Positions 1 to 64,000 of a stretch of 64,000 nt of DNA are shown piece after piece. Source of the DNA: an uncultured Clostridia bacterium (lineage in GTDB: Bacteria > Bacillota > Clostridia > TANB77 > CAG-508); the NCBI GenBank assembly GCA_947590905.1, contig CANQCU010000005.1, positions 1-64,000 of the forward strand, written 5' to 3'. A model generated the notes under the pieces. The model saw only the letters and a program-made list of their open reading frames with translations, had not been told where the DNA came from and did not search any database. Position 1 is the stretch's first letter. Every line of letters begins with the position of its first letter. A program made the translations under genes and the position numbers.

Positions 1-1
1 A

Positions 2-697
2 AACGGATTAAGTAATTATACATATTATTATTGGAGAGTAGATGTATCAGATGGAACAGTAACAACAAAAGGAACCGAACAAGCACGAGTTAGAACATAT
101 TGCCCAGGTACAGGATCGACATGTCCAGGAGCAACAGTATGTACAGCTCAGAATATATACTGTCCTGGGGGATCACGTGGAACAACTTGTGGTACTTGTG
201 GAGGGGATGGTACTTACGTTACAGGGACGCCTTGCGGTGCTTGTAATGGTCAAGGAGGCTTAGTTGAGACTTGTGATAGTCAGTTTGAATTATTGGACAG
301 TCGCACGGATGACGTGTGGAAATGCAACACTTGCGGGTCGTATCCTTGTACCGTGAATTGGTGGCATTGCCCCAAATGTAATAAGCAGTATTCATTCGAA
401 AGATGCAATAACGGTCATTACCGTTTTTCTGGTACTACTGAACATAATAGGGTATACAAAGAATGCTACACCTGTGATGGTACAGGATTGGTTAGTAGGA
501 CAACCCATCAATGTGAAACATGTGGTGGTTCGGGATATGCTGGCAATAGTTATACTTGTACTCATAGTCTTTATGATGCTCACTACTACTGCTCACATGG
601 ATATGTGTCTAGCCATACTATTCCTTGTAAACATAACCTTACCTCAACATCGAGTCACACATGTTGTTCTCATGGCTATACGTCAAAACATGATTAA
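2..697 (+). CDS. Cys/Gly-rich protein with repeated CxxC and DnaJ-like CxxCxGxG motifs (5' truncated by window edge)
   Basis: Frame of ORF 293..697 is open back to position 2; many CxxC pairs (CGTCGGDG, CGACNGQG, CYTCDGTG, CETCGGSG). Confidence 0.75.
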   Translation, partial: NGLSNYTYYYWRVDVSDGTVTTKGTEQARVRTYCPGTGSTCPGATVCTAQNIYCPGGSRGTTCGTCGGDGTYVTGTPCGACNGQGGLVETCDSQFELLDSRTDDVWKCNTCGSYPCTVNWWHCPKCNKQYSFERCNNGHYRFSGTTEHNRVYKECYTCDGTGLVSRTTHQCETCGGSGYAGNSYTCTHSLYDAHYYCSHGYVSSHTIPCKHNLTSTSSHTCCSHGYTSKHD

Positions 698-718
698 TCT
701 AAAAGTAATATATTAAAA

Positions 719-756
719 AAGAATTCCTATGTAAACAACATAGGAATTCTTTTTCT
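719..756 (+). terminator. Rho-independent terminator-like hairpin
   Basis: AAGAATTCCTATG...CATAGGAATTCTT followed by T-run. Confidence 0.7.
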
Positions 757-861
757 TTTATGAAAAAAATAATATATTTTCACAAAAAAATCATTGAACA
801 CTTTTTAAAAATATGATATATTTAACCATGTAAAATATATACTTTTTAAAGGAGGTTTTTT

Positions 862-2397
862 ATGGCAAGACGTGCAAGAAGATACGAAGATACACCTAAA
901 CTAAACGTAAAAAAGATAATAGCAGTAATAGTACTAATATTAGTAATAATTATGTTTGTAGTAGGGATAAAATCATTATTAGAAAGTAATTCTAGGAGTA
1001 CATCAGGGAAGATAGAATCAATCAGCTATTATACAGCATATGATAATGGCAAATGGGGAGTAATAGACTCATACGGAGAATATGTTATTGATGCAACTTA
1101 TGATGATATGATAATTATACCTGATAGTACAAAAGCCGTATTTATTTGCACTTATGACGTAAATTATCAAGACGGAACCTATAAAACAAAAGTATTAAAC
1201 GAAAAAAATAAAGAAATAATCAAAGGATATGAAAAAGTAGAAGCAATATCAAACTATGATAAGTCAGAAAATCTTTGGTATGAGACAGGTGTTGTTAAAG
1301 TACAAAAGAATGGAAAATTTGGACTTGCAGATTTTGCAGGAAAAGAAATTTTAGCATGTGATTATGATAAAATAGAATCTATTCAAGGTTTACAAACAGC
1401 TTTACTTATAACAAAAGATGGAAAGTACGGAGTTTGTGATATATCAGGAAATGTCATAATTGAACCAAACTATAAAGAAATAAAGAAGATAGAAGATAAC
1501 TATAAAAATGGATTTATAGTTGTAAATGATGAGGGAAAATGTGGAATAATAGGTTTTGATAAACAAGAAGTTTTAGAGTGTAAATATGACGAAATAAAAC
1601 CAATAAATTCAACAGAAGTTTTTATTGTAAAACAAGATGGTAAATATATTGCAATAAACCAACAAGGCGAAACTATATTAGAGAATAAATTTGATGATGT
1701 AGAAGATATAGACGAAGAAAATATAATAGCAAAGAAAAATGGAAAATTTGGAATAATAGATAAAGAAGGAAAAACAAAAGTAGATTTCATATATGATGAA
1801 TTAAAATTTGCAAGTTCAGAATTGTGCATTGGATTAAAGAATGATAAATATGGAGTAATTACAACAAGTGGAGAAGAAAAACTTGCATTTAATAGTATAG
1901 ATATAAGTTATGTATCAGCAGGAAACTTCATAATAGCAGATTATTTAGTAGATAACAAGTTAACTTCAAAAGTTATAAATTCAGATTTTGAAGAAAAAAT
2001 TACAGGAATAGTTACAGAGGTAAATTCTTCAAAAGGTTATATAAGAGTACATACAGAAGATGATACATACAAATACTATAATTTCAAATTTGAAGAAATA
2101 TCTGCATCTAGTGTTTTAACATCAAATACATTGTTCCTAAGCAAAAAAGATGGTAAGTATGGATTTGTAGATAAAGACGGAAACGTTGTTGTAGATTACA
2201 TTTATGATGATGCAACAGAGCAAAATAGCAGTGGATATGCAGGAATCAAGAAAGATGAACTTTGGGGTTCAATAGATTCTAAAGGAAAAGTTGTAGTAGA
2301 ACCAGAATATAATCTAGATAACAATTTAAAAATAGACTTTATAGGAGCTTGGCATTTATGTGAGGACAGAAATGCTGGATATTATTTGGATGTATAA
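862..2397 (+). CDS. WG-repeat protein with N-terminal TM segment
   Basis: Repeated GKWGVID/GKFGLAD/GKYGVCD units; RBS ggaggt. Confidence 0.85.
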   Translation: MARRARRYEDTPKLNVKKIIAVIVLILVIIMFVVGIKSLLESNSRSTSGKIESISYYTAYDNGKWGVIDSYGEYVIDATYDDMIIIPDSTKAVFICTYDVNYQDGTYKTKVLNEKNKEIIKGYEKVEAISNYDKSENLWYETGVVKVQKNGKFGLADFAGKEILACDYDKIESIQGLQTALLITKDGKYGVCDISGNVIIEPNYKEIKKIEDNYKNGFIVVNDEGKCGIIGFDKQEVLECKYDEIKPINSTEVFIVKQDGKYIAINQQGETILENKFDDVEDIDEENIIAKKNGKFGIIDKEGKTKVDFIYDELKFASSELCIGLKNDKYGVITTSGEEKLAFNSIDISYVSAGNFIIADYLVDNKLTSKVINSDFEEKITGIVTEVNSSKGYIRVHTEDDTYKYYNFKFEEISASSVLTSNTLFLSKKDGKYGFVDKDGNVVVDYIYDDATEQNSSGYAGIKKDELWGSIDSKGKVVVEPEYNLDNNLKIDFIGAWHLCEDRNAGYYLDV

Positions 2398-2452
2398 ATG
2401 ATAGCTAGGGGGATATCTCCTAGCTAAAAACAAATGAAAGGATAAGAAGAAC

Positions 2453-3688
2453 ATGGAACTAAAGATGAAATATCATTATAGCTATTTTCTATACCCATAT
2501 GTTGTGAAGAAAGAAAGATATAACAAGTACATGCAAAAACTTTTAAAAAATAATAAATGTACTTTAAAAGTAGTTGAAAAAAGAAGAAACTTTACAATGT
2601 ATAATTATTTTCTTCCAACAGTAAGAGAATATATGTTTAAAAGCTTTGGATTTGCAAATGAAAATCTTAAGGCTTTCAATACTTTGGGAACAAAGATCCA
2701 GGCAAATATGCTAGAAAAAAATCCATGTACTACCTTTGAATATGATTTGGGACAAGATATACAAGCCAAAACAGACGAGGAAGATGGAATATTCTTCAAA
2801 ATACAAAAAATAGAATTAATTTGTTTTAATACAGGAATTTGTTTCCTAATACTAAAAACTAATATAGAAGATACAGAAAAATTTGCAGACCTTCTAAATT
2901 TTAACTATATGTTTAGGGATATCAATTCGGAAGTAAATGATAATCTAGGATACAACAAAATAAAATTGCAAACTGGAACTTTTAGTGATGTAAAAGAATT
3001 ATCTAATCTTATAGCTGAGCTTACAGAAAGCCCTGCTGATGCTAAAAAAATAGATATAGATGTAAATAGATTTTTAACATATTCTTATGTTTGCCTAGAC
3101 CAAGAATATTGGAATGAAAGTAAAGACTTTAAAGGAATAGAAAAAGAATTTTTCAAATATGCCAATGTTTTAAATAGCGAGTTCAATTCAACATTTAATA
3201 ATAGCAGATTAAAAACAGTAGAACTTGGAAATTATATAAAGGTAGGAGTAAGTAATGGAGGAGTGAATCTCCTTACATCAAGTATTAATACCGTAAATTA
3301 TACTGTACTCCCATTTGAATTTGAAAACGAATATTTTTATACATATATTTTTGCATTGTATGAAAAATTTTATTTAAAATTACTTCTAAGTGAATTTAAG
3401 TATAAGAAAAAGGCAATAGAAACAAAAGAAAAATTTATAAATTTTACAAATGATATTTGGATACACGAGATAACTAATAATGATAATGGAATATTAATAT
3501 ACAAAGAGATGAAAGAAGTATTAAATTTAGAGGACATTTACGAAAAGACGAAAAGGCAATATGATTTAGCTTATAAAGATTTTAGAGTAAGAGACAATGA
3601 AAAGTTAAATAAAATAATACTTGTTTTGTTATTAATTTCTCTATTAATAAACATTGTAAATTTTATTGCAATATTTAAGACAAAATAA
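2453..3688 (+). CDS. Hypothetical protein with C-terminal TM helix
   Basis: Long ORF, C-terminal hydrophobic segment. Confidence 0.7.
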   Translation: MELKMKYHYSYFLYPYVVKKERYNKYMQKLLKNNKCTLKVVEKRRNFTMYNYFLPTVREYMFKSFGFANENLKAFNTLGTKIQANMLEKNPCTTFEYDLGQDIQAKTDEEDGIFFKIQKIELICFNTGICFLILKTNIEDTEKFADLLNFNYMFRDINSEVNDNLGYNKIKLQTGTFSDVKELSNLIAELTESPADAKKIDIDVNRFLTYSYVCLDQEYWNESKDFKGIEKEFFKYANVLNSEFNSTFNNSRLKTVELGNYIKVGVSNGGVNLLTSSINTVNYTVLPFEFENEYFYTYIFALYEKFYLKLLLSEFKYKKKAIETKEKFINFTNDIWIHEITNNDNGILIYKEMKEVLNLEDIYEKTKRQYDLAYKDFRVRDNEKLNKIILVLLLISLLINIVNFIAIFKTK

Positions 3689-3713
3689 AGAAAGGGTTCT
3701 AATTAATATAAAA

Positions 3714-4091
3714 ATGAAAATAACATGTGGCACAGATATCATAGAAATAAGTAGAATAAAGAAAATAATAGATGATGATGATAAAGATTTCTTAAATAGA
3801 ATTTTTACTGAGGAAGAAATAAAATATTGTGAAAGTAAAAAACAAGCAAAATACCAACACTATGCAGTAAGATTTTCTGCAAAAGAAGCAATATTTAAAG
3901 CAATATCGAATAATTTAGAAAACAAATTTGATATTTCTTGGAAAGATGCTGAGATTTTAAATGATAAAAATGGAAGACCAAGTATCAACTTTATTGATAC
4001 AAAAATTGATAAATTAGAAAACATAGAAATTAGTATGTCACATTGCAAGGAATATGCTGTGGCAAATGTAGTTGCGGTATGGAAAGATTAG
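3714..4091 (+). CDS. acpS: Holo-[acyl-carrier-protein] synthase
   Basis: GTDIIEISRIKK, FTEEEIKYC, RFSAKEAIFKA, SMSHCKEYA. Confidence 0.9.
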   Translation: MKITCGTDIIEISRIKKIIDDDDKDFLNRIFTEEEIKYCESKKQAKYQHYAVRFSAKEAIFKAISNNLENKFDISWKDAEILNDKNGRPSINFIDTKIDKLENIEISMSHCKEYAVANVVAVWKD

Positions 4092-4141
4092 AAAAGCAAA
4101 ATTAATATATAAAAATTTTAAACTTTTAGGAAGGAAGAAAG

Positions 4142-4923
4142 ATGAGACTATTTGATACACATTCACATTACAATGATAAACAATTTGAATTAGATAAAGA
4201 CGAAATAATAAAAAGCATATACGAAGCAGGAGTAAAAAATACAGTTGTTGTAGGGGACAATATAGAAAGCTCAAAAGAAGCTGTAAGAATAGCAGAAAAG
4301 TATGACTTTATTTATTCAGCCGTTCGGAATACATCCAAGCGAAATAGCAAAAGAAGAAAAGCAAATAGATGAGCAAGTATTAGAAATTGAAAAAATTGCA
4401 AAATCAAATAAGGTTGTTGCAATAGGAGAGATAGGGCTTGACTATCATTGGGATAAAGATACAAAAGATATTCAAAAGTATGCTTTTTTGGAGCAAATGA
4501 AACTTGCAAATAAGCTAAATTTGCCAATAGTGATACATTCAAGAGATGCAATAATGGATACGATAGAAATATTAAAAGAGGAAGTTCTTCCTAGTCGAAA
4601 GGGAATTTTACATTGTTGTCAGTTAAATAAAGACTTAGTAAAGGCAGGACTAGATGCAGGATTCTATATTTCTTTTGCAGGTCCTGTAACTTATAAAAGT
4701 TCAAAAAATGCTCCAGAAATTGTACGGAATGGTACCAGATGATAGAATACTTATAGAAACGGACTGCCCTTATCTTAGCCCAGAGCCAAACAGAGGAAAG
4801 AGGAATGATTCTAGAAACATCAAATATACAGCTGAGAAGATTGCAGAAATAAGAGGAAAGACACTAGAAGAAATTGCAGAAATAACATATAAAAATGCAA
4901 AAGAGATTTTTGGAATAGAATAG
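4142..4923 (+). CDS. tatD: TatD family hydrolase, interrupted by two C-GGA +1 sites
   Basis: LFDTHSHYND ... FIYSAV[c]GIHPSEIAKEE ... IV[c]GMVPDDRILIETDCPYLSP; removing C4325 and C4725 gives one ORF. Confidence 0.85.
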
Positions 4924-5053
4924 AGTTAGAGTAACATAGAAAACCTCAAAATACTAGAAAAACAATTTAGTATTTTGAGGTTTGATTTTGCATATATGAT
5001 AAAATTTTAAACTATATTTTATAAAGATTTTAAATTATATTATCTTATATAAT

Positions 5054-5956
5054 TTATTTCAAATTTCTTAATGCATTAACTCTTTCATCTAAGCTTGGGT
5101 GTGTTGACCAAATGCTAGATTTTGTTACTTTTTCATCTCTGAAAGGACTTGAAATATACATATGAGCAGTAGCTCTATTTGCCGTACTTAACTCATTAGG
5201 ATCTCCAGAAATTTTTTGAAGTGCTGAGATTAGTCCATCAGGGTTTCTTGTATATTTTACGGAAGTTGCATCTGCTAAGAATTCTCTACGTCTTGAAATA
5301 GCAAGTTGAGCAAGCTTTCCAAAAATAGGTGCTAGGATTAAAAATATCAATCCTATTAGCATAAGTATGGCATTTCCGTTATTATCATTGTTTTTAGAAC
5401 GTCTACCACCATAGAAGAAAGTTCTTGTAAAGAAATCAGAAAGCATTACGACAAAACTTACCATTACAGTTACAACAGCTGAAAGTCTAATGTCATAATT
5501 TGCAATGTGTGCAAGCTCATGTCCGATAACTCCCTCTAGCTCATAATAATCTAGCTTTTCTAAAAGTGCAGTTGTAACACAAATTACAGAATGTTCAGGA
5601 TCACGTCCAGTTGCAAAAGCATTAGGCTGTGAATCTTCAACAACATAAAGTCTTGGCGTTACATTAAGTCCAGCACTAATAACAAGAGCATCTAAAATAT
5701 TAACTAATTTTTGATTTTCTTCTTTAGTCGCAGGTCTTGCATTTGACATGGACAAAATAATTTTATCACTATTATAATATGATGCCCAAGCAGCAATAAT
5801 AGAAAAGACAAGGGCAATTATAATAGAGATAGGTCCCATATCAAAAGCCATACAAATGTAATAAAGAATTAGTGTTATGGCTATAATAAAAATTGAAATT
5901 ATAATACCTGTTTTTATTTTATTAGAACGTATATCTTCGTACATAATAAACCTCAC
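5054..5956 (-). CDS. htpX: M48 family metalloprotease (HtpX-like)
   Basis: GVIGHELAHIANYDIRLSA zinc motif; N-terminal TM segments. Confidence 0.9.
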   Translation of the reverse strand: MRFIMYEDIRSNKIKTGIIISIFIIAITLILYYICMAFDMGPISIIIALVFSIIAAWASYYNSDKIILSMSNARPATKEENQKLVNILDALVISAGLNVTPRLYVVEDSQPNAFATGRDPEHSVICVTTALLEKLDYYELEGVIGHELAHIANYDIRLSAVVTVMVSFVVMLSDFFTRTFFYGGRRSKNNDNNGNAILMLIGLIFLILAPIFGKLAQLAISRRREFLADATSVKYTRNPDGLISALQKISGDPNELSTANRATAHMYISSPFRDEKVTKSSIWSTHPSLDERVNALRNLK

Positions 5957-6513
5957 TAATTATTTCCAAAATCTACTTTTACGTTAGCTCTTGTTTGTTC
6001 ATCAGTTACAACAAACATCTTCTCCTCAGTAAAGTGGAAAAGAGAAGCTATAATGCTAGTAGGGAATACCATTAATGCAGTATTGTATATTGTAACGCTA
6101 TCATTGTAAAATTGTCTTGAATATGAAATCTTATTTTCAGTATTTCTAAGTTCTTCCTGTAATTCTGAAAAACTTTGATTAGCTTTTAAATCAGGGTAAT
6201 TTTCAGAAACAGCCATGATAGTTTTTAAAGCACCTGAAAGTTGATTATCAAGTTCAACTTTTTCACTAATACTACTTGCTTTAGCCCAAGAAGTTCTAAG
6301 CTCGGTAACTTTTTCTAATACATCCTTTTCATATTCCATGTAACCTTTAACGCAATTTACCAAATTTGGTATTAAATCAAATCTTCTTTGTAATTGTACA
6401 TCAATTTGACTCCAAGAATTTTTTACTTTCATTCTTTTTGTAACTAAACCGTTATATGCTAAAATTGCCCAAAGAACAATGAGTACAATTATAACTATAA
6501 GTGCTATCCACAT
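5956..6513 (-). CDS. lemA: LemA family protein
   Basis: YNGLVTKRMKVKNSWSQIDVQLQRRFDLIPNLVNCVKGYMEYE. Confidence 0.9.
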   Translation of the reverse strand: MWIALIVIIVLIVLWAILAYNGLVTKRMKVKNSWSQIDVQLQRRFDLIPNLVNCVKGYMEYEKDVLEKVTELRTSWAKASSISEKVELDNQLSGALKTIMAVSENYPDLKANQSFSELQEELRNTENKISYSRQFYNDSVTIYNTALMVFPTSIIASLFHFTEEKMFVVTDEQTRANVKVDFGNN

Positions 6514-6819
6514 AAAAATTCCTCCTTATAATTAGTATTTCTAATATATGAATATATGATACCATAAATAAAAAAAACTTACAATAAAAAAAACAAAATT
6601 CTACATTAATTTCACATAGTATTCAAAAAACAATAGCAATTTTACACAGCATTTATTAAAGAATATGTTACATTTATTTAAAAGAAAATTAATTTAACAA
6701 ATTTTGAAAATAATTTTATAAATTGAATCAAAACCTTTTCATCTAAATAAACATATGATATAATACTCATTGGAAAAATATAACTATATTTTCCAAAATG
6801 ATTAATACCTAATGTAGAG

Positions 6820-7683
6820 GTGAAAATTATGATAAAATTTACAAAAATGCAAGGGCTAGGCAATGACTATGTCTATATTGATTGTACGAAAAATTTTGAA
6901 GATAGGAAAATCAATGGATATGACATATCATACCTAGCTAAAATTATGAGTGACAGACACTTTGGAATTGGTTCAGATGGGCTTATATTAATATGCAAAA
7001 GCCAAATAGCAGATTTTAAAATGGTAATGTTAAACCAAGATGGAACAGAAGCAGAAATGTGTGGAAATGGAATAAGATGTGTTGGAAAATTTGTTTATGA
7101 TAAAGGTTTAACAGACAAAAAAGAAATTTCAGTAGAAACACTTGCTGGAATAAAAAAATTAATACTTTATACAGAAAATGGGAAAGTTAAGAAAGTAGCA
7201 GTAGATATGGGAAAACCAATTTTAAAGCCCACAGAAATACCTGTAATATCAAAAGAGTACCCAGTTAAAAATTTAAAACTTCATGCACTAGATAAGGACT
7301 TCGTATTTACATGTGTATCAATGGGAAATCCACATGCTATAACTATTGTAGATAATGTAGAAAATTTTGATGTGGAAAAATATGGAAAAATACTTGAAGT
7401 TGATGAACATTTCCCAAAGAAAGCTAACATAGAATTTATAGAAGTAGTAAATAGAAATGAAGTAAAAATGAGAGTATGGGAAAGAGGAACGGGAGAGACT
7501 CTTGCATGTGGAACAGGTGCATCAGCAGTATGTGTTGCCTGCACTTTAAATCGTTTGGTAAATGAAAAAGAAAATATAAAAATCAAGTTACTTGGAGGAG
7601 AGCTTGAAATAAAATGGGATGATACAGTATATATGACAGGAAATGCGGAAACTGTATTTGAAGGAGAATATTTAATATGGTAA
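6820..7683 (+). CDS. dapF: Diaminopimelate epimerase
   Basis: [42 protein letters not shown]. Confidence 0.95.
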
Positions 7684-8879
7684 AAGTAAATGAAAATTTT
7701 TTAGAAGTTAAACAAAGCTATCTATTTTCAGAGATAGCAAAGAGAATAGATGAATATAAAAAGAAAAATCCAGATGCGGATATAATAAAACTAGGCATTG
7801 GAGATGTTACACTTCCAATAGTTCCAAAAGTAATTGAAGCTATGCATAAAGCATTAGATGAAATGGGTAAAAAAGAAACATTTAGAGGATATGGACCAGA
7901 GCAAGGATATGATTTTTTAAGAGAAAAAATAGCAGAATTTGATTATAAAAGAAAAGGCATAGATATTGACATTAGCGAAATATTTGTATCAGATGGAGCA
8001 AAATGTGATACAGGAAATATTGTAGATATTCTAGGAACAGATAATGTTGTCGCAATAACAGATCCAGTATATCCAGTATATTTAGACACAAATATTATGG
8101 CTGGCAGAAAAAAGATTGTGTATATGAAATCTACAAAAGAAAATAATTTTGTACCTGAGATACCAAAAGAAAGAGTAGACATTATATACATATGTATGCC
8201 AAATAATCCAACAGGAACAACATTAAAAAAAGATGAGTTAAAAAAATTTGTTGACTATGCAATAGAAAACAAATCACTAATATTATTTGATTCAGCATAT
8301 GAGGCATTTATAGTAGATGAGGATGTACCTCATAGTATATATGAGATAGAAGGAGCTAAAAAAGTTGCAATAGAATTTAGAAGCTTTTCAAAAACAGCTG
8401 GATTTACAGGAGTTAGATGTGCGTATGCAGTAGTTCCAAAAGAATTATGTGCATACACAAAGGAAGGAAAAGAAGTAGCATTAAATCCATTATGGAATAG
8501 AAGACAATGTACAAAGTTTAATGGAGTACCCTATGTTACACAAAGAGGAGCAGAAGCAGTATATACAGAAGAAGGTCAAAAACAAATTAAAGAAAATATA
8601 AAGTATTATCAAAGAAATGCAAGAATTATAAAAGAAGGATTAAAAAAAGCCGGTTATGAAGTATATGGAGGAGATAATGCACCATATGTATGGCTAAAAG
8701 TTCCAGATGGATTAACTTCATGGGAATTCTTTGATAAACTTTTAGAGGAGAAAAAAGTAGTAGGAACACCTGGCGTTGGATTTGGAGATGCAGGAGAGGG
8801 ATATTTTAGATTAACCGCATTTGGAAGTTATGAAAATACAGTAAAAGCAATAGAAAGAATATGTGGAACAAGTCTTTAA
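7677..8879 (+). CDS. dapL: LL-diaminopimelate aminotransferase
   Basis: [37 protein letters not shown]; adjacent to dapF. Confidence 0.93.
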
Positions 8880-8975
8880 AAATGTCTATTTGAAATTTGA
8901 AACTAAATAGCAGAAATTACAAAAGCTAGTAAATATAGCATTGCTGTTGAAAAAAATTGAAAGGAAGATAAAAAT

Positions 8976-9723
8976 ATGAAAGCATTAGTTACTGGAGCAT
9001 CTTCTGGAATAGGAAGAGATATTGCAAGAGAATTAGATAAAAGAGGTTATGATTTAGTACTCGTTTCAAGAGACAGGGAAAAGTTAGAAGAAGTAAAGAA
9101 AACTTTAAAAGGTAAAAACATAGAGGTAATACCAATGGATTTAAGCGTAGAGGAAAACTGTAAAAGATTACATTCTATGGCAAGTGATATTGATGTACTA
9201 ATAAACAATGCAGGATTTGGAGTATTTGGAAACTTTACAGAAACAGACTTAGATAAAGAAATAAGTTTAATTAATACAAACATAGTAGCAGTTCATATCC
9301 TAACTAAATTGTATCTAAAAGACATGATGCAGAAAAATAGACGGACATATTTTAAATGTAGCATCTATTGCAGGATTTATGCCAGGACCATTAATGGAAA
9401 GCTATTATGCATCAAAATCATATGTAGTAAGACTTACCCAAGGAATAAAAGAAGAAATAAAAAAAGCAAAATCAAAAGTCAAAATAAGTCTTCTTTGCCC
9501 AGGACCAGTAAGAACAAACTTTAATAAAGTTGCAGGAGTAAACTTTAATTTGTATTCTTTAAGTTCAGAAAAAGTTGCAAAATATGCAGTAGAAAAAATG
9601 TTTAAAGGTAAGTTTATAATAGTTCCAGGAATAGGAATAAAGATTTTACGAGTGCTTTCAAAAATATCTCCAGATTGTATAACAGGGAAAGTAGTATTTC
9701 TAATGCAAGAGAGAAGAAGATAA
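8976..9723 (+). CDS. SDR family oxidoreductase, interrupted by one C-GGA +1 site
   Basis: TGASSGIGRDIA, NNAGFGVFG; removing C9342 restores MMQKNRGHILNVASIAGFMPGPLMESYYASKSYV. Confidence 0.85.
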
Positions 9724-9849
9724 TATATTATATCTATTTCTTTACCAAGTTTAAATTTTTTTACAAAAAAGTTGCATTTTAAAACTCACAATGATAAAAT
9801 GTAGATTGTAAAAATATGATTAAAGGATAAAGCAAAATAGGAGAATAAC

Positions 9850-12249
9850 ATGGGAAGAAAAAGAAAAGTATCAAAAAAGAAAAAAGCAACTCAAGAAGCA
9901 TATATACACGCGATTGTTATGATGATTTTTAGTGTGCTACTTGCAGTATTAATATATGTACAATCAGGATATATAGGAGAACACCTAAGCCCAATGCTAG
10001 GTGGTATTGTTGGTTGGATAAAATATCTTATTCCAATAGGAACATTTATTATAGCTATAACTCTAATGAAAGAGAAGAAAGAGTTTGTTGCACCTAAGAT
10101 AACACAATTTATAATAATAATATTATGCGTATGTGCTTTTATGACATCAATGCAATTATCAGGGAAAAAGAAAAATTTGAACATAGAAGACGATTTCTCA
10201 GATGTTGTAGCAGAAGCTTATGACCTTGGAACACAGAATCAAGGTGGAGGTGCTGTAGGAGCACTTGTTGCAGTGCCAATGACTAAGCTTTTAGGTACAC
10301 TTGGTACAAATGTATTACTTATAGGAGTTTCTATACTTCTTGCAATTTTCACATTTGGAATAAAACCAGCAGAATTAATAGATAGTATTTCACAAAGCTT
10401 TAAGAATGCAAGAGAATATGAGGACGAAGAAGAGGAAGAAGAGGAAGTAGTAGTTCTACCTAAAAAGAAGAACAAAAAAGAAAAAGATAAAACTAAAAAA
10501 AACCATTCGGTAATAATGGAAGATCCATTCGGAGATGGAAACGAAGAAACAAAACCAAAATATGACCATGACATACCTTTAGCATTTGAAGAAAAAATAA
10601 ATAAAGAACCAGAAAAAGTAGAAATAAAAGAAACGCCAAAAGTTTCACAAACAGATTACATAGAGGCAAATTTATTTAAAGAGACAGAAGAGCAAAAAGA
10701 AGATAAGACAAAACAAGTACTTCAACTTGAACATGCACAAATAGTAGAAGACCAAAACTATGAGTTTCCACCAATAGCATTACTAGAACAAGGCGAAGGA
10801 AGAAAAGCAAAAGCAGAGAAAAAAACAATAACAGATAATGCATTAAAACTTCAAAGAACTTTACATAGCTTTGGAGTAACTGCTAAAGTAGAAGATGTTT
10901 CAGTAGGACCAGCTATTACTAGATATGAGTTAAAACCAGCAGAAGGAGTAAGAGTAAGCAAAATTGCTAATTTAGCGGATGATATAGCTCTTAACTTAGC
11001 TGCACAAAGTATAAGAATAGAAGCACCAATACCAGGAAAGCAAGCAGTAGGAATAGAAATTCCAAATAAAGAAACAGAAATGGTACATTTAAGAGATGTA
11101 ATAGATTCAGAAGAATTTGTAAAAGCAGAATCAAAAGTATCAATGGGACTAGGAAAAGATGTAAGTGGAGCGAGAGTAATTGCAGACATAGCAAAAATGC
11201 CACACTTATTAGTTGCAGGAAGTACAGGTTCAGGAAAGAGTGTATGCATCAATACTCTTATTACGAGTATAATATATAAGGCAAAACCAAGTGAAGTAAA
11301 ACTTTTAATGGTTGATCCAAAGATAGTAGAATTATCAGTATATAATGGAATACCACATCTATTAATTCCAGTAGTAACAGACCCAAGAAAAGCAGCTGGG
11401 GCACTTGCTTGGGCAGTACAAGAGATGGAAGATAGATATGCAAAATTTGCAGCAAAAGGTGTTAGAGATATAAAAGGATATAATAAAGCATTAGAAGCAG
11501 AAACAGAAGAAGAGCAAGCCGTAAAAATGCCACAAATAATAATAATAGTAGACGAGCTTGCAGATTTAATGATGGTTGCATCTAAAGAAGTAGAAGATGC
11601 AATATGTAGATTAGCACAAAAAGCAAGAGCAGCAGGAATGCATTTAGTTATAGCAACTCAAAGACCATCAGTAGATGTAATAACAGGTTTAATTAAAGCA
11701 AATATACCTTCAAGAATAGCATTTGCAGTATCTTCACAAATAGATTCAAGAACAATATTAGACATGCCAGGAGCAGAAAAACTTCTAGGAAAAGGAGATA
11801 TGCTTTTCTATCCAACAGGAGTATCAAAACCTACAAGAGTACAAGGTGCATTTGTATCAGATAAAGAAGTAGAGAAAATAGTAGATTTCTTAAAAAAAGA
11901 CGGAGAAACAACATATAACACAGATATTATAGAATCAATAGAAAAAGCAAATAAAACAGACAAAGAAGTAGCAGAAGATGCAGAAGAAGATGATGTAGAT
12001 CCAAGATTAGAAGAAGCAATTGAAGAAGTAATAGCAAACGGACAAGCATCAACATCATTTATACAAAGAAGATTAAAAGTAGGATATGCTAGAGCGGGCA
12101 GAATAATAGATCAAATGACAGAAAGAGGAATTATATCAGGATATCAAGGAAGCAAACCAAGAGAAGTATTAATGACTAAAGAAAGATGGGAAGAACTAAA
12201 TAGAGAGCCAGCTCCTACAACAACTGATAATGTAGAGGAGCAAAATTAG
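9850..12249 (+). CDS. ftsK: DNA translocase FtsK/SpoIIIE
   Basis: N-terminal TM domain, [28 protein letters not shown]-terminal gamma winged helix. Confidence 0.93.
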
Positions 12250-12363
12250 TAAAAAATGAACAAAAAATAGGCTTAAGATATAGAAAAATAACTAAATTAT
12301 AAAATACATAAGAATAAATATTTCTTTTCAAAATTTAGACAAGAAAGGTTTTGAAAATAAAAA

Positions 12364-13926
12364 ATGAAAACAAATGATATCTTATTAAAATTTCAAAGTA
12401 AAAATAATAAGTTAGAAGATGTATTATCAAAAAAGAATTTTTCAGGAGATGTAAAAAATCTCCTACTTAGCATGCTATATAATATCAGTAGCTCATATAA
12501 TGATTATGCTAATATAAAAGTAAATGTAGAAAGAAAAAGTAAATTTATAGAAGATATAATAGATATAATAAGCCAATGTACATCTATTGAATTAGTAAAG
12601 CCTAACACAGAAGAGGGAGAAAAATTTGCAAAGCTAGGAATAACAAGTAAAGTAGATACATATTTAAAAACAATAAGAGTATTCCCAAAAGAATTAACAA
12701 TGCTTTTTGCATTATTTAAAATGAACGATACAAAAATGTATCTAGATGAAAGATATAACGTTATTAGAATTGCCTTGCCAGAATTACTTAACGAAGGAAG
12801 AGATATAAACAATATAGAAATAATACGTGATTTTAATGCTTGGTCATGGAATACACTTCCAAGTGAAATAAGTAATATTGACTGCAATCTAATATACCAA
12901 AATCTTCAAATACTTTTGGGATTTGATTTTATGGATAACTGGATGAAGAAGAAAGACCAAAAAAACTTGCTAGATATTTTGGAAAATCAATTAAAAGAAA
13001 AATATAGTGATATAGACATAGATAAGTTATTAAATTTAATTTATAGAATATCTATAATAATATGTATTCAAAGAAATAAAGAAGAAAAAGAAAGATTAAT
13101 AGAAGAAAGAGAATGGTGCGAAAAAAAACTTGAGAGACTAGAAGATAAAGAAAAATTAGTAATAGAGCTAACAAAAGAGAAAAAAGAAAAAGCAAAAGAA
13201 ATTAAAAAAATAGATGAAATAATAAATGATAAGAAGTTATTAAAAAAAGAGTTTGATGAAAGAAATAGTAAGCTTTCAGAGTATCAAAAAATATTTAGCC
13301 TAGATAATCTTTTAGGAACAATAAAAAAAGAGAGAAAAAAGGCTTTAAATGATATTGAAGAATGTAATAAATTATTGGATGCAAAAAATTACATAAAATT
13401 AAAGCAAGAATTAGAAAAAAATCTAGAATTGCTTAAAGAACTAAAAAACTCAAGATTCAAAGATAAATATAAAATTGAAATACAAAAAATATTTATTAAA
13501 TTATTGGAAGAAAAGTTAGATAAAATAGAAGGAATTGATCAAAGAAAAGAATACATTAACTTTTTCTATATTTTAAGATATTATAATTTTATAGTATTTG
13601 ATGATGAAAATTTCATAAAAGATATTGAAGCAATTATGGAAGATATGGAATACATAGAAGAAAAAACTATAGATAAATTATATACTTTAAAGATAATAAA
13701 TCCTATTACTAAGGATAAAATAACAGACATAAAAATTATTAGACCAATCCTAAGTACGAGAATTATGAATTTAGAAAATGTTACCATAGAAGCAGTTCAA
13801 AAAGAAAGAACAATCGAAATAAGTATATATGATGGAAAAATATTAGAATTAGGATTTGAAATAGAAAATTCTAGGGAAGTTCAAATAAAAGGTAAGAAAA
13901 AAGTTAAGTTATTTAGCTATAAATAA
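12364..13926 (+). CDS. Hypothetical protein with central coiled coil
   Basis: 520-aa ORF, Lys/Glu-rich heptad-like centre. Confidence 0.6.
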   Translation: MKTNDILLKFQSKNNKLEDVLSKKNFSGDVKNLLLSMLYNISSSYNDYANIKVNVERKSKFIEDIIDIISQCTSIELVKPNTEEGEKFAKLGITSKVDTYLKTIRVFPKELTMLFALFKMNDTKMYLDERYNVIRIALPELLNEGRDINNIEIIRDFNAWSWNTLPSEISNIDCNLIYQNLQILLGFDFMDNWMKKKDQKNLLDILENQLKEKYSDIDIDKLLNLIYRISIIICIQRNKEEKERLIEEREWCEKKLERLEDKEKLVIELTKEKKEKAKEIKKIDEIINDKKLLKKEFDERNSKLSEYQKIFSLDNLLGTIKKERKKALNDIEECNKLLDAKNYIKLKQELEKNLELLKELKNSRFKDKYKIEIQKIFIKLLEEKLDKIEGIDQRKEYINFFYILRYYNFIVFDDENFIKDIEAIMEDMEYIEEKTIDKLYTLKIINPITKDKITDIKIIRPILSTRIMNLENVTIEAVQKERTIEISIYDGKILELGFEIENSREVQIKGKKKVKLFSYK

Positions 13927-14019
13927 CTTTTGTGAAGCTAAAATTTTATCTAAATAATTATGTAAAAAGTATCTTTTCAAATTTGACTTACTACAAAAGA
14001 AAGGAAAGAAAATAAAAAT

Positions 14020-15667
14020 ATGAAAATAACATTTTTAGGTGCTGCAGAGGGAGTAACAGGTTCAAATTTTTTAGTAGAAACAGAGACTAAAAAGTTCTTA
14101 GTAGATTGTGGGTTATTCCAAGGAAATACAAAAGAAGAAGATAAGAACTATGATGAATTTGCATTTAATGTAAAAGAAATAGATTTTATGCTACTTACTC
14201 ATGCACATATAGACCACTCAGGAAGAATACCAAAACTATACAATGATGGATATAGAAACCCAGTTTATGCAACAAAAGCAACATGTGATTTGTGTTCAAT
14301 AATGCTTCCAGATAGTGGACATATCCAAGAGATGGAAGTTGAATGGAAAAATAGAAAAAGAAAAAGAGAGGGAAAATCTGGATATCCTCCACTATATACA
14401 GCAGAAGATGCACAAAAGTGTATGAAGCTATTTGAAGCTGTACCATATGGTGAACTTGTGCAAATAGATGAGAGTATTACAGTTAGATATAATGATGCTG
14501 GACATATGTTAGGATCAGCAATAATAGAAGTTTGGGTAAAAGAAAACCGGAAAGACAGAGAAGATAGTATTTACAGGAGATTTAGGAAATAATGATATAC
14601 CACTTCTAGCATCACCAACAATGATAGAAACAGCAGATTATCTAGTTATGGAATCTACTTATGGAAATAGATTACACATGAGAAATGATGACAAAGCAGA
14701 AATGTTCTTAAATATTGTATATGATACAATTAAACATGGCGGAAATGTTGTAATACCATCATTTGCAGTAGGTAGAACACAAGAGATACTTTATGAATTA
14801 AACAAAATAAAAGATACAACAAAAGATGAAAGCTTTATAAATAAATATAGATTACTTATGGAAACGCCAGTATATGTAGATAGTCCTCTTGCAATTTCAG
14901 CAACGGAAATTTTCAAGAAAAACGAGGACTTGTTTGATGATGAGGTAAAGGCAGAAATTGAAAGAGGAGATAATCCACTAGAATTTGACGGATTGCAATT
15001 CACAAGAACAGCAGAAGAATCAAAAGCACTTAATGAAAATGTAGAATCATCAATAATAATATCTGCAAGTGGTATGTGTGATGTAGGAAGAATAAAACAC
15101 CATTTAAAACATAATCTATGGAACTCAAACAACACTATACTATTTGTTGGATATCAAGCAGCAGGAACACTTGGAAGAAGATTGGTAGAAGGCGCTAAAA
15201 AAGTAAAAATTTTCGGTGAAGAGATAGCAGTTAATGCTAGAATAGAATATATTGAAGGATTTTCAGGACATGCAGACCAAGAATGGCTTATGAATTTTAT
15301 ATATTCATTTATAACAAAGCCAAAACAAATAATTTTGGTTCATGGTGACAAAGATGCGCAAAAGGAACTAAGAGACATAATAATAGAAAAAACAAATATA
15401 CCAGTCACAATACCTAAATATGGCGAAATATATAATGTACATAACAACAATGTTGAATTTGAGGAAAAGCTTGAACTAGAATCAGAGAAAAGAGCTCAAA
15501 AAGTTGAACTTATAAATAGAGTAAAATTGCTTCGTGATGAAATGAATGATATGGAAGATATTTTGAAAAACGATATATTAACAGAAGAGACAAAAGAAGA
15601 TGAAATTAATAGCATAACACTTAAACTTAAAGAAATAGAAAAGATTATTGTAAGTATAATAGAGTAA
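14020..15667 (+). CDS. MBL-fold / beta-CASP ribonuclease, interrupted by one C-GGA +1 site
   Basis: LTHAHIDHSGRIP, ISASGMCDVGRIKHHLKHNL, HGDKDAQ; removing C14548 restores VKENGKTEKIVFTGDLGNNDIPLL. Confidence 0.88.
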
Positions 15668-15773
15668 GAAGAAAAATATTTGTTTAATTATTTGCTTAGA
15701 TTTTGAAGTTTTGCAATTAATTAAAGTATAGAAATAATATAAAAATATATTATATAGATAGGAGAATTTAGAA

Positions 15774-17672
15774 GTGAAAACATACATAAATGATGCAATT
15801 ATAGGAAACAAAGAACTAAAAGTAGGATTAACAGAAAAAGGAGAAATTGTAAGAATATGCTATCCAAATATTGATTTTAGGCAGTTTATAGAATTATTCC
15901 ATGTAGGAGTAAAAATTAACGATTCGAATCTAATATATTTACATAATGATATAAATAATACATATTCACAACATTATATAGAAGATACAAATGTACTTAA
16001 AACAGAAATAAAAAATACATACTTTAATTTAAAAATGATACAAACAGATTTTGTTTCAATAAGCAATAATGTAATAATACGTAAATATACTTTTGCAAAT
16101 GAACACGAAATACCACTTGATGTAAGAGTTGTTATAAATTCAAAAATGATAAGTGACATGAATAATTTTGCAAGCAGTAAAGTAATTGAAAATGGTATGT
16201 TACAATATTCTCATGGATATAATATGGCAATTTTATCAAATACAATAAAAATGGATTCATATAAAATTAATGGAGTGGATGAAGTAATAGAAAGTGGAAT
16301 ATTGCAAGATAAAGACTACATAGGAATGTCACCAAATAGTGCAATAAGCTATGACTTAGGAACATTAAAACCAAACGAAGTAAAAGAATTTAGTATATTT
16401 ATATTTGTTTCTGATAACAAAGAGAAAAATAAATTAGAAGATATAGAAAATCAAATAAACAAAGTAAGAAAATTAGATGCAGAAAAAGAATTACAAAATG
16501 CAAAAAAATATTGGAAAAAATATGTTAAAGACCATTCAAGTTTAACCCTAGAAGGTTCAACCTATAAGGAAATAATTAAAAACATATACACAAGAACAAT
16601 ACTTTTATTTCCATTACTTACAAACCAAACAACAGGAGGAATGTCAGCTGCAATGGAGATAGACGAAGACTTTACAAAATGTGGAAGATATGAATACTGC
16701 TGGCCAAGAGATGCAATTTATGTAACAAAAGCACTTGACTTACTAAAAATGCAGAAAGAAACAGAAAAATTCTATAAAGTATTTTGCAAAAATACACAAT
16801 CAAAATCAGGAATGTGGGAACAAAGATTTTTCACAGATGGAACACTTGCACCTTGTTGGGGATATCAGATAGATGAAACAGCAAGTATTGTTTATGGAGT
16901 ATATGACCATTACACAAGAACAAAAGATAAAAAATTTTTAAAAGATAATTTGAAAATGTTAGAAAAAGCTGTTAGTTTTCTAGAAAAATATACAGAAGAT
17001 ATCGTGCAAGATAAAAAAGAAATGAGAGTATCATATGACCTTTGGGAAATGCATGAAGGAGTAAGCATATATTCTTTGGCAAGTATATTTTCAGCTTTTG
17101 AAGCAATGCAAAAAGTATATGATGCACTTGAAGAAGAGCTCAGTGAAAATAGATTAAAACAAGAAAACATTGTAAAACAAAAAGAAATAATAGAAAAACA
17201 ATTAAAAGAGTTGAAAAACTATGTACTAGATAGATTATATGATGAAGAGAAAAAGAGTTTTGTAAGAAATACAGAAGATAAGAAATTAGACATAAGTATT
17301 TTAGGAATAACAGTACCATTTAAAATGTTCTCTCCAAATGAAAAGAAAATTACAAACACAATTGAAAGAATAAATCTTAACTTAAGAACCTATACTGGAG
17401 GATACTTAAGATTCGAAGATGATCATTATACAGAAGATAGGCCATGGGTTGTATCAACTCTATGGATGGCACTTTATTATTTAGAAATAAGAGAATATAA
17501 AAAAGCAAAAGAATGCTTTGATTTTGTTATAAGTACAAGTACAAAACATGGATTTTTAGCAGAACAAGTAGAAAACAGAGAAATGAAATCGGCTTGGGTA
17601 ATTGGACTTGGTTGGTCTCATGCGATGTTTATAATAGTGCTTAATGAATTTGAAAGATTAGGACTTGTGTAG
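15774..17672 (+). CDS. Glycoside hydrolase family 15 / glucoamylase-like
   Basis: YCWPRDAIYVTKALDLL, EHDLWEMHEG-like, RPWVVSTLWMALYYLE. Confidence 0.8.
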   Translation: MKTYINDAIIGNKELKVGLTEKGEIVRICYPNIDFRQFIELFHVGVKINDSNLIYLHNDINNTYSQHYIEDTNVLKTEIKNTYFNLKMIQTDFVSISNNVIIRKYTFANEHEIPLDVRVVINSKMISDMNNFASSKVIENGMLQYSHGYNMAILSNTIKMDSYKINGVDEVIESGILQDKDYIGMSPNSAISYDLGTLKPNEVKEFSIFIFVSDNKEKNKLEDIENQINKVRKLDAEKELQNAKKYWKKYVKDHSSLTLEGSTYKEIIKNIYTRTILLFPLLTNQTTGGMSAAMEIDEDFTKCGRYEYCWPRDAIYVTKALDLLKMQKETEKFYKVFCKNTQSKSGMWEQRFFTDGTLAPCWGYQIDETASIVYGVYDHYTRTKDKKFLKDNLKMLEKAVSFLEKYTEDIVQDKKEMRVSYDLWEMHEGVSIYSLASIFSAFEAMQKVYDALEEELSENRLKQENIVKQKEIIEKQLKELKNYVLDRLYDEEKKSFVRNTEDKKLDISILGITVPFKMFSPNEKKITNTIERINLNLRTYTGGYLRFEDDHYTEDRPWVVSTLWMALYYLEIREYKKAKECFDFVISTSTKHGFLAEQVENREMKSAWVIGLGWSHAMFIIVLNEFERLGLV

Positions 17673-17698
17673 ATTAAAACTTTAGAAATATAAAAAAT

Positions 17699-17741
17699 TG
17701 ATATTCTTAGTATTTGGACTTAAGAATATCAACTTTTTTAT
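17699..17741 (+). terminator. Terminator hairpin
   Basis: TTGATATTCTTA...TAAGAATATCAA + T-run. Confidence 0.65.
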
Positions 17742-17841
17742 GCAAAAATTCTTCAAAAACCCTTGACAAAAGCAAAAAAATAGTGTAAAGTAGAATAGCG
17801 TTACACCAATAGAAACTAAAAAGTGAAAGGTAAAATAAAAT

Positions 17842-18190
17842 ATGGATAAAAATGTTCAAATCGCTATGCTTCTTGATATATATGGAAAAGTATTAACAGA
17901 AAAACAACAGGACATCTTAGACCTATATTATAATAATAACTTATCACTTGCAGAAATAGCAGAAGAAGTTGGTATAACAAGGCAAGCTGTAAGAGATAGT
18001 ATTGTGAAAGGAGAGAAGAAACTTTTTCGGTTTAGAAGAAAAGCTAGAAATTATGAAAAAGGAACAAAAACAAGAAAAACAAATACAAAAGATATTATCG
18101 GAATTATCAGCTATACAAACAAAATATACTGATGAGCAAATAGCAAAAGTTCTTAACAATATAGCAAACGAATTAAAATGCATAGTTTAA
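17842..18190 (+). CDS. ylxM: YlxM-like SRP-associated regulator, interrupted by one C-GGT +1 site
   Basis: LLDIYGKVLTEKQQDILDLYYNNNLSLAEIAEEVGITRQAVRDSIVKGEKKLF[c]GLEEKLEIMKKEQ; removal of C18028; immediately upstream of ffh. Confidence 0.88.
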
Positions 18191-18212
18191 GAACAAGGTT
18201 AAGGAGGTATAT

Positions 18213-19565
18213 ATGGCTTTTGAAGGTTTATCATCAAGGTTGCAAGGAATAACTAATAAACTTAGGGGCAAAGCAAGAATAACAGAAAGCGATTTAAAAG
18301 AAATTCTAAGAGAAGTAAAACTTGCATTATTAGAAGCAGACGTAAACTATAAAATAGTAAAAGAATTTATCTCAGAAATAGAAAATAAGGCCTTAGGCCA
18401 AGATATACTAAAATCACTTACCCCAGGTCAACAAGTAGTAAAAATAGTTAAAGATGAACTTGTAGAATTACTTGGAGGGGTAGAAAGCAGAATAAATTTT
18501 ACACCAAATCCACCTACAATAATAATGTTAGTTGGTCTTCAAGGTTCAGGAAAAACTACGACAGCAGGAAAACTTGCAAACTTACTTAGAAAACAAGGGA
18601 AAAAACCACTTCTAGTTGCCTGTGATGTATATAGACCAGCTGCAATTAAACAGCTTCAAGTAGTAGGAGCATCACTTAATATACCAGTATTTGCAAATGA
18701 AGGATCAAAAGATGTTGTACATATTGCAAAACAAGCAGTGAATATGGCAATATCAAAGTTAAATGATGTAATTATTCTAGATACAGCAGGAAGATTACAC
18801 ATAGATGAAGAGCTAATGCAAGAATTACAAAATGTAAAATCAAGTGTTAAACCACATGAGATATTACTTGTAGTTGATAGTATGACAGGTCAGGATGCAG
18901 TAAATGTTGCAACAAGTTTTAATGAAAAACTTGGAATTGATGGAGTAATACTAACAAAGCTAGATGGTGATACACGTGGTGGAGCAGCATTATCAGTAAA
19001 AAAAGTTACAGGAAGACCTATAAAATTTGCTGCAGTAGGTGAAAAGTTAAGTGACATAGAAGTATTTCATCCAGAGAGAATGGCAACAAGAATTTTAGGA
19101 ATGGGTGATGTATTATCAATAATAGAAAAAGCAGAAGAAGCATTTGATGCAGAAGAAGCAGAAAAGCTTGAAAAAAAATTAAGAAAGCAAGAATTTGATT
19201 TAGATGATTATTTATCACAACTAAGACAAGTTAAAAAAATGGGTTCATTTTCATCAATACTAAAAATGATACCAGGTATGAACAAGCTAGGAGATGTAAA
19301 AGTTGATGATAAAGAATTTGTAAAAATAGAAGCTATAATTTGTTCTATGACTAAAAAAGAAAAAAGAAATCCTAAAATATTAAACGGAAGTAGAAGACAA
19401 AGAATAGCAAAAGGTTCTGGAACAACAGTACAAGACGTAAATAAATTCATGAAATCTTTTGAGCTAACACAGAAAATGATGAAACAGATGAATAACAAAA
19501 AAGGTGGAATGAAAAATGCATTAAAAGGCTTAAATATGAATGACTTAAAGAACTTAAAAATTTAA
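18213..19565 (+). CDS. ffh: Signal recognition particle protein
   Basis: GLQGSGKTTTAGKLA, DTAGRLHIDEEL, TKLDGDTRGGAALS. Confidence 0.96.
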   Translation: MAFEGLSSRLQGITNKLRGKARITESDLKEILREVKLALLEADVNYKIVKEFISEIENKALGQDILKSLTPGQQVVKIVKDELVELLGGVESRINFTPNPPTIIMLVGLQGSGKTTTAGKLANLLRKQGKKPLLVACDVYRPAAIKQLQVVGASLNIPVFANEGSKDVVHIAKQAVNMAISKLNDVIILDTAGRLHIDEELMQELQNVKSSVKPHEILLVVDSMTGQDAVNVATSFNEKLGIDGVILTKLDGDTRGGAALSVKKVTGRPIKFAAVGEKLSDIEVFHPERMATRILGMGDVLSIIEKAEEAFDAEEAEKLEKKLRKQEFDLDDYLSQLRQVKKMGSFSSILKMIPGMNKLGDVKVDDKEFVKIEAIICSMTKKEKRNPKILNGSRRQRIAKGSGTTVQDVNKFMKSFELTQKMMKQMNNKKGGMKNALKGLNMNDLKNLKI

Positions 19566-19621
19566 TTTAGTTTTTAATTTTAAAAAATATAATTTCAATA
19601 TTTAGGAGGTGAACTTAAAAG

Positions 19622-19858
19622 ATGGTAAAAATAAGATTACAAAGAGTAGGAAAGAAAAAAGCTCCTTACTATCACATAGTAGTTGCAGATTCTAGATCTC
19701 CAAGAGATGGTAAAATAATAGAAGAATTAGGAACATTTGACCCAATGAAAGAACCAGCATTAATTTCTTTAGATAAAGAAAAATGCGAAACTTGGATAAA
19801 AAATGGCGCTAAGCCAACAGACACTGTAAAAGCTTTAATAGAAAAGGCAAATGCATAA
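19622..19858 (+). CDS. rpsP: 30S ribosomal protein S16
   Basis: [30 protein letters not shown]. Confidence 0.97.
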
Positions 19859-19874
19859 GGAGGTATTAAAACTC

Positions 19875-20105
19875 ATGAAAGAAGTTTTACAAACAATTAT
19901 TGAAAGCTTAGTTGAAGATAAATCTGCAATACAAATAAATCAAATAGATGGCGAAAAAAGCATTATATTTGAAGTTAAAGTTGCAGAAGCAGATATGGGC
20001 AGAATAATTGGAAAAGAAGGAAGAATTGCAAAAGCTATAAGAACAATATTCAGATCAGCTTATGCAAAAGAACAAAAGAAAGTTACAATCGAATTTTTAG
20101 ATTAA
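19875..20105 (+). CDS. khpA: KH domain RNA-binding protein
   Basis: GRIIGKEGRIAKAIRTIFRSAY; between rpsP and rimM. Confidence 0.9.
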   Translation: MKEVLQTIIESLVEDKSAIQINQIDGEKSIIFEVKVAEADMGRIIGKEGRIAKAIRTIFRSAYAKEQKKVTIEFLD

Positions 20106-20119
20106 TAAGGAGAAGCTAA

Positions 20120-20645
20120 ATGCAAAACTTATTAGAAATAGGTCAAATAGTAAACTCATATGGAATAAAAGGTTTTCTAAAAGTCGTACCATTTACAGAT
20201 AATGTAAATAGATTTAATAATTTAAAAAATATATACATTGAAAAAAATAAAAAACTTGAGGAAGTAGAGATAGAAGAAGTAAAATATCACAAAAATTTAG
20301 TTTTGATAAAACTAAAAGGAATAGATGATATAAATGAAGCAGAAAAGTACAAAAATTCTTATATCAAAATAGATAGAAAAGATGCAGTAAAACTTCCAGA
20401 AAATTCATATTTTATAGTAGATCTAATGGAAATGGAAGTATATACTGATGATGGAAAAATGCTTCGGAAAGATAATAGATGTATTTCCAACGGGAAGCAA
20501 TGATGTATATGTTGTAAAAGATGACTTAGGAAAACAAATACTATTACCTGCAATAGGTGATGTAATAAAAAATGTAGATGTAAAAAACAAAAAAATGATA
20601 GTACATCTAATAAAAGGTTTAGGAGAAGAAAATAATGAAGTTTAG
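20120..20645 (+). CDS. rimM: Ribosome maturation factor RimM, interrupted by one C-GGA +1 site
   Basis: [21 protein letters not shown]; removing C20465 restores [20 protein letters not shown]. Confidence 0.92.
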
Positions 20646-21300
20646 CGTATTAACACTTTTCCCAGAAATGTTTGAAATGCTAAATACAAGTATAATTGGA
20701 AGAGCAATAGAAAAGAAGATTATAACTTTAGAAGTTGTAAATATAAGAGACTTTTCTAAAAACAAGCATAAGAAAGTAGATGATACACCTTATGGTGGAG
20801 GAGCGGGCATGGTAATGATGCCAGATGTAGTATATGATGCGTACGAATCTGTAAAAACAAAAGATTCTAAGCTTATATATTTATCACCACAAGGAAAAAC
20901 TTTAAATCAAGAAAAAGTAAAAGACCTAAGCAAAGAAAAGCATTTAATATTACTTTGTGGACATTATGAGGGAATAGACCAAAGGATTCTAGATGAGATT
21001 GTAGATGAAGAAATATCCATTGGAGACTATGTTTTAACAGGAGGAGAGCTACCAAGTATGGTACTTATAGATTCTGTTTCAAGATATGTAGAAGGGGTAT
21101 TAAATAAAGAATCAAGAGAGGAAGAAAGCTTTGCAAATGATAATTTATTAGAATATCCACAATACACAAGACCAGAAGAATTTCATGGAATGCAAGTTCC
21201 AGAAGTTTTAAAAAGTGGCAATCACCAAAACATAGAAAAATGGAGAAAAGAGAAGTCTTTAGAAATAACAAAAATAAAAAGACCAGATTTAATAAATTAA
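20635..21300 (+). CDS. trmD: tRNA (guanine-N1)-methyltransferase
   Basis: [45 protein letters not shown]. Confidence 0.96.
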
Positions 21301-21322
21301 AAAGAAAGAAGGAGAAAGAATA

Positions 21323-21958
21323 ATGGACATAATTAAGTCTATCGAACATGAACAATTAAAAGATAAAGTTCCAGTATTAGACGTTGGTAATACTGTAAGA
21401 GTTCATGCAAAGATAAAAGAAGGAAACCGTGAAAGAATTCAGGTATTCGAAGGTATAATAATTAAAAAACAAGGTGGAGGAGTAAACGAAACATTTACAG
21501 TAAGAAAAATATCTTATGGTGTAGGTGTTGAAAAAACATTTTTATTACACTCACCAATGGTAGAAAAAGTAGAAGTTGTAAGAGTAGGAAAAGCTAGAAG
21601 AGCAAAACTTAACTATTTAAGAGATAGAGTAGGAAAATCTGCTAGAACTAAGGAAATAGTAGGTGCTAGAATTGAGACAAAGGAACGTACAATTAAGGAA
21701 ACATTAGCAGAAGAAGATATAGTAGAAGAAGCTGAAGCTCCAGTAGAAGAGACAGTAGAAGCTCCTAAAGCAAATGAAGCAAAAGCATCTGAAGCTCCAG
21801 AGGAAGCACCAGCAGTTAAGGAAGAAGCTCCAGTTGTAGAAGAAACTGTTGATACAGTTAAAGAAGAACCAGTTGTAGAAGTAAAAGAAGAAAAAGCAGA
21901 AGTTAAGGAAGAAAAGAAAGAAGAAGAAAAAGACGTTAAAGAAGAAAAGGCAGAATAA
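21323..21958 (+). CDS. rplS: 50S ribosomal protein L19 with long acidic/Ala/Pro C-terminal tail
   Basis: [58 protein letters not shown]; ~90-aa E/V/K/A tail. Confidence 0.94.
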
Positions 21959-22206
21959 AAAATAAAAAACAAATAACATAAAAATAGTGATTTGATTTTT
22001 GAAGTGCACCCCAGATGTTAGAAAAAAATCTAACATTTGTGGTGTATTTTTAATTACTATTTTTCTGTGGAAACAATTAGCATATATGTCAAAACTTGAA
22101 GTTTACGTAAAGTAGTGATATAATATAATTAGCATTGCACATTGAAAATTTATAAAACGACTTTTGTACCAGAAAAAATTAAAAACATCATTGGAGGAAT
22201 AGCAAA

Positions 22207-24216
22207 ATGTTCAAATTTTTCAAAAAAATAAGCCCAGCGCTTGTTGTATTTCTAGTTATTTATATAATACTAGAATCTTGCTTCCCACAAACGTTTTTTT
22301 GGAAACAGTTTGAGGCAGTAAAGAAACAGCAAGAAGAAGAAACTTTAAAGAAAGCGGAGGAGATTCAAGCACAAAAAGACAAAGAAAGGCAAGAAGAATC
22401 ACAGATGGACTATGGTGTCCTATTGCACATAATGGAAAACGTGTATGAAATAGAAATTCACGAAGTACACAAAGGGACAAAAACGTCCTATTATGCAATG
22501 GTGACATTAGAAGGCATTGGAGGACTTAAAGGTAATTATGACTATCAGTACAGAATAAACTTGGATATAAGTAGTGTTAGGCGTATGAAGGAATACGCAG
22601 AAGAATATAACTTCAGAATTACTGAAGTTGTAGACGAAGATACTACTACATCACAAGACTCTGTAAAAGAATCCGAGAAAAAAGGAATAGATTGGTCAAG
22701 CATTATTATTTCGACAATTTGCGTCTTAGGTGTTATTGCAATTTTATTTTATGTATCTTATATGTTGATTGATATTTTTAAGGATGATGATACTAAAGGC
22801 AAAAACAAAAAGACTAATAAAGTTGCTGTATTAAACAGTAGCGACAACGGAAAAAGCACCAATGTCGAGGAAGTAGAAACAGAGGTCAAGATCCGGTTCT
22901 CAGATATTGCAGGGTTGGACGAAGAAATCGAAGAACTTAAAGAAGTAGTTGATTTTATCAGAAATCCTGAAAAGTATGAGAAACTGGGAGCAAAAGTCCC
23001 AAAAGGCATTCTTTTACATGGAAAACCCGGAACAGGAAAAACTTTAATTGCCAAAGCAGTTGCAGGAGAAGCAGGAGTTAACTTCGTATCAGCCTCTGGA
23101 GCTGAATTTATCAATCAATATGTTGGCACAGGAGCAAAAAACGTGAGAAAACTTTTTGATGAAGCACGTGAAAATGCACCTTGCATAGTGTTCATTGATG
23201 AGATTGATGCAATAGGAGGCAGAAGAGATGATGAAGCAAATTCCGAAAGGAATCAAACAATCGATCAGCTTTTGACAGAGTTAGATGGATTTAGTGAAAG
23301 AACTGACATAATAACTCTTGCAGCGACTAATAGGCTTGATATGTTGGATCCTGCTCTTACAAGACCTGGAAGATTTGATAGAATTATCGCAATAGGTCTT
23401 CCGGATGTTCGGGCAAGAGAAAAAATCCTCAAAATCCATGCAAAGAACAAGCCACTCTCAGACGATGTTAAATTGGGTGAAATTGCAAAAACAACAACGG
23501 GCTTCTCAGGAGCACAACTTGCGAATCTTCTTAATGAATCTGCTCTCATTGCTGTAAGGAAAAACCAAGAAGTCATACATAATACAGACATAAAACAAGC
23601 ATTTAGCAAGATAACCGTCGGAATCCAGAAAAACAGCAAAGTGATCTCTGATAAGGAGAAACAAATCACTGCTAATCATGAGGCTGGTCATGCAATTGTT
23701 GGAATGCTTTTGCCTACTCAATCAAACGTCAGCGAGGTATCTATAATCCCTCGCGGAGATGCTGGTGGTTATACAATGCACGAGCAAGACGAAGACAAAA
23801 ACTATTTGAGTAAACAAGAGCTTACAGAAAGACTAGTCGTATTAATGGCAGGAAGAGTAGCAGAGAAAATCTTTATAGGAGATATCTCTACGGGCGCATC
23901 ACAAGACATAGAAGTTGCAACCAACATTGCCACTAGCATGATTTCTGTATATGGAATGGGAACATCAGTAGGTCCAATATCCGTAAAAAATTCAGTAAAT
24001 AACGGTCTGCGACTTTTGAGTGGTAAAAAAATTGATAGCATTGGAGATGAAGTAGTTAGCTTAATAAAATCAGCAGAGAACGAAGCAGAAAAGCTTATTA
24101 CCGAACACAGCACAATGCATCAAGAACTGGTACAAATGCTTTTGGAGCAAGAAACCATAACAGGAGAAGAACTTAAAAAGCTCCAAAGCAAGTACAAATT
24201 GGCAGTTAATGCCTAA
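22207..24216 (+). CDS. ftsH: FtsH-like AAA+ zinc metalloprotease of atypical codon usage
   Basis: GKPGTGKTLIAKAVAGEAG, SRH TRPGRFDR, HEAGHAIVGM; two in-phase CGG(Arg) codons (22894, 23410). Confidence 0.9.
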   Translation: MFKFFKKISPALVVFLVIYIILESCFPQTFFWKQFEAVKKQQEEETLKKAEEIQAQKDKERQEESQMDYGVLLHIMENVYEIEIHEVHKGTKTSYYAMVTLEGIGGLKGNYDYQYRINLDISSVRRMKEYAEEYNFRITEVVDEDTTTSQDSVKESEKKGIDWSSIIISTICVLGVIAILFYVSYMLIDIFKDDDTKGKNKKTNKVAVLNSSDNGKSTNVEEVETEVKIRFSDIAGLDEEIEELKEVVDFIRNPEKYEKLGAKVPKGILLHGKPGTGKTLIAKAVAGEAGVNFVSASGAEFINQYVGTGAKNVRKLFDEARENAPCIVFIDEIDAIGGRRDDEANSERNQTIDQLLTELDGFSERTDIITLAATNRLDMLDPALTRPGRFDRIIAIGLPDVRAREKILKIHAKNKPLSDDVKLGEIAKTTTGFSGAQLANLLNESALIAVRKNQEVIHNTDIKQAFSKITVGIQKNSKVISDKEKQITANHEAGHAIVGMLLPTQSNVSEVSIIPRGDAGGYTMHEQDEDKNYLSKQELTERLVVLMAGRVAEKIFIGDISTGASQDIEVATNIATSMISVYGMGTSVGPISVKNSVNNGLRLLSGKKIDSIGDEVVSLIKSAENEAEKLITEHSTMHQELVQMLLEQETITGEELKKLQSKYKLAVNA

Positions 24217-24281
24217 AACTTTAGTCGTTTTATAATTAAAAGTCCTTAATCTTTATGATTTCGGGGACTATAAGCATCAAA

Positions 24282-24318
24282 CATGGTAACCCTCTGGCTT
24301 TTGCTAGAGGGCTACCAT
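24282..24318 (+). terminator. Strong hairpin after FtsH-like gene
   Basis: ATGGTAACCCTCTGGC...GCTAGAGGGCTACCAT. Confidence 0.65.
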
Positions 24319-24510
24319 AATTATAAATTAAATAATGTTAAAAATATATATAATTAATATTTAATAAATGCTGGGAAATATAATATTTCTTAAGAAATAA
24401 TTAATAAACTCTCTATTTTTTCTTAATAAATTTTTTGATATAATATAAACATAATTACAACTTAAGATAGAATTTATGAAAATTTATATGTAGAGATAAA
24501 GGGGAAAGCT

Positions 24511-25206
24511 ATGTATAACATATTAGTTTGTGATGATGACAAAGAAATAGTAAAAGCTATAGAAATATATTTAGTAAAAGAAAATTACAATGTAATTAAA
24601 GCATATAACGGAGAAGAATGTTTAAAGGTATTAAAAGAAAATAGAGTACACTTAATAATATTAGACATAATGATGCCAGTTAAAGATGGAATAGAGACAA
24701 TAGAAGAAATAAGGAAAGATAAAGCAATACCAGTAATAATGTTATCTGCAAAGTCAGAAGATGAAGATAAAATAAAGGGATTAAATTTAGGAGCAGATGA
24801 TTATGTCACAAAACCATTTAATCCACTTGAACTAATTGCAAGAGTTAATTCATGTATAAGAAGATATACTAAACTTGGAACAATGAAGGAAGAAGAAAAT
24901 CAAGATATATTTAGAGCAGGGGAACTAATAGTAAATGATAAATTAAAAAAAGTAACAGTAGAAGATAAAGAAGTAAAACTTACACCAACAGAATACAACA
25001 TATTAAAATTCTTAACAAAAAACAAAGGAACAGTTTATTCTATAGAACAAATTTATAAAAATGTATGGGAAGACGAAGCTTATGGAGCAGAAAATATAAT
25101 AGCTGTACATATAAGACACATAAGAGAAAAAATAGAAATAAATCCAAAAGAACCAAAATATTTAAAGGTTATTTGGGGTATAGGCTATAAAATAGAAGAC
25201 ATTTAA
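24511..25206 (+). CDS. OmpR-family response regulator
   Basis: ILVCDDDKEIVKAIE, LDIMMPVKDGIE, GADDYVTKPFNPLELIARV, winged helix. Confidence 0.92.
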   Translation: MYNILVCDDDKEIVKAIEIYLVKENYNVIKAYNGEECLKVLKENRVHLIILDIMMPVKDGIETIEEIRKDKAIPVIMLSAKSEDEDKIKGLNLGADDYVTKPFNPLELIARVNSCIRRYTKLGTMKEEENQDIFRAGELIVNDKLKKVTVEDKEVKLTPTEYNILKFLTKNKGTVYSIEQIYKNVWEDEAYGAENIIAVHIRHIREKIEINPKEPKYLKVIWGIGYKIEDI

Positions 25207-25334
25207 TCTTTGGTTGCATAAGACAAAACCTAAGCTTGGTTATATGGTAAATATTTGCAATAATAAATTTATATAATGCAAAGCAGAGTATGCTTACAAA
25301 AGAAAAATGTACTTAGAGTGAAGTTATCTTTTCT

Positions 25335-25445
25335 TATTGCGCCGGCAAATTTCTCTGAAATTTCCGGAGCAAAAAGGTTAAGCTACCTTTATTCGTGCGG
25401 TTTGCAAAGCAAATCCGCACATGTGGCGAAGCCGCTTTTCTTATA
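25335..25445. other. GC-rich structured intergenic element with several hairpins
   Basis: CCGGCAAATTTC/GAAATTTCCGG; GTGCGGTTTGC/GCAAATCCGCAC; GTGGCGAAGCCGC. Confidence 0.55.
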
Positions 25446-25456
25446 AGGAGGAAAAT

Positions 25457-27786
25457 GTGAAAGAAAGTAAGATTTTAAAAACCATAAGCTATGTACTTCT
25501 CCCAATACTAGTAGGCATTATGATTTTGTCATTATTATATAGTGTAGGTAGAAATGATTATTCAAATTCATATTTTGAATCAGAAAAATTTACTGAGGAC
25601 TATCTAGATGGAATATCACAAATTGTAAGAAGTTTAATATATGAAGAAGAAGCAGAGAATATGGAAGAAGATGCAGTTAGAATTGTAAAAACTTATTACT
25701 CATATTTTAGCAATATATCAGACCATTACTATTTGATTGTCTATAATGGAGATAAAGCAATAACAAATGTTGATTTAGATGAAATGAAGAACTTAAATGA
25801 AATTAAAGAATTTATAAAAGCACAAGATGGAAAAAAATTAACAATTGAGAAAGGAAAAATTAAAGAAAGTTCTTTATATGGTAATTTATCTAAATATAAA
25901 AATGATTTTGTTATTAATTACTATTCAATGAATAATGAAAGCTCAGACTTACAGATTCTTCAAACAACTAAATTCAACGACTTTGATATATACACGACCT
26001 ATAAAGAGAATATGAAATATGATACAATATCAAGCATCATGAATATAATATCACAAAATGAAGATGCTTTCTACTCAATGCTTCCTGTATGTTCAATTTT
26101 TATTGCTATAATTATAATTTATCTAATTATTTCAATAGGTCATACAAAAGGAAAATCAGAGATAGATTTAAATGATTTAGATAAAACACCACTAGAACTA
26201 TTAATAATATTAGTTATTCTAATTACATTAATTTTAGGATCAGTAATATCAATATGCACACATATAAGATATGAAAAACTAATGCTTAGCTTATACATAA
26301 CTGCATATTTTGTAATATACATTGAATTTATAGTTATGTTCATTACAATAGTAAAAAGACTAAAAGCAAAGGTATTTTTTAAAACAACACTTATAGGAAT
26401 GTTAGTAAACTTTCTAGAAAAGACTTATAGAAAAGTAAGTAAAGAAGTATCCGATGCAACAAGTAAAATAAAACTTTCAAGAAAAGTATTGTTAACAGCT
26501 CTTTTTTATGGAATAGCTATGATATTAATAATAGCTATATTTGATACATATAATATGCTAGAATTAGGACTTTTAATAGACTTTATAATTCTGATGACAA
26601 TATTATATAAAGCCATAAAAACTATAAATTCAATTATGAAAATAAAAGAAAAAATACAAGACATTTATGAAGGAAACAAGGGAGGAGAACTAGACTTAAA
26701 AAAATTAACACCTTTAACAAAAGAAACTGCAATGTATGTAAATGATATTTCAAAAGGATTTGAGCATGCAGTAGAAGAAGGACTAAAAAGTGAAAGACTA
26801 AAAACAGAATTAATAACAAACGTATCACATGATATAAAAACACCTCTTACATCAATAATTAACTATATTGATTTAATAAAAAAAGAAAATGTAAAAAATG
26901 AAAAAGTAAAAGAATACATTGGAATATTAGAAAATAAAGCCGAAAGGTTAAAAAGATTAACAGAAGATTTAGTAGAAGCCTCAAAGGCCTCGTCAGGAAA
27001 TGTAAATTTAAACTTAGAAAAAATTAATGTAGGAGAGCTCATAAAACAGACAACAGGAGAGTTTGAAGACAAATTTAAAAAGAGAGGCTTAGAAGTTGTA
27101 ACCAATATACAAGATGAAGAACTATTTATAGAAGCGGATAGTAGATATATGTATAGGGTTATAGAAAATCTATTTAGCAATGTATCAAAATATGCAACGA
27201 AAAAAACAAGAGTATATATAGATGTGTTTTCAAAAGATACAAAAATAAATATAATAATAAAAAATATTTCTCAGGAAAGATTGAATATTACAACAGATGA
27301 ACTTATGCAAAGATTTGTAAGAGGAGACAAATCAAGAACGACAGAGGGAAGCGGACTTCGGATTATCTATAACAAAAAGCTTAACTGAGCTTCAAAACCG
27401 GAAAATTTGATATAAAAATTGATGGAGACTTATTTAAAGCAGAACTAGAATTTTATAAATATGGAACAAAAAGTCCAGAAGAAAAAAATGAAGAGACAAA
27501 TCAAGTAGAAGAAAATATTGAATTACAAGAAATAAAAGAAAAAATTAGTTTTTATAGTGGAAAAGTAATAGAAAAAGTAAAAGCAAAATTAAAAGAATGG
27601 AAAGAAAATAGAAAAGAGAAAGCTCAAAAAGATGAAAAAACCCAAAAAGAAGAAACAACTACACTAGAAAGAATAGATAAATTCTTAAGAGAGAGAACTC
27701 CATTAGAATCAGTTGCAATAATCATAATTATAATGGCAATTATTGTAATAATGATTTCATTTTTAATACAAAAATTATTACCTTAA
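25457..27786 (+). CDS. Sensor histidine kinase, interrupted by two C-GGA +1 sites
   Basis: NVSHDIKTPLTSIINY; GTG start after AAGGAGG; removing C27359 and C27399 restores GSGLGLSITKSLTELQNGKFDIKID...IQKLLP*. Confidence 0.88.
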
Positions 27787-27844
27787 AAAATATTACAAAA
27801 ATAATGAGGTAAACCCAAATTGTTAAAAGTTTAATAATGAGGGA

Positions 27845-27905
27845 CGATAGATGTCTTACAAATGATCATCAAATTAGGTGGTTATTTATAAGACATCTAT
27901 TTTGT
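27845..27905 (+). terminator. Terminator-like hairpin
   Basis: ATAGATGTCTTA...TAAGACATCTATTTTGTTT. Confidence 0.55.
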
Positions 27906-27999
27906 TTATTGTTATAACAAAAACTAAAATTGTAAATTTTTCCAAACTCTTGTTTTTTAAAAATATATGTTGTATAATGGTACGCATGGGGGAATTAAA

Positions 28000-30825
28000 A
28001 TGAATGACAAAATAGTTATAAAAGGTGCAAAAGAACACAATTTAAAGAATATAAATCTAGAAATACCTAGAGACAAATTAGTAGTAATAACAGGATTATC
28101 AGGTTCTGGAAAATCATCTTTAGCATTTGACACATTATATGCCGAAGGACAAAGAAGATATGTAGAAAGTCTTTCATCTTATGCAAGACAGTTCTTAGGC
28201 ATTATGGAAAAACCAAATGTAGAATCAATAGATGGTTTGTCACCTGCAATATCAATAGATCAAAAAACAACTTCAAAGAATCCTCGCTCAACAGTAGGAA
28301 CAGTTACAGAAATATATGACTATATACGTCTACTTTATGCAAGAATAGGAACAGCATATTGTCCAAACTGTGGAAAAAAGATAGAAAAACAAACACTTGA
28401 CCAAATAGTAGATAACATATTAGAACTAGAAGAAGGAACTAAAATTCAAGTTTTAGCTCCTATTATTCGTGGAAAAAAAGGAGAGTTCGTAAAACAAATA
28501 CAAGGTTATCAGAAAGAAGGCTTCGTACGTGCTAGAATAGATGGAGATACAGTAGAACTTTCAGATGATTTGAATCTAGATAGAAAAAAGAAACATAATA
28601 TAGAACTTATAATAGATAGATTAGTCATAAAAGAAGGAATTAGAAATAGACTTGCAGAATCAGTAGAAATTGCATTAAAACATGCAAAAGACTTAGTTTT
28701 AGTGGATATAAATGGAAAAGAAGAAAAACTATACAGCTGTAACTATGCTTGCCCAGACTGCGGAATAAGTTTAGGAGAATTGTCACCAAGAATGTTTTCA
28801 TTCAACAATCCATTTGGCGCTTGCCCAACTTGTACAGGAATTGGATATTTAATGAGAATGGATGAAGACTTAATAATACCAGACAAAGATAAAACTTTAT
28901 ATGATGGAGTAAAAGCTTTTGGTGCAAGCACAATGAAAAAAGGCGAAACAATGGCAAAGATGTACTTCGAAAGTATAGGAAGACATTATGGAGTAGATAT
29001 AACAAAGCCAATAAAGAAGCTACCAAGAGAATTTTTAGACAAAATTTTATATGGAACAGGAAATGAAAGTATAGACTTTGAGTATGAATCATATGCAGGA
29101 ATTAGAAAATTTAAAGCACCATTTGAGGGGGTCATACCAACGCTAGAAAGAAGACATAATGAAACAAAATCACAAGGTATGCGTGATTTCTATGAAATGT
29201 ATATGAGCGAAAGCGATTGCCCAACATGTAAAGGCGCAAGACTAAAAAAAGAAAGTTTATCTGTAAAAGTAGGAGATAAAAACATAAAAGAACTTACAGA
29301 AATGTCAATACATGCAATAAAAGATTACTTAAACAACTTAAAGCTCACAGCAAAGGAAGAAATGATAGCAGATCAAATATTAAAAGAAATAGATAAAAGG
29401 TTACAATTTTTGCTTGATGTAGGACTAGAATATTTAACACTTGCGAGATCAGCAGGAACATTATCAGGAGGAGAAGCACAAAGAATAAGACTTGCAACAC
29501 AAATAGGGTCAAGCCTAACAGGAGTTTTGTATATATTAGATGAACCAAGTATAGGTTTACATCAAAGAGATAATGATAAATTAATTGCAACATTAAAAAA
29601 GCTAAGAGATTTAGGAAATTCTGTACTTGTTGTAGAACATGACGAAGACACAATGTATGCAGCAGACCAAATAATAGACATAGGCCCAGGACCACGGAGT
29701 ACATGGAGGAAACGTAATAGCTCAAGGAACAGCAGAAGAAATAAAAAAGGTAGAAAATTCAATAACAGGACAGTATCTAAGTGGAAGAAAGAAAATAGTA
29801 GTTCCGAAGAAAAGAAGAAAATCAAATGGCAAATCAATAGAAATAATAGGAGCTTCAGAAAACAATTTAAAAAATATAAATGTTAAAATACCTTTGGGAG
29901 TATTTACTTGTGTAACAGGAGTATCAGGCTCTGGAAAATCAACACTTGTAAATGAAGTTTTATATAAAACAGCAGCAAAGGAGATAAACAAGTCTAATGA
30001 AAAAGCAGGAAAATGTAAAGCAGTAAAAGGGCTAGAAAATATAGATAAGATTATTAATATAGATCAGTCGCCAATAGGAAGAACACCACGTTCAAACCCA
30101 GCAACATATACAGGAGTATTTGATATAATACGTGACCTTTTTGCAACAACAAACGAAGCAAAAATAAGAGGATATCAAAAAGGAAGGTTTAGTTTTAATG
30201 TTCCTGGTGGAAGATGCGAAGCATGTCAAGGAGATGGAGTATTAAGAATAGAAATGCATTTCTTGCCAGATATTTATGTACCATGTGAAGTATGTAAAGG
30301 AAAAAGATACAATCAAGAAACATTAGAAGTAAAATATAAAGGCAAAACAATAGCAGATGTGTTAGATATGACAGTAGAAGAAGCACTAGAGTTTTTTGCA
30401 AAAGTACCAAGAATAAAGCAAAAAATACAAACACTTGCAGACGTTGGACTTCGGCTATATAAAACTTGGACAACCATCAACTACACTTTCAGGAGGAGAA
30501 GCACAAAGAGTAAAACTTGCTACTGAGCTATCGAAAAAAGCAACTGGAAAAACTTTATATATCTTAGATGAGCCAACAACTGGACTTCACATTGCAGACG
30601 TTCATAAATTAGTAGATATACTTCAAAGATTAGTAGATACAGGAAACAGTATAATAGTAATAGAACATAACTTAGACTTAATAAAAACATGTGATTATAT
30701 AATAGATCTTCGGACCAGAGGGTGGAGAAAATGGAGGAACAGTTGTACAAGTAGGAACACCAGAACAAGTAGTAAAAAATGAGAAAAGCTACACAGGACA
30801 ATTTTTGAAAAAATATTTGGAGTAG
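28000..30825 (+). CDS. uvrA: Excinuclease ABC subunit A, interrupted by three C-GGN +1 sites
   Basis: [28 protein letters not shown]; removing C29695, C30452, C30711 restores [54 protein letters not shown]. Confidence 0.95.
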
Positions 30826-30991
30826 TTTTTCAAGGATAAAATCATTATTATTTTATAAAGTAAATAAAATTTATTTAAATATTAAAAAAAATTTACTTTT
30901 GGTAATGTATATGATATAATCACAAATTGAAATTTCAAATTTATATCTTCTAAAAAGAAGAAAATCCTTAAATTATGAAAGGGAGACTAAA

Positions 30992-31405
30992 ATGCGGAAT
31001 GTACAAGAAAAACTCGTAAAAATCAAGCGCAAGAAACTAAAAAAGAAGAACAAATGGAGAATGGGAAGTATAATATATTTTCCATTACCAAAGTGTGTGC
31101 CAAAAAAATATGGAGGAAAAGAGCTGATCGAAAAATTCGTAATTCCTAGTTTTAAAGCGGAAATCAAAACTTACCCAACAAATAACCACCTTAAAGTTAA
31201 TGCATCAAAAGCAGAAGATGGATGGTATATATTTGTTATGAGGCCATATAGCTTCCAGGGCAAAGGAGTAAAATGCAATTATTCTCAAGTCGAAGAAGCT
31301 ATGAAATTAGCAGAAAGCTATGGAATTAACGTAGTTAAAACTTACCCAATAAGGCAGGAATATACCAACACGATTAGTTTTATAATAAACATTCCAAATG
31401 AGTAG
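30992..31405 (+). CDS. Hypothetical basic protein of atypical codon style
   Basis: ORF with gggag RBS; CGG is codon 2; followed by strong terminator. Confidence 0.6.
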   Translation: MRNVQEKLVKIKRKKLKKKNKWRMGSIIYFPLPKCVPKKYGGKELIEKFVIPSFKAEIKTYPTNNHLKVNASKAEDGWYIFVMRPYSFQGKGVKCNYSQVEEAMKLAESYGINVVKTYPIRQEYTNTISFIINIPNE

Positions 31406-31407
31406 TA

Positions 31408-31441
31408 GAAAGGTTCTGTCACATTAGTGGCAGAACCTTTC
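31408..31441 (+). terminator. Terminator hairpin
   Basis: GAAAGGTTCTGTCACATTAGTGGCAGAACCTTTC. Confidence 0.7.
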
Positions 31442-31474
31442 TATGTGCTAAGTAAGTTAGCACTTTCCAAAATT

Positions 31475-31579
31475 CTAGTGATTGTTATTTTCATTATTTC
31501 TGTTGTTATTATTGTTGCTATTATTTTTGTTATTATTGTTGTTATTGTTATTGTTTTTATTATTATTCTTATCTGACAT
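31475..31579 (-). CDS. Asn-rich micro-ORF (34 aa)
   Basis: MSDKNNNKNNNNNNNNKNNSNNNNNRNNENNNH* with GGAGGTG upstream on the minus strand. Confidence 0.4.
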   Translation of the reverse strand: MSDKNNNKNNNNNNNNNKNNSNNNNNRNNENNNH

Positions 31580-31720
31580 ACGTATGCACCTCCATATGAA
31601 TTAATTATATTTATATTATGGACTTAAAAAAATAAAATATACATTTATTTTCTAATGTTTTACTATTGCCTTTTTTTAAAAAAAATGATAATATATGTAG
31701 TATTAAAAAGGATGTTGAAA

Positions 31721-31909
31721 ATGAAAGAAATAATTTTTTTAATAATAGGACTAGCACTCGCATTAATTGGAGTAATATTAGTATATGATGCAAGAAGCAT
31801 ATCAAAAAAATTATTTGGCTTTGGAGACCAAAATGAAGCGTCTGCAGGGCTAAAAATAATGGGATTTTTTCTAGCAATGATAGGCACTTTATTCATATAT
31901 TTTAGATAA
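31721..31909 (+). CDS. Small two-TM membrane protein
   Basis: MKEIIFLIIGLALALIGVILVYDARSISKKLFGFGDQNEASAGLKIMGFFLAMIGTLFIYFR. Confidence 0.6.
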   Translation: MKEIIFLIIGLALALIGVILVYDARSISKKLFGFGDQNEASAGLKIMGFFLAMIGTLFIYFR

Positions 31910-31920
31910 AGGAATTTTAT

Positions 31921-33099
31921 ATGACAAAAAAACAAAAAAATGTAAGAAAAAAGAAAATAATAATAACTATAACTTTTTTGCTCACTTTACTTTTAGTAGT
32001 TTCAATAGCATCTGCGATATATTTTACGACGAGAAATTCAAAAAAAGAATTAACTAGCAAAAATACTAATATACTATACTATAACGAATCAAATAATAAA
32101 AATGAAGAGGAGGAAAACGTGATAGTAGTTGGTATAGAAAATAATGAGTCGCAAACAAATGAAAATAGTGAAGAAGGACAAAATAATAGTGAGAATAATG
32201 GGAGTATTATAAATAATAATAATGTTCCTCAAAAAGCAGACCCAACATATTACATAAAGATAAATAATCAAGCAAATGTAGTAACAGTATATAAAAAAGA
32301 TTCAAAAGGAAATTACACAGTACCTGTAAAAGCAATGATTTGTTCAATAGGAGATGCAACACCACAATCTGGAGTATATACAATGTCAGATAAATATACA
32401 TGGAGATTACTTGAAGGGAATGTCTATGGACAATATGCATGTAGAATAACAGGGCATATTTTATTCCATTCAGTTCCATATCAAAAACAAGATAAATCAA
32501 CTCTTGAATGGTGGGAATATGACAAATTAGGTACAAAAGCATCACTTGGTTGCATAAGGCTAAAAGTAGAAGATGCAAAATGAATATATGATAATTGTGT
32601 ACCAGGAACAAAAATAGAATTTTATAGTGATAAAAGTCCAGGACCACTTGGAAAACCTACAGCACAAAAGATAAGTGATGATGAAGAAGTTAGAAATTGG
32701 GATCCGACAGATCCGGATGCAAAGAATCCATGGAAAGACTATTTAAAAAGAAAAGAAGAATCAAAAGAAACAAATGCTAAACCAGAAGATAATAAAACAC
32801 CAGAAATAAATAGTAATACAGGAAGTAGCAATGATACAAATGTTAATAACAATAATGCAAATAGTAATAATGCAAGCAATAATAACAATGAAGGAAATAG
32901 TAATAATTCAGAAAACAGTAGCAATGTAAATGGCAATAACGTAAATAATAATGCAAGTAACAACGATACAAACAGCAATAATTCAAATAATAACAATAAA
33001 GAAAATGCAAGTAACGCCAATAATATAAATGCCAATATGCAAAACAATGAAAATGATAAAACAAAAGATAGTGAAGTAAAAAGTATAAAAACGAATTAG
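31921..33099 (+). CDS. L,D-transpeptidase (YkuD) with in-frame TGA and Asn-rich C-terminal tail
   Basis: YYIKINNQANVVTVYKKD, HSVPY, SLGCIRLKVEDAK[TGA]IYDNCVPGTKIEFYSD; same frame open to TAG at 33097. Confidence 0.75.
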
Positions 33100-33130
33100 G
33101 TAGGTAATCTTACCTACCTTAAATATATAA

Positions 33131-35776
33131 TTGGAGGATGGAAAGATGAAAGAAAGCAATTTAAAACAGTATGAACCAAAAGAATTTGAAGAAGAAATAT
33201 ACAAAACTTGGAATGAAAAAGGATATTTCACGCCAGTAGTAGATAAAACAAAAACACCATATACAATAGTAATTCCACCACCAAACGTCACAGGAAAATT
33301 ACACATGGGACATGCTTTAGTTATGACACTTCAAGATATATTAATTAGATATAAAAAATTAAGAGGATTTAATACTCTTTGGATACCAGGAACAGACCAT
33401 GCTGCTATTGCAACAGAAGTTAAAGTAGTAGAAAAATTAAAAAAAGAAGGAAAGACAAAAGAACAAATAGGAAGAGAAGCTTTCCTTAAAGAAGCATGGG
33501 ATTGGACACATGAATATGGAGGAACAATAATAAAACAATTAAAAACCTTAGGATGTGCTTGTGATTGGACAAGACAAAGATTCACTTTAGATGAAGGGCT
33601 ATCAAAAGCAGTAGAAAAAGTATTTATAGACATGTACAACAAAGGAGCAATATATAGAGGCAATAGAATGATAAACTGGTGTCCAACTTGCAAAAGTTCT
33701 CTATCAGACATAGAAGTAGAATTTGAGGAAGAACCTACACATCTTTGGCATATTAGATATTATACAAAAGACAAGAAAGAATATGTAACAGTTGCAACAA
33801 CAAGACCAGAAACAATGCTTGGAGATACAGCAGTTGCAGTTCATCCAGATGACGAAAGATATAAAAATATGATAGGAAAGAAAGTTGTACTTCCAATAGT
33901 AAATAGAGAAATACCTATTATTGCAGACGAATTTGTAGAAAAAGAATTTGGAACAGGATGCGTAAAATTGACACCTGCACATGACTTTAATGATTATGAA
34001 GCAGGAATAAGACACAACTTAGAAATGATTAGAGTATTTGATGAACAAGGAATAATGTTAGATATATGTCCAAAATATAAAGGAATGGATTTAAATACTG
34101 CAAGAAAAGAAATAGTAAAAGACCTAGAAGCTCTTGGAGTACTAGAAAAAACAGAAGATTATATGCATAATGTTGGAAAATGCTATAGATGCCACAATAC
34201 AGTGGAGCCAACAATCTCTATGCAATGGTTCATGAAAATGGATGAACTTGCAAAACCTGCAATAGAAGCAGTAAAATCGGGTGAAATAAAATTTGTTCCA
34301 GAAAGATTTGATAAAACATATTTCCATTGGATGGAAAATGTAAAAGACTGGTGCATATCAAGACAGATATGGTGGGGACATAGAATACCCGCATATTATT
34401 GTAAAGATTGCGGTGAAATAATGGTCTCAAGTAAAAAACCAGAAAAATGTACAAAATGTGGAAGTACAGAAATTTTCCAAGACCAAGACACTTTGGATAC
34501 ATGGTTTAGCTCTGCATTATGGCCATTTTCAACAATGGGTTGGCCAGAAGAAACAGAAGATTTTAAATACTTCTATCCAACAAGCACATTAGTTACAGCA
34601 TATGATATTATATTCTTCTGGGTTGCAAGAATGATATTTTCAAGCTTAGAACACACAAAAAAGATACCTTTTAATACAGTATTTATGCATGGTTTAGTTA
34701 GAGATGCACAAGGAAGAAAAATGTCAAAGAGTTTGGGAAATGGAATAGACCCAATAGATATAATAAATGAATTTGGTGCAGATAGTTTAAGATTTTCGCT
34801 AGTACAAAATATGACACTTGGAAATGACATAAAATATTCAGAAGAAAAAGCTTCATCAAGCAAAAACTTTGCAAATAAAATATGGAATGCATCTAAATTT
34901 GTTTTATCAAATATTGATGAAAGCCTAAAGGAATTTAAAGAAGAAAAATTATGCTTAGAAGATAAAGCAATAATAAATAAATTAGACAATCTAAGTTTAG
35001 AAGTAACAAACCATATCGAAAAATATGAAATCGGAATTGCAGCAAACAAAATATATACATTCCTTTGGAGTGAGTTCTGCGATTGGTATATAGAAATGGT
35101 AAAACCAAGATTATACAATGAAAATTGTGATACAAAGAAAGAAGCAATGTACACATTAAACTATGTACTTACAAATTCTCTAAAATTATTACATCCATTT
35201 ATGCCATTCATAACAGAGAAAATATATAAAGAGTTATTAGATAGCAAAGAAAGTATAATGCTTGAAACTTGGCCAGAGCTTAAGAAAGAATTAAAATACA
35301 ACAAAGAAGAAAAAGACATAGAAATCTTAAAAAATATTATAGTAAATATAAGAAATATAAGAGCAAATATGAATGTAGTTCCAAGTAGAAAAACAAAATT
35401 AATCTTTGTTACAAAAGAATATAAGAATCTTGTCGAAGAATCAACTGAATTCTTGAAAAAACTTGGTTTTGCAGATAGTATAAAAATACAAGAAGATAAA
35501 AAAGATATACCAAGTAATGCAATTTCAATAGTACAAGAAGGAATTGAAGTATTTATTCCTTTTGAAGAATTAGTTGACATAGAAAAAGAACTAGAAAGAC
35601 TTCAAGGAGAAAAAACAAAACTTGAGGCAGAAGTAGAAAGAGCAACTAAAATGCTATCAAATAAAGGCTTTGTAGAAAAAGCTCCAAGAGCAAAGATAGA
35701 GGAAGAAGAAGCTAAGCTTAAAAAATACAAAGAAATGTTAGAGACAGTTGAAAAGAGAATAAGTGAAATGAAATAA
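33131..35776 (+). CDS. valS: Valyl-tRNA synthetase
   Basis: PPPNVTGKLHMGHA, WIPGTDHAAIATE, KMSKSLGNGIDP. Confidence 0.97.
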   Translation: MEDGKMKESNLKQYEPKEFEEEIYKTWNEKGYFTPVVDKTKTPYTIVIPPPNVTGKLHMGHALVMTLQDILIRYKKLRGFNTLWIPGTDHAAIATEVKVVEKLKKEGKTKEQIGREAFLKEAWDWTHEYGGTIIKQLKTLGCACDWTRQRFTLDEGLSKAVEKVFIDMYNKGAIYRGNRMINWCPTCKSSLSDIEVEFEEEPTHLWHIRYYTKDKKEYVTVATTRPETMLGDTAVAVHPDDERYKNMIGKKVVLPIVNREIPIIADEFVEKEFGTGCVKLTPAHDFNDYEAGIRHNLEMIRVFDEQGIMLDICPKYKGMDLNTARKEIVKDLEALGVLEKTEDYMHNVGKCYRCHNTVEPTISMQWFMKMDELAKPAIEAVKSGEIKFVPERFDKTYFHWMENVKDWCISRQIWWGHRIPAYYCKDCGEIMVSSKKPEKCTKCGSTEIFQDQDTLDTWFSSALWPFSTMGWPEETEDFKYFYPTSTLVTAYDIIFFWVARMIFSSLEHTKKIPFNTVFMHGLVRDAQGRKMSKSLGNGIDPIDIINEFGADSLRFSLVQNMTLGNDIKYSEEKASSSKNFANKIWNASKFVLSNIDESLKEFKEEKLCLEDKAIINKLDNLSLEVTNHIEKYEIGIAANKIYTFLWSEFCDWYIEMVKPRLYNENCDTKKEAMYTLNYVLTNSLKLLHPFMPFITEKIYKELLDSKESIMLETWPELKKELKYNKEEKDIEILKNIIVNIRNIRANMNVVPSRKTKLIFVTKEYKNLVEESTEFLKKLGFADSIKIQEDKKDIPSNAISIVQEGIEVFIPFEELVDIEKELERLQGEKTKLEAEVERATKMLSNKGFVEKAPRAKIEEEEAKLKKYKEMLETVEKRISEMK

Positions 35777-35935
35777 TTACAAATAAAAATTATAAATAAT
35801 AGTTAACGAAAGAACTCCAAATATGGGGTTCTTTTTGATTATTTAAAAATTATCAAATTTACAAAGTTCCAAATATGGGGCTTTTTTGTTTAACAAAAAT
35901 ATAAATGTCAATACTAAAGATAAGGAGATGAAGAA

Positions 35936-36787
35936 ATGTTAATATTTGAAATACTGAAATTTATAATTTACTCAGCCCTAATAGTATATATTTCTAAAAA
36001 AATACTAGTGAAATTACTTAGAAAAATTGCAGAAGTTTTAGATTTAAGCCCAAAAGCAGTTGGAAATATAGCAGGCTTTGCAACATCAATGCCAGAGCTT
36101 TTAACAGTATTTTTCTCATCAATACAAGGACTATTTGATGCAAGCATATACAATATAGCAAGTTCAAATATAATAAACATTATTCAATATATGTCTTCAA
36201 TTGCAGTAAATAAAAATAGAAAAGAGTTAAGTAACAAAGCAATAAAAATAGAACTTGGAATAGTTATTGCAACTATATTAATACCAGTATTAATGATTAT
36301 ATTTGGAATAGATGCAAATATTAACATAGTCCCAATATTTATTTTGTTATTCATATTTTGCTATTATATACGTTCAAACGGATATAAACTATATGGAAAG
36401 GCATTTAATAACGAAAGAGAGATAAAGAAAATAGAAGAAGAGAAAAAATGGGTAAAAAACAAATCAAAAATTGCAATAGTAAGTTTTATAGAATTACTGA
36501 TAGTAGGAGTAATACTTTTTGTCGTAGGAAATTTACTCGGAGACACATTGCAAACTTTCAAATTAAGATTTAATATACCAGAAGCAATAATCGGAATAGT
36601 ATTAGGTTTTATAACAAGCATACCAGAACTTATAACCTTCATAGAATCACAAAAACATCATAAAAAGAACAAAAGCAATATAGAGGGAGTAGTAGAAGCA
36701 ACAGAAAACTTATTCTCATCTAATGTAATTAATTTATTTATTATAGAAAGTATAGGAATAATTATGTATGTATTTGTAAGAAGATAA
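35936..36787 (+). CDS. Sodium/calcium exchanger-like membrane protein
   Basis: Two repeats GFATSMPELLTVF / GFITSIPELITFIES; multiple TM segments. Confidence 0.75.
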   Translation: MLIFEILKFIIYSALIVYISKKILVKLLRKIAEVLDLSPKAVGNIAGFATSMPELLTVFFSSIQGLFDASIYNIASSNIINIIQYMSSIAVNKNRKELSNKAIKIELGIVIATILIPVLMIIFGIDANINIVPIFILLFIFCYYIRSNGYKLYGKAFNNEREIKKIEEEKKWVKNKSKIAIVSFIELLIVGVILFVVGNLLGDTLQTFKLRFNIPEAIIGIVLGFITSIPELITFIESQKHHKKNKSNIEGVVEATENLFSSNVINLFIIESIGIIMYVFVRR

Positions 36788-36925
36788 TAATAATGATTTA
36801 TTTTTATAACTGCGTAAGCGATCAAACGTAGCGCAAGCGAAGTGCGAAGTGGAGCAATTTACATATAAATATTTCAATTGAAAATTGCGACAGCAAAGTT
36901 ATAAAAATAAATCATTATTATTATA
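36785..36925. repeat. Intergenic palindrome-bounded repeat, copy A
   Basis: Core CTGCGTAAGCGATCAAACGTAGCG...TTGCGACAGCAAAG; arms AATAATAATGATTTATTTTTATAAC / GTTATAAAAATAAATCATTATTATT. Confidence 0.85.
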
Positions 36926-37034
36926 TTTAATTTGACGATCTTTAATTTGATATATTGTAACTATGCCTACTATTGATTTTTCCTTAAAAATGTAGTAAAA
37001 TAAATAAGTTAAAATAAAGTAGAGGAGAGAAACA

Positions 37035-37883
37035 ATGCTAGATATATTATTAGATACAGTAATTGATAGCATAAAATTGTTACCATTTTTATTTATTGCA
37101 TACTTAATAATGGAATACATAGAACACAAAATAAGCGATAAATCAAAAGAAAAAATACAAAAGTCTGGTAGAATTGGACCAGCAATAGGTAGCATACTTG
37201 GAATATTTCCACAGTGTGGTTTTTCTGTTGCAGCAACGAACCTTTATGCAGCAAGAATAATAACACTTGGAACACTAATATCAGTATACCTATCTACTTC
37301 AGATGAAATGTTACCAATATTAATATCAAAAGCAGTACCAATAGGAACAATACTTAGCATACTTGGAGTTAAATTCATAATTGGTATGGTATATGGTTTT
37401 GCAATAGACTTTATTTTACAAATAAGAAATAAAAACAAAAAAGAGCAAAATAAAATAATAGACTTATGTGAAGAAGAACATTGCCATTGTGAAAATGGAA
37501 TATTAAAATCAGCATTAAAACATACAATAAGCATATTTATTTACATATTCATTTTGACCTTAATAATAAATGTAGTAGTTGAAATAATTGGAGAAGAGAA
37601 CTTAAAAAGCTTTATGTCAGGTCAGGCAATATTTGAACCAATATTTGCATCATTAATAGGATTAATTCCAAACTGTGCATCATCAGTAATAATAACAGAA
37701 CTATATTTGTCAGAAATAATAAGCTTTGGATCACTTATAGCAGGACTTTTAGTTAATGCAGGGGCAGGAGTGCTTATGCTATTTAGAATAAACAAAAACT
37801 TAAAAGAAAATATAAAAATAGTAATTTTGCTATTTATCTTAGGTGCAGTTACAGGAATTGTATTTAATTTGATAGGCATTTAG
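37035..37883 (+). CDS. Putative multi-TM permease/exporter
   Basis: Multiple TM; GIFPQCGFSVAATNLYAARIITLGTLISVYLSTSDEMLPIL and GLIPNCASSVIITELYL repeats. Confidence 0.65.
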   Translation: MLDILLDTVIDSIKLLPFLFIAYLIMEYIEHKISDKSKEKIQKSGRIGPAIGSILGIFPQCGFSVAATNLYAARIITLGTLISVYLSTSDEMLPILISKAVPIGTILSILGVKFIIGMVYGFAIDFILQIRNKNKKEQNKIIDLCEEEHCHCENGILKSALKHTISIFIYIFILTLIINVVVEIIGEENLKSFMSGQAIFEPIFASLIGLIPNCASSVIITELYLSEIISFGSLIAGLLVNAGAGVLMLFRINKNLKENIKIVILLFILGAVTGIVFNLIGI

Positions 37884-37953
37884 TTTAATTAAGAGATAGT
37901 AATATAATTCTTAAAGTTCTTAATACAAATATTACAAGTAAAGGAGTAGCTTT

Positions 37954-38451
37954 ATGAAAATAAACGTAGTAATGGTAGAACCAGAAATTCCACAAAACAC
38001 AGGAAACATTGCAAGAACTTGTGCAGCAACAGATTCAAAACTTCATTTGGTACATCCACTAGGATTTAGCATAGAAGATAAATATTTAAAAAGAGCAGGA
38101 TTAGATTATTGGGATAAAGTAGAAATAGAAGAGCATGAATCACTACAAGCATTTTTAGAAAAATATAAACCAGAAGAGCACAATATGTTTTATGCTAGTA
38201 CAAAGTCAAAGAAATGTTATACAGATGTTGATTATAGTAAAATGGATGAAGTATTTATACTATTTGGAAAAGAAACAAAAGGCTTACCAGAAGACCTTTT
38301 GCAAAAATACATAGATAATGCAATAAGAATACCAATGAAAGGAGAACTTCGCTCTCTTAACCTTTCAAACTCAGTCGCAATAATAGTTTACGAAGTATTA
38401 AGACAAGCAAATTTTGGAGAATTAAAGCAAATAAGCCAGTATTTTAATTAA
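37954..38451 (+). CDS. trmL: tRNA (cytidine(34)-2'-O)-methyltransferase
   Basis: EPEIPQNTGNIARTCAAT, FGKETKGLPEDLL, RSLNLSNSVAIIVYE. Confidence 0.93.
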   Translation: MKINVVMVEPEIPQNTGNIARTCAATDSKLHLVHPLGFSIEDKYLKRAGLDYWDKVEIEEHESLQAFLEKYKPEEHNMFYASTKSKKCYTDVDYSKMDEVFILFGKETKGLPEDLLQKYIDNAIRIPMKGELRSLNLSNSVAIIVYEVLRQANFGELKQISQYFN

Positions 38452-38466
38452 TAGGAGGAACAAAAG

Positions 38467-39069
38467 ATGTTTGCATACATAAAAGGAAGTTTAGAAATGA
38501 AACTTAATGATTCAGTTGTAGTAGAAGCAGGAGGAGTAGGATACAAAATATATATGCCACAAAATGCAATAGACAAATGTGGTAATATAGGAGATACAGT
38601 AAAAATACATACACATTATCATGTAAGAGAGGATAACATAAGTCTTTATGGATTTTTAACATCTGAAGAACTAAGAATGTTTGAATTACTAATAAGCGTA
38701 AGCGGAATAGGAGCAAAATCAGCATTAACAATACTTGCAAATGTAGAACCACATCAATTTGCTCTAGCAGTAATTACAAATAATGATGAAAGACTTACAA
38801 AAATTCCGGGAATAGGTAAAAAAACAGCAGCAAGAATGGTGTTAGAGCTTAAAGATAAAATGAAGATAGAACTAGAAGGACAAGAAGTAGTAGAAAAACA
38901 AGAAGAAAGTATAAACATAAGCGAAAATATAAACGAAGCAATATCAGCTTTATTAGTGCTTGGATATAATAGAAAAGAAATAGAAAAAGCTTTTGAAAAA
39001 GAAAATTTAGAAAATTTAAGCGTAGAAGATATCATAAGAAGAGGACTATCAATACTTGGAAGAGACTAA
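38467..39069 (+). CDS. ruvA: Holliday junction DNA helicase subunit RuvA
   Basis: MFAYIKGSLE, VSGIGAKSALTIL, IPGIGKKTAARMVLELKDK. Confidence 0.95.
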   Translation: MFAYIKGSLEMKLNDSVVVEAGGVGYKIYMPQNAIDKCGNIGDTVKIHTHYHVREDNISLYGFLTSEELRMFELLISVSGIGAKSALTILANVEPHQFALAVITNNDERLTKIPGIGKKTAARMVLELKDKMKIELEGQEVVEKQEESINISENINEAISALLVLGYNRKEIEKAFEKENLENLSVEDIIRRGLSILGRD

Positions 39070-39144
39070 AATGAACAAGCGCGATATTTCGCTCTTTGTA
39101 ATATTTACTTATGTTTAATTCAAAAACAAAAGGAGGAAACAAAA

Positions 39145-40390
39145 ATGGATATGTCAAAACCACTTGCATATAGAATGATGCCAACGACACTAGAAGAATA
39201 TGTAGGACAAGAGCATATATTAGGACCAGATAAAATTTTATATAGAACAATAAAAGCAGATAGACTATCAAGCATCATACTTTGGGGACCTCCTGGTTGT
39301 GGTAAAACTTCACTCGCAAAAGTAATAAGCAACACAACAAAAACAAAATTCTATAAAATAAATGCAGTAACCTCAGGAGTTACAGAAATAAAGAAAATTA
39401 TAGAAGAAACACAAAATCTACTCTTAAATCCTAGCCGGAAAGTGTATATTGTTTATAGATGAGATACATAGATTTAATAAACTTCAACAAGATGCACTTC
39501 TTCCATCTGTAGAAAATGGGACAGTCATTTTAATTGGAGCAACAACAGAAAATCCATATTTTGAAGTAAACAAAGCTCTTATATCAAGGTCTATGGTTTG
39601 CAGACTAGAGCCACTTGATGTAGAAGACATATATAAAGTATTAAAAAATTCATTAGAAAAAGAAGATGGACTCAAAAGCTTTAATGTAAAAATAGAAGAT
39701 TCTACGCTAAGAAAAATTGCAGAAACAGCCAATGGTGATGTAAGAAATGCATTAAATGGATTAGAAGTTGCCGTACTTACAACAAAAATGGATTCAAACG
39801 GAGTAATAAACATAACAGACGAAATTGCAAAAGATTGTGTAGCTCAGAGAAAAGTTATATTTGATAAAAATGGAGATAGCCACTATGATAATATAAGCGC
39901 ATTCATAAAATCAATGAGAGGTAGTGACCCAGATGCAGCAGTATTTTATTTAGCAAGAGCACTAGCAGGAGGAGAAGACCCAATGTTTTTAGCAAGAAGA
40001 ATAGTAATATTAGCAGCAGAAGACGTAGGCCTTGCAAATCCTAATGCATTGGTAGTCGCAAATTCTGCAATGCAAGCAATACACATGATAGGTATGCCAG
40101 AAGCAAGAATTATTTTATCAGAAGCGGCAATATATGTTGCAAAATCAAAAAAATCAAATTCTGCATATTTAGCAATAGACAAAGCTTTAGAAGATGTAAA
40201 AACAAAAGAAACAGGAGAAATACCAATGCATATTAGAAATGCTCCAGCAGAGGGAATGCATGAGTTTGGATATGGAAATGGATATAAATATCCACATGAC
40301 TATCCAGGACATATTGTAGAGCAACAATATCTTCCAGACGAAATGCTTGGAACAAAATATTATGTAAAAGATGATACAGAGGAGAATTAA
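39145..40390 (+). CDS. rarA: Replication-associated recombination protein RarA, interrupted by one C-GGA +1 site
   Basis: RMMPTTLEEYVGQEHILG, GPPGCGKTSLA; removing C39436 restores SGKCILFIDEIHRFNKLQQDALLPSVE. Confidence 0.94.
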
Positions 40391-40465
40391 TATATTACTC
40401 CTCTGTTTTTTAATATGTATTGCTTTATTTAAATTTTATATTAATAAATAACTTATAAAATACTT

Positions 40466-40687
40466 TTACTCAATTCTCCTATTATCTTTAGAAGTAAGTC
40501 TTTCATACTCTTTACATTTAATTTTATAATCTAATTGCATACATAAATATCTATAATACATATATGCTTGTTCATATTGCATCATTGGATTAAACATAGG
40601 ATCTTTGTACATATCACTCATATTCGGGTCAAAATTCAAATTATCATAAGGAGAAAAACCATTAAAATCAGTATTTTTATCCATCAT
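40466..40687 (-). CDS. Hypothetical small Met/Tyr/Asn-rich protein
   Basis: MMDKNTDFNGFSPYDNLNFDPNMSDMYKDPMFNPMMQYEQAYMYYRYLC; ggagg RBS. Confidence 0.55.
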   Translation of the reverse strand: MMDKNTDFNGFSPYDNLNFDPNMSDMYKDPMFNPMMQYEQAYMYYRYLCMQLDYKIKCKEYERLTSKDNRRIE

Positions 40688-40988
40688 AAAACCTCCATGA
40701 CTTAAACAAATATATTTTGCAAATTGCATAAAGTACAAATTATAATTAATTAAAAAATATAATCAATTAAAAAATCATAAATACAATTTGCTCAAAAATT
40801 AAAATCTATTTCTAAATACTATTCTAAAAATACAAAATTATGAATAGTTTATATAGAAAGAAATCATTTATAATATTAATTATTTATAGTATTAATTCAA
40901 GAAGATATTAATTTAATAATATCAAATTAGATATAAATGAAGATATAAAGTTGCAACTTCATTTATAAATAAAAGGGAGGGGATAAAA

Positions 40989-41391
40989 ATAAAAGAAATA
41001 ACAGAAACAAGAGCAATAGTAGAAAGTAACAATGCGGTAAAAATTTTAAAAGGAATTATTGTCTCAGTAATATTAACACTTGTACTATTATTTATATATT
41101 CAGCTATACTTACATATACAAACTTAGGAGAAAATACAATAAAACCAGTAGTTATTGCAATCACAGGAATAAGCATTTTAGCACGGAAGTTCAATAGCAG
41201 TAAGCTCAATAAAGAAAAACGGAATATTAAATGGAGGACTGATAGGTTTAATCTATATATTACTAATATATTTAGCATCTAGCATAACAGGAGGAGAAGG
41301 GTTTAACTTAAATATATACTCAATAATAATGATGATTCTTGGGGTTGTAGCTGGTATGATAGGGGGAATAGTAGGGGTGAATTTGAAATGA
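40989..41391 (+). CDS. TIGR04086-like membrane protein, one C-GGA +1 site, probable ATA start
   Basis: GGGAGGGG RBS with no nearby ATG/GTG/TTG in frame; removing C41184 restores ITGISILAGSSIAVSSIKKNGILNGGLIGLIYILLIYLASSITGGEGF. Confidence 0.7.
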
Positions 41392-41470
41392 AGTAGAAAA
41401 TATGCTATAATAAACATAAGGAAATCTATTTTCCTAAATCTAAAATGTGTCCTTAAGGAGGAAACATCAA

Positions 41471-41884
41471 ATGAATGAGGTAAGCAAATTTAAACGGACA
41501 ATTGCTTTGTTAGTAATTGTAGTAAGCCTCGGAACCATCATCGTAGGTGCAATCATGAACAAAGTATGGGTTGCCAGAATGAAAGCAAGATATGATAAGG
41601 TGGACCGGGAATTCGCTATTGCGAATTTGTGGGAACTACGAGGAAGGACTGAGCAAATTCAACGCCTTGCATGGTCATACGAATTCACTAATAAAGAAAC
41701 ACAAGATGTGTTAAAAGAACAATTGTATGACATCTCAGAACAGATTGCAAAAGGAAATCCGTACTTGCAGGACTTCAGTATTACTATTACAGCCTCTGGA
41801 ACGGATGCTATCTGCGAAGAAATTAAATCGCAGATAACTAAAAAACTCCTAACCGTTATGGATGGAGAAAAGGGGGGTGCGTAA
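41471..41884 (+). CDS. Hypothetical membrane-anchored protein of atypical codon style
   Basis: MNEVSKFKRTIALLVIVVSLGTIIVGAIMNK; two in-phase CGG codons; strong terminator follows. Confidence 0.6.
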   Translation: MNEVSKFKRTIALLVIVVSLGTIIVGAIMNKVWVARMKARYDKVDREFAIANLWELRGRTEQIQRLAWSYEFTNKETQDVLKEQLYDISEQIAKGNPYLQDFSITITASGTDAICEEIKSQITKKLLTVMDGEKGGA

Positions 41885-41894
41885 GCACCCCCCC
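41873..41894 (+). terminator. GC-rich terminator hairpin overlapping stop codon
   Basis: GGGGGGTGCGTAAGCACCCCCC. Confidence 0.7.
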
Positions 41895-41924
41895 AATCTT
41901 TACTTTTTAAAATTAATTTTTTAC

Positions 41925-42275
41925 TTAAGCTTTTTTTGCTGTTTCAGCTAATTTTGCAAAAGCTTCCATATCTGTAACTGCAAGCTCTGCAAGCATTTTT
42001 CTATTTATAGAAACATTAGCTTTTTTAAGACCTGCTATTAATTTACTGTAAGTTAAACCATTTTGTCTAGCAGCAGCATTAATTCTTGTAATCCATAATT
42101 TTCTGAAATTACTCTTTTTATCTTTTCTTCCTACATAAGCATACATACCTGATTTCATAACAGCTTGTTTAGCCATTCTAAATCTGTATCTTTTAGCTCC
42201 ATAGTAACCTTTAGCTTGTTTTAATACTTTTTTATGTTTTTTACGTGTTATTCTTGCTGTTTTTACTCTTGCCAT
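41925..42275 (-). CDS. rplT: 50S ribosomal protein L20
   Basis: [43 protein letters not shown]. Confidence 0.97.
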
Positions 42276-42301
42276 TTTAAATTCCTCCTAATTCATAAAT
42301 T

Positions 42302-42502
42302 TTAACTATATGGTAATAATCTCTTAATTCCATTTGCACATGTTTTATCGGCATAAGCATTTTGAATTTTACCTGATTTTTTTTGTCTTCTAGTTTTATT
42401 AGCTAAAAGATGTCTTCTGTTAGATTTAGTTCTTTTGATTTTTCCCGTAGCTGTCATTTTATATCTTTTTTCTGCAGCTTTGTTAGTTTTTAGTTTTGGC
42501 AT
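42302..42502 (-). CDS. rpmI: 50S ribosomal protein L35
   Basis: [33 protein letters not shown]. Confidence 0.96.
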
Positions 42503-42538
42503 TATATTTTCCTCCTTTAAAATTGAATATTATAATTT

Positions 42539-43051
42539 CTATTTATTTAATGAAAAAATTATAAACATATTTTTACCTTCTAATAAAGGTTTCTTCTCTG
42601 GAGTAGCTATATCAGAAAGTTCTTCTGTAAATCTATTTAATATATCCTCTCCGAGTTTTATGTAGTTAAGCTCTCTACCTCTAAAACGCACAGTAACCTT
42701 TACCTTAGAGCCAGTTTCTAAGAATTTTCTAGCATTTTTTACCTTAAAATTAAAGTCGTGTTCCTCTGTGTTAGGTGTAACTCTTAATTCTTTAACTTCA
42801 AGTGCTTTTTGCTTTTTCTTAGCTTCTTTTTCACGTTTTGCTTGTTCAAATTTATATTTACCATAGTTCATTATTTTACAAACTGGTGGCATTGCATTTG
42901 GAGAAACTAAAACTAAATCTAAATTCTTTTCTAAAGCTATATCTAATGCACTTTGAGAAGACATAACACCTAGTTTTTCTCCTGAATCGCTTATAACTTG
43001 AACCTCATTTAAACGTATTTGTTCATTAATTAGTAATTCTTGTTTTATAAT
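42539..43051 (-). CDS. infC: Translation initiation factor IF-3 (probable non-AUG start)
   Basis: LLINEQIRLNEVQVISDSGEKLGVMSSQSALDIA; upstream of rpmI-rplT; the in-frame ATG at 43063 overlaps the GGAGG. Confidence 0.93.
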   Translation of the reverse strand: MIKQELLINEQIRLNEVQVISDSGEKLGVMSSQSALDIALEKNLDLVLVSPNAMPPVCKIMNYGKYKFEQAKREKEAKKKQKALEVKELRVTPNTEEHDFNFKVKNARKFLETGSKVKVTVRFRGRELNYIKLGEDILNRFTEELSDIATPEKKPLLEGKNMFIIFSLNK

Positions 43052-43063
43052 TAAAACCTCCAT

Positions 43064-43190
43064 TCAAAAAAATAGACTTGCGTAAAAACAAATCTATCCA
43101 CTAAAATTTAATTAAACTAAATTAAATAACCTTTTCCCTTAATTTAGGTAAGGTGAGAAGTGGATGACTTCTTCTTAAACACATATATTA
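43064..43190 (-). promoter_or_regulatory. Probable infC-rpmI-rplT leader (L20-leader-like)
   Basis: ~125-nt structured-looking leader containing ACGCAAGTCTATTTTTTTGAATGGAGG directly before infC. Confidence 0.45.
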
Positions 43191-43309
43191 TTATACACGT
43201 TTTTTATAAAAAGTCAAGAAAAATTTGAAAAAATATGTGATTTTACTGGACTTAATTAAAAATATGTAGTAAAATACTTCATATAATTATAAAGATATGG
43301 AGGCAGAAT

Positions 43310-43567
43310 ATGAAATTCATTAATATAGGATATGGAAATATCATATCTGCTAATAGAATAATATCAGTAATAGTTCCAGGAGCAGCACCAATAAAAAGAT
43401 TAGTGCAAGAAGCAAAAGAAAAATCACTTGTTATAGATGCAACATCTGGAAGAAAAACACGTGCTGTAATAATTATGGACACAGGGCATATAGTACTCTC
43501 AGCAGTACAGCCAGACACAGTAGTTAGTAGATTAAATAAAGACATAGCAGAAAAGGAGGATGAGTAA
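43310..43567 (+). CDS. DUF370 / RemA-like protein
   Basis: [71 protein letters not shown]. Confidence 0.92.
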
Positions 43568-43569
43568 TT

Positions 43570-43797
43570 ATGATGGTAAAACCAACTGTTAATGAACTTC
43601 TTAAAAAAGTAAGTAATAGATACGAATTAGTTATAGCTACATCAAAAAGAGCTAGACAACTTGCAAATGGAGACACACCACTTACAAATAAAAAAGAAGC
43701 ATCACCTGTTACACTTGCTGCTGTTGAAATAGCAGAAGGAAAAGTGTATGTAGAAGGAGAAGAACAAGAACAAGAAAATAAAGAAGAACAAGAATAA
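43570..43797 (+). CDS. rpoZ: RNA polymerase omega subunit
   Basis: PTVNELLKKVSNRYELVIATSKRARQL. Confidence 0.9.
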   Translation: MMVKPTVNELLKKVSNRYELVIATSKRARQLANGDTPLTNKKEASPVTLAAVEIAEGKVYVEGEEQEQENKEEQE

Positions 43798-43814
43798 TTT
43801 TTTTGGAGGAGAAA

Positions 43815-44366
43815 ATGTTAGTAATACTATCCGGAGTTGCAGGTGCAGGAAAAGACACAGTAAAAAATGAAGTAATTAAAAGAATGGAAAATGTTGTATC
43901 AATACCATCAATTACAGATAGACCTATAAGAGATGGAGATGTTCCAGGAGAAACTTATATATTTGTTAATAACGAAGAATTTAAAAAAATGATAGATAAT
44001 AACGAATTATATGAGTTTGATATACATCATAACCATTATTATGGAGTACCAAAAAAACAGTTAAATGAAAAAATACGTGATGGAAAAGTAGTAATTAAAG
44101 ATGTAGATGTAAATGGAACAGAAAATTTAGTTAGAATTTTAAAAAAAGATATGAAAGTTATAACAATATTTTTAAGAGTTCCAAAGGAAGAACTAAGAAG
44201 AAGACTAGAAAATAGAATAGACAAGCCAGACGAAAAAGAGATAGAATTAAGACTTGGAAGATTTGACTTTGAAGAGTCAAAAATGGAAAACTATGATTAT
44301 GTAATAGATAATGTGAATCAAGAAGAAACGGTTCAAAAAGTAATGGAAATAATAAAAAAAGCATAA
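43815..44366 (+). CDS. gmk: Guanylate kinase
   Basis: MLVILSGVAGAGKDTV, YEFDIHHNHYYGVPK, IDNVNQEETVQKVMEII. Confidence 0.88.
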   Translation: MLVILSGVAGAGKDTVKNEVIKRMENVVSIPSITDRPIRDGDVPGETYIFVNNEEFKKMIDNNELYEFDIHHNHYYGVPKKQLNEKIRDGKVVIKDVDVNGTENLVRILKKDMKVITIFLRVPKEELRRRLENRIDKPDEKEIELRLGRFDFEESKMENYDYVIDNVNQEETVQKVMEIIKKA

Positions 44367-44615
44367 AATATAAGTAATTTAAAACAGCTAGAATATTTAT
44401 AAAAAGCAGTATTATTTTAAAGTAATCTCAAATTGTTAAACAAAAAGTGTTTAATAATTTGAGATATTTTTCTTGTGAAATTATTTAATTTAATATATAA
44501 GCTATAAACGTTATAATATCTTCTCAAAAATCCACTTTAACCCCTTGAAATTTCGATAAAATTAATATATAATATTTGCTATAATTTTATACCTAAAAAA
44601 GAAAGTGAGAAAAAT

Positions 44616-45938
44616 ATGGAAAATGGAAAAGTAGAACCAAAAACATTACCGGGTTTCATGGAATTACTTCCAAATGATCAAATACGATTTAATGAAATAA
44701 AAGAAAAAATACAAAAATCATATGAAAAATTTGGATTTTTACCATTGGATACACCAGTAATAGAAGCTTCTAACGTATTACTTGCAAAAGCAGGAGGAGA
44801 AACAGAAAAACAAATATACAGATTTACAAAAGGAGATAGTGATTTATCACTTAGATTTGATCTAACTGTACCACTTGCAAAATATGTGTCAGAATACTAT
44901 GGAGAGCTTAGTTTTCCATTTAGAAGGTATCAAATAGGAAAAGTATATAGAGGAGAAAAGGCACAAGCAGGAAGATATCGTGAATTTTATCAATGTGATA
45001 TAGACATAATTGGAGATGGATCTTTAAGTATAATGCATGATGCAGAATTACCAAGTGTAATATATACAACATTTAGAAGCTTAGGCTTTGAAGATTTCAC
45101 AATTTGCATAAATAATAGAAAAATATTTAATGGTATGTTTGAATATTTAGAACTTGCAGACAAATCAACAGACATACTTAGAATAATAGATAAAGTAGAA
45201 AAAATAGGAAAAGCAAATGTTATAAAAGAACTTGAAGAATTAAACGTAGAAAAAGAAAAGATAGACACAATAATTAAATTTATTGAAATATCAGGAACTT
45301 CGGATGAAAAAATAGAAGCTTTAAGAAAACTTGGAATAGATACTGAAACATTTAGAACTGGCGTAGATGAACTAGAAACAGTAATAAAGCAAATCAGAGT
45401 ATGTAGAGTTCCAGAAAAGAACTTTAAAGTAGACTTAAGTATAGCAAGAGGACTAGATTATTACACAGGAACAGTTTATGAAACTTTCTTAGATAATTAT
45501 AAACAGCTAGGAAGTGTATGCTCAGGTGGAAGATATGAAAATTTAGCAGAATACTATACAGATAAAAAATTACCAGGAGTTGGAATTTCAATAGGACTTT
45601 CTAGATTTTTCTATCAAATAGACAAAGAAAATATTTTACCAAATGAGAATAAATCAATATCTAAAGTATTAGTTGCTGGAATGTCACAAGAAGAGCTAGA
45701 GTATGCTTTAGAAGTTGGAGAAACTTTAAGAAATGCAGAAATTAATACAGAAGTATTCTTAGAAGATAAAAAAATAAAAGCAAAGTTCAAATATGCAGAT
45801 AAATTACATATTCCTTATGTTATCGTAATTGGGGAAGATGAGAAAAACTCAAAAAAAGTTACTTTAAAGTCAATGAAAACTGGTGAGCAACAAACAATAG
45901 ATATAGAGGAAGCTATAAAACTTATTAAAAATAATTAA
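44616..45938 (+). CDS. hisS: Histidyl-tRNA synthetase
   Basis: LRFDLTVPLAKYV, GRYREFYQCDIDIIG, ARGLDYYTGTVYE. Confidence 0.95.
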   Translation: MENGKVEPKTLPGFMELLPNDQIRFNEIKEKIQKSYEKFGFLPLDTPVIEASNVLLAKAGGETEKQIYRFTKGDSDLSLRFDLTVPLAKYVSEYYGELSFPFRRYQIGKVYRGEKAQAGRYREFYQCDIDIIGDGSLSIMHDAELPSVIYTTFRSLGFEDFTICINNRKIFNGMFEYLELADKSTDILRIIDKVEKIGKANVIKELEELNVEKEKIDTIIKFIEISGTSDEKIEALRKLGIDTETFRTGVDELETVIKQIRVCRVPEKNFKVDLSIARGLDYYTGTVYETFLDNYKQLGSVCSGGRYENLAEYYTDKKLPGVGISIGLSRFFYQIDKENILPNENKSISKVLVAGMSQEELEYALEVGETLRNAEINTEVFLEDKKIKAKFKYADKLHIPYVIVIGEDEKNSKKVTLKSMKTGEQQTIDIEEAIKLIKNN

Positions 45939-46049
45939 TAGAAAATTTAATATTATTATCTTACCTTGAGTGTAACTGATTTTTAATATTATTATAAATT
46001 TTGTTTCATATTTATTTAAGTTAATAAAAAGAAGGAAGGAAGAGGAAAA

Positions 46050-47079
46050 GTGGAGGAAAAACTAAAAAAAATTGCAGAAGAGGCAAAGCAAAACTTAGAA
46101 AACGTAATAAATTCTCAAGCCTTAAATGATTTAAAGATAAAGTATTTAGGAAAAAAGAGTGAACTTTCAAATGTACTTAAAGACATGGCAAGTCTTTCTA
46201 AAGAAGAAAGACCTGTAATCCGGAAGTTTAGCAAATAAAATTAGAAAAGAAATAGAAGAAAAAATATCAGAAATAGAAGAGAAACTTGAAAAGCAAGAGC
46301 TTGCAAAAAAATTAGAAGAAGAAAAAATAGACATAACATTACCTAGTACAAAGATAAAAAGAGGATCAAAACATCCAGTAAATAGAGTAATAGAAGAAAT
46401 TGAAGATTTATTTGTTTCAATGGGATATACGGTAGAAAGTGGACCAGAACTAGAAACAGATAGATTTTGCTTTGAACTTTTAAACTTACCACAAGGACAC
46501 CCAGCAAGAGACATGCAAGATAGTTTCTACATTACAGACGAATATTTGCTTAGAACACAAACTTCAGCAGTTCAAGCAAGAACAATGCTTGCAAATGAAG
46601 AAAAGACACCAATAAGAATGATATGCCCAGGAAAAACATATAGAAGAGAAGATGATGCAACACATTCGCATCAATTTACACAAGCAGAAGGATTGGTAAT
46701 TGATAAAAACATATCACTTGCAGATTTAAAAGGAACACTTGAAATCTTTGCTAAAAAAATCATAGGAGAAAACTCAAAATTAAGATTTAGACCAAGCTAT
46801 TTCCCATTTACAGAACCATCTTATGAGGTAGATGTGTCTTGCTTCAAATGTGGAGGAAAAGGTTGCAATCTATGTAAACAAACAGGATGGATAGAGGTAT
46901 TAGGTTCAGGTATGGTACATCCAAATGTACTAAGAATGTGTGGATATGATCCAGACAAATATACAGGATTTGCCTTTGGATTAGGACTAGAAAGAATTGC
47001 AATGTTTAAATATGGAATACCTGACATGAGATATCTTTACGCAAATGATGTTAGATTTTTAAGTCAATTTGACAGATAA
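46050..47079 (+). CDS. pheS: Phenylalanyl-tRNA synthetase alpha, interrupted by one C-GGA +1 site
   Basis: Removing C46221 restores [18 protein letters not shown] joined to [40 protein letters not shown]. Confidence 0.96.
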
Positions 47080-47312
47080 AGCTAATATAAAACTAATTAT
47101 TAGATAATTTATGATAATTATTTTAAACAATATATTTATTTTTACAGTGAGTTCGACTTAAATCAAAGTTAATTGCTTTTCTTTATTTTCACAGTGTGTA
47201 TCAATTGTTATTAAAACCAATTATACTAAAACGCCTTGGAGAACGCAGCAAAAAAAATAAATATATTGTTTAGAAAAAATAAAAACTATAATTTTAGAGA
47301 GGAAAATTTTAG

Positions 47313-49682
47313 ATGAAATTAAGTAAAAATTTTGTAAAAGACTATGTTGATGTAGATGTAGACATAAAAACACTTGCAGAAGATATGACAAACGTTGGAA
47401 ATGAATATGACGAAGCAGGAAAACTTGTAGATGCAACTAAATTAGTAGTTGGAGAAGTATTAACATGTGACATGCATCCTGATTCTGATCATTTGCATGT
47501 ATGCAAAGTAGATGTTGGAAAAGAAGTTTTAAATATAGTATGTGGAGCTCCAAATGTAGCTAAAGGACAAAAAGTAATAGTAGCATTAGATGGAGCAGAG
47601 CTTCCAGGTGGAGTAAAGATAAAGAAAGGACAAATAAGAGGTCAAGAATCTAATGGAATGATTTGTTCTTTATCAGAAATAGGAATTGAAAGCAAGTTCC
47701 AATCAGAAGAAGATAAAACAGGAATACATGTACTTCCAAGTGATGCAAAACTAGGAGAAGATGCAGTAAAAGCTATGGGACTTGATGATGAGATAATAGA
47801 TTTTGATTTAACTGCAAACCGTGGAGACCTACTTAGTATACTTGGTATGGCATATGAAATAGGTGCAATCTATGATAAAAAAGTAAAAGATATAGATTTA
47901 TCACACAAAGAAAATGGAGAAGATATAAACAAAACATTTTCACTAGATATAAACACAGATAATTGCAAATTATTCTTAGCCAAGAGAGCTTTAAATGTAG
48001 AAATAAAAGAAAGCCCTGATTTTATAAAAAACAGATTACTTGCATCAGGAATAAGACCAATAAACAATGTCGTAGATATAAGTAATTATGTAATGTTAGA
48101 AACAGGTCAACCATTACACTTCTATGATGCAGATAGATTAAAAGGAAAAATAGAAGTAAGGATGGCAAAAGAAAATGAAAAACTAACAACACTTGACGGA
48201 ATAGAAAGAAACTTAAGCAAAGATGATATAGTAATCTCAGATGGTACAAGACCAATTGGATTAGCAGGAGTTATGGGAGGATTAGACACAGAAATAGAAG
48301 CAACAACAAAAAATGTTATAATTGAAGCAGCAATTTTTGACGGAGTAAAAGTAAGATTAACTTCTAAAAAAATAGTAAGAAGTGAGGCAAGCAACCGTTT
48401 TGAAAAAGGATTAGATCCAAATAGAACATATATGGCTGCAGAAAGAGCGTGCACTCTTCTTGAAAAATACGCTAATGCAGAAATATCAAAAGGAACAGTT
48501 ATATATGACAAAACAGAAAAAGAAGATAAAGAAATAGATGTTACTTTGGAAAATATAAATAGTTTACTTGGTTCTAATATAAAATTAGAAGAAGCAGTAG
48601 ACATATTTGAAAGACTAGGCTTTAAAACAAAGTCTAGAGGAAATTTAATAAAGGTAAAAGTACCTAGAAGAAGATTAGATATTGACATAAAAGAAGACTT
48701 AATAGAAGAAGTAGGACGTATTTATGGAGTAAATAACATTGAAGGAAAGCTTCCAGTTGTTCCAACTGTTCCTGGAAATTATGACAGAAATATTAGAAAT
48801 ATCAGGAATAAAATGATAGCATTAGGACTTAATGAAACCTTATCATATATATTATTAAATGATAAAGAAGTAAATAATTTTACAACTGACAAATTTGAAC
48901 CAGTAAAATTATTAGACCCAATGAGCGAAGATAGAAATACAGCAAGATACACTATGATCACATCTCTATTTAAAATATATGAGTATAATGCAGATCGTGG
49001 AAATAAAGATGTATCAATATTTGAAATAGGAAAAGGATTCTATAAACATGGCGAGGAATATGGCGAAGACTTAAAACTATGTGTGTTAATGTCAGGAGAA
49101 TTCTATACAGGAATTAATAGTAAAAAAGAAGTAGATTTCTACATAATTAAAGGAATAATAGAAGAACTATTAGACAGTCTAGGATATGAGAATAGATACA
49201 GTTTTGTCGTTCCTAAGGAAATGTCAAAAGATTTCCATCCAGGACAAACAGCAGATATTATAGTAAATGGCAAAAAAGTAGGAATAATAGGTTTAGTTCA
49301 TCCAGAAATATCAGAAAACAAAGTATTTGTCTCAGAAATAAACTTAAGTAATCTACTTGAAATAAAAACAGGAAAAATGAAATATAAGGAAATATCAAAA
49401 TTCCCAAGTATCAAAAAAGACATAGCTTTAGTTGTAGATAAAAATATAGAAAGTTTAGAAATAGCAAAAGTTATCAAAAAAGCTGGAGGAAGCAATTTAA
49501 GTAATATAGAAATATTTGATGTTTATGAAGGAAAAGGAATAGAAAAAGGAAAAAGAAGTATAGCATTTTCACTAACTTTTTCAAATTCTGATAAAACATT
49601 GACAGATGAAGAAATAAACCCAATATTAGAAAAGATAGTTGATATGACAGAAAAAGAATTTAAAGCAGAATTAAGAAAATAA
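47313..49682 (+). CDS. pheT: Phenylalanyl-tRNA synthetase beta
   Basis: tRNA-binding domain VGEVLTCDMHPDSDHLHVCKVDVG; NNVVDISNYVMLETGQPLHFYDADRL. Confidence 0.96.
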   Translation: MKLSKNFVKDYVDVDVDIKTLAEDMTNVGNEYDEAGKLVDATKLVVGEVLTCDMHPDSDHLHVCKVDVGKEVLNIVCGAPNVAKGQKVIVALDGAELPGGVKIKKGQIRGQESNGMICSLSEIGIESKFQSEEDKTGIHVLPSDAKLGEDAVKAMGLDDEIIDFDLTANRGDLLSILGMAYEIGAIYDKKVKDIDLSHKENGEDINKTFSLDINTDNCKLFLAKRALNVEIKESPDFIKNRLLASGIRPINNVVDISNYVMLETGQPLHFYDADRLKGKIEVRMAKENEKLTTLDGIERNLSKDDIVISDGTRPIGLAGVMGGLDTEIEATTKNVIIEAAIFDGVKVRLTSKKIVRSEASNRFEKGLDPNRTYMAAERACTLLEKYANAEISKGTVIYDKTEKEDKEIDVTLENINSLLGSNIKLEEAVDIFERLGFKTKSRGNLIKVKVPRRRLDIDIKEDLIEEVGRIYGVNNIEGKLPVVPTVPGNYDRNIRNIRNKMIALGLNETLSYILLNDKEVNNFTTDKFEPVKLLDPMSEDRNTARYTMITSLFKIYEYNADRGNKDVSIFEIGKGFYKHGEEYGEDLKLCVLMSGEFYTGINSKKEVDFYIIKGIIEELLDSLGYENRYSFVVPKEMSKDFHPGQTADIIVNGKKVGIIGLVHPEISENKVFVSEINLSNLLEIKTGKMKYKEISKFPSIKKDIALVVDKNIESLEIAKVIKKAGGSNLSNIEIFDVYEGKGIEKGKRSIAFSLTFSNSDKTLTDEEINPILEKIVDMTEKEFKAELRK

Positions 49683-49704
49683 GCAAATATTAAGAGATAT
49701 ATTA

Positions 49705-49855
49705 TAGAAATCGATTATAATTATTTTTTTAAGAACTGCGTAAGCGACCAAACGAAACAAAGCGCAGTGCGATATGGAGCAATCTACATATAAGAAATTT
49801 AATTTGTAGATTGCGACAGCAAAGTTCTTACAAAAAATAATTATATCGATTTCTA
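49705..49855. repeat. Intergenic palindrome-bounded repeat, copy B
   Basis: Arms TAGAAATCGATTATAATTATTTTTTTAAGAAC / GTTCTTACAAAAAATAATTATATCGATTTCTA around core CTGCGTAAGCGACCAAACG...ATTGCGACAGCAAAG. Confidence 0.85.
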
Positions 49856-49888
49856 AGATATTAAGTAACTCTTATTCGGAGGTCAAAA

Positions 49889-51251
49889 ATGGCAAAAGCA
49901 AAAGCCGTATTTGTATGTAATAACTGTGGATATGAATCAAGCAAATGGCTCGGAAAATGTCCAGCTTGTAATGAATGGAATACTTTTTTCGAGCAAAAAC
50001 TAGATACAAACGTAGCTACAAAAAAGAAAGAAAAAGAGACAGCAAAATCAGTAGCATTAAAAAATGTAGAATATAAAGAAATATCAAGGATTTCCACAGG
50101 ATTTGGAGAGTTAGATAGAGTACTTGGAGGAGGATTAGTAGATGGATCACTAATATTAATTGGTGGAGAGCCAGGAATTGGAAAATCTACATTAATTCTT
50201 CAAATATGTGATAAGATAAAAACAGATAAAATAGTACTTTACGTTTCAGGCGAGGAGTCAGCAGAACAGATAAAATTAAGAGCAGATAGATTAAAGATAA
50301 ATAAAAACAATATCATGTTTTATGGTGAAACAGATATTGACCTAATAGAAAGTGAAATTGAAGAAAAAAAACCAGAGCTTGTAATAATAGATTCTATACA
50401 AACAATCTTTTCTGATAAAGTAGATTCAATACCAGGAAGCATAGGACAATTAAGAGAAATAACTTCAAGAATAATGAGAATGTGCAAAGAGAAGAAAGTA
50501 ACAACTATAATAATCCGGACATGTAACAAAAGACCGGAAACATTGCAGGACCAAGAGTACTAGAACACATGGTAGATGTTGTTTTATATCTAGAAGGAGA
50601 AAGATATTTTTCATATAGAATTTTAAGAGGTGTAAAAAATAGATTTGGTTCAACAAATGAAATTGGAATGTTTGAAATGGAAGGCGAAGGTATGAAAGAA
50701 ATCATAAATCCTTCAGAAATTCTAATTTCAGAAAGAGATGAAAATCCAGCAGGTTCAGTAGTTGTTGCAAGTATGGAAGGGACAAGACCACTTTTAGTGG
50801 AATTGCAGGCTCTTACAACTCAGACACTGTTTGGCTTCCCTAGAAGAACGGCAAATGGAATTGATTATAATAGACTTACACTTCTTATGGCAGTTATAGA
50901 AAAAAGAGTTGGAATTTCTTTATCAAACCAAGATGCATATTTAAATGTAGTAGGTGGAATAAAAATAAATGAACCTGGAATTGATTTAGGAATAGTTTTA
51001 AGTGTTTGTTCAAGCTATAAAAATAAACCTATACCAAATGACATAGTTGTAATAGGAGAAGTTCGGCTTGACAGGCGAGGTTAGAAGAGTAAGCTTAATA
51101 GAAAAACAACTTAAAGAAGCAGAAAAATTAGGATTTAAAAAATGTATTATTCCAGAAAATAATAAAAAACTATTGAAAGAAAACTTTAAATTAGATATAA
51201 TAGGTGTGAAAAATATTAAAGATGCTATGAAAGGAGTACGGACTACTATGA
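49889..51251 (+). CDS. radA: DNA repair protein RadA, interrupted by four C-GGN +1 sites
   Basis: [29 protein letters not shown]; removing C50516, C50535, C51064, C51239 restores [38 protein letters not shown] and terminal GVGLL*. Confidence 0.95.
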
Positions 51252-52327
51252 GAGAAGGCCAAAATGATGTAATCTCAAATATGATAAAAATAGTAGCGCC
51301 AGGTACACAAATAAGAGCAGGATTAAATAATATTTTAAAAGCAAAAACAGGTGGACTAATTGTAATTGGAGATTCTAAAGAAGTATTAGATATAGTAGAT
51401 GGGCGGTTTCAAAATAGATGAAGATTATACAGCTTCAAGATTATATGAACTAGCAAAGATGGATGGCGCAATAGTTTTAAGTAGTGACTTAAAGAAAATA
51501 CTATATGCAAATGCTCAACTTATACCTTCTCCTACTATTGAAACAAAAGAAACAGGAACAAGGCATAGAGCAGCAGAAAGAACTGCTAAGCAAACAGGAG
51601 AAATAGTTATAAGCATATCACAAAGAAGAAATGTTATAACTATGTTTAAAGGAAATATTAGATATCTTTTAGAAGATACTTCAAGGGTACTTACAAAGGC
51701 TAATCAAGGAATACAAACTCTTCAAAGGTATAAAACTGTATTTGATGAAAAACTATTAACATTAAATGAATATGAATTTAACGACATAGTATCATTAGAA
51801 AATGTTATAGTAGCTATTCAAAGAGCAGAAATGGTCATGAAAATTGCAGAAATGGTACAAAGACAAATATATGAGCTTGGAGAAGAGCGGAGAGCTTGTA
51901 AAAATGCAACTAGAAGAAATTATTCGGAAGTCTTGAAAAAGAAGAATTACTTATTATTAAAGATTATATGGTTCAAGATGAGAAAAGAACAGAAGAGGAT
52001 ATATTAAAAGAAATTATATCACTTAACCAAGAAGATCTTATGATAACAGGTACAATTGCAAGAATATTAGGCTATGAAAATTTTGATAATTATGATGAAG
52101 TTGGAGTATATACTAAAGGATATAGAATATTAAATAAAATTCCAAGAATGCCAAATAATATAGTGGACAATTTAGTTAAAAACTTTAAGTCCTTCCAACA
52201 CATATTAATTGCAGATATACCAGACTTAGATAAAGTAGAAGGAATAGGTGAAATAAGGGCTAGAGCTATAAAACAATCACTGCAAAGGATGCAAGAGCAA
52301 TTTGTATTTGATAGAATGCTTATATAA
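51248..52327 (+). CDS. disA: DNA integrity scanning diadenylate cyclase DisA, interrupted by three C-GGN +1 sites
   Basis: [47 protein letters not shown]; removing C51404, C51888, C51925 restores [12 protein letters not shown] and [25 protein letters not shown]. Confidence 0.95.
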
Positions 52328-52372
52328 AACAAATATAAATGTGCTTATAGAAAACAAATGAGGTGATAATTA

Positions 52373-52862
52373 ATGAAAAAAGAAAAAGGAATTACATTAT
52401 TAGTACTGATAATTACAGTAGTAGTTATGATTATATTGATATCTGCTACGGTATATTATGGAGCTAGTTCTACAGAAACAATAAGACTAGAAAATTTTAG
52501 CTATGAGTTACAACAGATTCAGTCACAAGTAGATGTAGATTATGAAAAAATCAAAGCAGGAGATATTAAATATATAACACTTCGGAGAAGAATTCACAAA
52601 TGCACCACAAGAGGCAGTAAACACATTAGAAAAAGTTAGAGCTATAAATTATAATAATATGTCTCAAGCTCAAAGAGAACAATATTATCAAGGAAGTAAT
52701 ACAACTTATAGGTATTTTAGTGAAGAAGAAGTTAAATCAACTTTTAACATATCAAGCAATCCAGGAGCTGTTATAATAAACTTTAAGACGAGAGATGTAA
52801 TTAGTGTAAATGGCTTTAAGTTCGACGGAAGAACTTTTTATACATTAAATGATTTACGATAA
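52373..52862 (+). CDS. Prepilin-like protein (type IV N-methylation signal), one C-GGA +1 site
   Basis: KKEKGITLLVLIITVVVMIILISATV; removing C52583 restores YITLGEEFTNAPQEAVNTLEKVRAINYNN... Confidence 0.8.
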
Positions 52863-52889
52863 TTAAGAAATTAAGAAAGGAAGATTAAA

Positions 52890-53681
52890 ATGAACAAAAA
52901 GATTTTAGCAATTATAATTGCAATTACATTAGTAGTAATACTAATAGGAACAGTATGCTATGGAGTAGTAAAAAAAGAAATTACAAAGATAGAAAATCCA
53001 ATAGCAACAATAACAATAGAAGGATATGAAACACCAATAATAGTAGAATTATATCCAGAATATGCACCAAATACAGTAACTAACTTTATAAAACTTGCAA
53101 ACAATGGATTCTATAATGGATTAAAAATACACAGAGTAGAGGACTATGTAATACAAGGAGGAGATCCAAATGGTAATGGATCAGGAGGACCAACTTTAAG
53201 TTCAATAGATAGTTCTATCGAAAAAGGATCAGATGCAGATAAACAATATTCAATCAATGGAGAATTCTCAGATAATGGCTATGATAAAAACACTTTAGCA
53301 CACGAAAAAGGTGTTATTTCTATGGCAAGAAACGATTATGGATCAGCATCAGATAGCCTTACAGATGAAGGATACAATTCAGCTGGAAGTCAATTCTTTA
53401 TTTGTTTAAAATATATGCCATATTTTAATGGAAAATACTCAGCATTTGGAAGAGTAACAAGTGGTATGGAAACAGTAGATGCTATTTCACAGGTAGAATT
53501 AAAAGTTGAAAAAGATGAAGAAACAGGTACAGAAACACAAACTTCAGAACCTAAGGATGATATAATAATTACTAGCATAACAGTAGATACAAAAGGAGTA
53601 GATTATGGAATGCCAAAAGTACATGAGGCATTTGATTATACTAGTTGGTATTTACAAAGACTTTATGGTACACAAAGCTAG
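52890..53681 (+). CDS. Cyclophilin-type peptidyl-prolyl isomerase, membrane-anchored
   Basis: PNTVTNFIKLANNGFYNGLKIHRVEDYVIQGGDPNGNGSGGP, SAGSQFFICL, FGRVTSGMETVDAIS. Confidence 0.93.
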   Translation: MNKKILAIIIAITLVVILIGTVCYGVVKKEITKIENPIATITIEGYETPIIVELYPEYAPNTVTNFIKLANNGFYNGLKIHRVEDYVIQGGDPNGNGSGGPTLSSIDSSIEKGSDADKQYSINGEFSDNGYDKNTLAHEKGVISMARNDYGSASDSLTDEGYNSAGSQFFICLKYMPYFNGKYSAFGRVTSGMETVDAISQVELKVEKDEETGTETQTSEPKDDIIITSITVDTKGVDYGMPKVHEAFDYTSWYLQRLYGTQS

Positions 53682-53702
53682 AAGTTTAAAATATAATAAA
53701 AT

Positions 53703-53812
53703 GGGATAAAGCGTTTCGGCGCTTGCCCTTTAAGCTTTCTCGCCTTTAGGCTCGAAACTTAAATCGGGCACGAACAAAGAGCGCCTAGGCGCTTTTTTAT
53801 CCTTTATAATGG
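53703..53812 (+). other. GC-rich structured intergenic element ending in terminator hairpin
   Basis: GCCCTTTAAG...CTTAAATCGGGC long-range pairing, then AGCGCCTAGGCGCTTTTTT. Confidence 0.6.
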
Positions 53813-53873
53813 ACTTTAGTGATTTCTAAATAAATAAAAAAACAAAATCCCTCTTTAAGGAGAAACTAAGCAA

Positions 53874-55626
53874 ATGATGGAAAAAATAAATATAAAGATA
53901 TTAGCAATAGTACTTATAGTAATAATATTAATTGGTGTTGGAGCCTTTACAATATTTAAACTAACAAGCACAGACAAAGATAAAAACTACGAGTTAGAAT
54001 TAATAGAAGAAGCAAATTGCAAATATTTTACTGTAGTTTCAGATGGAAAGTATGGAGTAATAGATACATCAGGAAAATTAATTATAGAAAACATATATTC
54101 AAATGTTATAGTACCAAATCCAACAAAAGCTGTATTTATAGCAACAAAAGAGGATGGAAGTAATGTAGTTTTAAATGAAAATGCAGAAGAAATATTAAAT
54201 GAATATAATAATGTTTCTGCAATAAGACTAAACGAAATATTAACTAATTTTCCATATGAAAAGAGCGTATTAAAATACGAAGAAAATCGGAAAATTTGGT
54301 TTAATAGATTTTTCAGGTAATAAAATAACAAATGCAGTATATGAAGAAATATCATCAGTAAAATATAAGGAAGGTGAAATATACGCCAAAAAAGACGGAA
54401 AATATGGAGTATTAAACAACAAAGGAGTAGAGCTAGTACCTTTTAAATATGACCAAATCGAGGCAGATAAATACTATGATCAAAATTACGAAAAGTCTGG
54501 ATATATAGTAAGAGTAAAAGGAAAAGATGGATATAGTTATGGCTATATAAATAATAAATGGGAAACTGTTTTAGAACCAGAATATACAGATATAAGTAGA
54601 ATATTAGATATAAATAGTAAAGATGTATATCTAATTGTGGCAAAAGATGGAAGATATGGTGTTACAAAAAATAAAGAAGTTGAGATAAACTTTGAATATC
54701 AATCAATAATATATAATAGAGATGTAGAAGTTTATCTAGTACAAAAAAATGGACAATATGGAGTATTAAATAGAAATGGTAAAACTATAATAGAAGAACA
54801 ATATAAAGATATACATTTTAATGGACTATATATAGTTTGTACTTCATATACAGGAGAAGTTTATTTTAATAAAAAAGGTGAAAAGATAGAAAATGGAACA
54901 ACAACTTTGATAGAAGTTCCAAGTCAGGATGTGTCTATAATATCTAATACAGATAGTATGTATGGAATAATAGGCGAAGATGGAGAAGAAATTGTAAAAC
55001 CTGAGTACAGATATATTGAATATGCTTTCGATAATTGCTTTATTGGATATAAAAATGGTAGGGGACTGGGTGCAATAGATAAAAACGGAAATACATTAAT
55101 TGATTTTGAATATGATGTACTAAATAAAATCGGAGACTATAAGCTTTTAAGAGCATTGGATATAGATGAAAAAAGAATAGATATATATAATTCTAAGATG
55201 GAAAAAATATTATCAGTAAAAAATGCTAATGTAGAAGATACAGGAGAATATATAACAATATATGGTGATGAACTATCTTGCTTTATTACACCAGAAGGAG
55301 AAGTAAAAAACTCTAAAGAAGTATTAACATATAATAGACTATTTGCAATATATGAAAATGGAAAATGGGGCTTTGAAAATAAAGAAGGAGAAAAAGTAGT
55401 TCCTTGCGAATACGAATATGTAACAGAATTAAATAATTTTGGATTTGCAGGAGTAAAGAAAAACGGAAAATGGGGAGTAATAGATGACGAAGGAAATGTG
55501 GTTTGTGAAACTAAATATGATTTTGGAGAAGAGATAAGAAATCCATATTTCCTAGGAAAATATTATAAGACATACACAGACTATGATGAAATGTATTATT
55601 CAGATCAAATGATAAATGAAAAGTAA
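53874..55626 (+). CDS. WG-repeat protein with N-terminal TM, one C-GGA +1 site
   Basis: GKYGVID, GKYGVLN, GKWGFEN, GKWGVID repeats; removing C54288 restores YEENGKFGLIDFSGNKITNAVYEEISS. Confidence 0.87.
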
Positions 55627-55631
55627 ATATA

Positions 55632-55670
55632 AAAATACTCTAGTCTTAAAAATTAGAGTATTTTTTGTTA
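55632..55670 (+). terminator. Terminator hairpin
   Basis: AATACTCTAGTC...AATTAGAGTATTTTTTG. Confidence 0.65.
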
Positions 55671-55935
55671 TTTTAATGAAATATATACTATTTTAATGAA
55701 AAATCGTCAAGTAAAAGGTTAAATGCAATTCTGTAAAGTAAATGCAATTTGTACGATTAACTGTATGTAGAAAAGCAATATTTTCAATAAAAAATTGTAT
55801 AAAAACTAAGAATTTTGTATACATAAAAATAAAAGTATGATATAATATTTTAGGTCATTATGATAATTATTAAAAGCAAAATTAAATATTTTGTTTTTAA
55901 ATAAGGATTTAATAAAAAATCAAATGGAGGTTGTT

Positions 55936-58900
55936 ATGGTAAGAAGAATTTTTGTACAAAAAAAAGAAGGATATGATGTAGAAGCAAAAGGAGTACTTGC
56001 AGATTTAAGAGATAACTTACAAATGTCTAATTTAGAGGATGTAATAATACTTAATAGATATGATGTAGAAGGAATAAGTGATAAGGTTTTTGAAGAAGCA
56101 AAAAATACAATTTTTTCAGAACCACAAGTTGATATATGCTATGAAGAGGAATATAAAGTAGATCCTGAGGATAACATATTCGGTGTAGAATTCTTACCAG
56201 GACAATTTGATCAAAGAGCAAATTCACTTTCAGAATGTTTACAAATAATAACAGGAGGAGAAAGAATACCTGCTAAGTCAGCTAAAATATATGTACTAAA
56301 AGGAAAATTGACTAAGGAAGAAGTACAAAAAATAAAATCATATTTGATAAATTCTGTAGATTCAAGAGAATGTTCACTTGAAAAGCTAGAAACTGTAAAA
56401 GACAAAATGCAAGAGCCAGAAGATATAAAAATAGTTACTGGGTTTACAAAAATGACAGATGAAAACGTAAAAGAATTTTATGAAAAATATGGTTTTGCAA
56501 TGGATATAGAAGACCTTAAATTCTGCCAAAGATATTTTAGAGATGAAGAAAAAAGAGACCCTACAATGACAGAAATGAAAATGATAGATACATATTGGTC
56601 AGACCACTGCAGACACACAACCTTTATGACAAAATTTGAAGTGATAGATATAAAATGGGATTTACTTGAAAAAGTATTTGAGGATTACAAAAAATCAAGA
56701 GCATATGTTTATGATAACAAAAAAGCAAAAGATATATGCCTAATGGACATTGCAACAATAGCAGTTAAAGATTTAAAGAAAAAAGGTTTATTAAAAGATT
56801 TAGACGAATCAGAAGAAATAAATGCTTGTAGTATAAAAGCAAACATATTAGTAGATGGAAAAGAAGAAGAATATTTAATAATGTTCAAGAATGAAACACA
56901 TAACCATCCAACAGAGATAGAGCCATTTGGTGGTGCTGCAACTTGCCTTGGAGGAGCAATAAGAGACCCACTTTCAGGAAGAGTATATGTATATCAAGCA
57001 ATGAGAGTAACAGGATGTGGAGACCCAAGAAAGAGCGTTGCAGAAACACTTCCTAACAAATTACCACAAAGAAAACTAACAAATGAAGCAGCAAGAGGTT
57101 ATAGCTCATATGGTAATCAAATAGGACTTGCAACAGGTGAAGTAACAGAAATATATCACTCAGGATATGTTGCAAAACGTCTAGAAATAGGAGCATTAGT
57201 TGGAGCAGCACCTGCAAAAAACGTAGTTAGAGAAAGACCAGTTCCTGGAGATATAGTAATACTTCTAGGAGGAAGAACAGGTAGAGATGGTTGTGGAGGA
57301 GCAACAGGATCATCAAAAGCACATAATAGTTCTTCACTTACAACATGTGGCGCAGAAGTTCAAAAAGGAAATGCACCAGAAGAAAGAAAAATTCAAAGAT
57401 TATTTAGAAATAGTGAAGTCACAAGATTAATAAAAAGATGCAATGACTTTGGAGCAGGAGGAGTATCAGTTGCAATAGGAGAGCTTGCAGATGGACTTGA
57501 TATAGATTTAGACAAAGTTCCAAAGAAATACGAAGGACTTGACGGAACAGAGCTTGCAATATCAGAATCACAAGAAAGAATGGCAGTTGTTGTTGCAAAA
57601 GAAAATGCAGAAAAATTTATGAAATTAGCAGAAAAAGAAAATTTGGAAACAACAATAGTTGCAGAAGTTAAAGAAGAACCAAGAGTTAAAATGTATTGGA
57701 GAGGAAAACTTATAGTTGATATAAGCCGTGATTTCCTAAATACAAACGGAGACGTAAAAAAGAGTAATGTAACTGTAGAAAAACCAGACTATGCAAATAG
57801 CTATTTTGATAAAAAAACAGAAATAAAAGATATAGAAAAAACATGGAAAGAAACTTTACAAGATTTAAATTCATGTTCACAAAAAGGACTAGTAGAAAGA
57901 TTCGATAGTTCAATTGGAGCAGGAACAGTACTAATGCCATATGGTGGAAAATATCAACTTTCACCACAAGAAGGAATGTGTGCAAGAATTCCTACATTAA
58001 AAGGATATACAAATACAGGAACAATTATGACATTTGGATATAACCCAGAAATAGCAGTTTGGAGCCCATTCCATGGAGCAGTTTATGCAATCGTTGAATC
58101 AATAACAAAATATGTAGCAATAGGTGGAGACTACAAAAAAGCTTGGCTTACACTTCAAGAATTTTTCGAGAGACTTAGAGAAGACAGCTTAAGATGGGGA
58201 AAACCATTTTCAGCACTACTTGGAGCATATTATGCACAAGAAAAACTAGGAATAGCAGCAATAGGAGGAAAAGATAGTATGTCAGGATCATATAATGAAC
58301 TTGATGTACCACCAACACTTGTTTCTTTCTGTGTAGGAACAGTAGATACAAACTCTGTTACATCAACAGAGTTTAAAAAGAAAAATTCAAAAGTAGTAAT
58401 ATTAAAAACAAAAATGGATAAAGATTTACTTCCAGATTTTGAAGACTTAAAAGAAAATTACGAAATTATACATAAATTAATATTAGATAAAAAAGTGCTT
58501 TCTGCTTCAACAGTAAGAAATGGAGGAATAGCAGATAGCATAAGCAAGATGTGCTTTGGAAACAAAATAGGATTTAAATTTGAAAAAGAAGAAAACTCAT
58601 TTAAGCCAATGTATGGAAGTTTTATACTAGAACTTTCAGAAGATATAGAAGTTCCAAAGGCAGAAGTCTTAGGAAGAACAATTAAAGAAGAAAAAATAAA
58701 AATAGGAAATGTAGAATTAGATTTAGACGAACTAATAAGCTTATGGGAAAAACCATTAGAAAAAGTATTCCCAACAAAAGCAAAAGAAATAAAAGAAGAA
58801 TGCAAGAATATCTTAAGTGATAAAAAATGCACAATAGTAGCAAAATCAAAATTTGCAAAACCTAGAATATTTATACCAGTTTTCCCAGGAACAAACTGTG

Positions 58901-59658
58901 AATATGATTTAAGTAAGGCTTTCGAAGATGCAGGAGGAGTTCCAAATGTAGAAATATTTAAAAACTTAAAGGCACATGACATAGAGGACTCAATAAATGC
59001 TTTTGCAAAACAAATAGAAGAAGCACAAATAATAATGATACCAGGTGGATTTAGTGCAGGAGATGAGCCTGATGGATCAGGAAAATTCATAGCTTCTGTA
59101 TTTAGGAATCCAAAACTAAAAGAATTAATACATAAGCATTTGAAAGAAAAAGACGGCTTAATGTTAGGTATATGTAATGGATTCCAAGCATTAGTCAAAT
59201 TAGGACTATTGCCTTATGGTGAAATTTTAGACATGACAGACAAAATGCCTACACTTACATTTAATAGTATAGCAAGACACCAATCAATGATGACAACGAC
59301 AAAGGTAACATCAAAATTATCTCCTTGGTTTAATAAAGTAGAACTTGGAGAAGAATTTGTAATACCAATATCACACGGAGAAGGAAGATTTGTTGCAAGT
59401 GATGAAGTATTAAAAGAATTAGAAGAAAATGGACAAATAGCAACACAGTATGTTGATTTAAATGGAAATGCAACATATGACATAAGATATAATCCTAATG
59501 GATCAAAACTTGCGATAGAAGGAATAACAAGTAAAGATGGTAGAATACTTGGAAAGATGGGACACTCAGAAAGAAGCTATACAGGAATAATAAAGAATAT
59601 TCCAGGAAATCCAGATCAAAAGCTATTTGAGTCAGGTGTAGACTATTATAGAGTTTAA
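55936..59658 (+). CDS. purL: Phosphoribosylformylglycinamidine synthase
   Basis: [42 protein letters not shown], glutaminase domain [25 protein letters not shown]. Confidence 0.97.
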   Translation: [1240 protein letters not shown]

Positions 59659-59800
59659 AAATTTGAAAATAATCTAAGTTAATGTTGTACTAATAAAAGA
59701 TAGTAATTATTTGTATAACTTTAACTTAGATTAATTATTATTTGTTATTTAAAATTAAAAAAATAATAAGAAGAACAATAATAAAGGAACTAAAATAGAA

Positions 59801-60460
59801 ATGAGAATTAGATACAAAAAATGGGCAAGACCAGAACTTGAAGCATGCAAATTTTATGTAGATATTCCAGAAGAGCTAAAAGGAAAATGGCATGATTCAT
59901 TTAAAGAAAAAAGAAAAATACATATGGAGCTAGGTTGTGGTAAAGGTGCATTTATTGCAGCCTTAGCTTCATCTAATCTAAACATTAACTATATTGCAGT
60001 TGATATGGTAGATGCAATGCTTGGACTTAGTAAAAGAAATATAGAAAAAGCTTATCAAGACTTAGGAATAGAACCAGAAAATATAATTTTAACAAGGCAT
60101 GATATTGAAAGAATATTACTATTTATGTCAGAAGAAGATGTAGTAGATAGAATATATATAAATTTCTGCAATCCATGGCCAAAGGCTAAACATAAAAAGA
60201 AAAGACTAACACATACGAAACAGCTTATGCTATATAGAACTTTCCTAAAAGATGGTGGAGAAATATATTTCAAAACAGATGATGACGGACTATTTAATGA
60301 AAGCTTTAGATATTTTGAAGAAGCAGGTTTTGAAGTAATCTCTAAAACATACGATTTACATGCAGAAAATATATTTGATGTAAATATAGAAACAGAACAT
60401 GAGAAAATGTATACAGAGGAAGGAAAAAAGATAAAAGCATTAATTGCAGTTAAGAGGTAA
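59801..60460 (+). CDS. trmB: tRNA (guanine-N7-)-methyltransferase
   Basis: MELGCGKGAFI, INFCNPWPKAKHKKKRLTHTKQL, GGEIYFKTDDDGLF. Confidence 0.95.
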   Translation: MRIRYKKWARPELEACKFYVDIPEELKGKWHDSFKEKRKIHMELGCGKGAFIAALASSNLNINYIAVDMVDAMLGLSKRNIEKAYQDLGIEPENIILTRHDIERILLFMSEEDVVDRIYINFCNPWPKAKHKKKRLTHTKQLMLYRTFLKDGGEIYFKTDDDGLFNESFRYFEEAGFEVISKTYDLHAENIFDVNIETEHEKMYTEEGKKIKALIAVKR

Positions 60461-60483
60461 AAGATTATAATTTATAGAAGAAT

Positions 60484-60632
60484 AATAATGTAAATAATTT
60501 AATATTTATAAAGCTGCGTAAGCGATCAAACGTAGCGAAGCGAAGTGCGAAGTGGAGCAATCTACATATAAATTTTTTGATTTGTAGATTGCGACAGCAA
60601 AGCTTAATAAATATTAAATTATTTACATTATT
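60484..60632. repeat. Intergenic palindrome-bounded repeat, copy C
   Basis: Arms AATAATGTAAATAATTTAATATTTATAAAGC / GCTTAATAAATATTAAATTATTTACATTATT around core CTGCGTAAGCGATCAAACGTAGCGAAGCG...GATTGCGACAGCAAAG. Confidence 0.88.
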
Positions 60633-60717
60633 AAGCAATAATTAAATTTAATAAATACTTTTAATAAAATCTCACCTAACTGTTGACATTTATGTAATAT
60701 TATGCTAAAATATTAAA

Positions 60718-60812
60718 CTGTAACCGCATAAGTCAAGGTACATAAAGCCCAATTAAGTTTGGGTACCTATATTTTAAGGTTAGCGAGTATACGAAAAAGG
60801 GAGGTGCTTTCA
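60718..60812 (+). promoter_or_regulatory. Probable ribosomal protein L21 leader
   Basis: CTGTAACCGCATAAGTCAAGGTAC...GGGTACC...GGTTAGCGAGTATACG immediately upstream of rplU. Confidence 0.55.
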
Positions 60813-60814
60813 TA

Positions 60815-61255
60815 ATGTACGCTATAATCGAAACTTGTGGAAAGCAATACAAAGTATCTGAAGGAGATGTAGTATTCTTCGAAAAATTAGATGCTGAAGA
60901 AGGAAAAAAAGTTAAATTTGATAACGTAATCCTTGTATCAGATAATGGAAAAGTAGAAGTTGGAACTCCTTATGTTAAAGGTGCTAAAGTTGAAGGAAAA
61001 GTAATTGCACATGGTAAAGGCAAAAAAATAGTTGTTTTCAAATATAAAGCTAAAAAGAATTATAGAAGAAAACAAGGACACAGACAACCATACACAAAAG
61101 TAGAAATTACATCTGTAAAAGTAGGAGCTGAGAAAAAAGAAACAGAAAGCAAAGTAGAAGCTAAAACAGAGACAAAAACATCAGCTAAAGCAGAAACTAA
61201 GACAGCAGAGAAAAAACCAGCTGAAAAGAAAACAGCTACAAAAAAAGAAGAATAA
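60815..61255 (+). CDS. rplU: 50S ribosomal protein L21 with Lys/Glu/Thr/Ala-rich C-terminal tail
   Basis: [48 protein letters not shown]. Confidence 0.95.
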
Positions 61256-61296
61256 TTTCTAATAACATATAAAACTTTAGAAAGGAGAGATTTGCC

Positions 61297-61554
61297 ATGG
61301 CACATAAAAAAGGTCAAGGTAGTGTTAAAAACGGTAGAGATAGTGAATCTAAACGCCTTGGGGTAAAAAGAGCCGACGGTCAATTTGTTCTAGCAGGAAA
61401 TATTTTAATGAGACAAAGAGGAACAAAAATACATCCAGGTACTAATGTTGGAATTGGTAGTGATGACACACTTTATGCAAAAGTAAATGGTGTTGTTAAA
61501 TTTGAAAAATTAGGAAAAGACAAAAAGAAGGTAAGTGTTTACCCAGAAGAATAA
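61297..61554 (+). CDS. rpmA: 50S ribosomal protein L27 (no N-terminal extension)
   Basis: [31 protein letters not shown]. Confidence 0.96.
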
Positions 61555-61559
61555 AAGAA

Positions 61560-61596
61560 ACGCTAGGGCTTTTGATTAGGCTCTAGCGTATTTGCT
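61560..61596 (+). terminator. Terminator-like hairpin
   Basis: ACGCTAGGGCTTTTGATTAGGCTCTAGCGTATTTGCTTTT. Confidence 0.55.
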
Positions 61597-61612
61597 TTTA
61601 AGGAGAAATAAG

Positions 61613-62663
61613 GTGAAGAAAAAAGTATTATTGGGAATGAGTGGAGGAGTAGATAGTTCTACTTCAGCTCTTTTACTACAAAAACAAGGATATGAAGTAA
61701 TAGGAACAACCTTAGAATTATATAGGGGAAGTAGTTGCTGTAATCAAGATACTATTATGGACGCTAAAAAGATATGTAATCAGTTAGGTATTCCTCATTT
61801 TACATATAATTTTAAAGATGAATTCAAAAAATACGTCATAGATGATTTTATTAATTGTTACAAAGAATGTAAAACTCCAAATCCTTGTATAGAATGTAAT
61901 AAGTATATAAAGTTTGATTTAATGTATAAAAAAGCTCAAGAATTAGGATGTGATTATATAGCAACAGGTCATTATGCAAAAATAGGATATAGTAATAAAT
62001 ATGATGAATATGTACTAGAAAAATCAAATGCCGAAAAGAAAGACCAAACTTATTTTTTATATAGTATAAAAAAAGAATTATTACCTAAAATATTATTTCC
62101 ACTTGCAGAATTTAATGATAAATCAGAAATAAGAAAAATTGCAGAAGAAAACGAACTTGCAGTTGCAAAAAAGCCAGATAGTGAAGAAGTTTGTTTTATA
62201 CCAAATAATAATTATGGTAGCTTTTTGGAAAAAAATATGGATACAAAAATCAAATCAGGAAATGTAGTTCTAACAGATGGAACAAAAATTGGAAAACACA
62301 GAGGATTAATATACTATACAGTAGGGCAAAGAAAAGGACTTGGAATTTCTTATGAGAAGCCTATATATGTAATAAAATTAGATAAAGAGAAAAACGAGTT
62401 AGTAGTTGGAACAGAAGAAGAACTTTATCAAAAACAATTAAAGGCTAATGAGTTGAATTTCTTAGTTGATTTTGAAAAATGGGACAAGGAAGTTTTTGCC
62501 AAAATAAGATATAGAGCAAACATAGCAAAAGCAGAAGTAATTTTTGATAAAGATGTATTAGAAGTAAAATTTGAAGAGCCACAAAGAGCGATAACTAAAG
62601 GACAATCAGTAGTATTTTATGATAAAGAAGGAGTAGTTCTTCGGTGGCGGAAAAATAATGTAA
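61613..62663 (+). CDS. mnmA: tRNA-specific 2-thiouridylase MnmA, one C-GGT +1 site near C-terminus
   Basis: LLGMSGGVDSSTSALLL, GHYAKIGY, HRGLIYYTVGQRKGLG; removing C62642 gives GVVLGGGKIM* ending before mscL. Confidence 0.94.
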
Positions 62664-62687
62664 AAGTAAAAATAGGAGGAAAAAAAC

Positions 62688-63233
62688 ATGTCATTATTAA
62701 AGGAATTTAAAGAATTTGCAATGAAAGGAAATGTAATAGAATTAGCAGTAGGTGTTGTAATAGGAGGAGCTTTTCAACAAATAGTAAACTCATTAGTAAA
62801 TGATGTTATAATGCCATTTACAGCAATATTTACAGGAAGTGTACATTATTCAGAATGGGTTATATCAATTGGAAATGGTGCAGTACAAATAGGAATAGGT
62901 TCATTTATAAACGCAGTTATAAACTTTTTAATAGTAGCATTTTCAATATTTATAGCTTTAAAATATATCAATAAATTAAATAGAAAACTAGAGGAAATAA
63001 ATAAGGAAACAATTAGCAAAATATCAAAGAAAGCAAAAAAGGCTAAAAAGCAATTAGAAAAAAATTCAGAAGGAAAAATGGAAGAAAAAGTAGAACAACA
63101 AGTAGAAGAAGTAAAAGTGGAACCAAGCACAAAAGTATGTCCTTATTGCTTATCAGAAATACCATATAAAGCAGTAAAATGTGCACATTGTGCATCAGAT
63201 TTAACAGAAAATACTATAGAAGAAGCAAAATAA
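62688..63233 (+). CDS. mscL: Large-conductance mechanosensitive channel with C-terminal zinc ribbon
   Basis: MSLLKEFKEFAMKGNVIELAVGVVIGGAFQQIVNSLVNDVIMP; CPYCLSEIPYKAVKCAHC. Confidence 0.92.
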   Translation: MSLLKEFKEFAMKGNVIELAVGVVIGGAFQQIVNSLVNDVIMPFTAIFTGSVHYSEWVISIGNGAVQIGIGSFINAVINFLIVAFSIFIALKYINKLNRKLEEINKETISKISKKAKKAKKQLEKNSEGKMEEKVEQQVEEVKVEPSTKVCPYCLSEIPYKAVKCAHCASDLTENTIEEAK

Positions 63234-63326
63234 ACTATTATTCTTATGTATAAGAATAAATTTTATATAAAAACGAGAAATTATTGCATAATTATTGAAA
63301 ATTTAAAACAAGTTATTATATAATAA

Positions 63327-64000
<674 letters not shown>

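What the first reader, a model, noticed from the sequence alone, without database searches (positions are those of the whole stretch)
36785..36925. Three-copy intergenic element: conserved ~90-nt core inside copy-specific, self-complementary arms (copy A)
Copies at 36785-36925, 49705-49855 and 60484-60632 share the core CTGCGTAAGCGA(T/C)CAAACG...GTGCGA..TGGAGCAAT.TACATATAA...ATTGCGACAGCAAAG. The 25-31 nt arms differ completely between copies but are complementary within each copy (A: AATAATAATGATTTATTTTTATAAC / GTTATAAAAATAAATCATTATTATT). All lie downstream of a gene 3' end. Looks like a structured RNA/DNA element or a non-autonomous mobile unit targeting or generating palindromes.
Basis: seen in the sequence. 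Interest (0 to 1): 0.75.

Follow-up and report, generated by a model that had tools for sequence, protein, structure and literature searches.

The report
Mobile hairpin element with flipping core
Three copies in the window belong to a family of short non-coding mobile hairpins, about 65 in this genome and present in about a third of the related gut species sampled; their two stem arms keep matching each other while differing from copy to copy, and their central part flips in place, probably because DNA replication copies one arm onto the other.

Summary
The window genome holds about 65 copies of an 88-nt core between ~30-nt self-complementary, copy-specific arms. The core folds into three hairpins supported by strong covariation. 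No Rfam family matches. The family occurs in 61 of 196 genomes (21 of 39 genera) of one family of gut Clostridia, at varying sites, so it moves. At two sites with ~93-96% identical flanks, a sister species lacks a ~210-nt unit with core and both arms. The palindrome was therefore neither pre-existing nor copied from flanking DNA there; the arms travel with the element. Across 215 copies all four Watson-Crick pairs occur at nearly every arm position, with G.T no commoner than A.C. In 5 of 9 sister-species pairs the core is inverted between its arms. Arm homogenisation plus spacer inversion is the published signature of replication template switching between inverted repeats (PMC8604942, PMC8794818). 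Best reading: a new family of non-autonomous MITE/foldback-like elements whose arms evolve in concert within each copy. In two congeners it rides inside a ~200-bp MITE. The mobilising enzyme is unknown.

The parts
36785..36809 (+). Copy A, 5' arm (AATAATAATGATTTATTTTTATAA; overlaps the stop codon of the upstream gene 35936-36787)
   Evidence: pairing
36810..36898 (+). Copy A, core (three hairpins)
   Evidence: cmsearch 107.4 bits, E 2.3e-28; alignment A1
36812..36819 (+). Copy A, core hairpin 1 (GC-GTAA-GC)
   Evidence: consensus structure
36826..36843 (+). Copy A, core hairpin 2 (AC...GT closing a nested GC-GCAA-GC; A-U/C-G covariation at the closing pair)
36854..36888 (+). Copy A, core hairpin 3 (GCAATTTACA...TGAAAATTGC)
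36899..36925 (+). Copy A, 3' arm (TTATAAAAATAAATCATTATTATT)
49705..49735 (+). Copy B, 5' arm (between pheT and radA)
49736..49824 (+). Copy B, core
   Evidence: 99.2 bits
49825..49855 (+). Copy B, 3' arm
60484..60513 (+). Copy C, 5' arm
60514..60602 (+). Copy C, core
   Evidence: 108.8 bits
60603..60632 (+). Copy C, 3' arm

Best explanation
It is a non-coding, non-autonomous mobile element of the MITE/foldback kind: a conserved core of three small hairpins closed by a long stem made of its own two arms. SHOWN: the unit, arms included, is present or absent as a whole at orthologous sites; core and arms pair; the core flips between the arms; arms stay complementary through double changes. INFERRED: arms are kept complementary at the DNA level, because replication (or arm-to-arm gene conversion) repeatedly switches template between them; the same event inverts the core. 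Arms are therefore free to drift between copies but not from each other, while the core is held constant by its role and by exchange between copies. INFERRED: the core and stem are the recognition structure for a trans-acting mobilising enzyme, not identified; in some lineages the unit has also been captured by conventional MITEs, which amplified it.
For: About 65 copies in G000 and 61/196 genomes, 21/39 genera, patchy. Two sites with ~93-96% identical flanks are empty in the sister species: ~210 nt including both arms absent, one with a ~9-11 bp T-rich direct repeat (TTTATTTTT) at the ends. Core structure: 97.2% of cells paired, 12 of 16 pairs with double changes, 0/500 shuffles as high. Arms: 215/222 copies paired; all four Watson-Crick pairs at nearly every position 11-30; mismatches G.T 166 against A.C 161, so no RNA-type wobble excess; positions 8-28 of the ungapped subset: 2085 of 2163 cells Watson-Crick, G.T 22, A.C 19. 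Core inverted in 5 of 9 sister-species orthologous pairs (L236/L335, L297/L339, L263/L304, L287/L298, L329/L333 flipped; L265/L352, L277/L403, L338/L399, L330/L451 not) with arms otherwise largely retained. Arms are near-identical between close orthologues yet unrelated between paralogues with near-identical cores, and in one MITE family arms carry compensated multi-base changes (L056, L118, L113). Template switching is reported to cause exactly arm homogenisation and spacer inversion (PMC8604942) and multi-base compensatory changes and loop inversions in stems (PMC8794818).
Against: In G000 and G196 copies with nearly identical cores have very different arms, which pure drift does not give; core exchange between copies has to be assumed (mismatched arms L379, L390, L394; arm-swapped pair L417/L418). 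A partly conserved A.A mismatch 5 nt from the core is not erased by copying. No target duplication is detectable in G000. Presence/absence could be precise deletion in the sister species. All genomes are MAGs; misassembly could mimic some flips or swaps.
Confidence: 0.66

Rival explanations
1. The core is a parasite of pre-existing hairpins: it inserts into the loop of intrinsic terminators or other palindromes, and the arms are the host stem.
For: Outer arms in G000 are often A-rich on the 5' side and T-rich on the 3' side, like terminator stems of this genome. G014 holds core-less hairpins AGAATAGCTGAAATGATTTATTTCAGCTATTCT of the same MITE.
Against: The two close empty sites contain no hairpin at the insertion point. 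Orthologous intergenic regions at several sites are only about 10-25 nt long and hairpin-free. Arm length is narrow (mostly 26-34 nt, median 29.75 in G000). The G014 core-less hairpins are explained by deletion between ATTT repeats.
Confidence: 0.1
2. The palindrome is made at insertion: about 12-30 nt of target flank is copied in inverted form onto the other end of the core (inverted target duplication).
For: Arms are unrelated between copies with near-identical cores; arm length is nearly fixed; one G011 MITE copy (C15:36205) carries a single arm and no core.
Against: Neither arm is in the two empty sites. The G011 single-arm copy is equally a deletion between TGAAA repeats. In the G181 clade the arms of different copies share a consensus.
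Confidence: 0.13
3. A family of structured RNAs (for example 3'-end stabilisers or terminators) whose stem is kept by RNA-level selection; dispersal is incidental.
For: Strong covariation of core hairpins; frequent position just after stop codons.
Against: No wobble excess in the arms; both orientations relative to genes and in-place inversion make a strand-specific RNA role unlikely; orthologous sites are usually empty; no Rfam match.
Confidence: 0.1

Closest known systems
MITEs and foldback-type elements of bacteria (short non-autonomous inverted-repeat elements)
   Same: Short, non-coding, many dispersed intergenic copies, inverted repeats at both sides, presence/absence polymorphism; in G011/G014 a ~200-bp version with TIR GTTACTGGATAAT and 8-bp target duplications.
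   Different: In the window genome the inverted repeats are not shared between copies, so no common TIR can be defined; what is conserved is an internal structured core that flips.
Template-switch homogenised inverted repeats (PMC8604942; PMC8794818)
   Same: Arms kept identical by copying, spacer inverted, clustered compensatory changes.
   Different: There described as scattered mutation events in unrelated repeats and RNA genes; here it would shape a whole mobile family with a conserved ~88-nt spacer.
REP/BIME/REPIN elements and their RAYT (Y1) transposases
   Same: Many short intergenic palindromes.
   Different: The longer core has no REP-like sequence that I recognised, and the genomes richest in copies (G000, G010, G011, G014) have no Y1 transposase.
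Retron msr-msd RNA and msDNA-like repeats
   Same: Arms enclosing short hairpins and one longer hairpin (from my own knowledge of retron anatomy).
   Different: No reverse transcriptase near any core in the 30 RT loci checked; RT presence does not track copy number.

Membership tests
MITE | short (<~0.5 kb), non-coding, multi-copy | tested here: met
   about 150-215 nt units, ~65 copies
MITE | terminal inverted repeats shared between copies | tested here: not met
   arms in G000 unrelated between copies beyond the inner motif; met only for carrier MITEs in G011/G014
MITE | target site duplication of fixed length | tested here: inconclusive
   7/14 carrier MITE copies have >=7/8 matching 8-mers; one of two empty sites shows ~9-11 bp; none detectable in G000
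MITE | autonomous relative with the same termini | not tested
REP/REPIN with RAYT | Y1 (RAYT) transposase in the genome | tested here: not met
   PF01797 absent from G000, G010, G011, G014
Retron ncRNA | adjacent reverse transcriptase | tested here: not met
   no core within 30 RT loci
Known RNA families (Rfam 15) | covariance model match | tested here: not met
   no hit at gathering threshold in the window or at E<=5 around copy A; only weak chance hits elsewhere
Template-switched inverted repeat | arm homogenisation without wobble excess | tested here: met
Template-switched inverted repeat | spacer inversion between sister genomes | tested here: met
   5 of 9 sister-species pairs

The most novel reading that the evidence does not exclude
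The mobile unit is the core itself: a folded single strand (DNA or RNA) that moves independently of its arms, with new matching arms formed around it at each new site (hairpin-primed synthesis) and orientation flipping by the same hairpin-transfer process, a mode of bacterial transposition I know of no description of. The lack of any link between core and arm relatedness in G000 does not exclude this, although the two empty sites of the sister clade speak against copying from the target.
Probability: 0.1. Interest if true: 0.85.

Novelty: new variant of a known kind. Interest (0 to 1): 0.55.

Why it matters
If right, this is a natural, many-copy record of replication template switching in bacteria: each copy reports arm homogenisation and core inversion independently, so rates and strand biases could be measured in populations. 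It is also a widespread, apparently undescribed mobile family in gut Clostridia whose termini standard repeat annotation would miss, because they are not shared between copies.

Tried and rejected
Rfam: no match. Y1 transposase and reverse transcriptase: no link. Terminator-loop insertion and inverted target duplication: the first contradicted by empty sites and short orthologous intergenics, the second by empty sites. Target duplications at fixed or variable offset in G000: no signal over shuffled pairs. Core-less versions of the G139 and G010 carrier repeats: none found. MITE-like hits in G023 turned out to be 3' ends of a repeated gene, not the MITE. IMG/VR pattern scans gave no answer, so carriage by phages is untested. 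Literature: no paper found describing this family; subscription papers are not held.

Full report
OBSERVATION. The three copies are present as described. A pattern for the core's first 19 bases finds 50 matches in the genome of the window (G000, 1.55 Mb, 33 contigs; window = G000:C5:1-64000) and none for the reversed control. I extracted 43 copies with flanks and scored arm pairing outwards from the core: mean 26.9 against 8.1 for arms taken from different copies.

CORE. The alignment of 42 cores gives a consensus structure of three hairpins: GC-GTAA-GC; AC...GT around a short GC-GAA-GC; and a longer GCAAYTTACA/TGTAARTTGC. The model R1 finds 65 copies in G000 and matches in 16 of 24 congeneric species, 80 in G011. 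Over 111 sequences from many genomes 97.2% of cells pair, 12 of 16 pairs show double changes and no shuffle reaches these values (the alignment was fitted to the model, so it leans towards it). The first and last core bases also covary (C/G, T/A, A/T), so the arm stem continues into the core. Rfam has nothing similar.

DISTRIBUTION AND SITES. 61 of 196 genomes in 21 of 39 genera of the family carry it. The named records are uncultured gut Clostridia, many from rabbit judging by their isolate names. Orthologous gene junctions are usually empty in other species; the pheT-radA gap that holds copy B is only ~12-24 nt in G006, G011 and G016, without a hairpin. In G000, copies lie between genes, often shortly after a stop codon, in both orientations relative to transcription (crude ORF calls).

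ARMS. In G000 the arms are ~30 nt long. About 8-14 nt from the core they share a T-rich motif; composition returns to background at ~31. Across 861 pairs of copies arm similarity is unrelated to core relatedness (rho -0.007, p 0.83), and the outer 12 nt are as different as random flanks. I therefore tested three origins for the arms. (i) Pre-existing hairpins: supported at first by terminator-like outer arms and by core-less hairpins in G014. (ii) Inverted copying of target flank: supported at first by one G011 MITE copy with a single arm. (iii) Arms that belong to the element.

DECISIVE DATA. Two sister species (G181 = CANQYM and CANQGE) gave two empty/occupied pairs with 92.6-95.7% identical flanks. 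In L318/L437 and L340/L436 the whole unit, ~210 nt including both arms, is missing from the other species, and neither arm is at the empty site. The second site has a direct repeat TTTTATTTTTG/ATTTATTTTTA at the ends, in the T-tract of a terminator. This excludes (i) and (ii) for these sites. In the same clade the arms of different copies share a recognisable consensus, roughly TTCTTATAGTATTTATATATAACTTTATAAGTG (read by eye), and arms of orthologous copies are conserved. So arms are inherited with the unit and drift.

WHY ARMS STAY COMPLEMENTARY. Over 222 distinct copies from all genomes, 215 have paired arms. At nearly every position from 11 to 30 all four Watson-Crick pairs occur. Mismatches are rare, and G.T (166) is no commoner than A.C (161) (in the ungapped subset, positions 8-28: 22 against 19 among 2163 cells). 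Selection on an RNA helix would tolerate G.U of that strand; equality points to DNA-level copying. Independently, the core is inverted between its arms in 5 of 9 sister-species pairs (L236/L335, L297/L339, L263/L304, L287/L298, L329/L333), and in one more distant pair (L266/L293). Template switching between inverted repeats is reported to homogenise arms and invert the spacer (PMC8604942), and to produce multi-base compensatory changes and loop inversions in stems, including Firmicutes rRNA (PMC8794818). Both signatures occur here together.

CORE EXCHANGE AND CARRIERS. Drift alone does not explain near-identical cores with unrelated arms; exchange of cores between copies must be added. It is visible as mismatched arms in G196 (L379, L390, L394) and as an arm-swapped pair in G139 (L417/L418), with the caveat of MAG assembly. 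In several species the unit sits inside a larger repeat: a ~200-bp MITE in G011/G014 (TIR GTTACTGGATAAT; 7 of 14 copies, some of them core-less, with >=7/8 matching 8-bp target duplications; core in both orientations within it), and other larger repeats in G010, G139 and G196.

MACHINERY. Y1 transposases are absent from the genomes richest in copies. RT genes are nearly ubiquitous, include group II intron and DGR types by my reading, and none in 30 loci has a core nearby. The mobilising enzyme remains unknown; that the core is its recognition structure is inference.

VERDICT. A new family of non-autonomous MITE/foldback-like elements with a structured, invertible core and arms that evolve in concert within each copy. 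The parts are known kinds; the combination, its spread and the lack of shared termini are unusual. Main limits: MAG assemblies, only two close empty sites (precise deletion not excluded), none in the window species itself.

Noticed in passing
window 49889-52327 and 39145-40390: Conserved genes appear split over frames: a radA-like gene in three ORFs, a disA-like gene in two, and an AAA ATPase (rarA/mgsA-like) in two; MAG base errors or true frameshifts.
   Followed up: no
L064 (G008), pheT-radA gap: A different palindromic insert, with arms AGTTTGGGAAA/TTTCCCAAACT around another hairpin-rich centre, sits at the same gene junction as copy B.
   Followed up: no
G011/G014 loci such as L091, L100, L119, L193: MITE family of ~200 bp, TIR GTTACTGGATAAT, 8-bp target duplications, carrying the element; in G010 similar ends (...ACCATTATCCTGTAAC) lie at contig ends, perhaps an autonomous relative.
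   Followed up: partly
G196 loci L376-L394: The element is nested within repeats of GGGGTCGGTCC present several times on both sides in inverted orientation.
   Followed up: no
L230 (G009), L186-L188 (G023): A retroelement of the diversity-generating type (RT near a lectin-fold-like gene end), and repeated gene 3' ends in G023 that look like related variable proteins.
   Followed up: no
arms, position 5 from the core, many genera: A recurrent A.A mismatch (55 copies, with A.G in 24) in an otherwise perfect stem; a candidate protein-recognition bulge.
   Followed up: no
L297, L333: Tandem duplication (L297) and triplication (L333) of the element at one site in sister species.
   Followed up: no
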